This document shows, one piece after another, positions 1 through 64,000 of a stretch of DNA of 64,000 bases. The notes below the pieces were generated by a model. That model was not told the origin of the DNA and searched no databases. It worked only from the letters and a program-made list of their open reading frames with translations. How positions within the stretch are numbered: position 1 is the first letter of the stretch; each line of letters opens with the position of its first letter. Position numbers and translations under genes: made by a program. This stretch comes from Geodermatophilus sp. DF01-2 (GTDB taxonomy: Bacteria > Actinomycetota > Actinomycetes > Mycobacteriales > Geodermatophilaceae): positions 1 to 64,000 of the forward strand of contig NZ_SPQN01000011.1 of the NCBI RefSeq assembly GCF_004571065.1. Reading direction: 5' to 3'.

Positions 1-129
1 GGGCACCAGTACCGCCGCCGTGAGCCCGGGGGTGTCCGGCCGCCAGGCGAACTCGCGGACCGCGAGCCGGTACCGGTCGGTCGCGGCAAGAGTCACCAGG
101 TCGTCGTCGATCTCCAGGCGGACGCCGCG
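1..129 (-). pseudogene. dnaN: Internal fragment of DNA polymerase III beta clamp (dnaN)
   Basis: Read on the minus strand this edge encodes about 43 residues containing LEIDDDLVTLAATDRYRLAV and ending TAAVLVP. This matches the middle domain of actinobacterial DnaN sliding clamps, where the ATDR(F/Y)RLAVRE signature is highly conserved. It has no start of its own: it begins abruptly where the GAP1-like gene stops making sense, in a different frame, and continues off the window. It is either a rearranged dnaN segment, a clamp-like domain gene, or a chimeric join at a contig end. The identity of the peptide is well supported; the reason for its position is not. Confidence 0.7.
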
Positions 130-1034
130 TTGCTCCCGCGGGCCAGCCAGCCCGGCGCGGCGCCGGACTCCAGCACGCTGGCCAGCTGGTCGGCCGTCAG
201 CGTCCCGGCGTCCTGCTCGGCCCAGGCGTCGGCGAACAGCCAGACGTCCAGGCGGCGCAGGTCGGCCAGGTCGTCCGGCGCGAGCTCGGCCTTGACCGCC
301 GCCTCGAGCAGCGTCCGGGCCCGCTCGGTGTCGGCCGTGGGTGCGGCGGGGGGCGATAGGGCCCCGCGCCCCGGGGCCTCGACCAGCTCCACGGTGATCG
401 GCGCGGTGTCGCCGTCGTCCTCCCGGGTGCCGGCGTGCAGCGACACGCCGGCGGCCAGCGCCCGGGGCAGGACGGTGAACACGACCTCGGCCACCTCGCG
501 GCCCGTCGGGGTCCGTCGCGGCAGGGTGCAGGCGCCCGTCCCCGCGGCGAGCGCGGCCAGCACCTGGGCCAGCGGGGGGGTGAGGGCGTCGACCTCCTCG
601 GGGGTCAGCGGCGGCACGCCGCGGTCGGCGAAGGTCACCGGTAGCGGCGGCAGGTCGGCGGTGGGGGAGGAGTCGCCGGGCAGCTCGTCGAGGAACCGGC
701 CGGCCCGACGCAGCGCCAGCAGCTCGCGGACGCCGAGCCGGCCGCTCTCGTCCCACAGCAGGTGCACCAGGTAGTTGCCGGGGCGGCCGAAGTCGTCGGC
801 GCGGGCGGCGACCGTGCGGTAGAGCACCCGCCCCGTCCCGCGGGAGAGCAGCCCGTACGCCTCGCCGTCCCCCGGCCGGAAGCCGACCAGCGCCCCGAGC
901 ACCTTGCGGGTGCGGCCGACCTCGGCCGGCCAGTCCGCCGAATGCGCGTAGACGCCGAAACCCGGCCCCTCCAGCGTGCGGCTGGCGGAGGTGTAGAGCG
1001 CCTGCGGACAGGCCCGGCCGCTCATCGCGACCAC
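93..1034 (-). CDS. GTPase-associated protein 1 (GAP1-N-like), 3' end disrupted
   Basis: The 313-residue product begins with a block (YTSASRTLEGPGFGVYAHS, then a VLYRT segment and FGRPGNYLVH) typical of the N-terminal domain of GTPase-associated protein 1 of actinobacterial GTPase conflict systems. These act with a cognate GTPase, probably as adaptor or regulator. The start overlaps the end of the GTPase gene by 13 bases, so the two are translationally coupled. The last ~19 residues (from about position 150 leftwards) are out of register with the dnaN-like reading frame in the same DNA, and usual family members are much longer, so the gene is almost certainly truncated here. The family call rests on remembered motifs; no enzymatic residues are visible. 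Confidence 0.6.
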   Translation of the reverse strand: MVAMSGRACPQALYTSASRTLEGPGFGVYAHSADWPAEVGRTRKVLGALVGFRPGDGEAYGLLSRGTGRVLYRTVAARADDFGRPGNYLVHLLWDESGRLGVRELLALRRAGRFLDELPGDSSPTADLPPLPVTFADRGVPPLTPEEVDALTPPLAQVLAALAAGTGACTLPRRTPTGREVAEVVFTVLPRALAAGVSLHAGTREDDGDTAPITVELVEAPGRGALSPPAAPTADTERARTLLEAAVKAELAPDDLADLRRLDVWLFADAWAEQDAGTLTADQLASVLESGAAPGWLARGSNAASAWRSTTTW

Positions 1035-2194
1035 TCGCCGCGCAGGCCCGCGCCGTACTCCTCCGGGTCGAGCCCCTCCTCGGAGAGGAAGCCGGACCGG
1101 GCCAGCAGCACCAGCAGCGGATCGAGCACGCCGGCCGGCGCGATCCGCGGGTAGCCGCCGTCTCGGGCGTCGGCGCCGGTGGCCGAGACCGCGTGCACGG
1201 TCGGCCGGGGCAGCCGGTGCAGCACCGCGGTGAGCAGGTTGGAACCGCCGCTGACCTCGAGGAAGTCGACCAACCGGGAGCTGTTCTGCCGCACGTCGGC
1301 GAACCAGTGCGCCAGCGGCGCCGCGCGCAGGTCGGGATCCCGCAGCGTGTCGGCCGGGAAGTCCGGCACCGCGCGCAGCTTGTCGGCCTTGCTGAGGACG
1401 ACGGCGGTCGCGACGTCGTCCAGGTGGCTGTCCGGCGGCAGGTTGCGGGCGCTGCGCAGCACGTTGGCCAGGTTGACCACCATCTGGGTGTGCCGGGCCA
1501 GGCCCATCGAGTCCTCACCCGGATCGGCCACGTGTCGCAGCCGCGGAAAGACGCCCGGGGAGAGCACCACAAGCACCGCCGTCGCGGCGTAGAGGAACCT
1601 GCCGTACTGGCCCATGTCCTCGCTGCGGTAGAGCTGCTCGCCCGAGGCGTCGAAGAAGACCAGGTTGACCGAGCGTTCGGCTCCGTTCCGGCCCGCGCCG
1701 CGCAGCACCAGCATGAACGGCTCCGGCGAGCTGCCCTGGCCCAGCAGCGGCAGGGTCAGCGGCAGCTGCTGGCGCTGCACCATCAGCCGGTAGCGGTGGT
1801 CGTCGAAGCGGGCCGCGCTCTCCTCGTCCATCTCCACCGAGATGCCGAGCGGGGCCAGCGCCCCCTCGTGCAGCAGGTCGACGAGCACGGTGAGGTAGGT
1901 GCTCTTCGACGCGCCGGTCAGCCCGACCAGGCCGACGACGATCGTCGGCCGGTCGAGGTACTCCGGCGGCAGCCGGTGCCCGCGGGGGCAGGTGGGCACG
2001 ACGTTGGCCGCGGCCGCGCCGGCGGCGTCCCGGGCCGTCGGCGCGGGCAGCGGGTCGGCCCGCAGCGGGTCGAGCAGCCGCTGCCAGCGGCTGCGGCGCT
2101 CGACCGGCGGAGGCTGGGGCGCGCCGGTCGCGTCGCGCCAGATCGGCGCGGACAGGGTCTCCAGACAGCGGGGGCAGACGCGGCGCCTCATCAT
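1022..2194 (-). CDS. Zinc-ribbon TRAFAC-type GTPase of a kinase/GTPase/GAP1 operon
   Basis: A 390-residue protein. Two N-terminal Cys clusters (CPRCL at ~8-12 and CPRGH at ~71-75) form a likely zinc ribbon. A P-loop follows (VVGLVGLTGASKSTYL, ~87-102), in which the usual Gly before Lys is Ser. A switch/Walker B FFDASGEQ and a specificity motif VVLSKADKL (an NKxD variant) complete a GTPase of the 'double-GTPase' type found with GAP1 proteins. It starts at tandem ATGs; the first overlaps by one base the stop of the upstream 45-residue membrane protein (TGATG). The predicted role is a nucleotide-dependent switch downstream of the linked kinase. The Walker A variation may alter nucleotide handling. 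Confidence 0.65.
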   Translation of the reverse strand: MMRRRVCPRCLETLSAPIWRDATGAPQPPPVERRSRWQRLLDPLRADPLPAPTARDAAGAAAANVVPTCPRGHRLPPEYLDRPTIVVGLVGLTGASKSTYLTVLVDLLHEGALAPLGISVEMDEESAARFDDHRYRLMVQRQQLPLTLPLLGQGSSPEPFMLVLRGAGRNGAERSVNLVFFDASGEQLYRSEDMGQYGRFLYAATAVLVVLSPGVFPRLRHVADPGEDSMGLARHTQMVVNLANVLRSARNLPPDSHLDDVATAVVLSKADKLRAVPDFPADTLRDPDLRAAPLAHWFADVRQNSSRLVDFLEVSGGSNLLTAVLHRLPRPTVHAVSATGADARDGGYPRIAPAGVLDPLLVLLARSGFLSEEGLDPEEYGAGLRGEWSR

Positions 2195-2331
2195 CAGCGG
2201 ACGAACAGCGCGAAGAAGAGGACGGCGGTCACGCAGAAGACCGCCAGCAGCACCCGCTGGCGCTCCCGGAACCGCTGGCGGCGCGCGTCGAGCCGCTGCT
2301 GGGCCAGCGCGCGCTCGTACATCCCGGACAC
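2194..2331 (-). CDS. 45-residue single-span membrane protein between kinase and GTPase
   Basis: A GTG start at 2331 is preceded at ideal spacing by AGGAGG (2338-2343). An in-frame ATG at 2322 is an alternative. The product is a short, charged, Arg-rich helix (ERALAQQRLDARRQRFRER) followed by one hydrophobic segment (VLLAVFCVTAVLFFALF), ending at TGA that shares one base with the GTPase start. The strong ribosome site and TGATG coupling argue that it is a real operon member. The topology suggests a C-tail or N-in anchor that could tether the soluble GTPase to the membrane, as the kinase is tethered. No family is recognised. Confidence 0.6.
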   Translation of the reverse strand: MSGMYERALAQQRLDARRQRFRERQRVLLAVFCVTAVLFFALFVR

Positions 2332-2360
2332 GGTGCTCCTCCTCGGTACTCGGGGCTCGG

Positions 2361-2414
2361 AAGACGACGACTCAGAAGACGACGACTCAGAAGACGACGA
2401 CTCAGAAGACGACG
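2361..2414. repeat. 15-bp tandem repeat spanning the kinase stop codon
   Basis: Three exact copies of AAGACGACGACTCAG (2361-2375, 2376-2390, 2391-2405) plus a 9-base partial copy. On the minus strand each unit reads as the last codons of the kinase (Val-Val-Phe-stop). Loss or gain of whole units leaves the protein unchanged but alters the gap to the next gene's ribosome site. Confidence 0.9.
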
Positions 2415-3505
2415 TGGTACAGCACGGCCAGCACCAGCCCGGCGACGACGCCCAGCAGCACCATCGCCACCGCGGCGACGGCGAAGCCGGTCCAGGTGTC
2501 GGCGACCGCCCGTTCCAGCCGGGCCAGCTCGTAGCGGGCCGCCTCGGTCACCGCCCCCAGGGACTGCAGGTCGCGCATCGTCGTCCGCGGGTCGGGGATC
2601 TGCGAGGTCTGGCCGAGCCAGCGGGTGCGCTGCTCCACCTGCCGGGCCAGCTGTGCCACGGTCGGCCGTCGCTCGGGGTTGAAGCGCAGCGCGCGTTCCA
2701 CGCTGTCGAGCAGGTTGGCCGGCACGCGGGTGAGGTCGAGCCGGCCGGCCCGCAGCGCGAGGTAGTAGTCGGAGTCGGGCATGGTGTCGTCGGGGTCGAC
2801 CGGATGCGCCGCGCCCGCCGCGAAGGCGATCACCATGCCCCAGCTGTAGACGTCGCTGGCCTCGGTGAGCACGGCGCCGGCCAGCTGTTCGGGGCTGGCG
2901 AACAGCTTCGTGCCCAGTACGGCCATGCCGGTGGTGGCGGTGCCCGCCGGTGACTCCGGGCCGATGTAGCGGCTGATCCCGAAGTCGACCAGCCACACCT
3001 CCGAGCCGGAGATGATGATGTTGCCCGGCTTCACGTCCCGGTGGACGACGCCGGCGGCGTGCACGTCGCGCAGCGCCCGCAGCAGCCCGATGGCGATCCG
3101 GCGCAGCTCCTCGGCGTTGAGCCCGCCCGAGCGGGAGGCCATGAACTCGTCCAGCGGCGTGCCGGCCACGTACTCCTGCACGTAGTAAGGCGCGTCCGCG
3201 GCGAGATCCTGGTCGATGATCGCGGCGACCCGGGAGCTCTTCACGCGGGCGGCGTTCTCCACCTCCCGGGCCAGCCGCTTGCGGGCCAGCTCCGGCGCGG
3301 CCTCGGGCAGCCGCTTGATGACGACCAGCGCGCCGTCGGGGCCGGCCGACCCGACGAACACGTCGGCCCCCTGGCCGCCGCGCGGCAGCCGGCACAGCAG
3401 GTCGTAGGGACCGATGCGGTCCGGGTCGCCGGGTTCGAGCAGGCCGATCTGGCGGGTCCCGGCCAGATCGGCCACCGCTCCGGCGGGGTCGAGCGCCTCG
3501 TCCAC
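2402..3505 (-). CDS. Membrane-anchored Ser/Thr protein kinase (PknB-like)
   Basis: A 367-residue Hanks-type kinase. A Gly-rich loop lies at ~41-47, the ATP-binding Lys in VVIKRL (K64), the catalytic loop HRDVKPGNIII (155-165), DFG at 174-176 and an activation-segment/APE equivalent FASPEQL. All catalytic residues are present. After a linker, a single C-terminal transmembrane segment (last ~27 residues) anchors the kinase domain with almost no extracellular part, so it lacks a PASTA-type sensor. It starts at GTG 3505. It is the first gene of the minus-strand kinase / small membrane protein / GTPase / GAP1 operon, which suggests it phosphorylates a member of that system. Confidence 0.85.
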   Translation of the reverse strand: MDEALDPAGAVADLAGTRQIGLLEPGDPDRIGPYDLLCRLPRGGQGADVFVGSAGPDGALVVIKRLPEAAPELARKRLAREVENAARVKSSRVAAIIDQDLAADAPYYVQEYVAGTPLDEFMASRSGGLNAEELRRIAIGLLRALRDVHAAGVVHRDVKPGNIIISGSEVWLVDFGISRYIGPESPAGTATTGMAVLGTKLFASPEQLAGAVLTEASDVYSWGMVIAFAAGAAHPVDPDDTMPDSDYYLALRAGRLDLTRVPANLLDSVERALRFNPERRPTVAQLARQVEQRTRWLGQTSQIPDPRTTMRDLQSLGAVTEAARYELARLERAVADTWTGFAVAAVAMVLLGVVAGLVLAVLYHVVF

Positions 3506-3691
3506 GGTTGCGCGGCCCTCCCTGTCGGCGGCAGGTGGCCCCCGACGGTAGTGGCTCGGCCTGTGAACCGGCTGGGAGTCGCGCGCGGCGGGAAGGGCAC
3601 GGGGCGGCGCGTCCCGGGTCCCGGGTTTCCGGCGGCCCGGGCCCCTCCGTCCCGGTGCCGCCCGGAGCGAGGGTCGGTCCCGGCAGGCTCA

Positions 3692-3719
3692 GGCGGTGAG
3701 TGCACCTGCACTCACCGCC
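3692..3719. promoter_or_regulatory. 28-bp perfect palindrome between divergent kinase and XRE genes
   Basis: GGCGGTGAGTGCA (3692-3704), a 2-base centre, then its exact reverse complement (3707-3719). With one mismatch the arms extend to 17 bases. There is no T-run. It lies in the 400-base gap between the minus-strand kinase operon (start 3505) and the plus-strand XRE regulator (start ~3906), where an operator is expected. A binding site for the linked XRE protein is the simplest guess; a bidirectional stem-loop is the alternative. Nothing else was recognised in 3506-3905. Confidence 0.55.
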
Positions 3720-3905
3720 CGAGCGTCCCGGGAGGGACACCTGCCGGCGCGGTCGCCACCGGCTCGCTCGGCGGACCGGGGACGGTGGGACCGGGGAACC
3801 GGTGCACGGCGGGGTCCTGGTGTGGTCGTCTCCACAGCGAGCGGGCTCCTCCACACCTGCTGGTCGGCGAGGCCGACGGTCCCGGTGGGACGACACCCTT
3901 GGGAC

Positions 3906-4541
3906 GTGTCGTCCTTCGACCTCTCCGGGGTGCTGCGCCGGATCCGCCGACGGGCCGACCTGTCCCAGCGACAGCTGGCCGCTGTCTGCGGGCTGTCGCA
4001 GTCGGCGGTGGCGCAGGCCGAGAGCGGGCGGCGCGACCTGCCCGTCGGCGCCCTTGTCCGCGCCGCCGAGCAGGCCGGCCTGCGGCTCGCGCTGCTCGAC
4101 GCGGCCGGCCGCGAGGTCGCCGGGATGTCGCCGGACGCCGTGCGCGACCGCTACGGCCGCCACTTCCCGGCCCACCTCGACACCCACTTCGCCGACGAGC
4201 GCGAGGGGCGCTACGAGCACCGCTACGACCGCCCGCGCCCCTGGTTCACCGTGGACGTGGACCGGGCCGCGCGCGACACACTCCGAGGCCGCCTCGGCAC
4301 GCCCGAGGACCACCACCCCGTGCGCCCCGGGGACTCGCCGCAGGAGCGACGTGCCCGGCGCCAGGAGGCCGCACGGCAGCGCCGACAGGAGGAGGCGCGG
4401 CGGAGCCGGCTCGCCGGGGCGGGTCCCCGCGTTGCCGACGAGTTCGCCTGTCGCTGTCCACCGGCCTGCGACGAGCTGGATGACGGCAACGGGCGGCCGG
4501 TGCACTCCCCGGACTGCCCCTGTGGGTGCGACCTGGGTTGA
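3906..4541 (+). CDS. XRE-family transcriptional regulator
   Basis: The chosen GTG at 3906 gives 211 residues beginning just before a canonical helix-turn-helix (LRRIRRRADLSQRQLAAVCG then LSQSAVAQAESGRRDLPVG). A longer frame back to 3696 would run through the palindrome and lacks plausible protein. The central region (residues ~75-110) is conserved-looking with RYGRHFPAHLD and Tyr/His-rich segments. The basic C-terminal half ends in a Cys cluster (CRCPPACDE, DCPCGCD) that could bind metal. It is divergent from the kinase operon and is a candidate regulator of it. There is no strong ribosome site, so a leaderless start is possible. Confidence 0.7.
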   Translation: MSSFDLSGVLRRIRRRADLSQRQLAAVCGLSQSAVAQAESGRRDLPVGALVRAAEQAGLRLALLDAAGREVAGMSPDAVRDRYGRHFPAHLDTHFADEREGRYEHRYDRPRPWFTVDVDRAARDTLRGRLGTPEDHHPVRPGDSPQERRARRQEAARQRRQEEARRSRLAGAGPRVADEFACRCPPACDELDDGNGRPVHSPDCPCGCDLG

Positions 4542-4563
4542 GCTCGCGAGGCGACGACGCGGG

Positions 4564-7500
4564 TCAGCCGGCGATGAGGTGACCCGACTCCTGGCGCACC
4601 AGCCGGCCGGCGTCCAGGACCCGGGTCAGCGCGGCCTGCAGCAGCGGGGCGAGGGACGGCGTCCGGCGGCGGTAGCCGAAGACCTCGGCGGTACGGACGA
4701 GCAACTCGTCCTCGGCCATCCCGGCGGCGGCGGACCGGCACAGGGCCACCATGGCGTTGCCGATCTCCTCGGGCGTGACGTGCTCCAGCGGCCGGTCGGC
4801 GCTCGACCCCTGGCGCCGGAAGCCGGTCCAGGCCGCGGGGTCCAGCGACTCGGGCCAGACGAACTCGCCGTCGACGGCACCCGCGGGCAGCAGGGCCAGC
4901 AGCGCGTCGCGGCGGGCGTCGCTGACCCGGGAGAGGCCGAAGGCGCCTGCGGTCAGCCGGACCAGCCGGTCGCGGTGCACCGGTCCCTCCGCCCTGAGCC
5001 CGGCGGTGAGCACCCGCCGGACGGTGCGGGCGGCCCGCGGGTCGTCGAGGGAGTCGAGTGCCCTGCGCTCGCCGCCGCTCCTGGGCGTCCACGGCACGAA
5101 GAGGGTCTCGCCGTCCAGCAGCGGCGCGACCGGCGCCTTCTTCGCCGTCCGCCGGGCGGGCTTCGCGGACGGCGGCGGCTCGGCTCCGGCGGTCTCCGCG
5201 GGCGCCGCCGTCTCGGACCCGGCGGCTTCCGCGGGCGCCGCCGGGCCGGTCACGACGGGCTCGACGACCACCGAGGGCCCGGCGCGCAGCGGGACGACCG
5301 ACCGCACCTCGGCGGCCGGCGGCGCAGCAGGCGCCGGCACCGGCGGGACGACGGCCACCGGCACGACGGCGACCGGGACGACGGCCGCCGGCTCGGCTGC
5401 GGGTTCTGCGGCCACCTGCGCCGGCACGGCGACGGCCGGCTCGAGCACCGGCACCGCCGCCACCGCGGCGTCCAGCCGGTCGAGCACCGCCTCGCGGTCG
5501 CGCAGCCACGTCGGCAGCCACACCCGCTCGACGGCGGGCCAGCCCAGCATCCCGGAGAGCACCTCGACCGGCAGGCCGTCGCGGTCGCCGACCGTGCGCC
5601 GCCGCGCCCACGCCGGACCGTCGAGCAGCACCGCCAGCACCGGCTCGTCCGGGGTCTCGCCCCGCGCCACCGACAGGTCGACCCGGAACTCCGAGAGGCC
5701 GACGTCGGTGCGCACGCTCAAGCCCCGGTCGCGCAGCGCCGCCGCGACCTCCTCGCGGTGCCGGTCCGGGACGGCGACCGGCCGGGCGTCCCGCGGCAAC
5801 GCGTCGGTGCCCAGCGCGGCCAGGTCGAGGTAGGCGCGCAGGTGCTTGACGCCCACCGACGAGGTCTGCTCGGCGCGCAGCTGGGACGGGTCGAAGGAGG
5901 AGAAGACGACGACCTGCCGCCGGGCGCGGGTGACCGCGACGTTGAGCCGCCGCTCGCCGCCGACGCGGTTGAGCGGCCCGAAGTTCAGCGGCAGGGAGCC
6001 GCGGTCGTCGACGCTGAACCCGGTGGAGAACAGGACGACGTCACGCTCGTCGCCCTGCACGTTCTCCAGGTTCTTGACGAACAGCCCCTCGCCGTCGGTG
6101 CGGTCCAGCGCCTCGACCAGCCGCTCGTCGCCGGCGTCGCGCAGCAGACCCTCAACGTAGGCCCGCTGCTGGGCATTGAAGGTGACCACGCCGATCGAGG
6201 GCAGGGTGTCCGGGGAGGCGTCGAAGCGGCGGCGGACCTCCGCGACGACCGCCTTGGCCTCCATCGGGTTGGTGCGCAGCAACCGCCCGGCGCCGGTGCG
6301 GTGGAAGGTGCCGTTGACCCGCACCAGCGAGATGCCGCGGCCGTCCGGCCCGGACGACGGCCGGCCGTGGGTCGGCGCCGGGAAGGACGAGAGCCGGTTG
6401 TCGTAGTAGGTGGCGTTGCTGAACGCGATGAGGGACTCGTCCTGGCTTCGGTAGTGCCACGACAGCCACTGCCGCGGCACCCGGGCCTGCACGCACTCGG
6501 AGAGGATCGACTCCTCGTCCTCGACCGCGGTGCCCAGCAGCTCGACCGCGTCGTCCTCACCGGTCCCGGCCACCGGCTCGGCGAAGGACGTCGGTGGCAT
6601 CTGCCGGCTGTCCCCGACGATCACCGCCGCCTTGGCCCGACCCAGTGCCCCGACGGCGTCGGCCACCCGGATCTGCGAGGCCTCGTCGAAGACGACCAGG
6701 TCGAACAGGCTCGCCTCGGCGGGGAAGAACCGCGCCACCGAGTCGGGGCTGACCAGCACGCACGGCAGCGCGGTGGTGACCAGCTCGCCGTACCGGGCCA
6801 GCAGCCCGCGCACGCCGAGCCCACGGCGGGCCTCGGCCAGTTCCCGCTGCAGCGCACCGACCTGCCCGTCGCCGGAGGCCGCGTCGAACGGCCGCGCGGC
6901 GAGCACCGAGCCCGGCAGCGCCGTCCGCAGGTGCGCCCGCACCGCACGCGAGGCGGCGGTGAACCGGCTGATCGCCCGCTCGTGCGCGTGCGCGTCGAAG
7001 CCGTCGAGCCCGGAGGCGTCGCGCCGTTCGGCCACCGAGGCCAGCGCGAGGCCGCGCTCGAGCGCGCGGACGGCGTCCTCGGCGGGCAGCTCGCCGCTGA
7101 CCAGCAGCGCCCGCGCCTCGTGCAGGCCCGCGGCGCGCAGCGGCTCCAGGGTGTCGACGAAGTCGGCCCACCGGCGCAGCGACATCAGGCCGGTGTGCTC
7201 GACGCCGCGCTCGGGGCGGGTCATCTGCCAGCGCAGCACCAGCCCGTCGTCGCCGGCCCAGTCGGCCAGGCGCCCGGAGTCACTGCTGCACACCCGCAGC
7301 AGCGCGGCCACCGCGTCGCGCAGCCGGGCCACCGCCGCGCCCACGGCGGCGTCCGGGCCGGGGCCCTGGACCACCCAGCGGCGCAACGCGACGGCGAACT
7401 CGCTGGCGCTGTCGGTGGCGGCGCCGGCCCGCTCCAGCCACTCGACCTGCCCGACGAGCAGCTCCGGGTCGGCCAGCGGGTTCCAGGTGGGCGGCACGGA

Positions 7501-10500
7501 CAGGCCCGGGATCACCGAGGCGCGGGCGACGATGCCCTGGGCGGCGGTCTGCACCCGCCACAGCTGGGCGGTGAGCTCGGGGACGTCGCGCAGCTTCACC
7601 TGCACACCCGGCCGCAGCACCGGCGCCAGCTGGCGGCGGACGACCTTGAGCCCCTTCCGGCGGGCCGTCCACCGGCCGGCCTGCGCGGTCTGCGCGGTGA
7701 CGTACAGCTCGGCCAGCGGCAGCTCCAGCGCGGCGGGGGTGGCCCGCTCCAGCCCCGGGTGGACGGCGCTCGTGAAGGCGGCCACCTCGCCGAGCACCGC
7801 CGTCGTCGCCACCGCCCACCGCTCGGTCGGCACCTCGTCGAGCACGTCGAGCGGCGTCGGTGGGCCGGACAGCAGGTGGGCCAGCGCGCCGAGGTCCCCG
7901 GGCGTGCGGACCTCGCGCAGCGCGCGGGCCAGGTGCGGTTCTCCGGGGATCTCCCGGATGGCCTGGTCGACGGCGGCCGCGGTCTGCTGGGCGGCGAGCA
8001 GGTCGACCCGCGAGGTGTCGACGAACGCCCAGGCGTGCCGCGGCGAGGGGCGCACCAGGTCGGCGATGTCGGGAAGGAGCGCCAGGGCGCGGCGCACCGC
8101 GGTGAGCGTCTCCTCCGACGCGGCGGCCACGAACGCCGGGGACAGCGGCAGGCAGGGGACGCCGTCCGGCGTCGACAGCACCGCCGTCCGCGCCGAGTAG
8201 AACGACAGCCCGGCGGCGTTCTCCGCGTGCAGCCGGTCGGCGTAGCGGGCCAGGGTGCGGCGGGCCGAGCGCAGGTCCGCGCCGTCGTAGCGGCTCCGTT
8301 CGTCGGCGGGACCCTGCTCGTCGACGGCGACCGCGTGCTCCAGTGCCGCCTTCACCTGCGCCCGCACTCCTGCGGCCTTGGCGCCCTTGTCGTGCAGGTC
8401 GAGGACGAACGGGCCCATGCCCACGGCCTCCAGCCGCCGCGCGACGACGTCCAGCGCCGCCCGCTTCTCGGCGACGAACAGCACCTTCTTGCCGTCGGCG
8501 ACCGCGCGGGCGAGCAGGTTGGTGATGGTCTGCGACTTGCCGGTGCCGGGCGGGCCCTCCAGCACGAAGGTGCGCCCGGCGGCGGCCTCGGCGACCGCGC
8601 GCAGCTGCGAGGCGTCGGCCGGCACCGGGCACCGGGCGGCCAGCTCGTCGAGGTCGGTGGCGCCGACGGTGTCGGGGACGGGGTCGGCATAGGCCTCGGT
8701 CGGCCGGTGCACGAGGTGGTGCACCAGCGGGTTGGCGGTGAGGTCCGCCCAGTGCTCGTCGAGGTCCTTCCAGAGCCGGTACTTGGCGAACTGGAGGACG
8801 GCGAGGTCGGCGGTCGGCTCGACGCGGTGGGGGAGCCCGGCGTCGGCCAGCGCCTGCCGCACGGCCTGCAACGCCTTGTCGAGGTCGAGGCCGGCGCCGT
8901 CCTCGACGGTCTCGGTGAGCCCCGGGACGGTCAGGCCGTGCACCTGCCGGAGCTTCTCCAGCAGGCAGTGGTTGGGCGTGCTCGACCCCGTGTCGTCGAT
9001 GGTCAACCGGTAGACGCCGTTGCGGCTGGTCGGGGTGAGGATGACCGGCACCAGCACCAGCGGGGAGCGCAGCGGGCGGCCGTCGAGCTCCCACACCAGG
9101 CTGCCGAGGGCCAGGTAGAGGTTGTTGGCGCCGGTCTCCTCGCGGACGGTCCTGGCCTTGTAGGCCAGGTGGCGCAGCCGCGGCAGGTAGCCGCCCTCGC
9201 TGACGTCGGCGTGCACCGCCCTGCGCTCGACGAGGACCTCGGCCAGCTGCGTGGCCGGCAGCTCGCGTGCGGAGGTGACGCCCCGCTCGCGGTGGACGGC
9301 GGCGATGCGGTCGCTGGGCAGCAGCGAGACGGCGGTGCCGGTCTGCAGCAGGTCCTCGAGGGCGGCCAGGTGCGTCGCCGGGACGGTCAGCGGCAGCCCG
9401 GCGCGCTCGGTGTAGTTGATCAGCCGGTTGCGCAGCGAGAGGTCGAGCAGGCTGTTCTTCCACTGCTGCACGCGAGCCGGTGGAAGGACCCCGTCCTCCT
9501 CACCCCTCGCAAGCTCGGGGCGAGCCTCGGGACGGGGCCGTGGAGCGTAGGGGGGTCCTTCCGGGGCCGCGACGCCGTGCACCGCGGGCCGGTACTCGAC
9601 CACCTGCACCGCGCCGTCCCGGCCGCGGGTGCGGGCCGGCAGCGGCACGATGCCGTCGCGCCGGGCCCGGTGGACGTCGGTGACGCCGAGGACCCGGTCG
9701 AGGTCGCCGGCCAGCCAGGTGGAGTACGCCGGGCCGTGCAGGTCCTGCGGGGCGGCGTCCCGGGCGCGGCTGGTGAGCAGCGTGGTCTCGACCAGCCGGA
9801 TCAGCCCCAGGTCGACGAGGTTGACCAGCGGGGCGACGTCGGTGGTGGCGGCGCTCTCCCCGCCGCGCTCCTCGCGCCAGTAGCCGCAGAACGCGTGTCC
9901 CTCCGCTAGCCACAGCAGCGGCCGGATCCCGGCCTGCTCGAGCGTGGCGGCCAGCGTGACGGCGGTGTCCAGGCAGGTGCCGACCCGCCCGTCGAGGACG
10001 TCGCCGGGGGTGCGCACCTTCTGCCCGACGTCGGCCCAGCCGGCCGGCGGCTCGCTGTAGCGGATCTGCCGGCGGCGCATCGCCTCGGTGAGCGCGGCGA
10101 CGATCTCGTCGACCCGCTCCGGGCCGGACCGGTAGCCCTGCACCGACCCGCTGCCGGTGCGCTGCTCGAGCAGGTCGGCGGCCTCGCCGATCAGTGCGGT
10201 CACCGTCGGGTGGTTGGGCATGACGTGCGCGGCGAGCATCTCCAGCGCCAGCGGCACCGGCGCGGCCAGCCACTGGTTGGCGGCCAGCACCTGCACCGGG
10301 ACGGCGGTGCCGCCGACGTCCTCGCCGTCCACCAGCAGGTCGACCTCGACGGAGCCGGGGCGCTGCTCCTCGATCTGCAGCATCGCCGCCGGGTCCATGA
10401 CCAGGCCGACGTCGCTGAGCACCGTCGTCTGGCCCGCGTCGAGGTCGACCAGCACCTCGACGGCGCTGCCGATCGGGCCCTCGGCGTCCTGGACCCCGAG

Positions 10501-10671
10501 CCGCACCGTCGCCCCGCGCACCGCGCTGCCGTGGTTGGTGAACGCCAGCCGCGACACCACCGGGACGCGGTTGTGCGCCAGGGCGTAGCTGAGCACCGGC
10601 GTCGCGGTCGCCTGGATCGCCACGGCCGGCCGGGTTCCGGGGGTGGAGGGCCGGACGTCCGTGGTGCTCAT
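4564..10671 (-). CDS. Giant DUF4011/SF1 helicase-nuclease (Hhe-like defence protein)
   Basis: 2035 residues. In order: an Ig-like N-terminus (~20-120); a transglutaminase-like fold (VGTCLDTAVTLAATLEQAG with Cys, then AEGHAFCGYW with His, ~235-275); a DUF4011 helix (WKNSLLDLSLRNRLINYTE, ~400); a split SF1 helicase with Walker A GPPGTGKSQT (~700), DEAS (~1327), GDSRQMPPTSF and VAVTRARRQVV (~1580); an MTES_1575/Vsr-like nuclease region (~1640-1730); an Ala/Pro linker; and a C-terminal DUF3320-like winged helix. From memory this matches the Hhe antiphage architecture (DUF4011-helicase-Vsr-DUF3320). In the nuclease region the Asp of FRVDLSV is kept, but the position usually giving Glu reads AVLLDG. 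Residues ~370-397 are encoded by an inserted repeat. It stands alone as a single-gene unit. Confidence 0.85.
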   Translation of the reverse strand: MSTTDVRPSTPGTRPAVAIQATATPVLSYALAHNRVPVVSRLAFTNHGSAVRGATVRLGVQDAEGPIGSAVEVLVDLDAGQTTVLSDVGLVMDPAAMLQIEEQRPGSVEVDLLVDGEDVGGTAVPVQVLAANQWLAAPVPLALEMLAAHVMPNHPTVTALIGEAADLLEQRTGSGSVQGYRSGPERVDEIVAALTEAMRRRQIRYSEPPAGWADVGQKVRTPGDVLDGRVGTCLDTAVTLAATLEQAGIRPLLWLAEGHAFCGYWREERGGESAATTDVAPLVNLVDLGLIRLVETTLLTSRARDAAPQDLHGPAYSTWLAGDLDRVLGVTDVHRARRDGIVPLPARTRGRDGAVQVVEYRPAVHGVAAPEGPPYAPRPRPEARPELARGEEDGVLPPARVQQWKNSLLDLSLRNRLINYTERAGLPLTVPATHLAALEDLLQTGTAVSLLPSDRIAAVHRERGVTSARELPATQLAEVLVERRAVHADVSEGGYLPRLRHLAYKARTVREETGANNLYLALGSLVWELDGRPLRSPLVLVPVILTPTSRNGVYRLTIDDTGSSTPNHCLLEKLRQVHGLTVPGLTETVEDGAGLDLDKALQAVRQALADAGLPHRVEPTADLAVLQFAKYRLWKDLDEHWADLTANPLVHHLVHRPTEAYADPVPDTVGATDLDELAARCPVPADASQLRAVAEAAAGRTFVLEGPPGTGKSQTITNLLARAVADGKKVLFVAEKRAALDVVARRLEAVGMGPFVLDLHDKGAKAAGVRAQVKAALEHAVAVDEQGPADERSRYDGADLRSARRTLARYADRLHAENAAGLSFYSARTAVLSTPDGVPCLPLSPAFVAAASEETLTAVRRALALLPDIADLVRPSPRHAWAFVDTSRVDLLAAQQTAAAVDQAIREIPGEPHLARALREVRTPGDLGALAHLLSGPPTPLDVLDEVPTERWAVATTAVLGEVAAFTSAVHPGLERATPAALELPLAELYVTAQTAQAGRWTARRKGLKVVRRQLAPVLRPGVQVKLRDVPELTAQLWRVQTAAQGIVARASVIPGLSVPPTWNPLADPELLVGQVEWLERAGAATDSASEFAVALRRWVVQGPGPDAAVGAAVARLRDAVAALLRVCSSDSGRLADWAGDDGLVLRWQMTRPERGVEHTGLMSLRRWADFVDTLEPLRAAGLHEARALLVSGELPAEDAVRALERGLALASVAERRDASGLDGFDAHAHERAISRFTAASRAVRAHLRTALPGSVLAARPFDAASGDGQVGALQRELAEARRGLGVRGLLARYGELVTTALPCVLVSPDSVARFFPAEASLFDLVVFDEASQIRVADAVGALGRAKAAVIVGDSRQMPPTSFAEPVAGTGEDDAVELLGTAVEDEESILSECVQARVPRQWLSWHYRSQDESLIAFSNATYYDNRLSSFPAPTHGRPSSGPDGRGISLVRVNGTFHRTGAGRLLRTNPMEAKAVVAEVRRRFDASPDTLPSIGVVTFNAQQRAYVEGLLRDAGDERLVEALDRTDGEGLFVKNLENVQGDERDVVLFSTGFSVDDRGSLPLNFGPLNRVGGERRLNVAVTRARRQVVVFSSFDPSQLRAEQTSSVGVKHLRAYLDLAALGTDALPRDARPVAVPDRHREEVAAALRDRGLSVRTDVGLSEFRVDLSVARGETPDEPVLAVLLDGPAWARRRTVGDRDGLPVEVLSGMLGWPAVERVWLPTWLRDREAVLDRLDAAVAAVPVLEPAVAVPAQVAAEPAAEPAAVVPVAVVPVAVVPPVPAPAAPPAAEVRSVVPLRAGPSVVVEPVVTGPAAPAEAAGSETAAPAETAGAEPPPSAKPARRTAKKAPVAPLLDGETLFVPWTPRSGGERRALDSLDDPRAARTVRRVLTAGLRAEGPVHRDRLVRLTAGAFGLSRVSDARRDALLALLPAGAVDGEFVWPESLDPAAWTGFRRQGSSADRPLEHVTPEEIGNAMVALCRSAAAGMAEDELLVRTAEVFGYRRRTPSLAPLLQAALTRVLDAGRLVRQESGHLIAG
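9482..9562. repeat. 81-bp MITE-like repeat lying in frame inside the helicase gene
   Basis: It is bounded by perfect 11-bp inverted ends, GGAAGGACCCC (9482-9492) and GGGGTCCTTCC (9552-9562). The left part and the CCTCGCAAGCTCGGGGCG core match the intergenic copies near 53470 and 59998. Its length is a multiple of three and it encodes a 27-residue Pro/Arg/Glu-rich linker just before the DUF4011 helix, so it does not break the gene. Confidence 0.75.
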
Positions 10672-10757
10672 GCCGTTGTGTCTACCGGTCCGGACGGACC
10701 GGTCCGGTCAGGCTGCCGAGGCGTCTGGGACGGGTGTGGCGGGTGCGTCCGGACTGA

Positions 10758-10816
10758 AGAAGGACCCCCCTGCCCCCCACCGCTCGCAGGCTCGCGACGG
10801 GCCCCTGCAGGGGGGC
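10758..10816. repeat. Dispersed GC-rich repeat (second type)
   Basis: GAAGGACCCCCCTGCC followed by CGCTCGCAGGCTCGCGACGG and a GGGCCCCTGCAGGGGGG-type arm. This is related in layout (purine-rich start, CTCGCAGGCTCG core, inverted GC end) to the GGAAGGACCCCGTCC family elsewhere in the window. It lies in the intergenic region upstream of the helicase. Confidence 0.5.
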
Positions 10817-10836
10817 CGACCCTCCCGGGTGGCGTC

Positions 10837-10995
10837 GGCGGGTACGTCACCAGCGAGGTCGCCGAACGGTGGGGGCTGGTCAACCGGCTCGCCTCCGAGG
10901 GGAGTCTCGACCGGGCCCTGGGCCGGTGGGACACCGGGCGCTTCCGCATCACCCGCACGACGGGCGCGGACGCGTCGAGCACCACGCAGCGCTGA
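10837..10995 (+). pseudogene. Possible enoyl-CoA hydratase (crotonase) C-terminal scrap
   Basis: A 52-residue stretch without start includes EVAERWGLVNRLASEGSLDRAL. This resembles the crotonase segment usually reading A..AERWGLVNRVVP.G.L...A. Nothing upstream encodes the rest of such an enzyme; a dispersed repeat abuts it. It overlaps the antisense tail of the neighbouring methyltransferase frame. If real, it is a relic; similarity over ~25 residues could be chance. Confidence 0.3.
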
Positions 10996-10997
10996 GC

Positions 10998-11743
10998 TCA
11001 CCCCTCGCCCAGGGCCGCCGACCGCCCGAGATCGGGCGGCGTCCCTCGGTCGGGTCGGCGCGCGACTCCGAGCACGTGTGGGGTGGAGGGTTGGGTGATG
11101 AGGGTGTCGGGAAAGCGCAGCCGGCGCAGTTCCGTGATGACGAAGCCGGCCCGGTCGATGAGGCCCACCGGATCGGTGGCGGTGTGGCAGCCACCTGCCA
11201 GCAGCGGCCACACCGTGGCGTCGGCCAGGCGCTGCATGGCGCGCTGCCTTCGGGTCTGGCCGAGGCTGTGCTCCAGGAAGGCTGGCCGAGGCTGTGCTCC
11301 AGGAAGGCCAGTACCCCACCGGGGCGCAGCACGCGGGAGATCTCGGTCAGCGCGGCGGCGCGGTCGGGCAGCGAGCACAGCACCAGGCACAGGACGGCGG
11401 CGTCGCAGCTGGCGTCGGGCAGTGGCAGCGCCTCGGCGGTACCCGCGACCACGGTGACCGGTACCGGCGCGTCAGTCGCCGCACGAACGGCGAGCGCACG
11501 TAGGTGCGGTTCGGGCTCGACCGCGGTCACCTGGGTCACCGCCGCCGGGTAGCGGGAGAAGTTGCGGCCGTTGCCGGCGCCGATCTCGATCACCGACCCG
11601 GACAGCGGCGCGAGCAGCTCGGTGCGCAGGGCGGCCAGGCCCTCGGCGTCCATACCCTCGCTGATGGCCGCGTAGAAACGGCTGAACACCGGCCGCCGCA
11701 GGTCTGTCGGAGACGCCTGGGGAACGGGGTTGGAAGGACCCAT
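10998..11743 (-). pseudogene. Class I SAM-dependent methyltransferase, frameshifted by a 26-bp duplication
   Basis: From ATG 11743 the protein reads as a UbiE/Methyltransf_11-type enzyme: VFSRFYAAISEGMD, SAM motif I VIEIGAGNGRNFSRY, motif II acidic VTAVEPEP, SCDAAVLCLVLCSLPD and VLRPGGVLAFLEHSLGQ. Just after LEHS the DNA has an exact 26-bp tandem duplication (11256-11281 and 11282-11307) that shifts the frame. The lost C-terminus (TRRQRAMQRLADATVWPLLAGGCHTATDP, GLIDRAGFVITEL) is still readable in another frame to 10998. Removing one copy restores a normal ~240-residue enzyme, so inactivation looks recent. Confidence 0.75.
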
Positions 11744-11961
11744 CACCGGATGGTCCCGCACACGAGTCGAGGTCGACACCAGCCGAGTACCCACCTGGGG
11801 CCGTTGCCGCCGGCGGTGGGCTGTTCGGCGCGGAGCTCGACGGGACACGTGTCGAGCGGCCCCGCCCTGTTCGTGTTGCTCGGTGCCCTGCGCCGACCGG
11901 CGACGGCGACACGTCCGAACCCCCTTGATCCAGCGGCTCCGTAGGTCCAGGCGAACCGTTC

Positions 11962-12462
11962 GTGAACGCTTACCGTTCCGACCAGGCGTGGAGCGCCCTG
12001 GGAGACCGCCGGCGCGCCATCGTGGATCGCCTGGCCGAACGGCCGCGGGCGGTGGGCGAACTGGCCGACGAGCTGCCGATCAGTCGGCCGGCGGTATCCC
12101 AGCATCTGAAGATGCTCAAGGACGCGGGGCTGGTCAGCGAGCGCGTAGCCGGCACCCGGCGGATCTATCGGCTCGATCCGGCCGGCGTGGCCGCGTTGCG
12201 CGATCAGCTCGACACGTATTGGTCCCGGGCGCTGGCCGGCTATCAGGACGCCGTCGAACGCCCAGACGCCACCGGAGATCACCCAGACGCCACCGGAGAT
12301 CCGGGCGTCGCCGAACCATCAGGACAGGAGCCCTCACCGCCGACCGGGCCCGCGTGGCGATCGCCGTCGACGTCACCGGTCACGGCATCGGCCGTGTCCT
12401 CGTCCCGCTCGTCGTCCGCCGGGAAGCACCCAAGGAGATGCCGGCCAACATCGTCCGGCTGA
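11962..12462 (+). CDS. ArsR-family winged-helix regulator
   Basis: Residues 1-90 form a typical ArsR domain: WSALGDRRRAIVDRLAERP, ELADELPISRPAVSQHLKML as the recognition helices, then a beta wing LVSERVAGTRRIYRLDP and a helix LDTYWSRALAGYQDAVE. This subtype usually sits directly upstream of an SRPBCC/AHSA1 protein that it controls. Here a 21-bp in-frame duplication (PDATGDH / PDATGDP, 12261-12301) follows. The remaining ~45 residues are low-complexity and out of frame with the remnant SRPBCC tail, so the C-terminus is probably an artefact of a deletion fusing the two genes. The DNA-binding part should still fold. Confidence 0.75.
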   Translation: MNAYRSDQAWSALGDRRRAIVDRLAERPRAVGELADELPISRPAVSQHLKMLKDAGLVSERVAGTRRIYRLDPAGVAALRDQLDTYWSRALAGYQDAVERPDATGDHPDATGDPGVAEPSGQEPSPPTGPAWRSPSTSPVTASAVSSSRSSSAGKHPRRCRPTSSG

Positions 12463-12515
12463 AGCAGCGCCTCGAACACCGCAGTGGGTTCTCCACCGGG
12501 TGCGTACCGACCTGA
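12330..12515 (+). pseudogene. C-terminal remnant of an SRPBCC/AHSA1-family protein
   Basis: In the frame offset from ArsR, VTGHGIGRVLVPLVVRREA followed by MPANIVRLKQRLE matches the end of SRPBCC (polyketide cyclase-like) proteins that normally follow this type of ArsR gene. About 100 N-terminal residues are absent. The deletion removed the ArsR stop and the partner's start, leaving the two overlapped. It is not expected to be functional. Confidence 0.6.
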
Positions 12516-12842
12516 CCGGCGCGACGCAGTACGTGGCGCCGGGGCGGGGGATGCACAGCCGGGAGACGTGGCACGTGCAGGGTCCCGTGCTGTCTACGTG
12601 CAAGAACTCAGGGACGCCGACGGGCGCCGGCCGGGCGGCCGGGAGTGCTGCGCGGCCCGCACCCGTCGCTGCTGATGAGGAACCAGACCGACCGGGCGAC
12701 CGGGCGCCGCAACGAGGAGCTACTCCGCGCGGTCCTCGCCGATGCCGCTGACGGGAAGGCGGAGTGGCGAGGACGGCCGTGTCGGGCGTTACGTTCGGTG
12801 CTGGCGCCGCACCCGCCGGCGTCCCGACGAGGAGGTTGCGCC
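12516..12842. other. 327-base stretch with no recognisable gene
   Basis: Short frames occur here but none has a ribosome site, family motif or consistent coding pattern. The last ~15 bases hold the GAGGAGG ribosome site of the DUF4234 gene. Confidence 0.5.
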
Positions 12843-13496
12843 GTGTCAGATCCGCAGCACAACCCGCCACCACCGCTCCCGCCGGGCTACGCGCCGCGCT
12901 ACGACCCCGGGCAGCCGGCCGGCCCCGGCCCCGCCCAGCAGAAGTCGGGCCCGCAACAGTCGGGCCCGCAGCCCGCGTGGGCCCAGCAGGCGGGGGGCCA
13001 GGGCTACGGCCGGCCCGGCGACGCGCAGCCGGGGCACTGGCAGCCCGGCAACGGGCAGCAGCCCTACGGCTACGCGCCCATGCCCGGGCTCCCGGCCTAC
13101 GCGCAGTACGCCGAGCCCACCGGCCGGCTCGGCGTGATGCGCCCGACCGGCCTGACGATCCTGCTCTTCCTCGTCACCTTCGGGATCTGGGGCTTCGTCT
13201 GGTACTTCCAGGTCCACGAGGAGATGAAGCGGCACAGCGGCCAGGGCATCGGCGGGGTGATCGCCCTCGTCATCGCGATCTTCCTCGGCATGGTCTCGCC
13301 GTTCCTGGTGAGCCACGAGGTCGGCCAGCTCTACGCGCGGCGCGGCCAGCGACCCCCGGTCAGCGCGCTCACCGCGCTCTGGTTCTTCCCGGGCATCGTC
13401 ATCCTGGTCGGTCCGTTCATCTGGTTCGCCCGGACGAACAGCGCGCTCAACCGGTACTGGCGCAGCCTCGGGGTGGACCGGACCAGCATCGTCTGA
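12843..13496 (+). CDS. DUF4234 membrane protein with Pro/Gln-rich N-terminus
   Basis: The start GTG 12843 is chosen over longer frames because GAGGAGG (12828-12834) sits at good spacing. The 217 residues have a disordered N-terminus (~1-95) rich in Pro, Gln and Gly. A DUF4234 domain follows with hydrophobic segments GLTILLFLVTFGIWGFVWYF, GVIALVIAIFLGMVSPFLV and ALWFFPGIVILVGPFIWF, ending in a Asn/Leu helix RTNSALNRYWRSLG. This architecture is common in actinobacterial membrane proteins of unknown role. It has no close operon partners. Confidence 0.8.
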   Translation: MSDPQHNPPPPLPPGYAPRYDPGQPAGPGPAQQKSGPQQSGPQPAWAQQAGGQGYGRPGDAQPGHWQPGNGQQPYGYAPMPGLPAYAQYAEPTGRLGVMRPTGLTILLFLVTFGIWGFVWYFQVHEEMKRHSGQGIGGVIALVIAIFLGMVSPFLVSHEVGQLYARRGQRPPVSALTALWFFPGIVILVGPFIWFARTNSALNRYWRSLGVDRTSIV

Positions 13497-13643
13497 GGCC
13501 GAGCCGCAACCGGCGTCGTCGACGTCGGACGACCGGGTGCGCACGCGTCGTGCTCGACAGACAGCCGGGACCACGCTGGGGCACGAACCGCGGGCCGCGG
13601 TGCCCCCAGCGGGCGGCGACCCCCGCGGACGAGGAGGTGACCG

Positions 13644-13827
13644 GTGTCGGTGACCAGCGCCGGGCACGAGGAGCTCGGTGCGCCCGCGCCCGCCGCCGCG
13701 CTCCGGTCGGGTGCAGGAGTTCCCGGAGATCGACCGCGCCGCATGGGTGGCCATCGACGACGCGCGGGAGAAGCTGGTGGCCGGCCAGGTGCCGTTGCTC
13801 GACCGGCTGTTCGACCTCGTGCGCTGA
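13644..13827 (+). pseudogene. NUDIX hydrolase reduced to its ends by internal deletions
   Basis: GTG 13644, behind GAGGAGG, encodes MSVTSAG, the usual beginning of a family of NUDIX proteins. This is followed directly by EELGAPAPA, which belongs ~70 residues further in, just after the Nudix box. After a frame change comes RSGRVQEFPEIDRAAWV and the tail LVAGQVPLLDRLFDLV, ending at 13827. The Nudix box itself and most of the fold are gone, so this is a relic with at least two internal deletions. Confidence 0.6.
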
Positions 13828-13966
13828 CCGCTGCCGGTCGCCGGCCTCTGTAACGGTCCGTTGTCGGGTCGTCCCACCCACCTCACGGCACGGTGACCGG
13901 GGCGTTCGGCCTGGCAGGGTCCCCGTGAGCGAAGTCGACCGGACTTCCGAGACCGAGGAGGCAGCC

Positions 13967-14143
13967 TTGTCGACGTGCACGGCGTGCGGGGCGGCCCGTC
14001 AGCAGGGCCGGTTCTGCGTGGGGTGCGGCACGGCCGTTCCGCCGTCCCCGCGCCCACGCCCGCGGTCCCCGTTGGCCGAGGAGCTGACCCAGCCGGTGCT
14101 GCGGCTGGACCGCCCGTCGAAGCCCGCGCTCCCCGCTCGCTGA
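13967..14143 (+). CDS. Small zinc-ribbon protein
   Basis: TTG 13967 follows GAGGAGG at five bases and gives 58 residues; an upstream in-frame GTG (13925) would add 14. The N-terminus CTACG..., then FCVGCGTAV, is a four-Cys zinc ribbon (CxxC-x10-CxxC) as in zinc_ribbon_2 proteins. The tail is Pro/Arg-rich with no membrane segment. The function is unknown; such stand-alone ribbons often come from longer membrane proteins. Confidence 0.55.
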   Translation: MSTCTACGAARQQGRFCVGCGTAVPPSPRPRPRSPLAEELTQPVLRLDRPSKPALPAR

Positions 14144-14300
14144 GCACCGGGCTGCGGATGGCGCGGCCCGGGCCGGAGCGGCATGTCGACATGTCGTGAT
14201 GCGGTTCACAGCAAGCAATGCGCTTGCAGGAGTTAGCACGCGGCCGGAGTGGGCATCCACCGGATGTCAGGTCATCCCCCGATGTCTGGAGTTCCCCGCC

Positions 14301-15272
14301 ATGGCCGACAACGCCAAGATCATCAACCAGCTCCGCGCGCTCGTCCTGCTGACCCAGACCGAGGAGCAGATCGCGCGCACCCGGATCGCGCAGGCCCGCA
14401 CCGAGGCGGTCCGGCGTGAGCTGACCCAGAACGCCGACCACGCCGCGGAGCGGACGAGGGCCATCACCGACCAGCTGCGCGCCCTGGGTGGCGTGCCGGA
14501 CGTGGTGACCCCTGTGGTGGGCCGTCTGTCCGCCGTCCTCAAGGCCGGCTTCGAGCAGGCCGAGCCGATCGAGGAGGCCCTGCTGCAGGACCTCTCCCTG
14601 GAGCACCAGCTCCTCGACCGCGCCACCTACCTCAAGGTGCTCGCCGACCAGGCCGAGCTGCCGCGGGTCCGGTCGCTGGCCGAGCGGCTGATCACCGCGC
14701 ACGAGGCCACCGTGGAGTGGCTGACCGTCGTGCTCGCCGAGGAGGCCATGGGCGGCCCCGCCGCGCTGCAGCCCACCCCGATCCAGCGGGTCGCCGGCAC
14801 CGCCGCCCGCGCAGCCAACGCCCCGGTCCGCTTCTGGGCCAACCGCGTCAACCAGATCGCCGACACGGTGCAGCAGCGCCGTGAGGACGCCGGCGAGCGC
14901 CTGGACGAGGCCTCCGACCGGGCCAGCACGCTCGCCGGCGCCGTCCGCGAGACGCTGACCGCCGGCCGCAGCGCTGCGCTGCGCCGGGCCGAGCGCGTCG
15001 CCCGCCGCGAGGGCAACCGGGACGCCGCCGAGGCCGCCCGGGCCGCCCGCGAGGAGCTCGGCGACGTCACCGCCGACGAGCTGCCGATCAAGGGCTACGA
15101 CACCCTCTCGACCCAGGACGCCATCAAGGCGGTCAAGGAGCTCAAGAAGGCGCACGACGTGCGGGTCATCATCCGCTACGAGGAGACCCACAAGAACCGC
15201 ACCAGCGTCGTCAACGCGACGCAGACCCAGCTGGCCGCGCTGGCCAAGGAGGCCGTGGGCGTCGACAGCTGA
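14301..15272 (+). CDS. Ferritin-like-domain protein
   Basis: ATG 14301 gives 323 residues, almost entirely helical. The first ~150 residues (IINQLRALVLLTQTEEQIARTR..., LLQDLSLEHQLLDRATYLKVLAD, ERLITAHEATVEWLTVVLAEE) form four amphipathic helices with Glu/His placed as in ferritin-like proteins. The rest is a charged coiled-coil-like region (Arg/Ala/Glu-rich) ending with a short compact segment ELPIKGYDTLSTQDAIKAVKELK that resembles a helix-hairpin lipid- or DNA-binding tail. It is encoded alone and followed by a strong hairpin. A metal or stress role is plausible but not shown. Confidence 0.6.
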   Translation: MADNAKIINQLRALVLLTQTEEQIARTRIAQARTEAVRRELTQNADHAAERTRAITDQLRALGGVPDVVTPVVGRLSAVLKAGFEQAEPIEEALLQDLSLEHQLLDRATYLKVLADQAELPRVRSLAERLITAHEATVEWLTVVLAEEAMGGPAALQPTPIQRVAGTAARAANAPVRFWANRVNQIADTVQQRREDAGERLDEASDRASTLAGAVRETLTAGRSAALRRAERVARREGNRDAAEAARAAREELGDVTADELPIKGYDTLSTQDAIKAVKELKKAHDVRVIIRYEETHKNRTSVVNATQTQLAALAKEAVGVDS

Positions 15273-15286
15273 CGCCGCGCCATCCA

Positions 15287-15324
15287 CGCGAGGGCCCGTT
15301 CCCACCCGGGGGCGGGCCCTCGCG
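15287..15324 (+). terminator. Hairpin terminator after the ferritin-like gene
   Basis: A perfect 12-bp stem, CGCGAGGGCCCG (15287-15298) and its complement (15313-15324), with a 14-base loop starts 15 bases past the stop at 15272. There is no U-tract, as usual in high-GC actinobacteria. Confidence 0.75.
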
Positions 15325-15444
15325 GCGCTCCGGAAGGCGATCGCGACGTGCCCGACCACGCGCGGTCGGTCGGGGCTCGCGGGCGATCCGACTGCTCCGG
15401 GAGATCTCGGTCGCACCGGGTTTGAGCGGCCGTCGGAGCAGGGG

Positions 15445-15879
15445 ATGGCATGCGCCATGAGCATCACACCCGAGGCCCTCGAGCAGGAGTTCTCCCTGAC
15501 GACGGCCGTGACCCGCCTGGACTTCCTCCGCAGGCGGGACAGCGGGGCGACCACGCTGAACACCGCCGTCGACGTCGACGCCGACGACTGGACCTCGTTC
15601 AAGGCCGCGGCGACGTCGCTCGACGTCCCCGAGTCGCTGGAGCTGCTCGCTCTCGGCGAGGTCGTCGCGCGCAAGGCCCACGACAGCCAGCTGACCGGCT
15701 TCCGTGCCGCACTGCGCGGCGGGGCCTCGTGGACCCAGATCGCCGCGGCCCTGGGGGTGCGCCCGGAGGAGGCGTGGACCCTCTACCACCAGCTCATCGA
15801 GCGGCAGGAGCGCTCCAGCGTGCTCGACCCGGACGCGGCCGCGGCCGCCCGGGAGCTCGCCGGCGTCCGCCCCCGCTGA
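15445..15879 (+). CDS. Small HTH-containing protein
   Basis: 144 residues from ATG 15445 (GGAG six bases upstream); ATG 15457 is an alternative start. Residues ~90-120 (GGASWTQIAAALGVRPEEAWTLYHQLIE) form a helix-turn-helix of the sigma-region-4 type seen in many short actinobacterial proteins. The N-terminal half contains LDFLRRRDSGATTLNTAVDVDADDW and acidic helices. It could bind DNA or act as an adaptor. It stands alone. Confidence 0.6.
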   Translation: MACAMSITPEALEQEFSLTTAVTRLDFLRRRDSGATTLNTAVDVDADDWTSFKAAATSLDVPESLELLALGEVVARKAHDSQLTGFRAALRGGASWTQIAAALGVRPEEAWTLYHQLIERQERSSVLDPDAAAAARELAGVRPR

Positions 15880-16016
15880 CCCGCGTCGACGGCACGGCGC
15901 ACGCACCGGTTCCCGTGCGGCGGTCGATCCGCTGCACTGGCTCCGCCGGCGCCCCTCGCGGGAGCCGCCACGGGAGCGCCGGGGAGGGAAGCCCGAGCAG
16001 GAAGGCGATGACCGAG

Positions 16017-16042
16017 GGGCGGGCGCCGGCCGGCGCCCGCCC
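16017..16042. terminator. Bidirectional hairpin between convergent genes
   Basis: A 26-bp perfect palindrome (GGGCGGGCGCCGG plus its complement) with almost no loop, followed on the plus strand by a pyrimidine tract TTCCCCCTTTTCCCCC. It separates the HTH gene (plus) from the DUF427 gene (minus), so it can serve both. Confidence 0.75.
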
Positions 16043-16066
16043 TTCCCCCTTTTCCCCCCGACGGCG

Positions 16067-16348
16067 TCAGCGGACGTCGACGCCGCGCCAGAACGCCACT
16101 CGGCCGGTGATCTCCTTCGCGGCATCCTTCGGCTGGGGGTAGTACCAGGCGGCGTCGGGGTTGGTCTGCCCGTCGACCTCCAGCGTGAAGTACGACGCCG
16201 TTCCCTTCCACGGGCACACCGTCGTCGTGTCCGAGGAGCGCAGGACGTCGTCCCGCACCGCCTCCCGGGGGAAGTAGGCGTTGCCCTCGACGGTGACGAT
16301 GTCGTCGGACTCGGCGATGACGGTCCCGTTCCAGCTCGCGGTTGACAT
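16067..16348 (-). CDS. DUF427 domain protein
   Basis: 93 residues covering a complete DUF427 domain: ASWNGTVIAESDDIVTVEGNAYFPREAV, then TTTVCPWKGTASYFTLEVDG and AWYYPQPKDAAKEITGRVAFWRGV. All the aromatic and CPWKG signatures of this small single-domain family are present. The biochemical role is unknown. It is separated from the convergent HTH gene by a hairpin and is close to the oxidoreductase gene upstream. Confidence 0.9.
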   Translation of the reverse strand: MSTASWNGTVIAESDDIVTVEGNAYFPREAVRDDVLRSSDTTTVCPWKGTASYFTLEVDGQTNPDAAWYYPQPKDAAKEITGRVAFWRGVDVR

Positions 16349-16409
16349 GTGACCGGCAACACCCGCTTCCGGGCCGGCATTCCTCGGTGCGGGCCCGGGC
16401 GACCCGGCG

Positions 16410-17780
16410 CTAGGGCGCGATGTTCTGGTTGTGGCGGAACAGGTTGCCCGGGTCCCAGCTCCGCTTGACCCCGCGCAGCCGCGCGTAGTTCGCGCCGTAG
16501 TTGTCGGCCACCTTGTCCGCGTCGTCGGCCGAGGCGAAGTTGGTGTAGCCGCCGGGCTCGGAGTGCGGAGCGATGGCGGCGTGGTAGTCCCTGACCCACC
16601 GCGTGTTCGCCTCGTTGTCGGCGGGGTCGGGCCACATGCCGGCGATCACCGTGGCGAAGGTGGCGTCCCGGTGGCCGAAGGCGGTGGCGTCCGGGGCGAC
16701 GTCGTGCGCCGCACCGTCGATCGGGTACAGGTGCACGACCGAGCTGACCGCCGGCACGCGCGGCCCGTGCTCGAGGTGCGCCGCGATCGCCGCGTCGGTG
16801 AGCTCGGTGACGTAGGCGGCCTTCCAGTAGTGCTGTAGCCCGGGCGGGTGCAGCGCGTCGAAGGCGCTGTTGAGCGCCGTGTAGGGCATCGGGCCGACGT
16901 GCTCGCCGATCGGCCGGGCCACCTGGCGGATCCGGTCGACGACCCGCTCGCCGTCGGCCTCCGACCCGGTCCAGCAGGAGACCGCGACCGCCATCGGCTC
17001 GCCCACCCGGCCCTCCGGGATGAACGGCAGCGGCGGTGCCTGGTGGAACGCCGGGAAGCCGCCGTACTCGCGCGGCGCTCGCGGGAGGTACTCCCGGTAG
17101 AACTCGAACAGCGCCCCGGCGTCGTCCAGCTCGAAGAACATCGGCCCGGCGAAGACCGTCCCGACCGGGTGCAGGCGGTAGGTGAACCGGGTGACGACGC
17201 CGAAGTTGCCGCCGCCACCGCGCAGTGCCCAGAACAGGTCCGCGTTCTCCCGATCGTCGGCGGTCACCACGCGGCCGTCGGCGGTGACCACCTCGGCCGC
17301 GAGCAGGTTGTCGCAGGACAGGCCGTACCCGCGGGTGAGGTGGCCGATCCCGCCGCCGAGGGTGAGCCCGCCGATGCCGGTCGTCGAGATGATCCCGCCG
17401 GTCGTGGCCAGCCCGGACGCGGCGGTCGCGTCGTTGAACCGGCCCCACGTCGTCCCGCCGCCGGCGCTCGCCGTCCGGGCGCCCGGGTCGACGTCCACCG
17501 CCTGCATGGGCGAGAGGTCGACGACGACCGCGTCGTCCGCGGTGCCGAAGCCGGGAACGCTGTGCCCGCCGCCGCGTACCGCGACGGCGCGGCCGGACTC
17601 CGCGGCGTACCGGACCGCGGCGACCACGTCGTCGGTGCCGGCGCAGCGCACCACCACGTGCGGGCGGGCGTCGATCATGGCGTTGTAGACGTGCCGCGCC
17701 TCCTCGTAGTCCGCGTCGCCGGGGCGGATCACCCGGCCCTCGACGCGGTCGGCGAGCGTGCCTGGCAGCTGCGTGGTCAT
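16410..17780 (-). CDS. FAD-linked oxidase, berberine-bridge-enzyme (BBE) type
   Basis: 456 residues from ATG 17780 behind GGAGGGG. The FAD_binding_4 domain contains AVRGGGHSVPGFG, whose His is the usual covalent FAD site, and GGGIGHLTRGYGLSCDNLL, whose Cys is the second attachment site of bicovalent flavoproteins. The C-terminal BBE domain ends with NYARLRGVKRSWDPGNLFRHNQNI. The enzyme should oxidise an alcohol, sugar or secondary metabolite with O2. There is no signal peptide. It may form a loose transcription unit with the upstream PaaI thioesterase on the same strand. Confidence 0.9.
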   Translation of the reverse strand: MTTQLPGTLADRVEGRVIRPGDADYEEARHVYNAMIDARPHVVVRCAGTDDVVAAVRYAAESGRAVAVRGGGHSVPGFGTADDAVVVDLSPMQAVDVDPGARTASAGGGTTWGRFNDATAASGLATTGGIISTTGIGGLTLGGGIGHLTRGYGLSCDNLLAAEVVTADGRVVTADDRENADLFWALRGGGGNFGVVTRFTYRLHPVGTVFAGPMFFELDDAGALFEFYREYLPRAPREYGGFPAFHQAPPLPFIPEGRVGEPMAVAVSCWTGSEADGERVVDRIRQVARPIGEHVGPMPYTALNSAFDALHPPGLQHYWKAAYVTELTDAAIAAHLEHGPRVPAVSSVVHLYPIDGAAHDVAPDATAFGHRDATFATVIAGMWPDPADNEANTRWVRDYHAAIAPHSEPGGYTNFASADDADKVADNYGANYARLRGVKRSWDPGNLFRHNQNIAP

Positions 17781-17986
17781 GGCCCCTCCCGGGTGTCGTC
17801 CGTGACGGTGGACGACGCCGGCGGGGATGCGAACCGGCCAGGAGCAGGGTCGGGACCCGGGGGCTGCGACGCCTCGCTCCCGCCCGGCGCAGCCCCCGAC
17901 GTCGCCGGCCGCGGCCGACCGTAGTGCCGTCGCAGCCCTGCGGACAGGGACCATCGACCGTGGTGCCGGACGTCCCCGGCCGTGGG

Positions 17987-18370
17987 TCAACGGTGCAGCA
18001 GCGCGAAGGTGGCCACGGCGTGCGCGACGGCTCGGCCCTCCTGCTCGACGTCCGCCTCGCAGACCGTCAGGTGCTCCCCGCGGGTGCGGACCCGGGCGGT
18101 CACCGTGAGCTCTCCCGGCTCGCCCGGCCGGAGGTAGGTGACCGTGAGCTGGCTCGTCGCCGGCACCTCGCCGTCCCCGGTGGTGGTGCGGACCGCCTGA
18201 CCCATGGCCGTGTCGACCAGTGTGGCCACGACCCCGCCGTGCAGCGTGCCGGCCGGGTTGAGGTGCTCCTCGCGCACGGCGAAGGCGATCCGCGCGCCGC
18301 CGTCCTCCGTGTCCGCCACCCGGGCGCCGAGCCGCTCCGCGTAGCCCCCGGGTCCTCTGTCGTCTGCCAT
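17987..18370 (-). CDS. PaaI-family hot-dog thioesterase
   Basis: 127 residues with the hot-dog signature EEHLNPAGTLHGGVVATLVDTAMGQAV (the HGG and Asp of the active region) and the beta strand SQLTVTYLRPGEPGELTVTA. This fold usually hydrolyses acyl-CoA, here unspecified. It lies upstream of the BBE oxidase on the same strand after a 206-base gap in which nothing was recognised, and is divergent from a lipoprotein gene. Confidence 0.85.
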   Translation of the reverse strand: MADDRGPGGYAERLGARVADTEDGGARIAFAVREEHLNPAGTLHGGVVATLVDTAMGQAVRTTTGDGEVPATSQLTVTYLRPGEPGELTVTARVRTRGEHLTVCEADVEQEGRAVAHAVATFALLHR

Positions 18371-18592
18371 GGCCGGCCGCTACCCGGGAACCAGGCGTCG
18401 GAACCGGTCCCACGCGTCGGGTGGGACCGGGACCGGTGCGTCGGGATCCCACCGTTGCGGAACGATCCCGTGTCGACCTCGTGACACCGCGGCTCGGACG
18501 CCGAGCCGCGGGCATGCCCGTTCCGCCCGGTCAGCAGACCGGCCGTCCCACGCCGGGCACCGTGCACCTGGCCGCACCGAGGAGATCTCCGT

Positions 18593-19210
18593 ATGCAGTC
18601 CCACGCCCGCCTGCACCTGACCCGCCGCCGCTGGAGCGCACTCCCCCTCGCCGCGGGGACCGCCCTCACCCTGCTCCTCACCGGGTGTGGTGAGGATGCC
18701 GCGGTCGACGAACCAGCGGAGGTCGAAGACATCGTCGAGCCGACCGACGACCCGGCGGCCACCGACACCGCCGAGCCGACCGACGACCCGGCGGCGACCG
18801 ACACCGCCGCGCCGACCGGAGCGGTGGCCCCCGGCGAGCCCGGGACCCTCGTCGCCGGCGACGTCGACCTGCTCGCCGCTGCGGCCGCGCCCGATGCGGC
18901 CGCCCAGTTCGAGCAGCTGGTCGACCAGGAGGTCACGGCCACCGCGGTGCCCGTCGTCGAGGTCGTCACCGACGAGGGCTTCCTGGTCGGCTCACCGGAG
19001 GCGCCGGTGTTCGTGCGACTGACGGCGCCGGGTGAGTCGCCGCTGGACGTCGACCCCGGGCAGACCGTGACCTTCACCGGCACGGTGGCGCCCATCCCGC
19101 CCGGCTACGTCGAGCAGGCCCAGCTCACCCCCGAGGTCGCCGACCTGCTGCAGCAGCTGGGCTACCACGTGCAGGTCGACCCCCAGAACCTCACCGTCGA
19201 CCCTGAGTGA
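18593..19210 (+). CDS. Secreted lipoprotein with acidic repeat linker
   Basis: 205 residues. A twin-Arg-rich N-region, a hydrophobic stretch LPLAAGTALTLLLTGC and a lipobox (LLTGC) mark a lipoprotein, acylated at Cys ~32. A linker repeats EPTDDPAATDTA about twice and ends in Pro/Gly. The globular part (residues ~85-205) carries LVDQEVTATAVPVVEVVTDEGFLVGS and a VTFTGTVAPIP strand, resembling small OB-like lipoprotein domains. The function is unknown. GGAG ribosome sequence precedes ATG. Confidence 0.75.
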   Translation: MQSHARLHLTRRRWSALPLAAGTALTLLLTGCGEDAAVDEPAEVEDIVEPTDDPAATDTAEPTDDPAATDTAAPTGAVAPGEPGTLVAGDVDLLAAAAAPDAAAQFEQLVDQEVTATAVPVVEVVTDEGFLVGSPEAPVFVRLTAPGESPLDVDPGQTVTFTGTVAPIPPGYVEQAQLTPEVADLLQQLGYHVQVDPQNLTVDPE

Positions 19211-19217
19211 GAGGAGC

Positions 19218-19250
19218 GGTCACCCGGCGGGAGTGTCCCGCCGGGTGACC
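19218..19250 (+). terminator. Strong hairpin after the lipoprotein gene
   Basis: A perfect 15-bp stem GGTCACCCGGCGGGA with loop GTG and its complement begins 8 bases after the stop; outer AGGAGC/GCTCCT bases add imperfect pairing. It isolates the lipoprotein from the RHS gene. In 19251-19517 no other element was recognised. Confidence 0.8.
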
Positions 19251-19517
19251 GACCCGGTCCGCTCCTGACCTCTGGTGGCCGGTGCTCCGGAGGGGTGCCG
19301 GGTTCGTGCCGGGCCGCCGCCCGATGCGGCACGGCCGCCGGGCCGGGAGGAGACGCCACCGCGATGCAGACGCTGGACCGGTGGACCGACGGATGAGCTT
19401 GTTACGGCGAGTGCTCTTGTAGTCACACCCAGCACCTGCCAGGTTGTTCGCCGAGCGCCCCGGAGGGAGCTCCGGGTCCGTCGTGATCCGATCGCCGGCT
19501 GCCTCGGATGGGTTCGC

Positions 19518-22500
19518 GTGGACGTTCGCCACGGCTTCAGCGCGGTTCCGCAGTGGCGGAGCAAGGGTGTTCTCGGGGTCGCTCTGGCGGCGGCGCTGCT
19601 GGCGGAGACGTTCGTCGTCACGCAGCCGGCGTATGCCGCGCCGGGAGAGGAGCCGCCGTCGCAGGCGGAGCCGGTCCGCGGCGAGGACGGGGGGCTGCAG
19701 GCGCCGGACATCGCCACGGCGCGGACGATCGCCCGGCTGGAGGGTGAGCGGGTCGAGGTCGTCGGGGAGCGCACCGAGACGTCGTCGACCTGGGCGCTGC
19801 CGAACGGCACCATGGCCACCGGTCAGGCGATGGCGCCGATCTGGGTGCGGCAGGGTGACGGGGACGGCACGTCGGCGGCGGACTGGGCGCCGGTGGACCT
19901 GACCCTCGAGCTGGGCGAGGACGGCCGGGTGCGGCCGAAGGCGCATCCGGACGGCCTGGTGCTGGCCGGAGCCGGGGTGCCGGAGGACGGCGCGCTGGCG
20001 GCGATGGTGGGCCCGGACGGCGGCACGGTGGGCGTGGCGTGGACCGAGAGCCTGCCGGAGCCGCGGCTGGAGGGGCCGCGGGCGGTGTATCCGCAGGTGC
20101 AGCCGGGTGTCGATCTGGTGGTGGAGGCCACCCGCACCGGCTACGAGCAGTTCTTCGTGCTGACCGAGCGGCCGGTGGCCGGGGCGGCGCCGGAGCTGTC
20201 GCTGACGATCGGCGGTGACGGGGTGGTGGCCGCGCCGGCCGCCGACGGCGGCGTGCAGTTCCAGACCGGCGATGGCGCGGTGGTGGCGTCGACCGGGACG
20301 CCGCTGGTGTGGGACGCCGAGGTCGATGGCGAGCGGCAGCACCCGCTGACCGAGCCGTGGACCGCCGAGGCTGCGACCGAGGCGACGGTGACCGGGATGC
20401 CGTCCTTCCCGGCGTGGGCGGAGGAGCCGGTGCAGCCGCCGGCGCCCGGGCCGCGACCGGTGCCGGCGCCGGATGGCACGCCGCCGCCGGCGCTGCCGGG
20501 CGGGGACGTGGCGCCGGGGCCGGAGGCCGGCCGGGCCGCCTCACCGGAGGCGGCCGAGGCCGGGGCGAGCCCGGCGCTGCCGCTGACCGAGGCGGTGACG
20601 GTGACCGGCCCGGGGGAGGTGGCGCTGTCGCTGACGCCGGATCCGGCGTTCCTGGCCGATCCGGACACCACCTACCCGGTGGTGGTCGACCCGGTGTGGG
20701 CCAGCTGGCGCGACGGCTTCGACACCTGGGTGCAGCACGGCTACTCGACCGACCAGTCCGCCAGCACCGAGCTGCGGCTGGGCACCTTCGACGGCGGGGC
20801 GAGCGCGGCCCGCTCCTTCATCCACCTGGATCTGTCCGGGATCCGGAACACCACGATCCTGGCCGCGGAGCTGTGGCTGTTCGAGTGGCACTCCTACTCC
20901 TGCCAGGCGCGAAACTGGGAGGTCTGGGACACCGGCCTGGCCAACACGGCCACCCGGATCCACTCCCAGCCGCCCTGGTACGGCCGGTGGGCGGTGTCCT
21001 CGGAGACGACCGGCTACGGGGCCGGCTGCGAGGACGGCTGGGTGACCGCGGACGTGACCAACCTGTTCGCCTCCTGGGTGCGCCACAACGCCGGCGTGGT
21101 CAGCATGGGTCTGAAGGCGGAGAACGAGGCCGACAGCTTCGGGTGGAAGAAGTTCACCGCCGCCGACGCCGGGGGGCCGGTGCCGACGGTGTGGATCCAC
21201 TACAACACCAAGCCCGGCCCGGCCACCGAGCTGAAGGTCAACGGGCAGACGAACGGTTGGTCGACGGTGACCACGCCCTGGCTGACCGCGGTGGCGCACG
21301 ACGCCGACGGCGGGCCGGTGGACATGCGCTTCATCGTCAAGGACGCCGGCACGCAGCAGGTCGTGTTCAACGAGGTCGCGTTGGCCGTCGCCAATGGCGG
21401 TGTCGGCCAGAAGCAGGTGCCGGCGGGTGTGCTGCGCGACGGCGGGCGGTACACGTTGCAGGTCGTCTCAGCCGACGGTATCGACTGGAACACCCAGGAC
21501 TCGGTCGTCTACGAGTTCACCGTCGACGGGACCGCGCCGGCGGCGCCGGCGGTCACCTCGGCCGACTATCCCAATGACGGTAAGTGGCACAAGGACGCCG
21601 GCCAGGCCGGGACGTTCACGCTGTCCCTGCCGGCCGCCGATCCGACGCTGGCGCACTACCGCTGGGCGTTGAACAAGCCGCCGGACACGACGTCGAGCAC
21701 CGCTCCCGGGCCCTCGCTGTCGGTCACCCCGACCGACACCGGGGTGAACGTGCTGCAGCTGCAGGCGGTCGACAAGGCCGGGAACGTCTCGCCGGTCGTG
21801 AAGTACGCCTTCCACGTCGGCCGCGCCGGGTTGCTGTCACCGACCGAGGGCGCGCAGGTGGTGCGTCGCGTCCGGCTGACGCCGGCCGGCGAGCCCAGCT
21901 TCACCCACGTGAGCTTCCAGTGGCGGCGCGGCCCGGACGCGACCGCCCACCAGGACATCGACCTGGCCGCCCTGACCCGCGCCGACGGCCGCCCGCTCGG
22001 CGCTTCCTGGACGCCGCTCAGCGACCTGGGCGACCATGCGGTCTGGGACGCCGCCGCCACCCTGGGCCACGTGCCCGGGCCGGTGCAGGTCCGTGCCCGG
22101 ATGGCCACCGACGCCGCCGGCAGCGGCGCCTACCCGACCGCCTGGATCACCGTCACCGTCTCACCCGACGCCCAGTACGCCGCCACCGACGCGGTCGGCC
22201 CCGGCACGGTCAACCTGCTCACCGGCGACTACGCCCTGTCCAGCACCGACGTCGCCGAGTTCGGGCTGTCGCTGGAGCGCACCGCCTCCTCCCGGGATCC
22301 CCGGGCCGGGCTGGAGCCGCAGCGCGAGCTGCTGACCACCGCCCAGCAGAGCCTGGCCGACACCACCAGCGTGCATGCCAGTGCCGGGGTCGGCATCGAG
22401 ACGGCGACGGCGCGCTGGCACGCCGGCGGCAGCTCGCTGAAGGTCACCTCCACCGGAGCGTCGGAGGACTCCTTCGCCTACCCAGGCGCGCTCAACACCG

Positions 22501-25500
22501 GCGACATCGGCATGAAGGCCGGCCGCACCTACCGCATCAGCGGCTGGATCTACGTGCCGGCGGCCACCGGGCTCGACCCGGCGCACCCCAACGGCCTGAC
22601 CATCGCCGGCTACTACAAGGACAGCGGCGGGACCTACCGGCACACGGCCTCGGCCCGGCCGACCCAGACCGACACCTGGCAGCGGCTGACGCTGGACTTC
22701 ACCGTTCCCGACGGCGGCGGCGGGGCGTTCGTGCGGCTGTACAACGGCTTCGGCGTCAGCGGCAAGACGGTCTTCTTCGACGACCTGTCGGTGCGCGAGA
22801 TCTGGGCGCCGCTGGGCCCGCAGTGGTCGCTGGGCACGACCGATGAGATCGCCGGCACCGCCTACAGCCACATCAGCCAGCCCTACCCGGACCTGGCGGG
22901 GGTGCACCTGTCCGGCGGCGGGGAGATCTGGTTCACCGGCGCCGGGAACCACCGCTGGTGGCCCCAGCCGGGCGCGGAGTCGCTGAACCTGGTGGTGATC
23001 GGCCCCGGCCACTGGCGCCTGACCGAGCTGGACGGCACGGTCAGTGAGTTCGTCGTCCAGCCCGGCAGCTCCGTCGCCCAGCTGGCCACCACCGCACCCC
23101 CGGCGGCCGCCGGCGCCACCCGCCTGCAGTACACGAACGAGAACGGCCACGTGCGGCTCACCCGGTTGATCGCGCCGGTCGAGCCCGGAGTGGACGGCGG
23201 GCCGACCAACCCGGCGGCCTGCACGGCCCCGGTGCCGGCCGCCGGCTGCGAGGTCATCGAGCTGGACTACGCCAAGACCACCACCGCCACCGCGACCTCC
23301 TTCGGGACGGTCAAGAACCAGGTGTCCGAGGTGCGGCTGTGGTCGACCCCGGACGGGGCCGCCGCCACCGAGTCGGTCGTCGCCGTCCGCTACGCCTACG
23401 ACGAGGGCGGGCGGCTGCGGGAGGTGTGGGATCCGCGGATCAGCCCGGCGCTGAAGACCAGCTACACCTACGACGCCGACGGCCGCGTCATCACGCTCAC
23501 CCCTCCCGGGGAGCTGCCGTGGCGGTTCCGCTACGGCACCGGGGGCGCCCGCTCCACCGTCGGCGCCGGCGATCTGCTCGACCGCAGCTCCGGGCGGCTG
23601 CTCAGCGTCTCCCGGGCCTCGCTGGTGCCCGGCACGCTCGATCAGCCCGGCCCGGACACCACCAGCACCCTGGTCTACAACGTGCCCACCAGCCGGGCCG
23701 CCGGCGGCCCCTACGACCTGCACCCCGACGCGCTGGCCGGCTGGGCGCAGGGCATCGGCCCGACCGACGCCACCGCGGTCTTCGGCCCCGAGGACGTGCC
23801 GGCGGTGACCACCGCCACCGAGACCACGCCGGGGCGGGACGGCTACCGCGCGGCGACCGTGCACTACCTGGACGCCTCCGGCCGGGAGGTCAACACCGCC
23901 ACCCCCGCCGGCCCCGACGCGCCGGCCGCCGGGTTCATCGACACCGCCGAGTACGACCGGCACGGCAACGTCGTGCGTTCACTCGACGCCACCAACCGGC
24001 TGCTCGCGCTCGGGCAGCTACCCTCCGCCGAGGCCGACCTGGCGGCGCTGAACCTCTCCCAGGCCGACACCGCCAGCCGCGCGGTCGCGCTGTCGACGCA
24101 GCACACCTACGGGCTCGACGGCATCGACCTGCTGCGCTCCCGCGGGCCGCTGGTCAGCCTGGCCATCGGCAACGACCCGGGCAACGTGCAGCTGGTGCAC
24201 GACCTGACCACCTACGCCTACGACGAGGGCAAACCCGACGGCGCCGCCTACCACCTGGTCACCACCCAGACCGACGCCTTGCTGGTGGCGGGCTCGGCGC
24301 CGGAGCAGCTGGCCGACGTCGAGGTCACCAAGAACGGTTACCACCCGATCGACGGCGCGTCGCCGATCGGCCCGACCTCGGGCTGGAAGATAGGCTCTCC
24401 AACGGTGGTCACGTTCGACGCCACCGGGGCGAACCTGTCGGCCCTGGTCCGCTACGACGCCCAGGGCCGGGCGGTGGAGTCCCGCGGCATCGGGTCGACG
24501 GGCAGCGACGCCCGCACGAACCTCGCCGTCTACTACACCGCCGGGCCGAACGGGCAGCAGGCGGCGTGCGGAAACAAGCCGGCCTACGCCGGGTTGCCGT
24601 GCATGAGCTACGCCGCCGGCGCGGTTACCGGGCACGACCCGGCGCGGATGGCCGGGCAGCTGCCGGTCAAGCACGTCACCGGCTACAACCGGTACGGCTC
24701 GATCGCTTCGGCCACCGAGTCGGCAACGGGCCCGGTCAACGGCGCGACCGCCACGGTGTCGCGCACGACGGTGACCGAGTACGACGCCGCCGACCGGGTG
24801 CTGTCGGTGACGATCAGCGCCTCCGGGGCCGGGGCGGGAACGCCGGTGGCCAAGACGGTGAACCGCTACGACCCGGCGACCGGCGATGTGACGGTGATCG
24901 AAGGCCACGACCCCGCCGGCGCGGTGGTGTCGACGGTGAAGAAGTCCTTCGACCTGCTCGGCCGGATGACCCGCTACGAGGACGGCAGCGGCGGCTGGAC
25001 CACCAGCGTCTTCGACCGGGTCGGCAAGCCCACCGAGGTCAGCGACTCCACGGGGTCGACGACGACGTTCACCTACGACCGGGCCACGGAGCCGCGCGGC
25101 TTCGTCACCTCGGTGACCGACTCCGTCGGCGGGACGATCTCGGCGTCCTACGGTCCGGACGGGCAGATTACCGAGCAGACCCTGCCCGGCGGGGTGGCGC
25201 TGCGGATCGGCTACGACGCCAACCGCACCCCGGTGACCCGCACCTACCTGCGGACCTCCGACGAGGCGGTGATCTCCTCCTCGGCGGCGCTCGAGAACAG
25301 CGCCGGGCAGATGGTCACCCACGCCACCCCGGCGGCGTCGAAGCGCTACACCTACGACGCGCTGGGCCGGCTCACCGACGTCCAGGACACGCTGACCGGC
25401 GCGTCGCTGTGCGTGGCCCGCAAGTACGGGTACGACCCCCGGGGGAACCGGTCGTTGCTGGCGACCGCCGCGTCGGGCAGCAGCACCTGCGCCGACCCGG

Positions 25501-27386
25501 CCAACCCCGGCGGCGCGGCGGCGAGCACCACGTCATACACGTATGACTCGGCTGACCGGCTGGTCACCGAGTCGGCGGTGGACGCGGGGGCGTGGGTGTA
25601 CGACCCGCTGGGCCGGATCACCACGGCGCCGGTGCGCGGGTCGCCGGGGGCGCGGGTGGTCAACGGCTACTTCGCCAACGATCTGATCGCTTCGCAGACG
25701 ATCGACGGGGTCGCCCGGCAGACCTGGTCGCTGGACGCGATCGGCCGGTTCGCCTCCTACACCAACGAGGCGTGGGCGGTCGGTGCCGACGGGACGCCGG
25801 GGTGGCAGGAGGCGGTCACCAAGGTCAACCACTACGACTCCGACTCCGACTTTCCGGCGTGGATCGCCGAGGACGCCTCGCTGCCGGATGAGATCACGCG
25901 CTACGTCGACGGCCTCGACGGCAACCTGGCGATGCAGACTGGCAAGACCGGCGATCGGGTGCTGCAGCTGATCGATCTGCACGGCGACGTGATGACGACG
26001 CTGCCGATCCGGGATGGCGAGCACACCGCCGACTGGACCGGGCTGGCGCACCAGACCGCCGACGAGTTCGGCAACCCGACCGACCTCACCACCGGCGCCG
26101 CGGTCGTCACCGAGGGCCAGTCGCCGGGAGCGGATGGCCGCTACGGGTGGCTGGGTGGCAAGCAGCGCTCCGCCGACGCCCTCGCCGGGGTGCTGTTGAT
26201 GGGGGTGCGGCTCTACGACCCGGCCACCGGCCGGTTCTGGTCGCGCGACCCGTCACCGGGCGGCAACTCCACCGCCTACGACTACTGCTCCGCCGACCCG
26301 GTCAACTGCACCGACCTCGACGGCCAGTGGGGCGTCTTCACGAGCTTGGTCAAGAAGGCCACCAAGAAGGTCGCCCGAGTCGCCGAAGTCGTCGCCACCG
26401 TGGTCCCCGGGCCCATCGGAGCCGCGGCCGGGGCGATTTCCGCCGGTGCCTACGTCGCCACCGGCAACCGGCGCAAAGCGCTCGAGATGGGCGTCACCGT
26501 CCTCGCCGCGATGGTGCCCGGCGGCGGAGCCATGGTGAAGGTCGGCTTCGCAGCCGCCCGCGCCGGCGGACGAGTCGCAGCAAAGGCCGGGGCTTCAGTC
26601 AGCAAGGTCGTGCGACGCTCCGGTGGGAGCTGCCCGATACCCAATAGCTTCACCCCCGAGACGCCTGTGCTCATGGCCGACGGCAGCACTAAACCCATCG
26701 GTGACCTAGAGGTGGGCGACCTCGTTCTAGCAAGGGATCCGTTGACTGGCGAGCTCACCGCGCAACCTGTCCTCAGGGTCATCGTCGGCTTTGGGGACAA
26801 GCACCTGGTCGGCGTGACAACCTCACGCGCGCCGCCTACCGGCGGAGAAGGCGTGTCGCCGCTGACGGCTGACGACACGTGGATAGCCACGGCGAACCAT
26901 CCCATCTGGGTTGAGGGCTCTGGTTGGACAGATGCCGTGGAGCTTCAGACCGGCGACCTTACGACCGGCGCCAGCGGCCAGCGACGCATCGTCTCAAGTA
27001 TTGTCGACTATGGCTGGACGGCTGGGCAGACGGTCTACAACCTGTCCGTCGCCAATGTGCACACGTTCATTGTCGGCGAGCGGTATAGTGGCACTCTTGT
27101 TCACAATCGGTCTTACTCGACAATCAAATGTGGCGGGACCTTCTCGGCAGCGCGCAGGGCCTACGTCTGGGTGCAGAATGCCGTTAAGCATGGTGGGCGA
27201 AACATATGCGAGATGTGTAAGGTCCAGGTTGTCAAACCTATCCGACTCACTAAAGGGCAAAAAATGGACATGCGATCGGGACACGTGGACCACGTAGTTG
27301 CTCGTTCACGGGGAGGGAACAACAATCCTCAAACAAATGGACAACTTCTGTGCGCTCGGTGCAACATGAGGAAGTCGAACAGGTGA
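19518..27386 (+). CDS. Secreted RHS-repeat polymorphic toxin with Hint and HNH nuclease tip
   Basis: 2622 residues from GTG 19518, chosen because it opens a Sec signal peptide (VLGVALAAALLAETFVVTQPAYA, cleaved near AYA-AP). Order: a beta-rich N-terminus; a DNRLRE domain (~395-560); Ig-like and carbohydrate-binding-like modules; many YD/RHS repeats (YTYDALGRLTDV and similar); the RHS core hyperconserved end LYDPATGRFWSRDP (~2230); a Hint domain (~2373-2530) with SFTPETPVLMADG, ATANHPIWV and LVHN; and an HNH tip with CEMC, GHVDHVVARSRGG and LCARCN. This is a WapA/CDI-like toxin: the shell displays the tip and Hint probably releases it, delivering a DNase to competitors. GC falls sharply over the last ~600 bases. 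Confidence 0.9.
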   Translation: MDVRHGFSAVPQWRSKGVLGVALAAALLAETFVVTQPAYAAPGEEPPSQAEPVRGEDGGLQAPDIATARTIARLEGERVEVVGERTETSSTWALPNGTMATGQAMAPIWVRQGDGDGTSAADWAPVDLTLELGEDGRVRPKAHPDGLVLAGAGVPEDGALAAMVGPDGGTVGVAWTESLPEPRLEGPRAVYPQVQPGVDLVVEATRTGYEQFFVLTERPVAGAAPELSLTIGGDGVVAAPAADGGVQFQTGDGAVVASTGTPLVWDAEVDGERQHPLTEPWTAEAATEATVTGMPSFPAWAEEPVQPPAPGPRPVPAPDGTPPPALPGGDVAPGPEAGRAASPEAAEAGASPALPLTEAVTVTGPGEVALSLTPDPAFLADPDTTYPVVVDPVWASWRDGFDTWVQHGYSTDQSASTELRLGTFDGGASAARSFIHLDLSGIRNTTILAAELWLFEWHSYSCQARNWEVWDTGLANTATRIHSQPPWYGRWAVSSETTGYGAGCEDGWVTADVTNLFASWVRHNAGVVSMGLKAENEADSFGWKKFTAADAGGPVPTVWIHYNTKPGPATELKVNGQTNGWSTVTTPWLTAVAHDADGGPVDMRFIVKDAGTQQVVFNEVALAVANGGVGQKQVPAGVLRDGGRYTLQVVSADGIDWNTQDSVVYEFTVDGTAPAAPAVTSADYPNDGKWHKDAGQAGTFTLSLPAADPTLAHYRWALNKPPDTTSSTAPGPSLSVTPTDTGVNVLQLQAVDKAGNVSPVVKYAFHVGRAGLLSPTEGAQVVRRVRLTPAGEPSFTHVSFQWRRGPDATAHQDIDLAALTRADGRPLGASWTPLSDLGDHAVWDAAATLGHVPGPVQVRARMATDAAGSGAYPTAWITVTVSPDAQYAATDAVGPGTVNLLTGDYALSSTDVAEFGLSLERTASSRDPRAGLEPQRELLTTAQQSLADTTSVHASAGVGIETATARWHAGGSSLKVTSTGASEDSFAYPGALNTGDIGMKAGRTYRISGWIYVPAATGLDPAHPNGLTIAGYYKDSGGTYRHTASARPTQTDTWQRLTLDFTVPDGGGGAFVRLYNGFGVSGKTVFFDDLSVREIWAPLGPQWSLGTTDEIAGTAYSHISQPYPDLAGVHLSGGGEIWFTGAGNHRWWPQPGAESLNLVVIGPGHWRLTELDGTVSEFVVQPGSSVAQLATTAPPAAAGATRLQYTNENGHVRLTRLIAPVEPGVDGGPTNPAACTAPVPAAGCEVIELDYAKTTTATATSFGTVKNQVSEVRLWSTPDGAAATESVVAVRYAYDEGGRLREVWDPRISPALKTSYTYDADGRVITLTPPGELPWRFRYGTGGARSTVGAGDLLDRSSGRLLSVSRASLVPGTLDQPGPDTTSTLVYNVPTSRAAGGPYDLHPDALAGWAQGIGPTDATAVFGPEDVPAVTTATETTPGRDGYRAATVHYLDASGREVNTATPAGPDAPAAGFIDTAEYDRHGNVVRSLDATNRLLALGQLPSAEADLAALNLSQADTASRAVALSTQHTYGLDGIDLLRSRGPLVSLAIGNDPGNVQLVHDLTTYAYDEGKPDGAAYHLVTTQTDALLVAGSAPEQLADVEVTKNGYHPIDGASPIGPTSGWKIGSPTVVTFDATGANLSALVRYDAQGRAVESRGIGSTGSDARTNLAVYYTAGPNGQQAACGNKPAYAGLPCMSYAAGAVTGHDPARMAGQLPVKHVTGYNRYGSIASATESATGPVNGATATVSRTTVTEYDAADRVLSVTISASGAGAGTPVAKTVNRYDPATGDVTVIEGHDPAGAVVSTVKKSFDLLGRMTRYEDGSGGWTTSVFDRVGKPTEVSDSTGSTTTFTYDRATEPRGFVTSVTDSVGGTISASYGPDGQITEQTLPGGVALRIGYDANRTPVTRTYLRTSDEAVISSSAALENSAGQMVTHATPAASKRYTYDALGRLTDVQDTLTGASLCVARKYGYDPRGNRSLLATAASGSSTCADPANPGGAAASTTSYTYDSADRLVTESAVDAGAWVYDPLGRITTAPVRGSPGARVVNGYFANDLIASQTIDGVARQTWSLDAIGRFASYTNEAWAVGADGTPGWQEAVTKVNHYDSDSDFPAWIAEDASLPDEITRYVDGLDGNLAMQTGKTGDRVLQLIDLHGDVMTTLPIRDGEHTADWTGLAHQTADEFGNPTDLTTGAAVVTEGQSPGADGRYGWLGGKQRSADALAGVLLMGVRLYDPATGRFWSRDPSPGGNSTAYDYCSADPVNCTDLDGQWGVFTSLVKKATKKVARVAEVVATVVPGPIGAAAGAISAGAYVATGNRRKALEMGVTVLAAMVPGGGAMVKVGFAAARAGGRVAAKAGASVSKVVRRSGGSCPIPNSFTPETPVLMADGSTKPIGDLEVGDLVLARDPLTGELTAQPVLRVIVGFGDKHLVGVTTSRAPPTGGEGVSPLTADDTWIATANHPIWVEGSGWTDAVELQTGDLTTGASGQRRIVSSIVDYGWTAGQTVYNLSVANVHTFIVGERYSGTLVHNRSYSTIKCGGTFSAARRAYVWVQNAVKHGGRNICEMCKVQVVKPIRLTKGQKMDMRSGHVDHVVARSRGGNNNPQTNGQLLCARCNMRKSNR
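25293..26095 (+). repeat. ~803-bp RHS core segment, copy 1
   Basis: This segment is virtually identical to 27800-28602 (offset 2507 bases; one C/T difference was seen near the left border). Both edges are sharp: before AGAA(C/T)AGCGCCGGGCAG and after CCTCACCACCGG the sequences diverge. Weaker protein-level similarity resumes further right. Confidence 0.9.
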
Positions 27387-27658
27387 CGAGTGAAGCTGAA
27401 GGCCCAGTAGTCTTCGTCCGCAGGGAAGTCTTCGATGGAGCCGTGGTGACCAATGTCTTCCATGACTGGGATGGAGACTGGCAGTACCTTACAGATGATG
27501 AGTTCAGGGCGGATCGCATGGAGATGGCGCACCAGAGTCATGTCTTCGAGGCGGACCCAAGCCTTCGAGAAATCGCCGACATGCCTCCCGGCGTTTGGGC
27601 GAATAGGAGTCATCGTGGAGCCACATGGGCGGTAACGGTTATCGACGACGAGGACTAG
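27383..27658 (+). CDS. Probable immunity protein for the HNH toxin
   Basis: 91 residues from GTG 27383, which overlaps the toxin stop by four bases (GTGA), with GAGGAAG upstream. The sequence PVVFVRREVFDGAVVTNVFHDWDGDWQYLTDDEF and a C-terminal GATWAVTVIDDED is acidic, as expected for an inhibitor of a basic nuclease. It resembles small DUF2185-like immunity proteins carrying a V.HD.DGDWQ(F/Y)L motif, by memory only. Position, overlap and the same low GC as the toxin tip support a toxin-immunity pair. Confidence 0.7.
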   Translation: MTSEAEGPVVFVRREVFDGAVVTNVFHDWDGDWQYLTDDEFRADRMEMAHQSHVFEADPSLREIADMPPGVWANRSHRGATWAVTVIDDED

Positions 27659-27790
27659 GGATGTCACTCGGTGGCGGTGCTCATAACCAGCATTGGCGGC
27701 GGATGCGCACAGGACCCGGTTAGGTCGTTCACAGGCGATGTTGTCCGGTGTACTCCGCGAGCCGGCAGGATGGTCTAATCCGCCGCGTCG

Positions 27791-29872
27791 GTGGCGGTGG
27801 AGAATAGCGCCGGGCAGATGGTCACCCACGCCACCCCGGCGGCGTCGAAGCGCTACACCTACGACGCGCTGGGCCGGCTCACCGACGTCCAGGACACGCT
27901 GACCGGCGCGTCGCTGTGCGTGGCCCGCAAGTACGGGTACGACCCCCGGGGGAACCGGTCGTTGCTGGCGACCGCCGCGTCGGGCAGCAGCACCTGCGCC
28001 GACCCGGCCAACCCCGGCGGCGCGGCGGCGAGCACCACGTCATACACGTATGACTCGGCTGACCGGCTGGTCACCGAGTCGGCGGTGGACGCGGGGGCGT
28101 GGGTGTACGACCCGCTGGGCCGGATCACCACGGCGCCGGTGCGCGGGTCGCCGGGGGCGCGGGTGGTCAACGGCTACTTCGCCAACGATCTGATCGCTTC
28201 GCAGACGATCGACGGGGTCGCCCGGCAGACCTGGTCGCTGGACGCGATCGGCCGGTTCGCCTCCTACACCAACGAGGCGTGGGCGGTCGGTGCCGACGGG
28301 ACGCCGGGGTGGCAGGAGGCGGTCACCAAGGTCAACCACTACGACTCCGACTCCGACTTTCCGGCGTGGATCGCCGAGGACGCCTCGCTGCCGGATGAGA
28401 TCACGCGCTACGTCGACGGCCTCGACGGCAACCTGGCGATGCAGACTGGCAAGACCGGCGATCGGGTGCTGCAGCTGATCGATCTGCACGGCGACGTGAT
28501 GACGACGCTGCCGATCCGGGATGGCGAGCACACCGCCGACTGGACCGGGCTGGCGCACCAGACCGCCGACGAGTTCGGCAACCCGACCGACCTCACCACC
28601 GGTATCGCACGGGTGAGCGACGGGTCGGCGCCGGGCAAGGACGGCCGGTACGGCTGGCTGGGCGGCAAGCAGCGCTCCGCCGACGCCCTCGCCGGGGTGC
28701 TCTTGATGGGGGTACGGCTCTACGACCCGGGCACCGGCCGGTTCTGGTCGGTCGACCCCGAGCCCGGCGGCAACGCCACCGCCTACGACTACTGCTCCGC
28801 CGACCCGGTCAACTGCACCGACCTCGATGGCCGCTGGTCCATGGGCGGCTTCCTGCGCCGCGCCGCCCGCGTCGCCGAAGTCGTCGCCACCGTCGTCCCC
28901 GGACCCATCGGCGCCGCCGCCGGCGCCATCTCCGCCGGCGCCTACGCCGCCACCGGCAACCGGTCTCGGGCGTTGGAGATGGCCGCCACCGCCGCCGCCC
29001 AGATGGTCGGCGCCGGCGGCGCAGTCCGCGCCGGCTTCGCCCTCGCCCGCGCCGCCGGCAACACCGCCGCCCGCGTCGGCCGCTCCACCGTCCAAGCCGT
29101 CCGACGGGCGCCGGTGCGCCGACCGGCACCCGCTCCGCGCGGCCCCTCGTGCCGTACACGGAACAGCTTCACCCCCGACACCGGCGTCCTGATGGCCGAC
29201 GGCACCACCAGGCCGATCAGCGACATCGACGTCGGCGACCTCGTCACCGCCCGCGACCCCCTCACCGGTGAGACGACCGCGCAACCGGTCCTCGACGTCA
29301 TCGTCGGCACCGGGGACAAACACCTCATCACCGTCACCACCACAGCAGCCACCGACCGGGGTGAGGGAGAGGCTGCCGGCGTCGTTAGCGGCCAGGACAC
29401 CTGGAATGCCACCGCGAACCACCCCATCTGGGTCGAGGGCGAGGGGTGGACCGACGCCGACGGCCTCGAAGTCGGCGATCTCCTCGCCAGCGCCAACGGC
29501 GACCTACGCGTCATTGTGGCGCTCCTCGACAAAGGCTGGATGGCAGGGCAGACTGTTTACAACCTGAGCGTTGGCAATGTCCATACGTTTGTCATCGGAG
29601 ATAACGGCCACGGGACGCTCGTCCACAACTGCTCGACCTCGTCTGTCAGCGGTCGGAGACTCGCCGAAGACCTCGCGCGCCGAGAAGCACGCTCTCTGGC
29701 GCAAAGTGGAGGAGGACGGCGCATCATCGGGGCCGAGAGGATCGGCGACCGGAGATTTACCGGATGGGAGAAGCGCCAACACGTAAACGCGCCCAACGGG
29801 CGGCGAACGGCGTGGCATTGGATGTACAACCCGCGGACGGGTGAAGTTCGCCAGTTCAAGCGGATGCGTTGA
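27791..29872 (+). CDS. Displaced RHS cassette: core repeat, second Hint and alternative toxin tip
   Basis: 693 residues from a GTG with no signal peptide or RHS shell. Residues 4-270 repeat the RHS core of the upstream gene. Then follow the conserved end LYDPGTGRFWSVDPEPGGNA, a linker, a Hint domain (SFTPDTGVLMADG, ATANHPIWVEG, TLVHN) and a different ~75-residue tip (SGRRLAEDLARREARSLAQ ... TGWEKRQHVNAPNGRRTAWHW and YNPRTGEVRQFKRM). The tip family was not recognised; its basic, His/Trp-containing character suits a nuclease. This is the layout of an orphan toxin module that can recombine onto the full-length gene. It is probably silent until then. Confidence 0.75.
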   Translation: MAVENSAGQMVTHATPAASKRYTYDALGRLTDVQDTLTGASLCVARKYGYDPRGNRSLLATAASGSSTCADPANPGGAAASTTSYTYDSADRLVTESAVDAGAWVYDPLGRITTAPVRGSPGARVVNGYFANDLIASQTIDGVARQTWSLDAIGRFASYTNEAWAVGADGTPGWQEAVTKVNHYDSDSDFPAWIAEDASLPDEITRYVDGLDGNLAMQTGKTGDRVLQLIDLHGDVMTTLPIRDGEHTADWTGLAHQTADEFGNPTDLTTGIARVSDGSAPGKDGRYGWLGGKQRSADALAGVLLMGVRLYDPGTGRFWSVDPEPGGNATAYDYCSADPVNCTDLDGRWSMGGFLRRAARVAEVVATVVPGPIGAAAGAISAGAYAATGNRSRALEMAATAAAQMVGAGGAVRAGFALARAAGNTAARVGRSTVQAVRRAPVRRPAPAPRGPSCRTRNSFTPDTGVLMADGTTRPISDIDVGDLVTARDPLTGETTAQPVLDVIVGTGDKHLITVTTTAATDRGEGEAAGVVSGQDTWNATANHPIWVEGEGWTDADGLEVGDLLASANGDLRVIVALLDKGWMAGQTVYNLSVGNVHTFVIGDNGHGTLVHNCSTSSVSGRRLAEDLARREARSLAQSGGGRRIIGAERIGDRRFTGWEKRQHVNAPNGRRTAWHWMYNPRTGEVRQFKRMR
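27800..28602 (+). repeat. ~803-bp RHS core segment, copy 2
   Basis: Near-identical copy of 25293-26095 at the beginning of the displaced cassette. It gives a long homology arm in the same orientation and frame, so recombination between copies would swap the toxin tip and delete ~2.5 kb containing the HNH tip and its immunity gene. Confidence 0.9.
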
Positions 29873-30455
29873 CTTGGAGAAAAAGTTGCTGACGAACGAT
29901 GCTTATCCTTGGTTGGTTCATGTGCGACTGCCCTTGCCGGCAGAGGCTTTCGCGAGTGGCAGATCCTGGGCCGTGTGGGACCTCAACCTCGACCTTAACG
30001 ACGCACGAGAGCTGGATTATCTGTTCGATTACGTGAAAGATCTTGCCATCATTACTTCTGGAAGAATCAGAGACCGAGCGATCGAGATCGCTGTGGACCT
30101 GTCTTACGCCAGAGGCGACGCCTCCCTCCAGAGGAAATCAGTCGACTCCGGCGGCGGTCTTGACCGGGGCGCCGAGACCATAGAATGCTTAATGCGCTTG
30201 ACGGTCGATCGCGCCATAAGTGGCTCGATCGCTCCCTCCTTGGCGCTCAAGACTCTCATCTGGCTTCTTGAGGTTGATGAGCACGCACTGGCCGGTGAAG
30301 ACTGGCTCGGCATCATTTTGACGTTGCGCGACGAGTTCCCCGTGGAGCAGGCCGGGAGCGAGACTGCTCTTAATGAGTCGGAGGTGTTGAATTCTCTAGC
30401 ACCCATTAAGGAGTTTCGGGAGTTTTTCCCTGACAATGAGACAAACCCTAAGTGA
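29841..30455 (+). CDS. Candidate immunity protein for the second toxin tip
   Basis: An open frame of 204 residues begins at GTG 29841, inside the toxin 3' end. TTG 29874, directly after the toxin stop, would give 193 residues and is equally likely. The body is acidic and helical (YLFDYVKDLAIITSGRIRDRAIEIAVDLSY, TIECLMRLTVDRAISG, LLEVDEHALAGEDWLGIIL). No family is recognised. The low GC relative to the chromosome and adjacency to the displaced toxin tip support an immunity role. Confidence 0.55.
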   Translation: MKFASSSGCVDLEKKLLTNDAYPWLVHVRLPLPAEAFASGRSWAVWDLNLDLNDARELDYLFDYVKDLAIITSGRIRDRAIEIAVDLSYARGDASLQRKSVDSGGGLDRGAETIECLMRLTVDRAISGSIAPSLALKTLIWLLEVDEHALAGEDWLGIILTLRDEFPVEQAGSETALNESEVLNSLAPIKEFREFFPDNETNPK

Positions 30456-30674
30456 AGAGCAGCAATGAGGTTTCCTCACCTGGTTCCGCGGTCGAGTGAG
30501 GTCAGCACAAGAGCAGCAGCAGTAATCGCGCTGATGCGCTGTGGGCAGATGGCAGGGCTGCGGTTTCAGGGCGGGCACGAGCCATGTGGTGATCTGAGGG
30601 TGTCGAAGTCCTTGATCGCCAGTGAGAAGGCCCGTGCCCGCGACCTCGTCTTCCCCGACCGCCCTGGCCGAGGC

Positions 30675-31058
30675 CGCCGGCGCCCGGTCGTGGAGGCCTG
30701 CGATGGCCGGTTCACCGATCACCACGCCCGACTGGCCAGGATGCTGCTCGACCAGATCGACGAACTCAGCGCCCACATTGAGGCGGTGACCGTCCTGCTC
30801 GATGAGGCGATCACCGCGCTGCCCAACCCGGCAACCGACCCCACCGAGACCGACCCCACCGGCACCGACCCCACCGGCACCGACCCACCGAGACCGACCC
30901 ACCGAGACCGACGGTGGCAACCCGACCCCGCCGACCGCGACACCGGCCACGGTCGCCTCGGCGGTGGCACGGCTGGCCAAGATCCCCGGCGCCGGCCCGG
31001 ACTCGGCCCGGGCCGTGATCGGCGAGCTCGGCCGGGACATGACGGTGTTCGGCTGTGA
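30675..31058 (+). pseudogene. IS110-family transposase remnant
   Basis: The segment CDGRFTDHHARLARMLLDQID with ELSAHIEAVTVLLDEAI matches the region preceding Transposase_20 in IS110 enzymes. Further on and in another frame, VARLAKIPGAGPDSARAVIGE with LGRDMTVF matches the helix-hairpin-helix start of Transposase_20. Between them is a Pro/Thr-coding repeat (~30835-30930) where the frame is lost. The N-terminal DEDD catalytic half and the C-terminus are missing. No element ends were identified. Confidence 0.7.
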
Positions 31059-31333
31059 GCCACGACGTTGACCCACCACTCGGATCGACGGGCGTGACGC
31101 TCGACCTCAGACACGCCGGAGCGCCCCTGCCGAACGCCGTCCTGCGGTAACCAACCCGCGCATATCAGCATGGACCGCGCGTCGCACCGACACGCTCATC
31201 CCGTCGTCCCGCTGACTCGAGCCAGCACAAAGCCAGGCGCCGCCAGAGCAGCTAGCCCGGGCGGCGCCTCGCCCTGCCACTTGACAGACCGACCTCACAT
31301 ATAAACCGAGGGCCGCGGCGGCCGGTGCGGCGA

Positions 31334-32010
31334 TCAGGTCGCGCAGCCGCGTGATGCGTCGGTGACGGTGGTCGCCCAGGGGTGGTGCTCGGTCAGGTGC
31401 AGCAGTCGGCGACGTCCGGTGCGGGCGAGGGTGGCCGGGACGGTGAACAGCCGGGTGCGCAGCCGCTCGGGTTCCCACCGGCGGGCCGGGTGCTCGGTCA
31501 GGGCGAGCATCTGCATCCAGGCAACCAGGTCGCAGGCCAGCGCGACGGTGGCGCACCAGATCTGGCTCTGGGCGGGGTCATGCAGGTTGGTCAGCCCGGT
31601 GTCGTTGGCGGCTCGGATGCGGTTCTCGGCCCGGGGGCGGCGGCGGTGGCGCAGCTCGAGTGCGGGCAGCTGCCCGCGGGTGCTGTTGGCGGCGCGGGCG
31701 GTGACCCGCAGCCCGTCGGCATCGGTGATCCGTAACTGGGCGCCAGGATATGGGCGTCCTTCGCGGACGATGACCCGCATGCCTTCCGGCCAGCCGGTCA
31801 GGTCCAGCAGTCTGGTCAGCTCGGCGACCCAGGCGCCGTCGCGGATCTTGTCGTGCGCGTCGTAGGTCGGCGTCCACGCTCAGCCGGTAAGAGAGCGAGC
31901 AGCTTGGCGGTGTCCTCTGGCAGGCCGAGGCCGATCGAGTAGGACAACCGCTGCCGGTGGCACCAGTTCAGAACCTTGCGGATGGCTCCGGCGGCGTCGG
32001 CCAGGATCAC
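31334..32010 (-). pseudogene. IS1380-family transposase remnant
   Basis: Minus-strand reading gives LNWCHRQRLSYSIGLGLPED in one frame, then after a frameshift near 31875 AHDKIRDGAWVAELTRLLDL and MRVIVREGRPYPGAQLRITDADG, ELRHRRRPRAENRIRAANDTG, VALACDLVAWMQMLALTEHPARRWEP and FTVPATLARTGRR. This is the order and signature of IS1380 transposases. The N-terminal third is absent, so it is a dead fragment. The 31059-31333 gap to the IS110 remnant holds nothing recognised. Confidence 0.8.
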
Positions 32011-32110
32011 CGCTGCACGACCGACGCATCGGGATGATCAGAACCGGAGCGATGCACGATCCGGGCTAGCGTCGAGGCGTTCTGGTCCCCGAGATCACCG
32101 AGGAGCCCGC

Positions 32111-32800
32111 ATGACCACGCCGGAGACGATGGACCGGTGGACCGACGGGGAGCGGCTGTTCGCCACCGCCCTGGGCCGGCTGACCGACGAGGAACTCGAC
32201 GGCCCCTCGCTGCTTCCCGGCTGGGACCGCCGACACGTGGTCGCGCACGTCGCCCGCAACGCCGACGCGCTGGTCAACCTGCTGGCCTGGGCGCGGACCG
32301 GGGACGAGACGCCGATGTACCCCTCGCGCGAGGCGCGGGACGCCGGCATCGCCGAGGCCGCCGCGCTGGAGGCGTCGCAGCTGCGCACCGAGCTGGTCGC
32401 CGCCACCGCCCGGCTCGCCGACGCCGTCCGAGGGCTGCCGGGGCCGGCGTGGTCGGCGGAGGTGCGCACCATGCAGGGCCGCCCGGTGCCCGCCTCGCAC
32501 GTGCCGTGGATGCGCTGCACGGAGGTGGTCGTGCACGCCGTCGACCTCGACGCCGGCGTGGGCTTCGCCGACGTGGCCGAGGACGTGCAGGCGGCGATCT
32601 GCGAGGAGGTGTTCGGCGCGTGGGAGCGGCGCGGCGAGACGCCCGACGTCGTCGTCTTCGCCGGCGACCGGGAGTGGGGGAGCGGTGCGGTCGCCGTCTC
32701 CGGGGCGCTGCCGGCGGTGACCGGCTGGCTCACCGGGCGCAGCCGGGGCGAGGAACTCGCCGCGGACGGCGCCCTGCCGGAGCTGCCGCGCTGGCTCTGA
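32111..32800 (+). CDS. Maleylpyruvate isomerase-family (MDMPI, DinB-fold) protein
   Basis: 229 residues from ATG 32111 with AGGAG upstream. The N-terminal MDMPI domain shows RWTDGERLFATALGRLTDEELDGPSLLPGWDRRHVVAHVARNADAL, with the three metal-ligand His/Asp positions of mycothiol-dependent enzymes (H in VVAHV, later H in SHVPWMR.TEVVVHAVDL). A C-terminal MDMPI-like beta region follows. It probably catalyses a mycothiol-dependent isomerisation or transfer in the cytoplasm. It is not in an obvious operon; an IS1380 remnant ends just upstream. Confidence 0.85.
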   Translation: MTTPETMDRWTDGERLFATALGRLTDEELDGPSLLPGWDRRHVVAHVARNADALVNLLAWARTGDETPMYPSREARDAGIAEAAALEASQLRTELVAATARLADAVRGLPGPAWSAEVRTMQGRPVPASHVPWMRCTEVVVHAVDLDAGVGFADVAEDVQAAICEEVFGAWERRGETPDVVVFAGDREWGSGAVAVSGALPAVTGWLTGRSRGEELAADGALPELPRWL

Positions 32801-32844
32801 CGCCCTGACCTGCGACGGCGGCGGGACGTCGGCAAGCTGCGGGG

Positions 32845-33756
32845 ATGCACTCGGTACTGGACTGGCTCGTCACGGCCGCCGGTGCGGCCGTCGTGGCCCT
32901 GGCCCTGCGCGACATCTTCCACACCCTGTGGCGCCCGACCGGGCGGGGAGACCTCAGCCGTCGGGTCATGTCTGCGGTATGGCGCGCCGGCCGGAGCGGT
33001 CGCCGGAGGGATTCCGGAGGAGGCGGCGTGCTCAGCGGACCGCTGGGGATGGTGCTGGTCGTGCTCACCTGGGCCATCCTGGTGGTGATCGGTGGAGCAC
33101 TCGTCCACTGGCCGCACCTGGACGACGGGTTCTCCCTGGGGAGCGGCCTGGACCCGGACCGGCGGGGCGGCTTCCTCGACGCCGTCTACGTCAGCCTCGT
33201 CACCACCGCGACGCTCGGCTTCGGGGACATCGTGCCGACGGCGGCCTGGCTGCGCGTCGTCCTCCCGATCCAGGCCTTCATCGGGTTCGCGCTGCTCACC
33301 GCCGCGGTCACCTGGGTCCTGCAGCTGTACCCCGCCCTCATCCGGCGGCGCACCCTCGCCGTCCGGCTCGCCACGCTGCGCGAGGTCGACACGGCCGCGA
33401 TGCTCACCAGCCCGGACGGGACGCTCGCGGTGCAGGTCCTCGCCGGCCTCGCCGACTCGTTCGCCCAGGCCCGGGTCGACGTCACCCAGTACGCCGAGAC
33501 CTACTACTTCCGCGAGTACTCCGCCGATGCGGCACTGGCGGCGATGGTGACCGTCGCCGCCGATCTCGCGGACGCAGCGAGCCGTGCGCCCAGCGTGGAC
33601 GTCCGGCTGGCCGGCGACCTGGTGGCGCACGCGGTCGACGACTACCTGGCGGTCCTCGGCCAGCAGTTCCTCGGTGTGGACGGCGACGCGGCCGACCGGA
33701 TGCGCGCGTACGCGGCCGACCACGGTTTCGGCGAGGGGAAGCGGCTCGGCGGGTGA
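32845..33756 (+). CDS. Two-TM potassium-channel-like membrane protein
   Basis: 303 residues. Hydrophobic segments lie at ~5-25, ~60-85 and ~120-150. The pore helix and filter read SLVTTATLGFGDIVPTAA, i.e. TLGFGD in place of the common TVGYGD, which is still a K+-type filter. A ~150-residue helical cytoplasmic tail follows (LATLREVDTAAMLTS..., QARVDVTQYAETYYFREYS) with no RCK domain. It begins 44 bases after the MDMPI gene and may be co-transcribed. The likely role is membrane-potential or K+ control. Confidence 0.8.
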   Translation: MHSVLDWLVTAAGAAVVALALRDIFHTLWRPTGRGDLSRRVMSAVWRAGRSGRRRDSGGGGVLSGPLGMVLVVLTWAILVVIGGALVHWPHLDDGFSLGSGLDPDRRGGFLDAVYVSLVTTATLGFGDIVPTAAWLRVVLPIQAFIGFALLTAAVTWVLQLYPALIRRRTLAVRLATLREVDTAAMLTSPDGTLAVQVLAGLADSFAQARVDVTQYAETYYFREYSADAALAAMVTVAADLADAASRAPSVDVRLAGDLVAHAVDDYLAVLGQQFLGVDGDAADRMRAYAADHGFGEGKRLGG

Positions 33757-33888
33757 CCCCCCGGGCGGTCGTGAGAAAAGATCCCTCGACCGTGTCGATC
33801 CGGGCGGTGCCCGTTCGACGTGTCAGTGAGGGGCGGTGGACCGCCGGCCGACCGGGCCGCGACCGCCCCGTCCGAGGAGGGACCCCCG

Positions 33889-34314
33889 ATGCGTTTCATG
33901 GTGATCGTCAAGGCCAACGAGGACAGCGAGAACGGCGTGATGCCGACCGAGCAGCAGCTCACCGAGATGGGGGCCTACAACGAGGAGCTGGTCAAGGCCG
34001 GCGTCATGCTGGCCGGCGACGGCCTGCACCCGAGCTCTCGCGGCTTCCGCGTCCGCTTCGACGCCGACGGGAGGAGCACCGTCGTCGACGGGCCGTTCGC
34101 CGAGACCGAGGAGCTGATCGCCGGCTACTGGATCCTGCAGGCCGGCTCCCGCGAGGAGATCGAGGAGTGGGTGCGGCGGGCGCCGTTCCGCGACGACGAG
34201 ATCGAGGTCCGCCAGGTCTTCGAGACCGAGGACTTCGGCGACGCGATGACCCCGGAGCTGCGCGAACAGGAGGACCGGCTGCGGGCGACGGTCGAGACCC
34301 AGCAGAACTCCTGA
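33889..34314 (+). CDS. YCII/DGPF-domain protein
   Basis: 141 residues from ATG 33889 behind GAGGAGGG. A complete DGPF (YCII-like) domain: MRFMVIVKANEDSE, TEMGAYNEELVKAGVMLAGDGL, and the signature VVDGPFAETEELIAGYWILQ. Genes of this type usually accompany a sigma factor, but none lies here. The function is unresolved. Confidence 0.9.
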   Translation: MRFMVIVKANEDSENGVMPTEQQLTEMGAYNEELVKAGVMLAGDGLHPSSRGFRVRFDADGRSTVVDGPFAETEELIAGYWILQAGSREEIEEWVRRAPFRDDEIEVRQVFETEDFGDAMTPELREQEDRLRATVETQQNS

Positions 34315-34459
34315 CGGCAGGCGGGGCGGCGGTGCGCGGCGGGACGACGACGTCGCGTGCCCCCGGCCGGGTCGCGTCGGCGTCGGACAGAACCTCGCGG
34401 TCTCGTACAGTGCTGGAGGACCCGGTGTCACGGGGGCGCCGGGCCTCCGACCGGTGCCG

Positions 34460-34767
34460 TCAGGGCAATCGGGCCAGCAGCGCCCGGGCGACGGCCGCGG
34501 CCGCCGGTTCCACCGGCTGCCGCGCCGCCGCGGCCCGCAGCCAGCCGGCCAGGGGAGTGGCCACCGCGGGGAGAACGCCGCGATCCAGGGGCCCGTCCCC
34601 GCCCGCGCGTCGGCCACGTGCTCCCTCCCGCCGTCCGGCAGGTGGGCGACCACCTCGGGTCGGGTCGCCAGCAGCCCGCCGGCCCGCCAGTCTCCGGGCG
34701 TCGTCCGGTCGGCGAGGGCCTCCAGCCGCGCCGCTGCCTCCTCGAGGAGCTCGGGGGTGTCGGCCAT
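34460..34767 (-). pseudogene. Short helical protein gene with a one-base frameshift
   Basis: From ATG 34767 the frame gives TPELLEEAAARLEALADRTTPGDW, RPEVVAHLPDGG and GPWIAAFSP. The natural continuation VATPLAGWLRAAAARQPVEPAAAAVARALLARLP is in the next frame and stops at 34460. Adding one C in the CCCC run near 34577 would make a continuous ~102-residue protein of the type found in related genomes. It may be a real lesion or a base-call error. Confidence 0.5.
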
Positions 34768-34785
34768 GTCCTCGCCCACCCGCCC

Positions 34786-35235
34786 TCAGGCCGGCTCTCG
34801 GCGCATCGGGACGTGCGGGATGCCGTCCTCGACGTAGCCGGGTCCGCTGCGCCGGAACCCGAACCGCTCGTACCAGCCCTCCAGGTGGGCCTGTGCGCCC
34901 AGCGTGATCGGGGCGCCGTCGCACAGCGCGATGCCCGCCACGATCAGCCGCGCGGCCAGGCCCCGCCCGCGGTGCGCGGCCGCGGTGGCGACCCGGCCGA
35001 TCGCGCGGGTGTCGCCGTCGTCGAGCACCCGGATGGTCGCGGCGATCCCGGCGTCGTCGTCCTCGAACCACAGGTGCACCGTGGCCGGCTCGACGTCCCG
35101 GCCGTCCAGCTCCGGGTAGGGGCAGTCCTGCTCGACGACGAACACGTCCACCCGCAGCCGGCACAGCCCGTAGACCTCGGCGCCGGTCAGCTCGGCGAAC
35201 CGGGCCGTGCGCATGCGGAGCGCGGTGGTGCTCAT
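34786..35235 (-). CDS. ElaA-like GNAT acetyltransferase
   Basis: 149 residues. LTGAEVYGLCRLRVDVFVVEQDCPYPELDGRD is the typical ElaA N-terminus, and VATAAAHRGRGLAARLI supplies the acetyl-CoA pyrophosphate loop (Q/RxxGxG/A type). The C-terminal beta strands (GWYERFGFRRSGPGYVEDGIPHVPM) complete the GNAT fold. The substrate is unknown. It is divergent from the iron transporter operon, whose IdeR-like box lies in the shared upstream region. Confidence 0.9.
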   Translation of the reverse strand: MSTTALRMRTARFAELTGAEVYGLCRLRVDVFVVEQDCPYPELDGRDVEPATVHLWFEDDDAGIAATIRVLDDGDTRAIGRVATAAAHRGRGLAARLIVAGIALCDGAPITLGAQAHLEGWYERFGFRRSGPGYVEDGIPHVPMRREPA

Positions 35236-35295
35236 GCACGTGTTGTAGCCGATCGGACCGGCCCGCCCGACTGCGACCCGTGGTACACCTTCTGG

Positions 35296-35314
35296 TTAGG
35301 TGTGCCTTGCCTAT
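35296..35314 (+). promoter_or_regulatory. DtxR/IdeR-like iron box upstream of the Fe3+ ABC operon
   Basis: TTAGGTGTGCCTTGCCTAT matches 13 of 19 positions of the TTAGGTTAGGCTAACCTAA consensus by hand comparison, with an intact left arm. It is about 100 bases upstream of the substrate-binding lipoprotein start, consistent with repression by iron-loaded IdeR. Confidence 0.65.
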
Positions 35315-35357
35315 CTCCGGACGTTGCCGCGTGGCCGACCCACACGCAGGACGCCGG

Positions 35358-35410
35358 CGGGGCAGTACCGCCGGGCACGGGGCCCGGGAAGCGTCGGCGA
35401 GGAGGGCCAC
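35358..35410 (+). repeat. Degenerate copy of the 77-bp start-region repeat
   Basis: GGCAGTACCGCCGGGCACGGGGCC...GCGTCGGCGAGGAGGGCCAC resembles the second half of the 77-bp unit found at 57085-57238 and, like it, ends with the GAGGAGGG ribosome site immediately before a GTG start. Confidence 0.4.
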
Positions 35411-36442
35411 GTGCTCGGAGGAACCAGGTTCGGGCGGACCACCGCTCCTGCGATGTGCATCCTGACGGTGGCCGGCGTGCTCGCCGGCTGCGGGTCGGGC
35501 GACGCGGAGGCCGCCGAGACGCTGACCGTCTACAGCGCCCAGCACGAGAGCCTGGTGCGCACCATGCTCGAGGGCTTCACCGAGGAGACCGGCATCGCGC
35601 TGGAGTTCCGCGACGCCAACGACGCCGAGCTGGCCAACCAGATCGTGCAGGAGGGCGAGGCCTCGCCGGCCGACGTCTTCCTCACCGAGAACAGCCCGGC
35701 GATCGAGGTCGTGGAGGAGGCCGGGCTGCTGGCGCCGATCGACGAGGAGACCTTGGCGCAGGTCGGGGAGCAGTACCGGCCCGAGTCGGGCAACTGGGTC
35801 GGCTTCGCCGCGCGGTCGACGGTGCTGGCCTACAACCCCGAGCAGATCCCGGAGGAGGAGCTGCCCGGCTCCATCCTCGACCTCGCCGATCCGCGGTGGG
35901 AGGGGCGGGTCGGCATCGCTGCCGGGGGAGCGGACTTCCAGGCCATCGTGGCCGCCGTCCTCGCGCTGCGCGGTGAGGAAGCCACCCGTGCGTGGCTCGA
36001 GGGGCTCGAGCGCAACGCGAACGTCTACCCGAGCAACACCGCGGTGATGAAGGCCGTCGACGAGGGCGAGGTCGACGTCGGCGTCATGTACCACTACTAC
36101 TGGTACCGCGACCAGGCCGAGAACGGGCTGGTCGGCGACGACGCCCGCCTGCACTACTTCCGCAACCAGGACCCGGGCGCCTTCCTCAGCGTCTCCGGCG
36201 CCGGCGTCCTGGCCTCCAGCGACCAGCCGGAGGAGGCCCAGCGGCTCGTCGCCTACCTGACCGGTCCGGAGGCGCAGCGGCGGCTGGCCGAGAGCACGGC
36301 GCTGGAGTACGCCGTCGGCACCGGCGTCCCCTCCGCCGAGGTGCTGCCGCCGCTCGAGGAGCTGCAGGCGCCGGACGTCGACCCCGGCGAGCTCGACCAG
36401 CAGCGGGTCACCGAGCTGATGCAGGACGTGGGGCTGCTCTGA
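35411..36442 (+). CDS. Fe3+ ABC transporter substrate-binding lipoprotein
   Basis: 343 residues from GTG 35411 (GAGGAGGG upstream). A lipobox VLAGCGSG near residues 20-25 follows a signal peptide. The mature part begins ETLTVYSAQHESLVRTMLEGF, typical of the FbpA/SfuA/AfuA class of ferric-ion binders (SBP_bac_11/6). A Tyr cluster GVMYHYYWYRDQ supplies the likely iron-ligand tyrosines. It is the first gene of a three-gene operon with permease and ATPase and lies behind an IdeR-like box. It captures Fe3+ outside the membrane. Confidence 0.9.
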   Translation: MLGGTRFGRTTAPAMCILTVAGVLAGCGSGDAEAAETLTVYSAQHESLVRTMLEGFTEETGIALEFRDANDAELANQIVQEGEASPADVFLTENSPAIEVVEEAGLLAPIDEETLAQVGEQYRPESGNWVGFAARSTVLAYNPEQIPEEELPGSILDLADPRWEGRVGIAAGGADFQAIVAAVLALRGEEATRAWLEGLERNANVYPSNTAVMKAVDEGEVDVGVMYHYYWYRDQAENGLVGDDARLHYFRNQDPGAFLSVSGAGVLASSDQPEEAQRLVAYLTGPEAQRRLAESTALEYAVGTGVPSAEVLPPLEELQAPDVDPGELDQQRVTELMQDVGLL

Positions 36443-36450
36443 CCGTCCCC

Positions 36451-38076
36451 GTGTCGCCGGCCGCCGGGCCCGGGACGACGGCCCGGCCGGCCGTCCCGGG
36501 CCGGTTCCGCACGCGCACGGGCCCGCGGCGCCCCCCGGTCACCCTCCTGCTCGCCGCGGCGGTGGCGCTGCTCGCGCTGCTGCCGCTGGCCTACGTCCTC
36601 GCCGCCATGGTGGACGTCGGCTGGAGCGGGGTCCGCGAGCTGGTGTTCCGCCCGCGGGTCGGCGAGCTGCTGTGGAACACCGGCCGGCTGGTCGGCGGCA
36701 CGGTGGCGCTCTGCGCCGTCCTGGGCGTCGGCGCGGCCTGGCTGGTCGAGCGTGCGGCACTGCCCGGACGGCGGGTCTGGCACGTGCTGCTGGTGGCGCC
36801 GCTGGCCGTGCCCGCGTTCGTCAACAGCTACGCCTGGATCTCCCTGCTGCCCGGCCTGGACACCTACGGCGGCGCCCTGCTGGTCGTCACGCTCTCCTAC
36901 TTCCCGTTCGTCTACCTGCCCGTGGTCGCCGCCTTCCGCGGCCTGGACCCGGCGCTGGAGGACACCGCCCGCGGCCTCGGCCTCTCCGGCTGGGCGGTGT
37001 TCCGGCGGGTGCAGCTGCCGCAGCTGCGGGTGGCGCTGCTCGGCGGCGGCCTGCTCGTCGCGCTGCACGTGCTGGCCGAGTTCGGCGCGCTGCAGATGCT
37101 GCGCTACCCGACCTTCACCACCGCGATCTACGACCAGTACCGCGCGACCTTCAACGGGCCGGGCGCGACGGCGCTGGCCGCCGTCCTCCTCCTGCTGTGC
37201 CTGCTGCTGCTCCTGGCCGAGCTCCGGCTGCGCGGCCGCCGCGGGTACGCACGCACGGGTTCCGGGGTGGCCCGCGCCGGGCGGCCGGTGCGGCTGGGCG
37301 CTGGAGGAGCTCCGGCGTTGCTGGCACTGGCCGGGCTGGTCGCGCTCTCGCTTGCCGTGCCGCTGGGCAGCCTGGCGCTGTGGATGGTCCGCGGCTCCTC
37401 GACCACGCTGGACCGGTCCGCCCTGCTGGAGACGACCGGGACGACGCTCGGGCTGGCCGCCGTCGCCGCCGCCGTCACCACGGCCATGGCGCTGCCGACC
37501 GGCTGGCTCGCCGTCCGTGCCCGGGGCCGGATGGCGACACTGCTGGAGCGCAGCACCTACCTGGGCAGCTCGGTGCCGGCCATCGTCATCGCCCTCGCGC
37601 TGGTCACCGTGGCGATCGAGGTGACGCCGTGGATCTACCAGACGGTTCCGGTGCTGCTGGCCGCCTACGCGATCCTGTTCCTGCCACGGGCGATCGTTCC
37701 CGTCCGCGCCGCGGTCGAGCAGGCGCCGCCGCTCTACGACGACGTCGCCGCCTCGCTCGGCTCCTCGGCCCTCGACCGGGTGCGGCGGGTGACGCTGCCG
37801 CTGCTCGCCCCCGGCCTCGGCGCGGGCGCCGCACTGGTCTTCCTCGCCGTCGTCACCGAGCTGACCGCCACCCTGCTGCTGGCGCCGACCGGCACGACGA
37901 CGCTGGCCACCGCCTTCTGGTCGGCCAGCAGCGCGCTGGAGTACGGTGCCGCCGCCCCGTACGCGGTGGTCATGGTGCTGCTCTCGGCGCCGGCCACCGT
38001 GCTGCTCTCCCGCGACGCCCGCCGGGGGCTCGACGCCGTGACCGCCCGACGCACGGGACGAGGACCTCTGCCATGA
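36451..38076 (+). CDS. Fe3+ ABC transporter permease (two fused BPD domains)
   Basis: 541 residues from GTG 36451, nine bases after the lipoprotein gene. About 12 membrane segments form two consecutive binding-protein-dependent permease domains. The EAA-like loops are FRGLDPALEDTARGLGLSGWAVFRRVQLPQL in the first half and YDDVAASLGSSALDRVRRVTLPLL in the second. This fused arrangement is characteristic of FbpB/SfuB iron permeases. Its stop overlaps the ATPase start by ATGA. Confidence 0.9.
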   Translation: MSPAAGPGTTARPAVPGRFRTRTGPRRPPVTLLLAAAVALLALLPLAYVLAAMVDVGWSGVRELVFRPRVGELLWNTGRLVGGTVALCAVLGVGAAWLVERAALPGRRVWHVLLVAPLAVPAFVNSYAWISLLPGLDTYGGALLVVTLSYFPFVYLPVVAAFRGLDPALEDTARGLGLSGWAVFRRVQLPQLRVALLGGGLLVALHVLAEFGALQMLRYPTFTTAIYDQYRATFNGPGATALAAVLLLLCLLLLLAELRLRGRRGYARTGSGVARAGRPVRLGAGGAPALLALAGLVALSLAVPLGSLALWMVRGSSTTLDRSALLETTGTTLGLAAVAAAVTTAMALPTGWLAVRARGRMATLLERSTYLGSSVPAIVIALALVTVAIEVTPWIYQTVPVLLAAYAILFLPRAIVPVRAAVEQAPPLYDDVAASLGSSALDRVRRVTLPLLAPGLGAGAALVFLAVVTELTATLLLAPTGTTTLATAFWSASSALEYGAAAPYAVVMVLLSAPATVLLSRDARRGLDAVTARRTGRGPLP

Positions 38077-39137
38077 GCTCCCTGACGGTCACGGACGTGA
38101 CGAAGTCCTACGGCGCCACGCCGGTCCTCACCGGGGTCGACCTGCACGTGCCCGAGGGGAGCTTCACCGCGCTGCTCGGCCCCTCCGGGTGCGGCAAGAC
38201 GACGCTGCTGCGGCTGGTCGCCGGCTTCGACGACCCCGACCGCGGCACCGTCGAGGTGAGCGGGCGCGCGGTGGCCGGCCCGGGCATGAGCGTGGCCGCA
38301 CGGCGCCGCCGGATCGGCTTCGTGCCGCAGGAAGGCGGGCTGTTCCCGCACCTGTCGGTGGCCGGCAACGTCGCCTTCGGCCTGCCCCGGCGGCAGCGCC
38401 GCGACACCGGCCGGGTGCGCGAGCTGCTGCGCCTGGTCGGCCTCGACGCCGCGCTCGCCGAGCGCTCGCCGCACCAGCTCTCCGGCGGTCAGCAGCAGCG
38501 GGTCGCGCTGGCCCGTGCGCTGGCGCCGGCGCCGTCCCTGGTGCTGCTCGACGAGCCGTTCTCCTCGCTCGACGCCTCGCTGCGGGAGGAGACCCGGCAG
38601 GCGGTCGCCGACGCGCTCGCCGCGGCCGGTGCGACCGCCGTGCTGGTCACCCACGACCAGGCCGAGGCGCTGTCGATGGCCGACCAGGTGGCCGTGCTAC
38701 GCGGCGGCCGGCTGGTGCAGCTGGCCGATCCGCGCACCCTCTACCGCAGCCCGCACGACCTCGACGTCGCCACCTTCGTCGGCGAGTCGGTGGTGCTCGA
38801 CGCCGACGTCCGGGCCGGCCGGGCGCACTCGGCCCTCGGCGTGCTCGACCTCGAGCGCGCCTGCCCGGACGGGCCGGCGCGGGTGCTGCTGCGCCCCGAG
38901 CAGCTGCGGCTGGGCCGGGCGGGCGGGAGCGGGCCGCTGGCCCGCGTGCGCGCCGTCGACTTCTTCGGCCACGACGCCCGGGTGCGGCTCGAGCTGCCGT
39001 CCGGAGTCGCCTTCAGTGCCCGGCTGGAGGGCTGGGACCTGCCGGCGGCGGGGGACGACGTGACGGTCGGCGTCCTCGGCGCCGCCCTGCCGTTCCCGTC
39101 CGCCGAGGGCGCCCCGGCCGCCCACGTGTCGGCCTGA
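38073..39137 (+). CDS. Fe3+ ABC transporter ATP-binding protein
   Basis: 354 residues. Walker A LLGPSGCGKTTLLRL (~35-49), Q-loop FVPQEG, signature HQLSGGQQQRVALARAL, Walker B LVLLDEPFSSLD and H-loop VLVTHDQAEA are all intact. The ~110-residue C-terminal part ending at AHVSA is a TOBE-like regulatory domain. It starts at ATG 38073, overlapping the permease stop, and energises uptake by the two upstream gene products. Confidence 0.95.
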   Translation: MSSLTVTDVTKSYGATPVLTGVDLHVPEGSFTALLGPSGCGKTTLLRLVAGFDDPDRGTVEVSGRAVAGPGMSVAARRRRIGFVPQEGGLFPHLSVAGNVAFGLPRRQRRDTGRVRELLRLVGLDAALAERSPHQLSGGQQQRVALARALAPAPSLVLLDEPFSSLDASLREETRQAVADALAAAGATAVLVTHDQAEALSMADQVAVLRGGRLVQLADPRTLYRSPHDLDVATFVGESVVLDADVRAGRAHSALGVLDLERACPDGPARVLLRPEQLRLGRAGGSGPLARVRAVDFFGHDARVRLELPSGVAFSARLEGWDLPAAGDDVTVGVLGAALPFPSAEGAPAAHVSA

Positions 39138-39171
39138 CGACGACACGGACCGCCCGGCTCACCGCGCTGGG

Positions 39172-39190
39172 TTAGGTGTGCCTAAGCTCA
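39172..39190 (+). promoter_or_regulatory. DtxR/IdeR-like iron box before the aldolase operon
   Basis: TTAGGTGTGCCTAAGCTCA matches 14 of 19 consensus positions by hand and shares TTAGGTGTGCCT with the box at 35296. It lies 35 bases after the ATPase stop and touches the start region of the aldolase gene (GTG 39178 is inside it, GTG 39196 just after), suggesting an iron-controlled leaderless promoter. Confidence 0.6.
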
Positions 39191-39195
39191 CCGCC

Positions 39196-39984
39196 GTGGA
39201 CCTTCTCCTCTTCACGGTCGACCCCGGCTGGGGCGCCGACGTGGTCGCCGCGGGCGCGGCCGGGATCGTCGTGGACTGGGAGCGGCGTGGCAAGCACCGC
39301 CGCCAGCTCGGCGAGGGCACCCAGATCAACGACGACACCCCCGCAGACCTCAGCCGCATGCGCGCCGCCACCGACGGGCGGCTGGTGTGCCGGCTCAACG
39401 GCTTCGGCCCCTGGACCGCCGCCGAGGTGGACGACGCCGTCGCCCGCGGCGCCGACGAGCTGCTGCTGCCGATGGTGCGCACGCCTGCGGAGGTCGACCG
39501 GACCCTCGACCTGGTCGCCGGCCGCTGCGGGCTGGGCATCCTCGTCGAGACGCAGGACGGCGTGGCGCACGCCGCCGAGCTGGCCCGCCGGCCGCTGTCG
39601 CGGGTGTACGTCGGGCTCAACGACCTGCGCATCGACCGCGGCTCCAGCGAGCTGTTCACACCGCTGGTCGACGGCACGGTGGACGCCGTCCGCGCCGTGG
39701 TGCCGGGGCCCTTCGGCGTCGGCGGGCTCACCCTTCCCGAGGGCGGCTCCCCGGTGCCGGCCTGGCTGCTCGCCGCGGAGCTGGTCCGCTGCGGCACCGA
39801 CTTCACCTTCCTGCGGCGGTCCTTCACCGCCGACATGGCCGGGCGCGACCCGTTCGTCGAGGTGCCCCGGCTGCTCGCCGTGCTCACCGGGCTGGCGACC
39901 GCCACCGAGGTCGAGGTGGTAGAGCGTCGCGCCGCCTTCGTCGCCGCGGTGACCGGCGGACTGCCGGTGGCGCAGCCGGCGTGA
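39196..39984 (+). CDS. HpcH/HpaI-type aldolase (citrate lyase beta-like)
   Basis: 262 residues from GTG 39196; GTG 39178 is possible but lies within the iron box. A TIM-barrel pattern of the HpcH/HpaI family: GAAGIVVDWERRGKH, VCRLNGFGPWTAAEVDDAVARGADELLLPMVRTPAEVD, LGILVETQDGVAHAAEL (metal-ligand Glu), and VYVGLNDLRIDRGS (metal-ligand Asp). It would cleave or form C-C bonds of a 2-oxo acid. Its stop overlaps the epimerase start by GTGA, making an aldolase-epimerase-glycosyltransferase operon. Confidence 0.75.
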   Translation: MDLLLFTVDPGWGADVVAAGAAGIVVDWERRGKHRRQLGEGTQINDDTPADLSRMRAATDGRLVCRLNGFGPWTAAEVDDAVARGADELLLPMVRTPAEVDRTLDLVAGRCGLGILVETQDGVAHAAELARRPLSRVYVGLNDLRIDRGSSELFTPLVDGTVDAVRAVVPGPFGVGGLTLPEGGSPVPAWLLAAELVRCGTDFTFLRRSFTADMAGRDPFVEVPRLLAVLTGLATATEVEVVERRAAFVAAVTGGLPVAQPA

Positions 39985-40835
39985 GGGCACTGGTCACCGG
40001 TGCCGGCGGGTTCGTCGGCCGGCACCTGGTCGCCCGGCTGCGCGGCGACGGGTGGGACGTCGTCCCGCTGACGCGAGCGTCGGTGGATCTGGTCGACTTC
40101 TCCGCTGCTTCCGCCGTCGTGCTGGCCGCCGACCCGGACGTCGTCTTCTCCCTGGCCGCCGCGCGGCGCAAGGCGACCCCGGCCGAGCGGGCCGGCACCA
40201 TTGCCGTCAACACCAGCCCGTGGCTGGTCGACGCGCTGCCGTCGCGCTGCCGCGCCGTCGTCCGGCTCGGCTCGTCCACCGAGTACGCCGCCGCTCCCGT
40301 GCCGCTGGCCGAGGACGCCGCGCTGCAGCCGCGCGGGTTCTTCGGCGCGACCAAGGCCGCCGGCTCGCTGCTGCTGCAGGCCGCCGCGGCCGAGCGCGGG
40401 GTGCGGTCGGCGGTGCTGCGCGCCTTCCAGGTGTACGGGCCCGGCGACCACCCGACCCGGCTGGTGCCGGTCGTGCTCGACGCCGCCCGGACCGGCGCCG
40501 TCGTCCCGCTGCCGGCGCAGGTGAGCCGCCGGGACTGGGTGTGGGTCGGCGACGTGGTGGACGCCTGCGTGCGCGCCGCGCTCGCCGACGACCTGCCGCC
40601 GGGGCAGGTGCTCAACATCGGCACGGGCCTGCAGACGTCGACCGAGGAACTGGTGTCGACCGCGTCCCGGGTGACCGGCCGGCCGATCGCGACTGCGGCC
40701 GGCGCGCACCCGGGCCGAGAGTGGGACACCGACTGCTGGGTCAGCGACCCGTCGTTGGCGGCGTCGCGGCTGGGATGGCGGCCGACGGTCGACCTGGCCG
40801 AGGGGCTGGCCCGCACCTGGGCTGCGCTGGCGTGA
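39981..40835 (+). CDS. NAD-dependent epimerase/dehydratase (extended SDR)
   Basis: 284 residues. The dinucleotide motif TGAGGFVGRHLVARL is at the N-terminus, VRLGSSTEYA supplies the catalytic Ser/Thr region, and the substrate domain contains VLRAFQVYGPGDHPTRLVPVV. The expected active-site YxxxK reads FGATK, so the catalytic Tyr is Phe, although TEYAAA nearby offers other tyrosines. The predicted role is modification of an NDP-sugar for the following glycosyltransferase. It overlaps both neighbours by four bases. Confidence 0.8.
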   Translation: MRALVTGAGGFVGRHLVARLRGDGWDVVPLTRASVDLVDFSAASAVVLAADPDVVFSLAAARRKATPAERAGTIAVNTSPWLVDALPSRCRAVVRLGSSTEYAAAPVPLAEDAALQPRGFFGATKAAGSLLLQAAAAERGVRSAVLRAFQVYGPGDHPTRLVPVVLDAARTGAVVPLPAQVSRRDWVWVGDVVDACVRAALADDLPPGQVLNIGTGLQTSTEELVSTASRVTGRPIATAAGAHPGREWDTDCWVSDPSLAASRLGWRPTVDLAEGLARTWAALA

Positions 40836-41494
40836 GCCGGGTCGCCGTCGTCGTCCCCGTGTACCGCAACGCGACGACCCTGTCCCCGCTGGTGTCGCGG
40901 CTGGATGCCGCGCTGGCCGGGCGGGACTGGCGGCTGCGGCTGGTGGTCGACGCCTGTCCCGCCGGCAGTGCGGACGTCGCGCTACGGCTGGCCGCCGACC
41001 TCCGGGTCGAGGTGACGGTGCTGTCCGTGAACGGCGGGCAGCACGCGGCCCTCCGGCAGGGGCTCGCCGACGAGACGGACGCCGATGTCTGGGTGTGCAT
41101 GGACGCCGACCTGCAGGATCGGCCCGAGGCCGTGCCGCTGCTGCTCGACCGACTGGCGTCCGGTGACGTGGAGGCAGTGTTCGCCGGGCGGCGCGGGGCG
41201 TACGAGTCGAGGGTGCGGCGGGCGACGGGGGACCTGCACCGCCTCGTCGCCGCGCGGCTGACCGGGCTGCCGCCGGACGCGGGGGCCTTCCTCGCTCTCG
41301 GCCCGCACGTGCGCTCGGCCGTGCTGGCCACCGACGCCCCCAGCGTGGTGCTCGCCGTGGGGCTGGCCCGCCGGCCGGTGACCAGCGTGCCGGTGTCGCG
41401 TGACGTCCGGGCCGAGGGGCGGTCGGCGTGGACGGCCCGGGCCCGGCTGGGTCAGTCGGTGCGCTCGCTGGGCTGGGCCCTGCGCCATCGGTAG
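40832..41494 (+). CDS. Family 2 glycosyltransferase
   Basis: 220 residues from GTG 40832 (GTGA overlap). The GT-A signature begins VAVVVPVYRNATTLSPLVSRL. The nucleotide/metal motif is VWVCMDADLQDRPEAVPLLLD (DAD/DxD) and VNGGQHAALRQGL precedes it. No membrane helices are seen, unlike longer DPM1/GtrB-type enzymes. It is the last gene of the operon and probably adds the sugar produced by its partners to a carrier or metabolite; the acceptor cannot be told. Confidence 0.85.
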   Translation: MSRVAVVVPVYRNATTLSPLVSRLDAALAGRDWRLRLVVDACPAGSADVALRLAADLRVEVTVLSVNGGQHAALRQGLADETDADVWVCMDADLQDRPEAVPLLLDRLASGDVEAVFAGRRGAYESRVRRATGDLHRLVAARLTGLPPDAGAFLALGPHVRSAVLATDAPSVVLAVGLARRPVTSVPVSRDVRAEGRSAWTARARLGQSVRSLGWALRHR

Positions 41495-41636
41495 GGCCCG
41501 CTCGCCCGGCCGCTCAGGGCCTCGGTCGAGAGCGGTACGCATCTGTGGACAAGGCGCTGAGCTGGGGGTTCACGTTGCTGGGGCACCCTCCGGTGCGGTG
41601 GTGCTCGTACACCAGTTCGAGTCAGTAGGAGGTGTC

Positions 41637-42848
41637 GTGGACGAGCTGCTGACCGCGCTGGACACCCTCGCCACCGACGATCTGGCGTCGATGTTCGGCC
41701 CGGCGTTGCTGGACCGGCTGCGGCCGCTGCTGCTGGCGCAGAACAAACTGGCCGCAGAGGTCGTCCGCACCGTGCGCGAGTGCGAGGTCAGCGGGGCCGC
41801 GGAGGTCGACGGGCTCGAGGTCATGACTTCCTGGCTGCGCGGGCACGGGCACCTGTCGGAGGCCCAGGCCGCACGGGTCGTGCGCGCCGGCCGAGCACTG
41901 TCGCACCTGCCGGGCATGGCCGCCGCGTTCGCCGCCGGTGAGGTCACCGGCGGGCAGGCCGCAGTCATCGCCCAGGTCGCCGAGCCGAAGGCCCTGGCCC
42001 TGGCCGCGGAGCAGAACGTCGACCTCGGTGTGGTCGACGAGCTGCTCACCGGGGTGGCTGCGACGGCTCCGCACGGGGACACCGCCAAGGCGGTGCACCA
42101 CTACCTGGACCGGCTCGACGCCGACGGACCCGAGCCGGACCCCACCGAGGGCCGGCAGCTGAACATCGCCAAGCACGCCGACGGGTCGATCTCCGGCCGC
42201 TTCGACCTGGACGCCGTCGGTGGGGAGAAGCTGCAGACGGCGCTGGAATCAGTGGTGCAGGCCGCCCGCTGCGCCGGCGACGAGCGTACCCGCGCCCAGC
42301 AGCAGGCCGACGCTCTCGTCCAGCTGTGCGACAACCAGCTCGCCTCCGGTCAGCTGCCGATCCTGCGCAGCGTCAAGCCGCAGGTGATCGTCAAGGTCGG
42401 CATCGGCGACATGGTCGACCCGGCCACCGGCGCGGGGGCGGGCGCGATGGGCTTCGGTGCGAAGATCTCGGCCGCCCGCGCCCGGTGGGTGGCGTGCGAC
42501 GGGCAGGTCACCCGGATCGTGATGGGGCCCGATGGGCTGCCGCTGGACGTCGGCCGCAGCCTGCGGCTGGTCCCGGCCCACATCCGACGCGCGGCGGAGG
42601 TCCGCGACGGCGGGTGCGTGTTCGCCGGCTGCGGCGCCCCGACCTGGTGGTGCGACGTGCACCACCAGTTGGAGTGGGCGTTGGGTGGGGAGACCAGCCT
42701 GGACAACAGCGCGCTGCTGTGCGAGAGGCATCACACCAAGGTGCACCACGGGTTCCGGGTCGAGCGACGACCCGACGGCCGATGGCGCACCTGGCGACCT
42801 GACGGCACCGAGATCCTCATCGGCCCCCGCCTCGACGTAGCAGCCTGA
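41637..42848 (+). CDS. DUF222 (13E12) HNH endonuclease
   Basis: 403 residues from GTG 41637 with AGGAGG four bases upstream. The N-terminal DUF222 helical region (~1-290) includes MTSWLRGHGHLSEAQAARVVRAGRAL and GQAAVIAQV. The C-terminal HNH motif is CVFAGCGAPTWWCDVHHQLEW...LLCERHHTKVHHGF, with the metal/catalytic His residues intact. Such genes are multicopy in Geodermatophilaceae and mycobacteria (REP13E12), and their physiological role is unknown. It is a single gene with a ~140-base leader. Confidence 0.9.
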   Translation: MDELLTALDTLATDDLASMFGPALLDRLRPLLLAQNKLAAEVVRTVRECEVSGAAEVDGLEVMTSWLRGHGHLSEAQAARVVRAGRALSHLPGMAAAFAAGEVTGGQAAVIAQVAEPKALALAAEQNVDLGVVDELLTGVAATAPHGDTAKAVHHYLDRLDADGPEPDPTEGRQLNIAKHADGSISGRFDLDAVGGEKLQTALESVVQAARCAGDERTRAQQQADALVQLCDNQLASGQLPILRSVKPQVIVKVGIGDMVDPATGAGAGAMGFGAKISAARARWVACDGQVTRIVMGPDGLPLDVGRSLRLVPAHIRRAAEVRDGGCVFAGCGAPTWWCDVHHQLEWALGGETSLDNSALLCERHHTKVHHGFRVERRPDGRWRTWRPDGTEILIGPRLDVAA

Positions 42849-42877
42849 GGCTGCCGCGCGGGTGCGCACGGGAGACG

Positions 42878-43293
42878 TCAAACGGGCTTGACCCACCGCG
42901 ACCACTCGTCCTGTCGGCGGTAGCCGCTGGCCGCCCAGATTCGCCGTCCAGGTCGTTCTCGTCGAGCACCATCGCGTCGATCCGCTGGGCACCGAGTGTC
43001 TTCGGCCGCTCCTCCGCGGCCGCGAGCAGGGCGCTGCCGATCCCCTGACGCCGCCGGTCGGGGCGCACGGCCAACCGGTAGAGGTGGGCGCGCCGACCAT
43101 CTCATCCGGCGATCACCGACCCGACGAGGACTCCCTCGTCCTCGGCCACGGTCAGTGCGTCGGGGTCACGACCGATCAGTGCCCCGGCGGCTGCACGGGT
43201 GTCCAAGGGGCGGCCGGCGTTCTCGGCCGCGTCGCGCCAGAGATCGATGAGCCCGTCGACGTCGGCGGTCACGGCGGTCCGGACCTGAACGAA
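42878..43293 (-). pseudogene. GNAT acetyltransferase with in-frame stop and frameshift
   Basis: Minus-strand reading gives FVQVRTAVTADVDGLIDLWRD, LTVAEDEGVLVGSVIAG, then TGA where the family has Trp (W-DG). It continues in the same frame as RRAHLYRLAVRPDRRRQGIGSALLAAAEE (the acetyl-CoA loop RRRQGIGSA), and after a later frameshift WAASGYRRQDEWSRWVKPV. Two independent lesions show an inactivated gene. No start codon was settled. Confidence 0.7.
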
Positions 43294-43320
43294 GGCATGG
43301 CGCCATCCTGCAGCGTCGCC

Positions 43321-44763
43321 TCAGCGCTCCCAGACCTGGACGAGCAGGTTGGTCTTGCCGGCGGGGAACTCGTATCCGGCGGTGACCCGCAGCCCGGCCT
43401 CCTCGAGGATCGCGTCGTCGTCGGTGGACACCACCTCGCCGCGGATCACCCGGCGGACCAGCCACACCCGGTCGGCCGCCGCCGGGGCGTCGTCCGGCGG
43501 CAGGACGACGTCCGGCCGCAGTCGTGGGGCCGTCGTCCGGACGTAGTGGTCCAGCCCGGTCGCCGACCGCTGGTCCGCGGCCACGATGGGCTCGCCGGGA
43601 CGGTGGCGCTCCGCCAGCAGCGCGACCACCTCGTCGGCGCGCTCCCGCGGCTCCCGATCGAACAGCGGCGCGGCGGCCAGCAGCGAGCAGGCCACCAGCA
43701 GCCCGGCGACCGGCGCCCGGGCACCCCATGGCACGGTCAGGGCACCGATCGCCGCCAGCACGCCCAGCCCCAACAGGCCGACCAGCAGGTAGCGGGGGAG
43801 GAACACCGGTCGTACGAGTTCGGCGAGCAGCAGCAGAACCAGCGGTACGAGCGCCCAGCAGGTGCCGACCACCCGCACCCCGGCCCCGCGCACTGCACCG
43901 AGCACGGCCAGCCCGACGGTCAGGTAGAGCAGCGGCGTCCGCCCGCCGGACCACGCCTCGACGGCGAGGTCGGCCAGCGTGCCCCCCGTGTCGCGCAGGT
44001 GCGCGGCGTTGCGCGCGCCGGTGCCGTTCAGCAGGTTCACTCCGACCAGTCCCACGGCCGGGAGAGCCGCCGCCGCGCCGGTGAGCGCCACGGGCACCGC
44101 CCGCAGCCCCCGCAGCACCAGCGCCGCCACGACGAACGCGGCCAGCGCGGTCACGGCGTACCAGTGGGCCAGGCCCATCCCCGCCCCGGCCACCCCGAAC
44201 AGCAGCAGCCCGCGCGGCGCACCCTGCAGCCACCGCACCAGCCCGAGCAGCGCGGCACCGGTCGCCAGCACGGCCAGCCCGTAGGGCCGCGCCTCCACCG
44301 CCTGCTCGAGCAGCAGCGGGTTCGCGGCCACCACCACCCCCGCCAGCACCCCGGCCGCCCGCGTCGCCAGCCGGGTCACCGCCCGGGTCACCAGTGCCAG
44401 CCCGCCGGCGGTGGCCAGCAGGGACAGCACCCGCAGCGAGGTGTCACCGCCGAGCCCCGGCAGCGACATCCACGTGTGCACCACGAAGTAGTAGGGCGCG
44501 TTGTACGAGGGCGGGACGTCGACCAGGTAGCTCGTCGTCCCGCGGCCCTCGACGATCGCGGCGAGGATCTCCCCGTACGGCCGGCGTCCCACCTCGGCGG
44601 TGAACAGCTCGTCGAACCACAGCCCGTGACCGGGGAGCAGGAGCACCGTGCCGAGGAGGACGACGGCGAGCGGCGGGAGCAGCTCGAGCGCCGACCAGCG
44701 GATGTCCGGCCGCGCGTCGACCGGCTGCGGCGGTGCGGAAGCCCGTTCCGCCGTGGTGCTCAC
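43321..44763 (-). CDS. GT-C membrane glycosyltransferase (mannosyltransferase-like)
   Basis: 480 residues with ~9-10 membrane helices. The first loop holds GLWFDELFTAEVGRRPYGEIL, the acidic D-E motif typical of GT-C/GT39-like enzymes that use polyprenyl-phosphate sugars. A second acidic/aromatic loop SYNAPYYFVVHTWM and the EARPYGL motif follow. The soluble C-terminal region (~385-480) is small. It probably acts at the membrane in cell-envelope glycan assembly. It starts at ATG 44763; a sequence resembling half an IdeR box lies a few bases upstream. Confidence 0.8.
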   Translation of the reverse strand: MSTTAERASAPPQPVDARPDIRWSALELLPPLAVVLLGTVLLLPGHGLWFDELFTAEVGRRPYGEILAAIVEGRGTTSYLVDVPPSYNAPYYFVVHTWMSLPGLGGDTSLRVLSLLATAGGLALVTRAVTRLATRAAGVLAGVVVAANPLLLEQAVEARPYGLAVLATGAALLGLVRWLQGAPRGLLLFGVAGAGMGLAHWYAVTALAAFVVAALVLRGLRAVPVALTGAAAALPAVGLVGVNLLNGTGARNAAHLRDTGGTLADLAVEAWSGGRTPLLYLTVGLAVLGAVRGAGVRVVGTCWALVPLVLLLLAELVRPVFLPRYLLVGLLGLGVLAAIGALTVPWGARAPVAGLLVACSLLAAAPLFDREPRERADEVVALLAERHRPGEPIVAADQRSATGLDHYVRTTAPRLRPDVVLPPDDAPAAADRVWLVRRVIRGEVVSTDDDAILEEAGLRVTAGYEFPAGKTNLLVQVWER

Positions 44764-44906
44764 GCCCTGCAGGTTAGGCCACCCTTTCTCGACCGCCGCT
44801 CAGGTCCGTCGCGCGCCGTACCGTCGCCGGCCGGATGGGCGGAGGTTCGGGCCGGAGCGCGGGCAGCGGGAGAGCCGGCCACGGCGCGACGGGAGAGGCT
44901 GGAGCC

Positions 44907-45659
44907 GTGCCGGTGGATCCGTGGGGACAGCAGGGGTACGGCGTCCGCTTCGACTGGGGCCCCACGGGAGCCGCGCGTGCCGACTCCCGCCTCGGCGTAC
45001 TCGTGGTCGTCGACGTGCTGTCCTTCAGCACGTCGGTGTCGGTCGTGGTCGACCGCGGAGGAGCCGTCTACCCGGCTGCGTGGCGCGACGCCCGTGCGCA
45101 GGCGCTGGCGCGAGAGGAGGACGCGGTCCTCGCCGTCGGCCGTCGCGAGGTGACCGGCGAGCACCCGTGGTCCCTGTCGCCCGCGGCGCTGCGCGCGGCA
45201 CCCGTCCCCGCCCGGCTGGTCCTGCCGTCGCCCAACGGCTCCGCGGTCGCGGCAGCCGCAGCGGGCGTCGTGGTCGCCGCCTGCCTGCGCAACGCCTGCG
45301 CCGTCGCTGACTGGCTGCACCCGGCGTACGGCACGACCCGGGCGCCGGTGACCGTGGTCGCCGCCGGCGAGCGCTGGCCCGACGGCTCGCTGCGGCCGGC
45401 CCTCGAGGATCTCCTCGGTGCCGGAGCGGTCCTCGCCGCAGTGCAGGAGCGCGGCGACGCATCGCTCTCCCCGGAGGCCGAGGCAGCCGCCGCGGCGTTC
45501 CGGGCTACGGCCTCGGTGCCCGACACGGTCCACCGGTGCGCCTCGGGGCTGGAACTCGCGGCCGGCGGGTTCGCCGGCGACGTCGAGGTCGCCGTGGAGG
45601 TGGACGTCAGCCCGGTCGTGCCGCTGCTGCGGAACCGGGCGTTCCGGGCCGCCGGCTGA
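44907..45659 (+). CDS. comB: 2-phosphosulfolactate phosphatase family protein (ComB)
   Basis: 250 residues from GTG 44907. ComB family signatures: LVVVDVLSFSTSVSVVVDRGG, PARLVLPSPNGSAVAA, ACLRNACAVADWL and VTVVAAGERWPDGSLRPALEDLLGAGAV. In coenzyme M biosynthesis ComB removes phosphate from 2-phosphosulfolactate in a Mg2+-dependent reaction. Actinobacterial homologues lack the rest of that pathway, so the substrate here may differ. It is divergent from the GT-C gene. Confidence 0.85.
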   Translation: MPVDPWGQQGYGVRFDWGPTGAARADSRLGVLVVVDVLSFSTSVSVVVDRGGAVYPAAWRDARAQALAREEDAVLAVGRREVTGEHPWSLSPAALRAAPVPARLVLPSPNGSAVAAAAAGVVVAACLRNACAVADWLHPAYGTTRAPVTVVAAGERWPDGSLRPALEDLLGAGAVLAAVQERGDASLSPEAEAAAAAFRATASVPDTVHRCASGLELAAGGFAGDVEVAVEVDVSPVVPLLRNRAFRAAG

Positions 45660-45678
45660 ACCGGGCCACGCCGCAGCC

Positions 45679-46194
45679 TCAGCGCTCGTCGTCCGGGTCG
45701 TCGGTGCGGTTGTGCGCACGCTTCCAGAACGGGACGGCGATCCACCACCAGGCCAGGAAGGCGGCGACGGCGGCGGCGGTGACCCACGCCGCGGTGAGGT
45801 CGAAGAGGACGTCGGTCACCAGCAGCACGGCCGACACGATCGCAATGGCCAGCACGACCAGCCCGGCGAACGCCGACCGGTTGCTGCGCCGCAGGAGGGC
45901 CTCCTTGTCGCGCTGGCGGAACAGCACCCGGTGCTGGGCGGCCGGTGCGATGAGCAGGCCGGTCGCGACGGCGACGGCGATCAGCGTGACGAAGTAGACG
46001 TCGCGCTGGAAGTCGTTGAGCTCGGCGCCCCGCTGCTGGAACGGCACGATCAGCAGGAACGCGAACAGGAACTGCACGCCAGGCAGCGCGACCCGCAGCT
46101 CGTTGAGCAACTCCATGAGCTCCCGGTCGATCCGCTCCTTGCGGCTCTCCTCCGGCGAGTCATCGCGCCGCTGCGGACTCCGCACGTCCGTCAT
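45679..46194 (-). CDS. DUF6328-like four-helix membrane protein
   Basis: 171 residues from ATG 46194 (an in-frame GTG lies at 46203). A charged N-terminus (RKERIDRELMELLNELRVALPG) leads into four hydrophobic segments: VQFLFAFLLIVPF, VYFVTLIAVAVATGLLIAP, AFAGLVVLAIAIVSAVLLVTDV and AAAVAAFLAWWWIAVPF. This order is that of a widespread actinobacterial membrane family of unknown function. Confidence 0.75.
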   Translation of the reverse strand: MTDVRSPQRRDDSPEESRKERIDRELMELLNELRVALPGVQFLFAFLLIVPFQQRGAELNDFQRDVYFVTLIAVAVATGLLIAPAAQHRVLFRQRDKEALLRRSNRSAFAGLVVLAIAIVSAVLLVTDVLFDLTAAWVTAAAVAAFLAWWWIAVPFWKRAHNRTDDPDDER

Positions 46195-46309
46195 GGTTCT
46201 CACCGCCCGTCTGCGTTCACCCGCCGTTCACCTCGGCCGGGATGGTGCCACGGCGGAGCGGTGGGTATGCGCAGCCCGGTCACCCCGTTCAGGCGGTCAG
46301 GAGGACGAG

Positions 46310-46570
46310 ATGTCGATGTGGGCCCCCATGGAACCCAACCTCGGCAGGGAGGACGACGGGATCCCGGCGGCCGACCCGGGCGCGGGCGCCCCGCCACCCG
46401 CCGACGGATTCGGCGTCGGCGGTGAGGAGCCCGAGCGGCTCGAGGAGGACGCCCGGCCGGCAGCGGACGAGGAGGACGCCCGACCGGCAGCGGACGGGGG
46501 TGTGCAGCACGCCGACCCGCCACCGTTCCGTACCCCGGACCCGGCAGAGGTCTCGCGCGAGGGCCGCTGA
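46310..46570 (+). CDS. Small acidic disordered protein
   Basis: 86 residues from ATG 46310 behind GGAGGAC. The composition is Pro, Ala, Asp and Glu with the repeat EEDARPAAD twice (LEEDARPAADEEDARPAADGG). No hydrophobic core or domain is visible. The good ribosome site and in-frame repeat support expression. The function is unknown. Confidence 0.5.
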   Translation: MSMWAPMEPNLGREDDGIPAADPGAGAPPPADGFGVGGEEPERLEEDARPAADEEDARPAADGGVQHADPPPFRTPDPAEVSREGR

Positions 46571-46645
46571 GCCCCGCACCACGGACATGCCAGGGCCCGG
46601 CGGACCGCGCTGCTGCGACGGTCCCGCCGTGCCCCGGCGCGTCGG

Positions 46646-47104
46646 TCAGCCCCGGACGACGGCGAGCGCGCGGTCGACCAGCTCGTAGTGGCCGACCGCC
46701 CAGAAGACGACCCCGGCCGCCGCCAGCCCGCCCACGGTCACCGCCGCCGAGCTCACCGGGTGCTGCTTGGCGTGCTGCCACGCGTCCCGGGCCTTGCGGC
46801 GGAACGCCACGAAGAACCGTCGTGCCCACTCGAACTCCGTCGACCACACCCACAACCCCACCAGGATCGGCGGGATGGTGAGCGGCCCGGGCAGCACGGT
46901 GAGCGCGAGGCCCAACAGGACGAAGAGCAGCCCGGCGAAGAACACCGCCACCCGGTAGGCGGTGGCGAGCCCCGGCTTGTGCCGGACGCGGTCCCGCCAC
47001 GAGCCCGGCTCGACCGGACGCGGCTTGCCCAACCCGTCCGAGCAGTCGGGACACCGGGTGGCGCCGCCGGCGTGCGTGTCCTGCGCATCGAGGGAGCGGG
47101 TCAA
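46646..47104 (-). CDS. TIGR02611-type membrane protein (PGPGW-like)
   Basis: 152 residues. An N-terminal CPDC motif precedes a cytoplasmic stretch. Two membrane segments then surround the signature VLPGPLTIPPILVGLWVWSTEFEWARRFF (the PGPxxxP...E.(D/E)WA pattern), and a third hydrophobic segment lies near the end. It is a conserved actinobacterial membrane protein of unknown function, here with a downstream partner on the same strand. Confidence 0.8.
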   Translation of the reverse strand: MTRSLDAQDTHAGGATRCPDCSDGLGKPRPVEPGSWRDRVRHKPGLATAYRVAVFFAGLLFVLLGLALTVLPGPLTIPPILVGLWVWSTEFEWARRFFVAFRRKARDAWQHAKQHPVSSAAVTVGGLAAAGVVFWAVGHYELVDRALAVVRG

Positions 47105-47144
47105 CGGAACTCCAGAGGTGGGGTCGGTGGCGGGGGAGGAGCGG

Positions 47145-47684
47145 TCAGCGCTGGGCGAACCCGCGGGCGACCTCGCCGGGCCGCTGCTGCTCGCCGGCGT
47201 AGGAGCTGACGGCGACCAGCGCGCCGGTCAGCGCCGGGATCACCCACTGCAGCTGGTCCAGCTTCGCCTGGGCGGCGGCGACCTCGGCCTTGGCCCGCTT
47301 GCTCGGCCGAGTCCCCGACCGGGACGGCGTGCTGCCCGCGTCGGAGACCACGCGGCCCAGCGCCCGGCTGTAGGCGGTGACGCCGAGCGCGGCCGCGGTG
47401 AGCGTGGTCTTGAGCACGCTCATCCCGGCGACGCCCTGCTGGCCGGCGACGCGCTTGCGGTTGCCCAGCAGCTGGCCGACGCTGCCGAACAGGTGCGTGC
47501 CGATGGCCGCGGCGTTCACCGGCGTCCACCGGTCCCACCCGGCGTTGGCGACCCGGCCGGTGTCCGAGGCGCCGCCGGCCGCGCCGGCGGCGGGGTTGAG
47601 CGCGACGGCGTTGGCGAGTGTGCCGCCGAACCAGGCGGCGAGTCCGACGTCGTGCATCGCACGGGAGAGGGTGTTCCGGGCCAT
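47145..47684 (-). CDS. Conserved membrane protein of unknown function
   Basis: 179 residues from ATG 47684 (GAGGAG seven bases upstream). It contains Ala/Gly-rich hydrophobic stretches (VGLAAWFGGTLANAVALNPAAG, SVLKTTLTAAALGVTAYSRALG, QWVIPALTGALVAVSSYAG) and a motif WDRWTPVNAAAIGTHLFGSVGQLLGNR. Similar proteins are common in actinobacteria with no assigned role. It is 40 bases upstream of the TIGR02611 gene and probably co-transcribed with it. Confidence 0.7.
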   Translation of the reverse strand: MARNTLSRAMHDVGLAAWFGGTLANAVALNPAAGAAGGASDTGRVANAGWDRWTPVNAAAIGTHLFGSVGQLLGNRKRVAGQQGVAGMSVLKTTLTAAALGVTAYSRALGRVVSDAGSTPSRSGTRPSKRAKAEVAAAQAKLDQLQWVIPALTGALVAVSSYAGEQQRPGEVARGFAQR

Positions 47685-47772
47685 GGGGCTGCTCCTCGGG
47701 ACGGGTCGTGGATGGAGTCGCTCTACCCCGCTCACCACGTTCCCACTCGGTTGCGCCCGATCCGGTGTGTGC

Positions 47773-48042
47773 TCAGCCCCCGTAGCGCAGCGCCGCCCGC
47801 CGGCGTGCCTTGGCCGCCTCCTCCTCGCGGTCCCTGGGCGGCGCGGTGGTGACCAGCGCGGCCAGCAGCCGGGCGGAGGCCTCGGCGACCTCGGCGACGG
47901 CGCGGTCGAACACCTCCGCGTTGGCCCGGGACGGCCGCGCCGTGCCGCTGATCTTCCGCACGTACTGCAGCGCGGCGGCGTGGATCTCCTCGTCGGTCAC
48001 CGGCGGCTCGAAGTTGGCCAGCGGTCGGATGTTGCGGCACAT
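47773..48042 (-). CDS. DUF2277 protein
   Basis: 89 residues from ATG 48042. The N-terminus MCRNIRPLANFEPPVTDEEIHAAALQYVRKISG is the diagnostic start of DUF2277, followed by PSRANAEVFDRAVAEV and a charged C-terminus. Some relatives contact DNA or RNA via a conserved Cys-Arg-Asn start; the role is unknown. Confidence 0.9.
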   Translation of the reverse strand: MCRNIRPLANFEPPVTDEEIHAAALQYVRKISGTARPSRANAEVFDRAVAEVAEASARLLAALVTTAPPRDREEEAAKARRRAALRYGG

Positions 48043-48169
48043 GCGCGGCAGCGTAGGAGCGGCCGGTGTCGGCCGGCAGCCGGAGGTTCCCGTCGGGATG
48101 CCTGACCCGGCCGGCACGAACGGTCACCGGGGTCCACGATCGGCACCGGGGCGGAGAAGGAGGACGGCG

Positions 48170-48601
48170 ATGGTCGTGCTGCTGGTGGACGCCGCGAACG
48201 TGGTCGGTGCCCGGCCCGACGGCTGGTGGCGCGACCGCGCGGGTGCGACGTCCCGGCTGCTGCGCCGGCTGGCGCCGCTGGCGGGGCGGGAGGTGACCGC
48301 GCCCGGTGGCGGCCCGGTGCTGTGCGGCGAGGTGGTCGCGGTCGTCGAGGGGACGGCGCGGGCCGTGGCACGACCGGGCGGCGTGACCCTGGTGCGGGCT
48401 CCCGGCAGCGGGGACGACGCGTTGGCCGCCTGCGCCGCGCGGCTCGCCGAGGAGGGACGGGACGTGCTGGTGGTCACCGCCGATCGCGGGCTGCGCGCCC
48501 GGCTGCCGGCCGGCGTCGCCGTCGCCGGGCCCGGATGGCTGTACCGGGTGCTCGACCACCAGGCCCGTCCCGACGGTGCCGTCCCGGACGCACCCGCATG
48601 A
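48170..48601 (+). CDS. NYN/YacP-like putative nuclease
   Basis: 143 residues from ATG 48170 behind AAGGAGG. It begins VVLLVDAANVVGARPDGWWRDR (first Asp of the PIN-like fold). LVRAPGSGDDALAACAARLAEEGRDVLVVTADRGLRARL supplies the further conserved Asp residues of NYN domains. Such proteins are usually metal-dependent RNases. It is a single gene divergent from DUF2277. Confidence 0.75.
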   Translation: MVVLLVDAANVVGARPDGWWRDRAGATSRLLRRLAPLAGREVTAPGGGPVLCGEVVAVVEGTARAVARPGGVTLVRAPGSGDDALAACAARLAEEGRDVLVVTADRGLRARLPAGVAVAGPGWLYRVLDHQARPDGAVPDAPA

Positions 48602-48688
48602 CCCGGCGAGCCCGAGGGTAGAGCGACTCCACCGACGCGGGCCGAGACGTGCCCGCGCGTCCGTAGCCTCCCGAGCCCGAGGAGCCGC

Positions 48689-49588
48689 ATGCCGCCGACC
48701 GCCGCGCCGTCCCGCCCGCCGGCCGTCCTCGTCACCGGGGCCTCGAGTGGGATCGGCCGGGCCACCGTGCACACGCTCGCCGCCCGCGGCGCCCGTCTGG
48801 TACTCGTCGCCCGGGGCCGGCAGACGTTGGAGGAGGCCGCCGGCGAGGCCCGCGCGAAGGGTGCCCCCGAGGCCCTCGTCTGCCCCGCCGACGTCAACGA
48901 CGCCGCGGCCGTGCAGCGCGTGGTCGACACCGCCGTCGAACGATTCGGACGGCTCGACGCCGTCGTCCACTCGGCCGCCACCATGGCGTACGGCCGCATC
49001 GAGGACGTGCCGCGAGAGGTCTTCGAGGCCGTCGTCGACACGAGCGTGCACGGCACGGCCAACCTCGCCCGCACGGTGCTCCCGGTCTTCCGCCGCCAGG
49101 GTGCCGGCCACCTGGTCGTGGTGAGCTCGGTGCTGGCCTCGGTGACCGCGCCGACGATGGGCAGCTACGCGGCGGCGAAGTGGGGACAGCTCGGCCTGGT
49201 CCGGACGCTGCAGCAGGAGATCCGCGACGCGCCGGGGGTGCACGTCTCCGCGGTCGCCCCGGGCGGGGTCAACACGCCGATCTACTACCAGGGCGCGACG
49301 TGGGCGGGCAGCACCGGCCGCCCGCCGCCGCCGGCGTACTCGGCCGACCGGGTGGCGCGGACGGTGGTGGCGCGGCTGGACCGGCCGCGCCGGCTGGTGC
49401 AGTCCGGCATCGCCAACCCGCTCGTCATCGCCGGCTTCCGACTGCTGCCGGCCGTCTACGACGCGCTCGTCGGCCCGCTGTTCCGGACTTTCGCACTGTC
49501 CCGCGACCAGGTGCCGCCCACCGAGGGCAACGTGTTCGCCTCGCGGCAGGAAGGCAACAGCAAGGACGGCCGCTGGCGCGGGATCTGA
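48689..49588 (+). CDS. Short-chain dehydrogenase/reductase
   Basis: 299 residues. Cofactor motif VTGASSGIGRATVHTLAARGARLVLVARG, HSAATMAYG (the N-A-A equivalent), catalytic Ser in VVSSVLAS and the active-site SYAAAKWG (YxxxK). After the Rossmann core a ~60-residue C-terminal extension with a hydrophobic stretch (LVIAGFRLLPAVYDALVGPLF) follows, as in membrane-associated SDRs. The Arg after the Gly-rich motif suggests NADP(H). It is upstream of the ethanolamine operon but has its own spacing. Confidence 0.85.
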   Translation: MPPTAAPSRPPAVLVTGASSGIGRATVHTLAARGARLVLVARGRQTLEEAAGEARAKGAPEALVCPADVNDAAAVQRVVDTAVERFGRLDAVVHSAATMAYGRIEDVPREVFEAVVDTSVHGTANLARTVLPVFRRQGAGHLVVVSSVLASVTAPTMGSYAAAKWGQLGLVRTLQQEIRDAPGVHVSAVAPGGVNTPIYYQGATWAGSTGRPPPPAYSADRVARTVVARLDRPRRLVQSGIANPLVIAGFRLLPAVYDALVGPLFRTFALSRDQVPPTEGNVFASRQEGNSKDGRWRGI

Positions 49589-49766
49589 GAAGGCCTGCCC
49601 GGCCGGCGGATCACCGCGCACCGCCGACGGGGCTCGTGCAGGTCTCGTCCAACGGCACGGCCGTGGACGGCGGGTCGTGCCCCGGGCGCACCCCGTTGAC
49701 CCGGCCGGGGCGCAGGACGACGCTGGCCCTCCCCGCCGCCGGCGGGCCGACCGCGGGAGGCCGTGC

Positions 49767-51251
49767 ATGACCGCCGAACCCACCGCCCGCTCGACCCCGA
49801 CACGGCATGCCGCCACCCGGCCCGCCCACCATGCCGGCGTCGAGGCCGAACGGGTCGACGAGGGCTACCTGCACAAGCGACAACTGCGCACCGGGACGGC
49901 GGGCTGGCTGCTGCTCGCCGGACTGGGTGTGTCGGCGGTCATCTCCGGCGACTACGCCGGCTGGAACTTCGGCCTCGCCGAGGGCGGCTTCGGCGGGCTG
50001 CTGATCGCCGTCGTCCTCATGGCGGTCATGTACACCGCGATGGTCTTCGGGCTGGCGGAGCTCGGCTCCGCGCTGCCGACCGCCGGCGGCGGCTACACCT
50101 TCGCCCGGCGCGCGCTGGGCCCGTGGGGCGGCTACGCCACCGGCGTCGCCGTGCTCATCGAGTACGCCATCGCCCCGGCCGCGATCGCCACCTTCATCGG
50201 CGCCTACGTCGAGTCGCTCGGGCTGTTCGGCATCACCGACGGCTGGTGGGTGTATCTCGCCGCCTACGCACTGTTCATCGGCATCCACCTGCTCGGCGTC
50301 GGCGAGGCGCTCAAGGTGATGTTCGCCGTCACCGTCGTCGCGCTGGCCGGGCTGGTGGTGTTCCTCGTCGGCGCCGTCCCGCGGTTCGATCCGGCGAACC
50401 TGCTCGACATCGCACCCACGGACGCCGCCGGGGCCTCGGCGTTCCTGCCCTACGGGCTGCTCGGCATCTGGGCGGCCTTCCCGTTCGCGATCTGGTTCTT
50501 CCTCGCCGTGGAGAGCGTGCCGCTGGCCGCCGAGGAGGCCCGCGACCCGGCGCGGTCCATGCCGCGGGGGATCGTCGCGGCGATGGGCGTGCTCGTCGTC
50601 CTCGCCGTCCTCATGCTGGTGTTCACGCCCGGCGCGGCCGGCTCGTCGGCGATCGCGGAGTCGGGCAATCCGCTGGTCGACGCGCTGGCCGCCTCGGGCG
50701 CCGAGGAGGGCATCACGACGGTCGTCAACTACGCCGGGCTGTTCGGCCTGGTGGCGAGCTTCTTCTCGATCATCTACGCCTACTCGCGGCAGACCTTCGC
50801 GCTGTCCCGCGCCGGCTACCTGCCGCGGGCGCTGTCGGTGACCAACTCCCGCAGGGCGCCGATGCTGGCGCTGCTGGTTCCCGGGGCCGTCGGCTTCGTG
50901 CTCTCGCTGACCGGCCAGGGCGCGATGCTGCTCAACATGGCCGTCTTCGGGGCGACGGTGTCCTACGTGCTCATGATGGTCAGCCACATCGTGCTGCGCC
51001 GCCGCGAGCCGGACCTCCCGCGCCCGTACCGCACCCCGGGCGGGACGGCGACCACCGGCGTCGCGCTGGTGCTGGCCGCCGCGGCGGTCGTGGCCACCTT
51101 CCTCGTCGACGTCACCGCCGCGCTGTGGACGCTCGCCGCCTATGTCTGCTTCCTCGCCTGGTTCGCGCTCTACAGCCGGCACCACCTGGTGGCCTCGGCG
51201 CCGGAGGAGGAGTTCGAACTGCTGGCCGACGCCGGAGAGGACGTGCGATGA
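49767..51251 (+). CDS. eat: Ethanolamine permease (APC superfamily)
   Basis: 494 residues from ATG 49767 (GGGAGG upstream), with 12 predicted membrane helices. VSAVISGDYAGWNFGLAEGGFGGLLIAVVLMAVMY and ELGSALPTAGGGYTFARRALGPWGG match the ethanolamine permease (eat/TIGR00908) class of APC transporters. It overlaps eutB by ATGA, so import and degradation of ethanolamine are encoded in one operon. Confidence 0.9.
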   Translation: MTAEPTARSTPTRHAATRPAHHAGVEAERVDEGYLHKRQLRTGTAGWLLLAGLGVSAVISGDYAGWNFGLAEGGFGGLLIAVVLMAVMYTAMVFGLAELGSALPTAGGGYTFARRALGPWGGYATGVAVLIEYAIAPAAIATFIGAYVESLGLFGITDGWWVYLAAYALFIGIHLLGVGEALKVMFAVTVVALAGLVVFLVGAVPRFDPANLLDIAPTDAAGASAFLPYGLLGIWAAFPFAIWFFLAVESVPLAAEEARDPARSMPRGIVAAMGVLVVLAVLMLVFTPGAAGSSAIAESGNPLVDALAASGAEEGITTVVNYAGLFGLVASFFSIIYAYSRQTFALSRAGYLPRALSVTNSRRAPMLALLVPGAVGFVLSLTGQGAMLLNMAVFGATVSYVLMMVSHIVLRRREPDLPRPYRTPGGTATTGVALVLAAAAVVATFLVDVTAALWTLAAYVCFLAWFALYSRHHLVASAPEEEFELLADAGEDVR

Positions 51252-52663
51252 GTGCCCGGCGGGGCACCATCGGGGGGCACACGTACGAGTTCCCGACGCT
51301 GGTCGAGCTCATGGCCAAGGCGACCCCGGCCCGCTCCGGCGACGTCCTCGCCGGCTGCGCGGCCGAGTCGGCGGAGGAGCGGGTCGCCGCTCAGACGCTG
51401 CTCGCCGACCTGCCGCTGACCACCTTCCTCGACGAGCAGGTGGTCGGCTACGACGAGGACGACGTCACGCGGCTGATCCTCGACACCCACGACCGCGCCG
51501 CCTTCGCCCCGGTGGCGTCGCTGACGGTGGGGGAGTTCCGCGACCGGCTGCTGGCCTGGGCCGCCGCAGGCGACGAGGCGGCGATCAGCGCGCTGGCCCC
51601 CGGGCTGACCCCCGAGATGGTCGCGGCCACGTCGAAGCTGATGCGCAACGCCGACCTGGTCGCGGTCGGCCGGCGCACCCGGGTGGTCACCGGCCTGCGC
51701 AGCACCCTCGGCCTGCCCGGCCGGCTGACCTCGCGGCTGCAGCCCAACCACCCGACCGACGACCCGCTGGGCGTGACGGCGTCCGTCGTCGACGGGCTGC
51801 TGTCCGGCTGCGGGGACGCGGTCATCGGGATCAACCCGGCCACCGACTCGCCGGCCCGCACGGTCGCGTTGCTCGAGCTGGCCGACGAGGTGATCACCCG
51901 CTACGGCATCCCGACCCAGTCCTGCGTGCTGGCGCACGTCACCACCACGTTGCGGGCGCTGGAGGCCGGCGCGCCGGTCGACCTGGTCTTCCAGTCGGTC
52001 GCCGGCACCCAGCCGGCCAACCGCGGGTTCGGCGTCACCCTCGACCTGCTCGCCGAGGCACGCGCCGGAGCCCTGGCGCTGGGCCGCGGGACGGTCGGGT
52101 CGAACGTCACCTACTTCGAGACCGGGCAGGGCTCGGCGCTGTCGGCCGATGCGCACCGCGGCGTCGGCGGCCGGCCGGTCGACCAGCAGACGCTGGAGGC
52201 GCGGGCCTACGCCGTCGCCCGGCAGTTCGCGCCGCTGCTGGTCAACACCGTCGTCGGCTTCATCGGTCCGGAGTACCTCTACGACGGCAAGCAGGTGCTG
52301 CGGGCCGGGCTGGAGGACCACTTCTGCGGCAAGCTGCTCGGCCTGCCGATGGGCGTGGACGTCTGCTACACCAACCACGCCGAGGTCGACGGCGACGACA
52401 CCGACTCCCTGATGCTGCTGCTCGGCGCCGCCGGGGTCACCTTCCTCATCGCCGTCCCGGGGGCGGACGACGTGATGCTGCACTACCAGTCGCTGTCGTT
52501 CTCCGACGTCCTCACCACCCGCTCGGTGCTGGGGCTGCGGCCGGCGCCGGAGTTCGAGGCGTGGCTGGCGCGGATGGACCTGCTCGACGACGACGGCCGG
52601 GTGCGCGAGCTGACCGCCGACGCGCCCGCGGCCCGGGCCCTCCTCGCGGCGGCGTCGGGATGA
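51248..52663 (+). CDS. eutB: Ethanolamine ammonia-lyase large subunit
   Basis: 471 residues, the normal length. Conserved stretches include LPLTTFLDEQVVGYDEDDVTRLI, SRLQPNHPTDDP, VIGINPATDSPA, VFQSVAGTQPANRGFGV, YFETGQGSALSADAHRG and MGVDVCYTNHAEVDGDDTDSL. EutB carries the active site of the adenosylcobalamin-dependent lyase giving acetaldehyde and ammonia. It overlaps both permease and eutC genes by four bases. No eutA reactivase or shell genes are in the window. Confidence 0.95.
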   Translation: MSARRGTIGGHTYEFPTLVELMAKATPARSGDVLAGCAAESAEERVAAQTLLADLPLTTFLDEQVVGYDEDDVTRLILDTHDRAAFAPVASLTVGEFRDRLLAWAAAGDEAAISALAPGLTPEMVAATSKLMRNADLVAVGRRTRVVTGLRSTLGLPGRLTSRLQPNHPTDDPLGVTASVVDGLLSGCGDAVIGINPATDSPARTVALLELADEVITRYGIPTQSCVLAHVTTTLRALEAGAPVDLVFQSVAGTQPANRGFGVTLDLLAEARAGALALGRGTVGSNVTYFETGQGSALSADAHRGVGGRPVDQQTLEARAYAVARQFAPLLVNTVVGFIGPEYLYDGKQVLRAGLEDHFCGKLLGLPMGVDVCYTNHAEVDGDDTDSLMLLLGAAGVTFLIAVPGADDVMLHYQSLSFSDVLTTRSVLGLRPAPEFEAWLARMDLLDDDGRVRELTADAPAARALLAAASG

Positions 52664-53415
52664 ATTCGGCACTCGACGCGCCGCTGCCACCCGGTGACGA
52701 CCCGTGGGCGGTGCTGCGCGCGGCCACTCGGGCCCGGGTCGCGCTCGGCCGGACCGGCGACGCCCTGCCCACCGCCCGGGAGCTGGAGTTCCGCGCCGCG
52801 CACGCCGCCGCGCGCGACGCGGTGCACCAGCCGCTGGACCCCGCACTCGTCCGTGGACGGCTCCCGGGCGTCGAGCTGCTCGAGGTGCACTCCGCCGCGC
52901 CCGACCGGGCCACCTACCTGCAGCGCCCCGACCTCGGCCGGCAGCTCGCGCCGGGCACAGTGCTTCCCCGCGCGGAGGCCGACCTGGCGGTGGTGATCGC
53001 CGACGGGCTCTCCCCGCGGGCGGTGCACGAGCACGCCGCGGAACTGACGACGGCGCTGCTCGACCGGCTGCCCGGGTGGACCGTCGCCCCGTTCGTGCTG
53101 GCGCACCAGGCCCGGGTGGCGCTGGGCGACGCGGTCGGAGAGGCGCTGGGCGCCCGGGCCGTCGTCGTGCTGATCGGCGAGCGGCCGGGCCTGTCGTCGG
53201 TGGACTCGCTCGGCGTCTACCTGACCTGGGACCCGCGGCCCGGACGGGCGGACTCCGAGCGCAACTGCGTCTCCAACGTCCGACCGCCGCACGGGCTGTC
53301 CTACGCGCAGGCCGCCGACACCGTGGCCGCGCTGCTCGCCGCGGCCCGTGAGCTCGGCGCCTCGGGGGTGGTGCTCAAGGACGAGGGCCCGGCGCTGCCC
53401 GCCGGGACCGGCTGA
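52660..53415 (+). CDS. eutC: Ethanolamine ammonia-lyase small subunit
   Basis: 251 residues. ATRARVALGRTGDALPTARELEFRAAHAAARDAVH, LQRPDLGRQL, VVIADGLSPRAVHEHA, VLIGERPGLSSVDSLGVYLTWDPRPGRADSERNCVSNVRPPHGLS are EutC signatures. EutC contacts cobalamin and completes the EutBC hexamer. It is the last gene of the eat-eutB-eutC operon; dispersed repeats follow it. Confidence 0.95.
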   Translation: MNSALDAPLPPGDDPWAVLRAATRARVALGRTGDALPTARELEFRAAHAAARDAVHQPLDPALVRGRLPGVELLEVHSAAPDRATYLQRPDLGRQLAPGTVLPRAEADLAVVIADGLSPRAVHEHAAELTTALLDRLPGWTVAPFVLAHQARVALGDAVGEALGARAVVVLIGERPGLSSVDSLGVYLTWDPRPGRADSERNCVSNVRPPHGLSYAQAADTVAALLAAARELGASGVVLKDEGPALPAGTG

Positions 53416-53781
53416 GCAAGGACCCCGTCCTGCCCACCCTTCGGAGAAGGGCCCCCTGCCCCCCGCCATGGAAGGACCCCGTCCTCCCCACCCCTCGCAG
53501 GCTCGGGGCGGTGCCCTGGACAGGGCCGGCGGCGGGATCCTGCAGGAAGCCGGCGGGACCCGGGACGGAGCCACCGCGTCCGCGACGCCGGGGGGACGAC
53601 GCGGTACGACACCGGGCGACACCGACGGGCGCGAGGAGTGCCGACTCCGCCGTCCCGCCCGGGAAGGACTCCGACGGCGGGAGGATGTGGCGGTCGCCGT
53701 CCGTCCCGGCGCGGGCGGCCGGGTCGGCGACGTGCCGGCCGGGAGGGGGAGGGGACCGTCGGCACCCTCCCCCTCCACGGC
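53416..53781. other. Intergenic region with two dispersed repeats and no gene
   Basis: A partial repeat copy begins at 53418 (AAGGACCCCGTCCTGCCC) and a fuller one at 53470. Beyond ~53535 short frames exist, but none shows a ribosome site or family similarity. It separates convergent eutC and tctA, so it may hold terminators. Confidence 0.6.
53470..53528. repeat. Dispersed GGAAGGACCCCGTCC-type repeat
   Basis: GGAAGGACCCCGTCCTCCCC with core ACCCCTCGCAGGCTCGGGGC and a GACAGGGCC arm. It is the same family as 9482-9562 and 59998-60054; it lies between the convergent eutC and tctA genes together with a shorter partial copy at 53418-53460. Confidence 0.7.
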
Positions 53782-55395
53782 TCAGGACCCGTCGGAGCCG
53801 TTCGGCTTCTCGGCACCCTTCCTCGCCCGGGCCTCCACGGAGACCGCGTCGGTCGTCCCGGAGTGGGAGTGGGCCTCCTCGATCTCGTGCACCGCGTCGG
53901 CGAGCACCGGCACGGTGGCCTTCCGCGGCAGCAGCCGGCGGACCAGGGGCCACAGCAGCACGAGGACCACGATGGCGTAGACCATCGTCGAGAACGGGGT
54001 GATCAGGCCGGAGAGCTCGCCGTTGCTGATCTGCAGCGCCGTACGCAGCCGCTCCTCGGCGAACGGGCCGAGGATCACGCCGATGATCGCCGGCAGCACC
54101 GGCAGGCCGTAGCGGCGCATCAGGAACCCGAGCGCGCCGATGACCAGCAGCAGGAGCAGGTCGAACGGCGAGGCGTTGGCCGCGTAGGCCCCCAGGCTGG
54201 CGAAGAACAGGATCCCCGCGTACAGGTACGACCGCGGGATCCGCAGCAGCTTCGCCCACACCGGCGCCAGCGGCAGGTTGAGCAGCAGCAGCGCGGCGTT
54301 GCCGATGAACAGGCTGGCGATCAGGCCCCAGACCAGCTCCGGCTCGTTGTCGAACAGCTGCGGACCGGGCTCGATGCCGAAGCTGGTGATCGCCGCCAGC
54401 AGGACCGCCGCGGTGGCCGTCGTCGGGATGCCGAGGGTGAGCAGCGGGACCATGCCACCGGCGGCCGAGGCGTTGTTCGTCGCCTCCGGACCGGCGACGC
54501 CCTCGATGGCGCCGTGCCCGAACTCCTCCGGGTGCTTGGACAGCCGCTTCTCGGTGACGTAGGAGAGGAACGTCGGGATCTCCGCGCCCCCGGCGGGGAC
54601 GGCGCCGAACGGGAAGCCGATCGCGGTGCCGCGCAGCCAGGGCTTCCACGACCGGCGCCAGTCCGACCTGTTCATCCGCGGGTTGCCCACCGGGATGACG
54701 TCGACCGGACGGCGGCGCAGGTGGGCCGCGGTCCACAGCGCCTCGCCGACGGCGAACAGGCCCACCGCGACGACGACGACGTCGATGCCGTCGGCGAGCT
54801 CCGGGATGCCGAAGGTCAGCCGCTGCTGGCCCGAGGTCGCGTCGATGCCGACGAGGCCGATGGTCAGGCCCAGGGCCAGCGAGGCCAGCCCGCGGACCCG
54901 GGAGCTCCCCAGGACCGAGGTGACGGCGATGAAGGCCAGCACCATCACCGCGAAGTAGTCCGGCTGCCCGACCTCGACGGCCAGGTTGGCGACGGTGGGC
55001 GCGACCAGGGCCAGCAGCAGGGTGGCGATGGAGCCGGCGACGAACGAGCCGATCGCCGCCGTGGCCAGGGCCTGCGCGGCCCGCCCGGCACGGGCCATCT
55101 TGTTGCCCTCGAGGGCGGTGACCACCGAGGCGCTCTCGCCCGGGGTGTTCAGCAGGATCGACGTGGTCGAGCCGCCGTACATGCCGCCGTAGTAGATGCC
55201 GGCGAACATGATCAGCGCGGTGGTCGCGTCGAGGCTGCGGGTCAGGGGGAGCAGCAGCGCGACGGTCATCGCCGGGCCGATGCCGGGCAGCACGCCGATC
55301 GCGGTGCCCAGCAGCACGCCGAGCAGCGCGAACATCAGGTTCTCCGGCGTGAGCGCCGTGGCGAAGCCGTTCGCCAGTTCGGAGAACGCGCCCAT
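53782..55395 (-). CDS. tctA: Tripartite tricarboxylate transporter large membrane subunit
   Basis: 537 residues with ~12 membrane helices and the TctA signatures [41 protein letters not shown], and [24 protein letters not shown]. The C-terminal ~35 residues are hydrophilic. It is the channel subunit of a TctCBA system importing citrate or related carboxylates. It overlaps the tctB stop (ATG 55395) and is the last gene of the tctC-tctB-tctA operon. Confidence 0.95.
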
Positions 55396-55904
55396 CAGAG
55401 GATCCCCTCCAGGACGCCCACCGGCAGGGCGATGCCCAGCACGAGGACGAACAGGTACCAGGTGCCGACGGACAGGACGACGGCGATGACCAGGTCGCGC
55501 ACGGGATGCCGGCTGCCGAGGGCGAACGCCGAGCCCCAGAAGAGGATCGCGCCGGACACCGGCCAGCCGAGCGGCTCGATCAGCAGCGCGTTGGCGACGA
55601 ACGCCGCGACGAGCATCGCGATCGTCCTCCAGTCGCTGCGGCCGGTGAGGTCGACGTCCTCGCCGCCCTCGGGCTCGCCGCGCCCGCCGCGCAGGACGTC
55701 GACGGCGAGGAACGCCGCCACGACCACCAGCAGGCCGCCGACGACCAGCGGCACGGTCCGCGGCCCGACCGGGCCGCGGGCGATGAGGCTCTCCTCCAGC
55801 AGCAGTGCCTGGACGATCACCAGCACGCCGAGCCCGCCCAGGAACAGGGCCACCCCGAGTTCGGAGCGGCCCTGCTCCCGGGCGCCGCTGGAGGCGGAAC
55901 TCAC
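55395..55904 (-). CDS. tctB: Tripartite tricarboxylate transporter small membrane subunit
   Basis: 169 residues from GTG 55904, overlapping the tctC stop by GTGA. Four membrane segments are visible ([62 protein letters not shown] and the split hairpin [26 protein letters not shown]). The [13 protein letters not shown] region is typical of TctB. It partners TctA in the membrane. Confidence 0.9.
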
Positions 55905-56905
55905 GCCAGCCCCAGCTCGCCCAGGACCGACTGCACCCGCTGGCTCTCCTCGGAGATGAAGTCGCCGAACTCCTCGCCGGGGAGGAAGGCGTCGGTCCAG
56001 CCCTGGTTCTCGAGGACCTGCTGCCAGGCGTCGCTCTCGACCATCTCGGTCACCAGGTCGATGTGCTGCTGCGCCTCCTCCTCGGAGATGCCGGGAGCGG
56101 CCACGAGACCCCGCCAGTTGGTGAAGACCAGGTCGACGCCCTGCTCGGTGAGGGTAGGCGCGTCGACGCCCTCGACCGGCTCCTCGCTGGTGACGCCGAG
56201 GATGCGCACCTCGCCGGCCGCGGCCTGCTCGGCGACCTCGCCGATGCCGGTCGCGCCGGCCGCGATCTGCCCGCCGAGGATGCCGGCCAGCAGCTCGCCG
56301 CCGCCGTCGTAGGCGACGTAGTTGACCGCCGTCGGGTCGATGCCGACCTCCTCGGCCAGCAGCATCGCGGTCAGGTGGTCCGGGCCGCCGGGGTTGGACG
56401 CGCCGCCGATCGGCACGTTGCCGGGGTCGGCGCTCCACGCCTGCACCAGCTGGTCGAGCGTCTGGTACGGCGAGTCGGCCGGGACGACGATCGCCTCGGC
56501 CTCCTCGATGAGCCGGGCCACGGGCGTCGTCTGGTCGAGGGTGGCCTCGGACTGGTTGCTGTACTGCGCGCCGACGACGCCGAGGCCCATCTGCATGAGC
56601 ATGTCGGCGTTGCCCTCCTCGTTGACCAGGCGCTGCAGACCGACGGTCCCGCCGGCGCCCTCGAGGTTGAAGACCTCGATGCCGCTGGCCAGCTCGGTCT
56701 CCTCCATCACCTGCGCCGCCTCGCGGGCGGTGGTGTCGTAGCCGCTGCCCGGCGAGTTCGGGACCAGGATCCGCAGGCCGCTGACCGGGCCGTCGGCCGC
56801 GCCGCCGGCGGCCGAGCCGCCCTCGGCGGTGGTGCCGCAGCCGGTCAGCAGCAGGCCGGCGGCAACCGTGCCGACGGTGAGCTTCCGCAGCGAAGCAGAG
56901 CGCAT
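55901..56905 (-). CDS. tctC: Tripartite tricarboxylate transporter substrate-binding lipoprotein
   Basis: 334 residues from ATG 56905 with AGGAGG at ideal spacing; longer frames are not needed. Signal peptide and lipobox LLLTGCGTT. The mature part has [57 protein letters not shown] and [24 protein letters not shown], all TctC/Bug signatures for binding a carboxylate. It is the first gene of the operon and is divergent from the two-component genes likely to regulate it. Confidence 0.95.
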
Positions 56906-57084
56906 TCGTTCCTCCTGTGTGTCGGGCGGGTGTCCGCCGCTCACAGGGAAACGTCGCAGTGGGCGTGGTGCGTGTCACGATTGCGTGCGCATTGGGCTTT
57001 GTGGTCGTTGTGTGCACCACCGTCCAGGCCGCGGATCCGGGGTTCAATGGCGTGCTGCGTCCCCGACCGTCCAGGAGGGCACCA

Positions 57085-57165
57085 GTGACCGAGCTCGCGA
57101 GGTCGCGCATGGGCAGAGCACCCCGGGGCACGGGGCCGACGAGCGCCGGCGAGGAGGGCTCGTGA
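57085..57165 (+). CDS. Micro-ORF 1 in tandem 77-bp repeat
   Basis: GTG 57085, preceded by AGGAGG, opens 26 codons (MTELARSRMGRAPRGTGPTS...) and stops at TGA that overlaps the next GTG by four bases. It lies wholly in repeat copy 1. Whether it is translated is unknown; the ribosome site, basic peptide and coupling make it a leader-peptide candidate. Confidence 0.35.
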   Translation: MTELARSRMGRAPRGTGPTSAGEEGS

Positions 57166-57238
57166 CCGAGCTCGCGAGGTCGCGCATGGGCAGAGCACCC
57201 CGGGGCACGGGGCCGACGAGCGCCAGCGAGGAGTGCCC
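57085..57238 (+). repeat. Two tandem 77-bp repeats ending at the histidine-kinase start
   Basis: Copies 57085-57161 and 57162-57238 are almost identical (a few differences near the end). Each begins GTGACCGAGCTCGCGAGG, contains CGCATGGGCAGAGCACC and ends with a GCGAGGAG ribosome site. A third GTGACC immediately after copy 2 is the kinase start. Confidence 0.85.
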
Positions 57239-57242
57239 GTGA
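57162..57242 (+). CDS. Micro-ORF 2 coupled to the histidine kinase
   Basis: GTG 57162 opens a second 26-codon frame nearly identical to micro-ORF 1 (ending ...SASEECP). Its TGA at 57240-57242 overlaps the kinase GTG (57239) by four bases. Ribosomes finishing it would be positioned to re-initiate at the kinase gene. Confidence 0.35.
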   Translation: MTELARSRMGRAPRGTGPTSASEECP

Positions 57243-58828
57243 CCCGGCGGCTCTCGCTGGCCGGCCAGCTGCTCGCGCTGCAGGTGGTCATCGTCTGCGC
57301 CGTGCTCGTCGGTGTCGCCGCGGTCACCGTGGCCCAGTCGACCCAGCGCGCCGAGGAGACCGAGAGCGCCCGCGCCCTGGAGGTCGCCGAGACGCTGGCC
57401 AACGCCCGCGCCATGCGGACGGCGTTGGAGCGCGACCAGCTGGACTACCTGCGCATCGCCGCGGAGAACAGCCGCGGCTACTCCGGCTCGGAGGACGTCG
57501 TCGTGGCGAGCGCCGACCGGACGGTCCTCGCCAGCGCCGACCCCTCCCGCCTCGGCGAGCCCTTCGACCTCGGCGCCAGCCGGGTGCTCGAGGGCCGGTC
57601 GTGGACCGGTGACCTCGAGGTCGGCGACGGGCGGGCGGCGATGGCCATGACGCCGGTCTACGCCCCCGACGGCGACGCCGTGCTCGGCTTCGTCGCCGTC
57701 CAGCGGCCCTACCCCGGCATCGTCGAGGGGCTCTCGGCCGCGGCGCCGAACCTGCTCACCTATCTCGGGCTGGCCAGCGCGATCGGCTTCGGCGGCTCGT
57801 TGCTGCTCGCGCGGCGGGTCAAGCGGCAGACCCTCGGACTGGAGCCCGCGGAGATCGCCGGGCTGGTGGAGCACCGCGACGCCATGCTGCACGGCATCCG
57901 CGAGGGCGTCGTGGGCCTGGACCTGCACGGCCGGGTCACGCTGGTCAACGACGAGGCGATCCGGCTGCTGCGCATCCCCGGTGATGCGCTCGGCCGCACC
58001 CTCGCCGAGCTGGGGGTGGCCGAGGAGGTGCGCGAGGCGCTGCTCTCCTCCGACGTCGAGCGCGACCGGGCCGTGGGCAGCGCCGGACGGGTGCTCGTCG
58101 TCAACCGGCTGCCCCTCACCAGCCGCGGCCGGCCCATCGGATCGGTCACCACGCTGCGCGACCGCACCGAGCTGCTCGAACTGCGCCAGGAGCTGGACCT
58201 CACCCGGCACGTCACCGACACGCTGCGCGCCCAGGCGCACGAGTTCGACAACCGGCTGCACACCATCGCCGGCCTCATCGAGCTCGGCGAGGCGGAGGAG
58301 GCGGTTCGCTTCGTGCACCGGATCAGCACCAGCCGGTCGGAGTTCGGCGGCGCCGTCACCTCCGCGGTGCGGGATCCGGCGATCGCGGCGCTGCTGGTCG
58401 CCAAGGCCAGCCAGGCCGCCGAGCTGGGCGTCGAGCTCCGCATCGCCCCCGACTCCGCCCTGCCGGTGCTGGCGCCCGAGCTGAGCACCGACGTCGCGAC
58501 CGTGGTCGGCAACCTGGTCGACAACGCCATGGACGCGGCCTCGACGGTGGCCCAGCGCTGGGTCGAGGTGGGCCTGGGCGTGGTGGACGGCGAGGTCGAC
58601 GTCGTGGTCCGCGACTCCGGCCCCGGCGTCCCGGCGGGCATGGAGTCCGAGGTCTTCCGGCGGGGCGTCTCGACGAAGAGCGGTTCGGTGCCGGGCGGGC
58701 GGGGCATCGGCCTGTCCCTGGTGCACCTGGTGTGCACCCGCCGCGGGGGCGACGTGACCGTCAGCTCGGCCGGTGGCTCGGTGTTCACCGCCCGGCTGCC
58801 GGCCGGCCCCGCGCTGGTGGACGCATGA
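57239..58828 (+). CDS. CitA/DcuS-family sensor histidine kinase
   Basis: 529 residues from GTG 57239. TM1 (~8-30) and TM2 (~165-188) bracket an extracytoplasmic sCache-like sensor (~35-160). A PAS domain follows (~210-300, EGVVGLDLHGRVTLVNDEAIRLL). The SPOB-type phosphoacceptor region AQAHEFDNRLHTIAGLIELG holds the His (~330). The ATPase has NLVDNAMDAA, DSGPGVP and GGRGIGLSLVH. This family senses citrate or C4-dicarboxylates. It overlaps the response-regulator gene and faces tctC, so control of the TctCBA transporter is the likely job. Confidence 0.9.
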   Translation: MTRRLSLAGQLLALQVVIVCAVLVGVAAVTVAQSTQRAEETESARALEVAETLANARAMRTALERDQLDYLRIAAENSRGYSGSEDVVVASADRTVLASADPSRLGEPFDLGASRVLEGRSWTGDLEVGDGRAAMAMTPVYAPDGDAVLGFVAVQRPYPGIVEGLSAAAPNLLTYLGLASAIGFGGSLLLARRVKRQTLGLEPAEIAGLVEHRDAMLHGIREGVVGLDLHGRVTLVNDEAIRLLRIPGDALGRTLAELGVAEEVREALLSSDVERDRAVGSAGRVLVVNRLPLTSRGRPIGSVTTLRDRTELLELRQELDLTRHVTDTLRAQAHEFDNRLHTIAGLIELGEAEEAVRFVHRISTSRSEFGGAVTSAVRDPAIAALLVAKASQAAELGVELRIAPDSALPVLAPELSTDVATVVGNLVDNAMDAASTVAQRWVEVGLGVVDGEVDVVVRDSGPGVPAGMESEVFRRGVSTKSGSVPGGRGIGLSLVHLVCTRRGGDVTVSSAGGSVFTARLPAGPALVDA

Positions 58829-59550
58829 CCATGGGGACGGGCACGCGCGGACGCCCGTTGCGCGTCCTCATCGTCGACGACGACTTCATGGTCGCCAAGG
58901 TGCACGCCGGCTTCGTGGCGGCCCTCGACGGCTTCGAGGTGGCCGGCACCGCGTCCACCGGCGCCGACGCGCTGGCCGCCGTGCAGCGGCTGCGGCCGGA
59001 CCTGGTGCTGCTCGACGTCTACCTCCCGGACATGACCGGCCTGGACGTGCTGCGCCGGCTGCGGGCGGACGGGGCGCCGGTCGACGTCGTCGTCATCAGC
59101 GCGGCCCGGGACGTCGACAGCATCCGCAGCGCCCTGCACGGCGGCGTCCTGCACTACCTGGTCAAGCCCTTCGACCGGCAGACCTTCGAGACCCGGCTGC
59201 GGGAGTACGCCGCGCTGCGCGGGGAGCTGGCCGCACTGGAGGAGGCCGGGCAGGCCGACGTCGACCGGGTCTTCGCGGGCGCGCGCGGCGGGAGCCGGCC
59301 GGTGCCGGTCACCCCCAAGGGGATCGCGCCGGAGACGCTGCAGCTGGTGCGGCAGGCGCTGCAGCTCGCCGGCTCCGACGGCCTCTCGGCCACCCAGTGC
59401 AGCGAGCGCACCGGGCTGGCGCGGGTGAGTGCCCGCCGCTACCTCGAGCAGCTGGTCGCGCGGCAGGAGGCCGACGTCCGCCAGCGCTACGGCACGGCCG
59501 GCCGGCCGGAGCGGCGGTTCACCCTGCGCGTCCCGCACCGCTCCCCGTGA
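58825..59550 (+). CDS. CitB/DcuR-family response regulator
   Basis: 241 residues. The receiver domain has VLIVDDDFMVAKVHAGF (acidic pair D18/D19), phosphoacceptor Asp64 in VLLDVYLPD and Lys114 in YLVKPFDRQT. The C-terminal DNA-binding part contains SATQCSERTGLARVSARRYLEQLV, an IclR/CitB-type helix-turn-helix. ATG 58825 overlaps the kinase stop by ATGA. It is the expected activator of the divergent tct operon. Confidence 0.95.
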   Translation: MTMGTGTRGRPLRVLIVDDDFMVAKVHAGFVAALDGFEVAGTASTGADALAAVQRLRPDLVLLDVYLPDMTGLDVLRRLRADGAPVDVVVISAARDVDSIRSALHGGVLHYLVKPFDRQTFETRLREYAALRGELAALEEAGQADVDRVFAGARGGSRPVPVTPKGIAPETLQLVRQALQLAGSDGLSATQCSERTGLARVSARRYLEQLVARQEADVRQRYGTAGRPERRFTLRVPHRSP

Positions 59551-59602
59551 CGGGGCCGGGTCGTGCCGGGGACGTCCCCCCGGCGTTGCCTAGGCTCCGG
59601 CC

Positions 59603-59998
59603 ATGACCATCGTCGTGGGATACGTCCCCACTCCCGAGGGCGAGGCCGCTCTCGACGCCGCGATCGCCGAGGCCAAGCTCCGAGACCAGCCCCTGCACCT
59701 CGTCAACAGCTCGCGCGGCGACGTGCTCGCCGACCCCCGGTTCGCCTCCGAGCGGGTGCTGGACCAGGTCCGGGGGAAGCTCGACCGCGCCGGGGTGGTG
59801 TACGAGATCGACCAGCGGGTGGCCGGGCACGAGGCCTCCGACGAGCTCGTGGACGCCGCCGATCGCGTCAAGGCCAGCCTGATCGTCATCGGCATGCGTC
59901 GCCGCACGCCGACCGGCAAGCTGATCACCGGCAGCCAGGCGCAGCGGATCCTGCTCGACGCGCACTGCCCGGTGCTGGCGGTCAAGGCGACCTACTGA
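59603..59998 (+). CDS. Universal stress protein (UspA family)
   Basis: 131 residues, a single Usp domain: MTIVVGYVPTPEGEAALDAAIAEAKL, then HEASDELVDAADRVKASLIVIGMRRRTPTGKLITGSQAQRILLDAHCPVLAVK. The G-x2-(x)-GKLITGS region is the ATP-binding loop of nucleotide-binding Usps. It is a lone gene between the two-component system and the GntR cluster. A dispersed repeat begins at its stop codon. Confidence 0.95.
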   Translation: MTIVVGYVPTPEGEAALDAAIAEAKLRDQPLHLVNSSRGDVLADPRFASERVLDQVRGKLDRAGVVYEIDQRVAGHEASDELVDAADRVKASLIVIGMRRRTPTGKLITGSQAQRILLDAHCPVLAVKATY

Positions 59999-60054
59999 AA
60001 GGACCCCGTCCTCCCCACCCTTCGCAAGCTCAGGGCGGGGCCCGGGACGGGGCC
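59998..60054. repeat. Dispersed GGACCCCGTCC-type repeat after the Usp gene
   Basis: AAAGGACCCCGTCCTCCCC, core CCCTTCGCAAGCTCAGGGCG and arm CCCGGGACGGGGCC. Fold-back pairing of GGACCCCGTCC with GGGACGGGGCC could make it act as a terminator for the convergent Usp and GntR genes. Confidence 0.7.
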
Positions 60055-60106
60055 GCGGCGGGCCCCAGCAGGGAGGCCGTTCCGGTCCGCCACCAGGAGC
60101 GCCCCT

Positions 60107-60826
60107 TCAGCCGAGCAGGTCGACGCCCTCGCCGGGCCCGCGGGCCAGGTTGCGGAAGATCGTCTCCAGGCCCTGCGCCAGGTGCCCGGCGAGGGCGTCG
60201 GCCGCCCCGTCGGCGTCCCCGGCAAGGAGCGCGTCGCACATGCGCAGGTGCTCGGCGACGGAGACCTCCACCCGCTGCGGATCGACGTGGGACAGGTTGC
60301 GCAGCCGCGCCGTGTGCGGCCGCAGCTCGGCGATCGCGCGCCGCAGGTGTTCGTTGCGGGTGGCGCCGATGATCGCCCAGTCGAACCGGTCGGCCAGCTC
60401 GTAGAAGGCCCGGGCCCGCGCCGGCGAGGGCGCGCGGCGCTGGATGCGGGCGAACTCGGTCCGCATCGTGGCGAAGGCCCGGCGCAGCTGTGGATCGGCC
60501 GCTGCTCCCTCGGTCGCCTGGCGCATGGCCGCGGGCTCGAGCAGCGAGCGGAAGTCGAACAGGTCGCGGACGCTCTGCAGGGACACCCGGGACACCCGGG
60601 CGCCCTGCCGGGGCACCAGGTCCACCAGGCCCTCGGTGGCCAGCCGGCGCAGCGCCTCCCGGACCGGTGTGCGGGACGCTCCCATCCGCTCCACCAGCCA
60701 GAGCTCCGGCAAGGGGGTGCCGGGCGCCAGCTCGCCGAGCTCGATCTCCTCCTTGAGCCGGCGGTGGACGAGGTCGGCCTTGCTGACGTCGGTCGCGGGC
60801 TCGCCGCCTTCGGGAACCGCGGTCAT
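60107..60826 (-). CDS. GntR-family (FCD/FadR-type) regulator
   Basis: 239 residues from ATG 60826 with GGAGG upstream. Winged helix: KADLVHRRLKEEIELGELAPGTPLPELWLVERMGASRTPVREALRRLATEGLV. The FCD effector domain (~95-225) includes FDFRSLLEPAAMRQ, LADRFDWAIIGATRNEHL, EHLRMCDALLAGD and GHLAQGLE with Asp/His metal-site positions. It overlaps the Ldh gene stop by ATGA, so it is co-transcribed with the dehydrogenase and probably controls the divergent catabolic promoters. The ligand is likely an organic acid. Confidence 0.9.
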   Translation of the reverse strand: MTAVPEGGEPATDVSKADLVHRRLKEEIELGELAPGTPLPELWLVERMGASRTPVREALRRLATEGLVDLVPRQGARVSRVSLQSVRDLFDFRSLLEPAAMRQATEGAAADPQLRRAFATMRTEFARIQRRAPSPARARAFYELADRFDWAIIGATRNEHLRRAIAELRPHTARLRNLSHVDPQRVEVSVAEHLRMCDALLAGDADGAADALAGHLAQGLETIFRNLARGPGEGVDLLG

Positions 60827-61902
60827 CGGGGCACCTCCGCAGGGAAGGGCACCCCGGCCTCGTCCGCGAGCCGGTGGAGGTCGGACAGCGACTGCCCGGC
60901 GAGGAGCACGCCGCCGGCGGCGAGATTCGCCGCTTCGGCCCGGTCCTCGACCTCGCCCGGGTGGAAGACCTCGTCGAACCCCTGCGCCAGCGGCGTGGAC
61001 TTCACCTCGTCGATCAGCTGCCGCACTCGTTCCTCGTACCCCGCACGGTCCCCGAAGGCCTCGGGGTCGAGGGCGAGGAGGAGGTGCCCGCAGCCGCTGC
61101 GCTGCGCTGCCTCGTAGGGGCCGTGCACCCCGGTGCCCACGGCACTGCCGGTCAGGGCGCCCGAGAGCACGTCCATCAGGAAGGTGATCGCGTACCCCTT
61201 GTGGCCGGCCATGGGCAGGATCACCCCGAGCACTCCCTCCGCCGGATCGGTCGTCGGCGCTCCCTCGGCGCTCAGGGCCCAGCCCTCCGGGATGGACTCG
61301 CCGCGGTTCTGCGCCAGGTAGATCTTGCCGCGGGCGACCGCCGTGTTCGCGATGTCCACCGCGACCACCCCGCCGTCCGGTCCCGGTGCCGCGATCGACC
61401 ACGGGTTGGTGCCCAGCCGCTTCTCGCGTCCACCCCACGGCGCCATCGCGGGGCTGGCGTTCGTGGTGAGGACGGCGACGCACCCGTCCCGGGCCGCGCG
61501 GCGGGTGAAGTACATCGCCGTGCCGAAGTGGTTGGAGTTGCGCACGCCGACGACTCCGACGCCGTGGGTCCGCGCGCGCTCCACCGCCAGTCGACGGGCG
61601 CGCTCGGTGAGCACCTGGCCGATGCCGTCCCGGCCGTCGAGCAGCACCAGCGGGCCGGTGTCCGACAGGACCACCGGATCGGTGACCGCACGCATCGCCC
61701 CCGAGCGCAGCCGGGCGGCGTACCACGGCAGCCGCAGGAACCCGTGCGACTGGTGACCCCACAGGTCGGCCTGCACGAGGCTGTCGGCCACCAGGGCGCC
61801 GTCCGGTTCGGGGACGCCCAGAGCGGCGAGGACCCGCGTGCCGAAGCCCCGGAGGGTCTGCGGCGCGATCCGGTGCGGCGCTTGCGCTGGCGTGTGCTCC
61901 AT
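60823..61902 (-). CDS. Ldh-family NAD(P)-dependent 2-hydroxy-acid dehydrogenase
   Basis: 359 residues from ATG 61902, two bases from the operator palindrome (possibly leaderless). Signatures of the malate/L-lactate/ureidoglycolate dehydrogenase family: DSLVQADLWGHQSHGFLRLPWY, GVGVVGVRNSNHFGTAMYFTRRA (catalytic His), ASPAMAPWGGREKRLGTNPWSIA and PMAGHKGYAITFLMDVLSGALTGS. These enzymes reduce or oxidise 2-oxo/2-hydroxy acids such as diketogulonate, malate or ureidoglycolate. The substrate is not determinable. Confidence 0.9.
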   Translation of the reverse strand: MEHTPAQAPHRIAPQTLRGFGTRVLAALGVPEPDGALVADSLVQADLWGHQSHGFLRLPWYAARLRSGAMRAVTDPVVLSDTGPLVLLDGRDGIGQVLTERARRLAVERARTHGVGVVGVRNSNHFGTAMYFTRRAARDGCVAVLTTNASPAMAPWGGREKRLGTNPWSIAAPGPDGGVVAVDIANTAVARGKIYLAQNRGESIPEGWALSAEGAPTTDPAEGVLGVILPMAGHKGYAITFLMDVLSGALTGSAVGTGVHGPYEAAQRSGCGHLLLALDPEAFGDRAGYEERVRQLIDEVKSTPLAQGFDEVFHPGEVEDRAEAANLAAGGVLLAGQSLSDLHRLADEAGVPFPAEVPR

Positions 61903-61903
61903 G

Positions 61904-61925
61904 CTGTATACAGTAACGCATACAG
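61904..61925. promoter_or_regulatory. Putative GntR operator in the divergent promoter
   Basis: A perfect 10-bp palindrome CTGTATACAG (61904-61913), followed 12 bases later by a second ATACAG (61920-61925). GTATAC-centred sites are typical of FCD-type GntR proteins. It lies between the GntR-Ldh operon and the ABM-cupin-aldehyde dehydrogenase operon, in the AT-rich spot where both promoters must be. Confidence 0.65.
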
Positions 61926-61951
61926 AACTCCAGAGGAATCGGAGGACGACG

Positions 61952-62269
61952 ATGTTCAGCCTGGTGGTCCAGGTCGAGGTACGGCCCGATCGGCGCGAGG
62001 AGTTCCTCGCCGGCATCTCCGCCAACGCGGAGGCGTCCGTCCGCGACGAGCCGGGGTGTCTCCGGTTCGACGTGTGTTCCGCGGCGGACGACTCGGACCG
62101 CTTCCTCTACTACGAGCTCTACACCGACGCCGAGGCCTTCGTCGCGCACAAGGCGTCACCGCACTTCGCTCGGTGGCGCGAGATCGCCGAGCGGGTGCTC
62201 GTCCCCGGGAGTCAGGTCAACACCCCCGGGGAGCTGCTGGTCACGCACACCTCCGAGGAGTCCGCATGA
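61952..62269 (+). CDS. Antibiotic-biosynthesis-monooxygenase (ABM) domain protein
   Basis: 105 residues from ATG 61952 behind GGAGGA. FSLVVQVEVRPDRREEFLAGISANAEASVRDEPGCLRFDV and RFLYYELYTDAEAFVAHKASPHFARWREI make a complete ABM ferredoxin-like fold. Such proteins act as cofactor-free oxygenases, isomerases or, as YdhR/LsrG relatives, in sugar-acid pathways. It is the first gene of a three-gene operon with overlapping ends. Confidence 0.9.
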   Translation: MFSLVVQVEVRPDRREEFLAGISANAEASVRDEPGCLRFDVCSAADDSDRFLYYELYTDAEAFVAHKASPHFARWREIAERVLVPGSQVNTPGELLVTHTSEESA

Positions 62270-62739
62270 GCCCCGAGCCCGCCCGCCGCCAACCCGTTCC
62301 GCCGTCGATGGTGCTGCGTCCGGAGGAGATCGAGCGCTTCGACCGGGGCAACGGCGTCGTCACCGTCCCGTTCGTCGGCAAGTGGAACTGCGAGGGGAAC
62401 GAGGTCACCACCGGGATGACCGTGTTCTCGCCGGGGACCGGCATCCCGCTGCACTCGCACAACGTCGAGGAGACCGTCCTCGTCTTCGAGGGCGAGGCCA
62501 CCGCCGTCGTCGGGGACGACGAGTTCGACCTGGTTGCCGGTCAGGCCACCTGGGTGCCCGCTGGTGTCCCGCACTGCTTCCGCAACCGCGGGGCCGGCAC
62601 GATGACCATCTACTGGGTCTACGGCGGCCGCGACGTCACCCGAACCATCACCGCCACCGGCGAGACATTCGAGCACCTCTCCAACAGCGACCGCGGCGCT
62701 GGACCCGTGCGCCCGAGCGACAGCGCGACCCCGGCATGA
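62266..62739 (+). CDS. Cupin-domain protein
   Basis: 157 residues. A single cupin: VFSPGTGIPLHSHNVEETVLVFEGEATAVVG (motif 1 with H, H, E) and WVPAGVPHCFRNRGAGTMTIYWVYG (motif 2 with H), so the metal ligands are intact. ATG 62266 overlaps the ABM stop and its own end overlaps the aldehyde dehydrogenase start. It is probably an isomerase, decarboxylase or dioxygenase in the same small-molecule pathway. Confidence 0.9.
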   Translation: MSPEPARRQPVPPSMVLRPEEIERFDRGNGVVTVPFVGKWNCEGNEVTTGMTVFSPGTGIPLHSHNVEETVLVFEGEATAVVGDDEFDLVAGQATWVPAGVPHCFRNRGAGTMTIYWVYGGRDVTRTITATGETFEHLSNSDRGAGPVRPSDSATPA

Positions 62740-64000
62740 GCACCGTCGTCACGCTGAACCCGGCGACGGGAGAGCAGCTCGCCGAGTACCCGGCGTTCTC
62801 CGACGCCGAGGTGGACGCGGCTCTCGACCGGGCGGCCGCCGCTCAGAACGGCTGGGCCGCCTTGCCGTTCCCCGGGCGGGCCGCCGTCCTCCGCCGCGCG
62901 GCCGAGGTCCTGCGGGCCGGCACCGAGGAGCTCGCCCTCCTGGCGACCCGCGAGATGGGCAAGCCGGTGGCCGAGTCGCGCGCCGAGGTCGAGAAGTGCG
63001 CCACGGCGTGCGACTTCTACGCCGAGCACGCCGGGGACTTCCTGGCCGACGAGCCGGTGGCCACCTCCGCCGACCGCAGCTGGATCGGCTACGAGCCGGT
63101 CGGCGTGGTGCTGGCCGTCATGCCCTGGAACTTCCCGCTGTGGCAGGTGCTCCGGTTCGCCGCCCCGGCGCTCATGGCCGGCAATGCGGCGCTGCTCAAG
63201 CACTCGCCCAACACCACCGGCTGCGCGCTGGCGGTGCAGCGGGTCCTGACCGACGCCGGCGCGCCGGAAGGGCTGTTCACCGCCCTCGTGGTCGCCGAGC
63301 CGGACGTCCCCGCCGTCACCCGCCGCCTGATCGAGGACGCCCGCATCGGCGCCGTCACGATCACCGGCAGCGAGCGGGCGGGCCGGGCCGTCGGCTCGGC
63401 GGCCGGCGAGGCGATCAAGAAGTCGGTGCTCGAGCTGGGCGGCTCCGATCCCTTCGTCGTCCTCGCCGACGCCGACCTGCCGCGCGTCGCGGCCACGGCC
63501 GCCCGCGGCCGGTTCCTCAACGCGGGACAGAGCTGCATCTCGCCCAAGCGGTTCGTCGTCGACGCCTCGGTCGCCGAGGAGTTCAGCCGGCTGCTGGTCG
63601 CCGAGGTCGAGCGGCTCACCGTGGGCGACCCGGAGTCGCCGGGCACGGACGTCGGCCCGATGGCGCGGGAGGACCTGCTGGTGGGAGTGCACCGGCAGGT
63701 GGAGGCATCCGTCGCCGCCGGCGCCCGGCTGCTGACCGGCGGACGCCGGCTCGAGGGACCGGGCACCTTCTACGCCCCGACCGTCCTGGCCGGCGTCGAG
63801 CCCGGCCAGCCCGCGTACGACGAGGAGCTCTTCGGCCCGGTCGCCACGGTGATCGTGGCCGACGGGGACGACGAGGCCGTCCGCGTGGCCAACGACACCC
63901 GCTTCGGTCTCGGCGCCAGCGTGTGGACCGCCGACCCCGAGCGCGGCATCGCGGTGGCCCGGCGGATCCGCTCGGGGGCCGCGTTCGTCAACGCGGTCGT
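62736..64000 (+). CDS. NAD(P)-dependent aldehyde dehydrogenase (partial, runs off window)
   Basis: At least 421 residues from ATG 62736. Conserved ALDH elements: TLNPATGEQLAEYPA, VMPWNFPLWQVLRFAAPALMAGNAALLKHS, cofactor-site ITGSERAGRAVG, general-base Glu in VLELGGSDPFVVL and catalytic Cys in NAGQSCISPKRFVV. TNPxTG and the LKHSPN region resemble succinate-semialdehyde dehydrogenases. It would oxidise the aldehyde made by the upstream genes. The last ~35 residues are beyond the window. Confidence 0.9.
   Translation, partial: MSTVVTLNPATGEQLAEYPAFSDAEVDAALDRAAAAQNGWAALPFPGRAAVLRRAAEVLRAGTEELALLATREMGKPVAESRAEVEKCATACDFYAEHAGDFLADEPVATSADRSWIGYEPVGVVLAVMPWNFPLWQVLRFAAPALMAGNAALLKHSPNTTGCALAVQRVLTDAGAPEGLFTALVVAEPDVPAVTRRLIEDARIGAVTITGSERAGRAVGSAAGEAIKKSVLELGGSDPFVVLADADLPRVAATAARGRFLNAGQSCISPKRFVVDASVAEEFSRLLVAEVERLTVGDPESPGTDVGPMAREDLLVGVHRQVEASVAAGARLLTGGRRLEGPGTFYAPTVLAGVEPGQPAYDEELFGPVATVIVADGDDEAVRVANDTRFGLGASVWTADPERGIAVARRIRSGAAFVNAV

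Follow-up and report, generated by a model that had tools for sequence, protein, structure and literature searches.

A compact DO-GTPase/GAP1-N2 operon with a membrane-anchored kinase and a tail-anchored microprotein in Geodermatophilus, a candidate membrane switch

The window analyzed here is a stretch of 64,000 nucleotides from Geodermatophilus sp. DF01-2. It carries a minus-strand operon in which a kinase gene is followed by genes for a 45-aa microprotein, a GTPase, and a GAP1 protein (Table 1). The system is of a kind already known; what is new is a conserved, compact subtype of the DO-GTPase/GAP1-N2 systems. We propose, at a probability of about 50%, that this distinct subtype operates as a kinase-gated GTPase switch on the membrane surface.

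Table 1 Features of the operon region in the window
Feature	Position	Strand	Evidence or remark
Ser/Thr protein kinase, 367 aa	2402..3505	(-)	Pfam PF00069, E=5.2e-29; kinase domain at about residues 44-288
Tail-anchored microprotein, 45 aa	2194..2331	(-)	GTG start; length and codon-selection evidence
Zinc-ribbon DO-GTPase2, 390 aa	1022..2194	(-)	Pfam PF19993, E=1.3e-9, above cut-off
P-loop GLTGASKS, GTPase residues 91-98	1901..1924	(-)	Ser96 where Gly is usual
GAP1 (GAP1-N2), N-terminal part	128..1025	(-)	Pfam PF20013, E=2.2e-7, above cut-off; ATG at 1025
Contig-end duplicate, outside the operon	1..127		100% identity to G000:C104:30386-30512
15-bp tandem repeat, 3.9 copies	2356..2414		Tandem Repeats Finder

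The genes are tightly coupled, as the original prediction had it: the microprotein stop and the GTPase start overlap by 1 base, and the GTPase stop and the GAP1 start by 4 bases. The operon had been placed at 1022-3505, which encloses the kinase, microprotein, and GTPase genes but leaves out GAP1 at 128-1025. GAP1 is truncated because the window starts at a contig end; orthologues reach about 530-565 aa at full length, and the continuation lies in the same genome (G000:C100:50324-51055), matching residues 316-557 of full-length GAP1. Bases 1-127 recur without a mismatch in the interior of contig C104 and have a reading frame that we take to be dnaN-like in appearance. As these bases duplicate C104 and the remainder of GAP1 is on C100, we interpret the frame break at about position 127 as an assembly artefact. 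The tandem repeat spans the kinase stop codon and the gap between kinase and microprotein.

Kinase: The membrane-anchored kinase without a sensor that had been predicted is borne out by the PF00069 match, a single C-terminal TM tail, and the lack of a sensor or other extracytoplasmic domain on the window protein. The K, HRD, and DFG motifs and the TM recur in 24/24 Geodermatophilaceae orthologues, and by these intact motifs the kinase is probably of the catalytically active type. In the Propionibacteriaceae, the TM is present in 11/11 loci, and the motifs are variable (HGD, DLG), so that the pattern search missed some; the kinase of locus L194 scores 28.3 bits against Pfam, below the cut-off of 31.7.

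Microprotein: The 45-residue single-span protein (2331-2194) was also recovered as described, with a basic cytosolic segment of about 25 residues followed by one C-terminal TM. It has no match in Pfam or PADLOC, and NCBIfam returned SepX/GlpR only (E=0.036, far below the cut-off of that family). Its reading frame measures exactly 138 nt including the stop in 24/24 orthologous loci from four genera. Among Geodermatophilaceae, pN/pS is 0.54 in frame versus 1.07 and 1.87 in the other two frames, and changes at codon positions 1/2/3 (2618/1802/3840) are in excess at the third position. Judged by these substitution patterns, the microprotein of this family is under purifying selection, at a lower constraint than its partners in genus g9 (pN/pS 0.50 versus 0.31-0.34); three Propionibacteriaceae copies gave 0.59. 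The cytosolic half is better conserved than the TM part (mean modal frequency 0.837 and entropy 0.48 for the first 25 residues versus 0.729 and 0.94).

In 35/35 loci of the kinase type, where the nearest large gene upstream encodes the kinase (24 from Geodermatophilaceae and 11 from Propionibacteriaceae), the kinase and GTPase genes are separated by a small ORF of 40-59 aa whose single TM is C-terminal. The scan itself covered 23/23 evaluable Geodermatophilaceae loci; the figure of 24/24 comes from the other locus comparisons. No such ORF precedes the GTPase in the 16 evaluable other DO-GTPase loci. In locus L170, the ORF between the kinase and the DO-GTPase downstream of it is a multi-TM one instead of a microprotein, and L197, L198, and L200 have additional hydrophobic stretches upstream. 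The kinase, small TM ORF, and GTPase stand in the same order in the 11 Propionibacteriaceae loci, and the microproteins of both families are alike in anatomy; common descent of all of them is not proven, as the Geodermatophilaceae profile reaches only L196 in the second family (E=2e-4).

GTPase: The zinc-ribbon GTPase with Ser in place of the P-loop Gly was confirmed by PF19993, the CPRC...CPRGH pattern (C7/C10...C69/H73), and the P-loop itself; G3 (DASG), G4 (SKAD), and G5 (SAT) are recognizable. One CxxC...CxxxH pattern is seen, not two, and Pfam ribbon matches are marginal. All 16 members of the GTPase family A1 match PF19993 at E<=10; the GTPase of the distant locus L194, at 18.1 bits, is under the cut-off of 27. 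The Gly preceding the P-loop Lys is replaced by Ser or Thr in 32/35 kinase-type loci, namely by Ser in 24/24 Geodermatophilaceae loci and by Ser or Thr in 8/11 Propionibacteriaceae loci (S 6, T 2, G 3), whereas the other DO-GTPases retain the canonical Gly (28/28; Ser/Thr 0/28). Since 3/11 Propionibacteriaceae loci have the canonical P-loop, the architecture does not depend on the alteration.

GAP1: The predicted GAP1 protein was found, with PF20013 above cut-off. This GAP1-N2 family is matched at E<=10 by 14/15 members of family A2 (GAP1 proteins); above the cut-off are the proteins of the window and L029, and L044 falls 0.1 bit short. A GAP1-like gene is supported in 7/11 Propionibacteriaceae loci. 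Those of L194 and L196 have no Pfam family match and reach a profile-profile probability of 97% over 168 columns.

All four genes occur together in 24/24 orthologous Geodermatophilaceae loci, so the neighborhood check that had been suggested found them co-conserved. The XRE regulator and the helicase originally named beside the operon proved to be bystanders and were ruled out as partners. The XRE gene (3696-4541, plus strand) is transcribed divergently from the operon and was found in 0/34 other loci searched (L042 and L115 being one place), and the 467-aa helicase piece is present in 26/26 genomes of the genus with the operon present or absent.

Kaur et al. (2020, PMC7159879) described the core pair of DO-GTPase and GAP1-N2, including a theme with a kinase, and predicted it to form a conflict system. 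In the parts of that paper available to us, the third (kinase) theme contains an active protein kinase, a TM-helix fusion among its forms, and is usually accompanied by a PP2C phosphatase and a standalone vWA protein; the GTPases usually carry two N-terminal zinc ribbons, and GAP1-N2 systems are described with an FNIII component and with membrane pore (SLATT) effectors. The link to GTPase-GAP1 conflict systems drawn originally, and the profile searches suggested for it, thus led to a DO-GTPase2 (PF19993) with a GAP1-N2 (PF20013) encoded downstream. The small membrane partner and the minimal composition had originally been given as ones not recognized. The kinase/GTPase/GAP1-N2 theme is published; these parts of the paper usually place PP2C and vWA beside it and name no small membrane gene. 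Neither PP2C nor vWA was found within the available flanks of the 35 loci, whereas the same search found both in 4/4 theme-3 controls, one of which (L104) was the source of the Pfam-checked references. Hsp70 and second-GTPase genes were likewise not found in the flanks of 35/35 loci. An FNIII-type homologue was found in 0/35 flanks with a single reference (own fn3 match E=0.0045) that also misses one of the four controls (L167). A search of the open-access full-text literature returned no experimental studies of DO-GTPase/GAP1 systems.

In the proposed switch, the GTPase and GAP1 would be gated by the kinase and kept at the membrane by the microprotein. The basic cytosolic segment would serve as a docking site, bringing the GTPase, or the GTPase together with GAP1, to the inner membrane face beside the kinase. 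Topology and conservation point to this role: the first 25 residues are more conserved than the TM part, a pattern expected where a docking segment is carried by a generic anchor. In Geodermatophilaceae, hardly any part of the kinase or the microprotein lies beyond the outer face of the membrane, so the trigger would be cytoplasmic or a change in the bilayer. Phosphorylation by the kinase would then fall on the GTPase or on GAP1; the microprotein would make a poor substrate in general, as the cytosolic segment of one orthologue contains neither Ser nor Thr. The altered P-loop may render nucleotide binding weak or partner-dependent, and the on/off state would be set by GAP1, by phosphorylation, or by both, not by the GTPase's own cycle. 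As to its role, surveillance of the envelope or membrane is likelier than defence by growth arrest, which is possible.

The operon could instead simply belong to the published conflict systems of the GAP1-N2 type, in which a phage or invader is sensed, an effector kills or arrests the cell, and the kinase sets the threshold. The core pair is the same in kind, TM-fused kinases are among the theme 3 forms in the published text available to us, and distribution is patchy (24/112 family genomes). The kinase also matches the PADLOC defence kinase family PD-T4-6 strongly (E=1e-41), which may be general kinase similarity; PADLOC returned no match for the other three proteins. However, the accessory genes listed above were not found in the flanks of the 35 loci, no effector was recognized, and searches with the GTPase gave no hit in 72,556 plasmid and 50,697 phage records. 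Operon presence also follows the genus tree (2 label changes versus a shuffled mean of 8.6; 0/500 as low), and the flanking genes are joined at the operon site in 10/10 operon-less Geodermatophilus genomes inspected (of 11). By this pattern, the operon is clade-stable in Geodermatophilaceae, and we consider a plain conflict system rather unlikely. The immune switch originally suggested is a candidate role, with the PD-T4-6 match in its favor and the clade stability, the lack of plasmid and phage hits, and the lack of a recognized effector against it. The clade stability, together with the predicted membrane location of kinase and microprotein, would suit an envelope-stress or developmental signalling module that plays no part in defence, along the lines of YcjX and the Psp response. 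A DO-GTPase-family protein occurs in some pspFABC-type operons, with a predicted membrane-stress role according to the accessible text (PMC11237479). The AlphaFold model of the GTPase (pLDDT 79.8) has a predicted Ras-like G domain. YcjX tops its second-look fold list, with Z 15.1 for 242 aligned residues; under the rule of the tool, a Rag-like GTPase (Z 14.2, 175 residues) counts as a tie. In Foldseek, however, YcjX comes at rank 26, behind EF1-alpha/EF-Tu and atlastin, the YcjX family is not among the Pfam matches of the GTPase, and absence from 11/26 Geodermatophilus genomes makes the operon dispensable. Such a module is a tentative possibility that we take seriously.

Two further explanations concern the microprotein. 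Being small and basic with one TM, it might itself be the effector, a pore-forming or membrane-damaging toxin restrained by the GTPase and GAP1; the operon offers no other effector candidate, and GAP1-N2 systems use SLATT pores in the published description as available. A toxin would not be expected from its better conserved cytosolic half, its length fixed at 45 aa across four genera, and its place between two regulatory genes, with an overlap in the window between its stop and the start of the GTPase, and we regard this role as improbable. Long spurious ORFs are abundant in GC-rich actinobacterial DNA, and the small ORF might be a chance open frame. The constant length in 24/24 loci, the in-frame purifying selection with its third-position excess, and the recurrence of its anatomy in a second family already contradict this, leaving it scarcely credible.

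The operon matters as a compact four-gene form of DO-GTPase/GAP1 systems in which the microprotein is probably an obligatory subunit, one that gene finders may miss for its size. Its hosts are harmless soil bacteria. The Ser/Thr in the P-loop provides a sharp sequence marker of the subtype. The questions raised are of assay size: recruitment of the GTPase to the membrane kinase by a tail-anchored microprotein, and GTP binding by the odd P-loop.

Compared with known systems, the operon shares with the published kinase theme a zinc-ribbon DO-GTPase, an adjacent GAP1-N2, a kinase possibly with a TM, and an actinobacterial origin. It differs in the missing PP2C and vWA, in the P-loop, and in the small membrane gene, which the available part of the published description does not mention. 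Loci of the Hsp70 theme (e.g., L101, L156-L160) also have a DO-GTPase2-type GTPase but carry an Hsp70 gene, mostly with an FNIII-type gene, upstream; they have no kinase by profile, no small TM ORF before the GTPase, and a canonical P-loop. The stress GTPase YcjX (PDB 6NZ4-6NZ6) is alike in fold only, with no sequence-family match. Conservons (CvnA-D) are likewise compact actinobacterial operons with a kinase-like protein and a small GTPase; in the descriptions accessible to us, they differ by a histidine-kinase-like protein, a roadblock protein, and a small Ras-like GTPase. To our knowledge, they contain no DO-GTPase or GAP1. Threonine-phosphorylation control of type VI secretion combines the PpkA kinase, the tail-anchored TssL, the TssM NTPase, and the TagF repressor, and this set of roles (kinase, C-tail-anchored membrane protein, Walker-A NTPase, cytosolic regulator) matches that of the operon; the likeness is an analogy, not membership. 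GAP1 residues 1-255 align with TagF (9t0n) at Z 6.3 (rmsd 4.9, 215 residues), where Z below 8 can be chance; the pair is weak in Foldseek (rank 36, E=0.45, prob 0.33), GAP1 has no Pfam or PDB-sequence match to TagF, and no secretion genes were noticed in passing near the operon. By this analogy, the operon might be a minimal effector-less switch on the type VI plan (PpkA/TssL/TssM with a TagF-like GAP1), with the microprotein as an obligatory fourth subunit missed so far and the Gly-to-Ser/Thr P-loop conferring partner-dependent nucleotide loading. We hold this to be doubtful; if true, it would imply an ancestral membrane switch common to DO-GTPase/GAP1 conflict systems and type VI control.

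The four genes are transcribed in the order kinase, 45-aa ORF, GTPase and GAP1. The stop of the ORF, which encodes the microprotein, overlaps the GTPase start by 1 base, and the GTPase stop overlaps the GAP1 start by 4 bases.

Features of the operon and its flank in the window
Feature	Position	Strand	Evidence or remark
GAP1-N2 protein	start 1025	-	PF20013, E=2.2e-7
GTPase, 390 aa	2194-1022	-	PF19993 DO-GTPase2, E=1.3e-9
Microprotein ORF, 45 aa	2331-2194	-	ORF between kinase and GTPase
Ser/Thr kinase, 367 aa	3505-2402	-	PF00069, E=5.2e-29
XRE-type regulator	3696-4541	+	divergent from kinase; lies between helicase and operon
DUF4011/MTES_1575 helicase	4564-10671	-	PADLOC PDC-S37 match, E=1.1e-260

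Base 1 of the window is a contig end, and the GAP1 frame is interrupted near base 127. Bases 1-127 are an exact copy of a stretch inside another contig of this genome, C104, and their frame is presumably dnaN-like. The C-terminal remainder of GAP1 matches contig C100. Hence, we read the break at ~127 as a probable assembly artefact, through which GAP1 appears fused and cut short, and the same two matches rule out a true fusion of GAP1 with any other gene at this end of the window. The operon is most likely intact in the Geodermatophilus organism itself. At 2356-2414, there is a 15-bp tandem repeat of 3.9 copies. Every unit carries the final codons of the kinase and its stop (VVF-stop), so the copy number could vary and leave the protein untouched.

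GTPase orthologues (61-92% identity) occur in 24 of the 112 Geodermatophilaceae genomes and in 15 of the 26 from Geodermatophilus; counting any GTPase match at E<=0.001, the family total is 26/112, two of these being weak. The genes are co-conserved: kinase, 45-aa ORF, GTPase and GAP1 stand together in all 24 orthologous loci. Within Geodermatophilus, pN/pS is 0.39 for the kinase, 0.35 for the microprotein, 0.42 for the GTPase and 0.57 for GAP1, and within a second genus of the family (g9) it is 0.34, 0.50, 0.31 and 0.33, respectively. In GC-rich genes like these, dS comes out too low, and the ratios between frames serve as evidence.

Microprotein: The ORF measures 138 nt including the stop in 24/24 Geodermatophilaceae loci. 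Over all pairs, its pN/pS is 0.54 in frame versus 1.07 and 1.87 in the other two frames, and changes are concentrated at third positions (2618/1802/3840 for codon positions 1/2/3). Residues 1-25 are more conserved than the transmembrane (TM) part. Position 2 is Ser or Thr in 23/24 copies; the exception, L095, has neither residue within positions 1-25, which weakens the idea that the microprotein is a general substrate of the kinase. An origin from a detached TM tail of GAP1 was ruled out by the Microlunatus locus L044, in which GAP1 (9122-10885) has its own C-terminal TM besides a separate microprotein.

Kinase: The K, HRD and DFG motifs are retained in 24/24 Geodermatophilaceae loci, and in each of them a C-terminal TM ends 0-7 residues from the protein end.

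GTPase: In an alignment with 28 other DO-GTPases (the 16 small-ORF controls described below and 12 more loci), the position preceding the P-loop Lys holds Ser in 24/24 Geodermatophilaceae proteins and Gly in 28/28 others. Among 11 Propionibacteriaceae loci of the kinase type, the residue is Ser in six, Thr in two and Gly in three. In Ras-like GTPases, substitutions of this Gly upset nucleotide binding. The motifs DASG and SAT, as well as K and D of SKAD, do not vary across the 16 rows of our GTPase alignment, which includes 14/24 Geodermatophilaceae and 2/11 Propionibacteriaceae proteins. As these other nucleotide motifs are invariant, the altered GTPase would more likely be a scaffold or a partner-loaded switch than a dead remnant. 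An odd P-loop, GXXXTAKS, is described for MoxR proteins of two other conflict systems in a passage of Kaur et al. (2020; PMC7159879). The structure model (pLDDT 79.8) has a TRAFAC-type G domain. EF1-alpha, EF-Tu and atlastin lead its Foldseek matches, with YcjX at rank 26; in a second structure comparison, YcjX heads the list, with Z 15.1 and rmsd 3.9 over 242 residues, and a Rag-like GTPase at Z 14.2 ties with it.

GAP1: The model (pLDDT 86.9, pTM 0.68) gave no Foldseek match at E<=0.001. In the second comparison, residues 1-255 matched TagF (9t0n) with Z 6.3 and rmsd 4.9 over 215 residues, a value that can arise by chance; among the 50 rows of that comparison, 9t0n alone spans the N-terminal half. 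The C-terminal half is helical and resembles many repeat proteins at Z ~5; a known fold for GAP1 is possible. Sequence tests for kinship between GAP1 and TagF found nothing, and we treat the match as a weak fold lead from modelling. The GAP1 alignment includes 14 of the 23 full-length Geodermatophilaceae proteins and one from Propionibacteriaceae.

The arrangement recurs in a second family. The GTPase profile found matches in 18 of the 197 genomes from the Microlunatus family (that of genome G862), taken as Propionibacteriaceae. In 11 of these 18, the kinase is the next large gene upstream of the GTPase, and in 11/11 the two are separated by a small ORF (40-59 aa) that has one C-terminal TM. 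These lengths are upper bounds from the first possible start; measured likewise, three Geodermatophilaceae copies come to 58-61 aa, although they are 45 aa long from the homologous start. By the same criterion, a small TM ORF precedes the GTPase in 0/16 evaluable other DO-GTPase loci, namely 11 with Hsp70, four with PP2C and L163 (contig cut), none of which has this kinase upstream; in four of them (L156, L158, L160 and L162), the gap upstream is 5-16 bases, with no room for such an ORF. Control L161 and locus L036 were not evaluable here; the L036 microprotein was seen on inspection of the locus. The Propionibacteriaceae microproteins differ in sequence, and the Geodermatophilaceae profile reaches only that of L196 (E=2e-4). 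Their kinases have a C-terminal TM in 11/11, 0-19 residues from the end, with further hydrophobic stretches in 3/11 and long N-terminal extensions in some.

Downstream, a GAP1-like gene was found by profile in L043, L044, L192, L193 and L199. A profile-profile comparison of the aligned L194, L199 and L196 genes with GAP1 gave a probability of 97% over 168 columns, and Pfam returned no match for those of L194 and L196. L195, L197 and L200 have downstream ORFs that are candidates by length alone, and in L198 the contig ends with no GAP1 visible. The remaining Propionibacteriaceae loci comprise L204, of the Hsp70 type, and L201-L203, L205 and L206, without the kinase by profile (L201 lies on a 3.6-kb contig); the last of the 18 matches, G1056, was left out.

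Wider searches did not extend this distribution. Among 391 genomes from the order to which G862 belongs, there were 11 matches, all in the same Propionibacteriaceae genomes, and no further kinase type. Among 394 genomes of the class, the kinase type was not seen around the GTPases of the 18 inspected from 26 other matching genomes. In the window's own order, 24 of 397 genomes match, and the eight outside the family were left out of the neighbourhood inspection. The Pfam GAP1-N2 model matches 8/396 genomes of the phylum. In L170 (6540-10414), a kinase stands upstream of a DO-GTPase; the ORF that separates the two has five hydrophobic stretches, and there is no microprotein.

Genes for PP2C, vWA, Hsp70, FNIII-type proteins and a second DO-GTPase were found in none of the 35 kinase-type loci by searches with single reference proteins, which were checked against Pfam; the flanks covered are short (3-9 kb) in L010, L193, L195 and L198. 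As positive controls, PP2C, vWA and the second GTPase were recovered in 4/4 loci of the published kinase theme (theme 3 of Kaur et al.), one of which was the source of the references, and the FNIII-type protein in 3/4. No effector domain was recognised within the operon.

The operon, beside XRE and helicase genes, had been suggested as a possible immune switch. Neither of these two genes belongs to it: XRE was found in 0/34 other loci searched, and the helicase behaves as a core gene, since a 467-aa piece of it is present in 26/26 Geodermatophilus genomes. It is upstream of the kinase in 13/13 Geodermatophilus loci with that flank present, and the phytochrome gene is downstream in 10/14 (window left out). 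In operon-less Geodermatophilus, helicase, threonine dehydratase and phytochrome/SpoIIE protein adjoin in 10/10 inspected (of 11). On the helicase tree, operon presence within the genus requires two changes (shuffled mean 8.6, 0/500 as low), the tree being poorly resolved (5/26 inner branches well supported, 9/29 rows under half filled) and rooted at a midpoint drawn by a very long outgroup row. The second change may be a paralogue effect because the helicase of G060 groups with the outgroups. The window's GTPase has no match in plasmid or phage collections at E<=1e-3. The operon behaves like a module that is settled and passed on vertically, not like a fast-moving defence island gene. It could also be a stable defence gene; the kinase matches the defence kinase family PD-T4-6 (PADLOC), and immunity is what Kaur et al. 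propose for the whole GAP1-N2 class (PMC7159879).

The surroundings vary. In other genera, the operon occupies different sites, with many neighbours common within g9. In L036, threonine dehydratase (4599-5882) separates helicase and operon, and in L035 it follows GAP1 (10938-12191); thus, the genes around the site have been rearranged. In L036, the slot between helicase and operon also holds other small genes resembling a candidate VapBC-type pair. In two genomes of other genera, a helicase relative lies <10 kb from the operon (L096, 3857-4453; L099, 19277-19804). It is 76% and 82% identical over some 180-200 aa, and the other neighbours differ.

From this anatomy, we infer docking, phosphorylation, nucleotide dependence and an output. 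Most likely, the microprotein would be a membrane dock that keeps the GTPase/GAP1 pair next to the tail-anchored kinase, which would phosphorylate the GTPase or GAP1 so that the pair changes state. The trigger would be cytoplasmic or within the bilayer in Geodermatophilaceae, as kinase and microprotein have only a few residues outside the membrane there.

Type VI secretion is under the control of the kinase PpkA and is repressed by TagF; in Agrobacterium, PpkA phosphorylates TssL, an inner-membrane protein that partners with the ATPase TssM (PMC5995506). The title of PMC3426401 describes TssL as C-tail anchored. The four roles of PpkA, TssL, TssM and TagF match the four of the operon, and for this reason the TagF fold match drew our attention. 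Phosphorylation control as in type VI secretion is offered here as a hypothesis by analogy. Our search of the open-access literature, outside which most subscription journals lie, found no experimental work on DO-GTPase/GAP1. Compared with the published GAP1-N2 systems, the operon is a variant within them: the variant is new, and its kind is already known.
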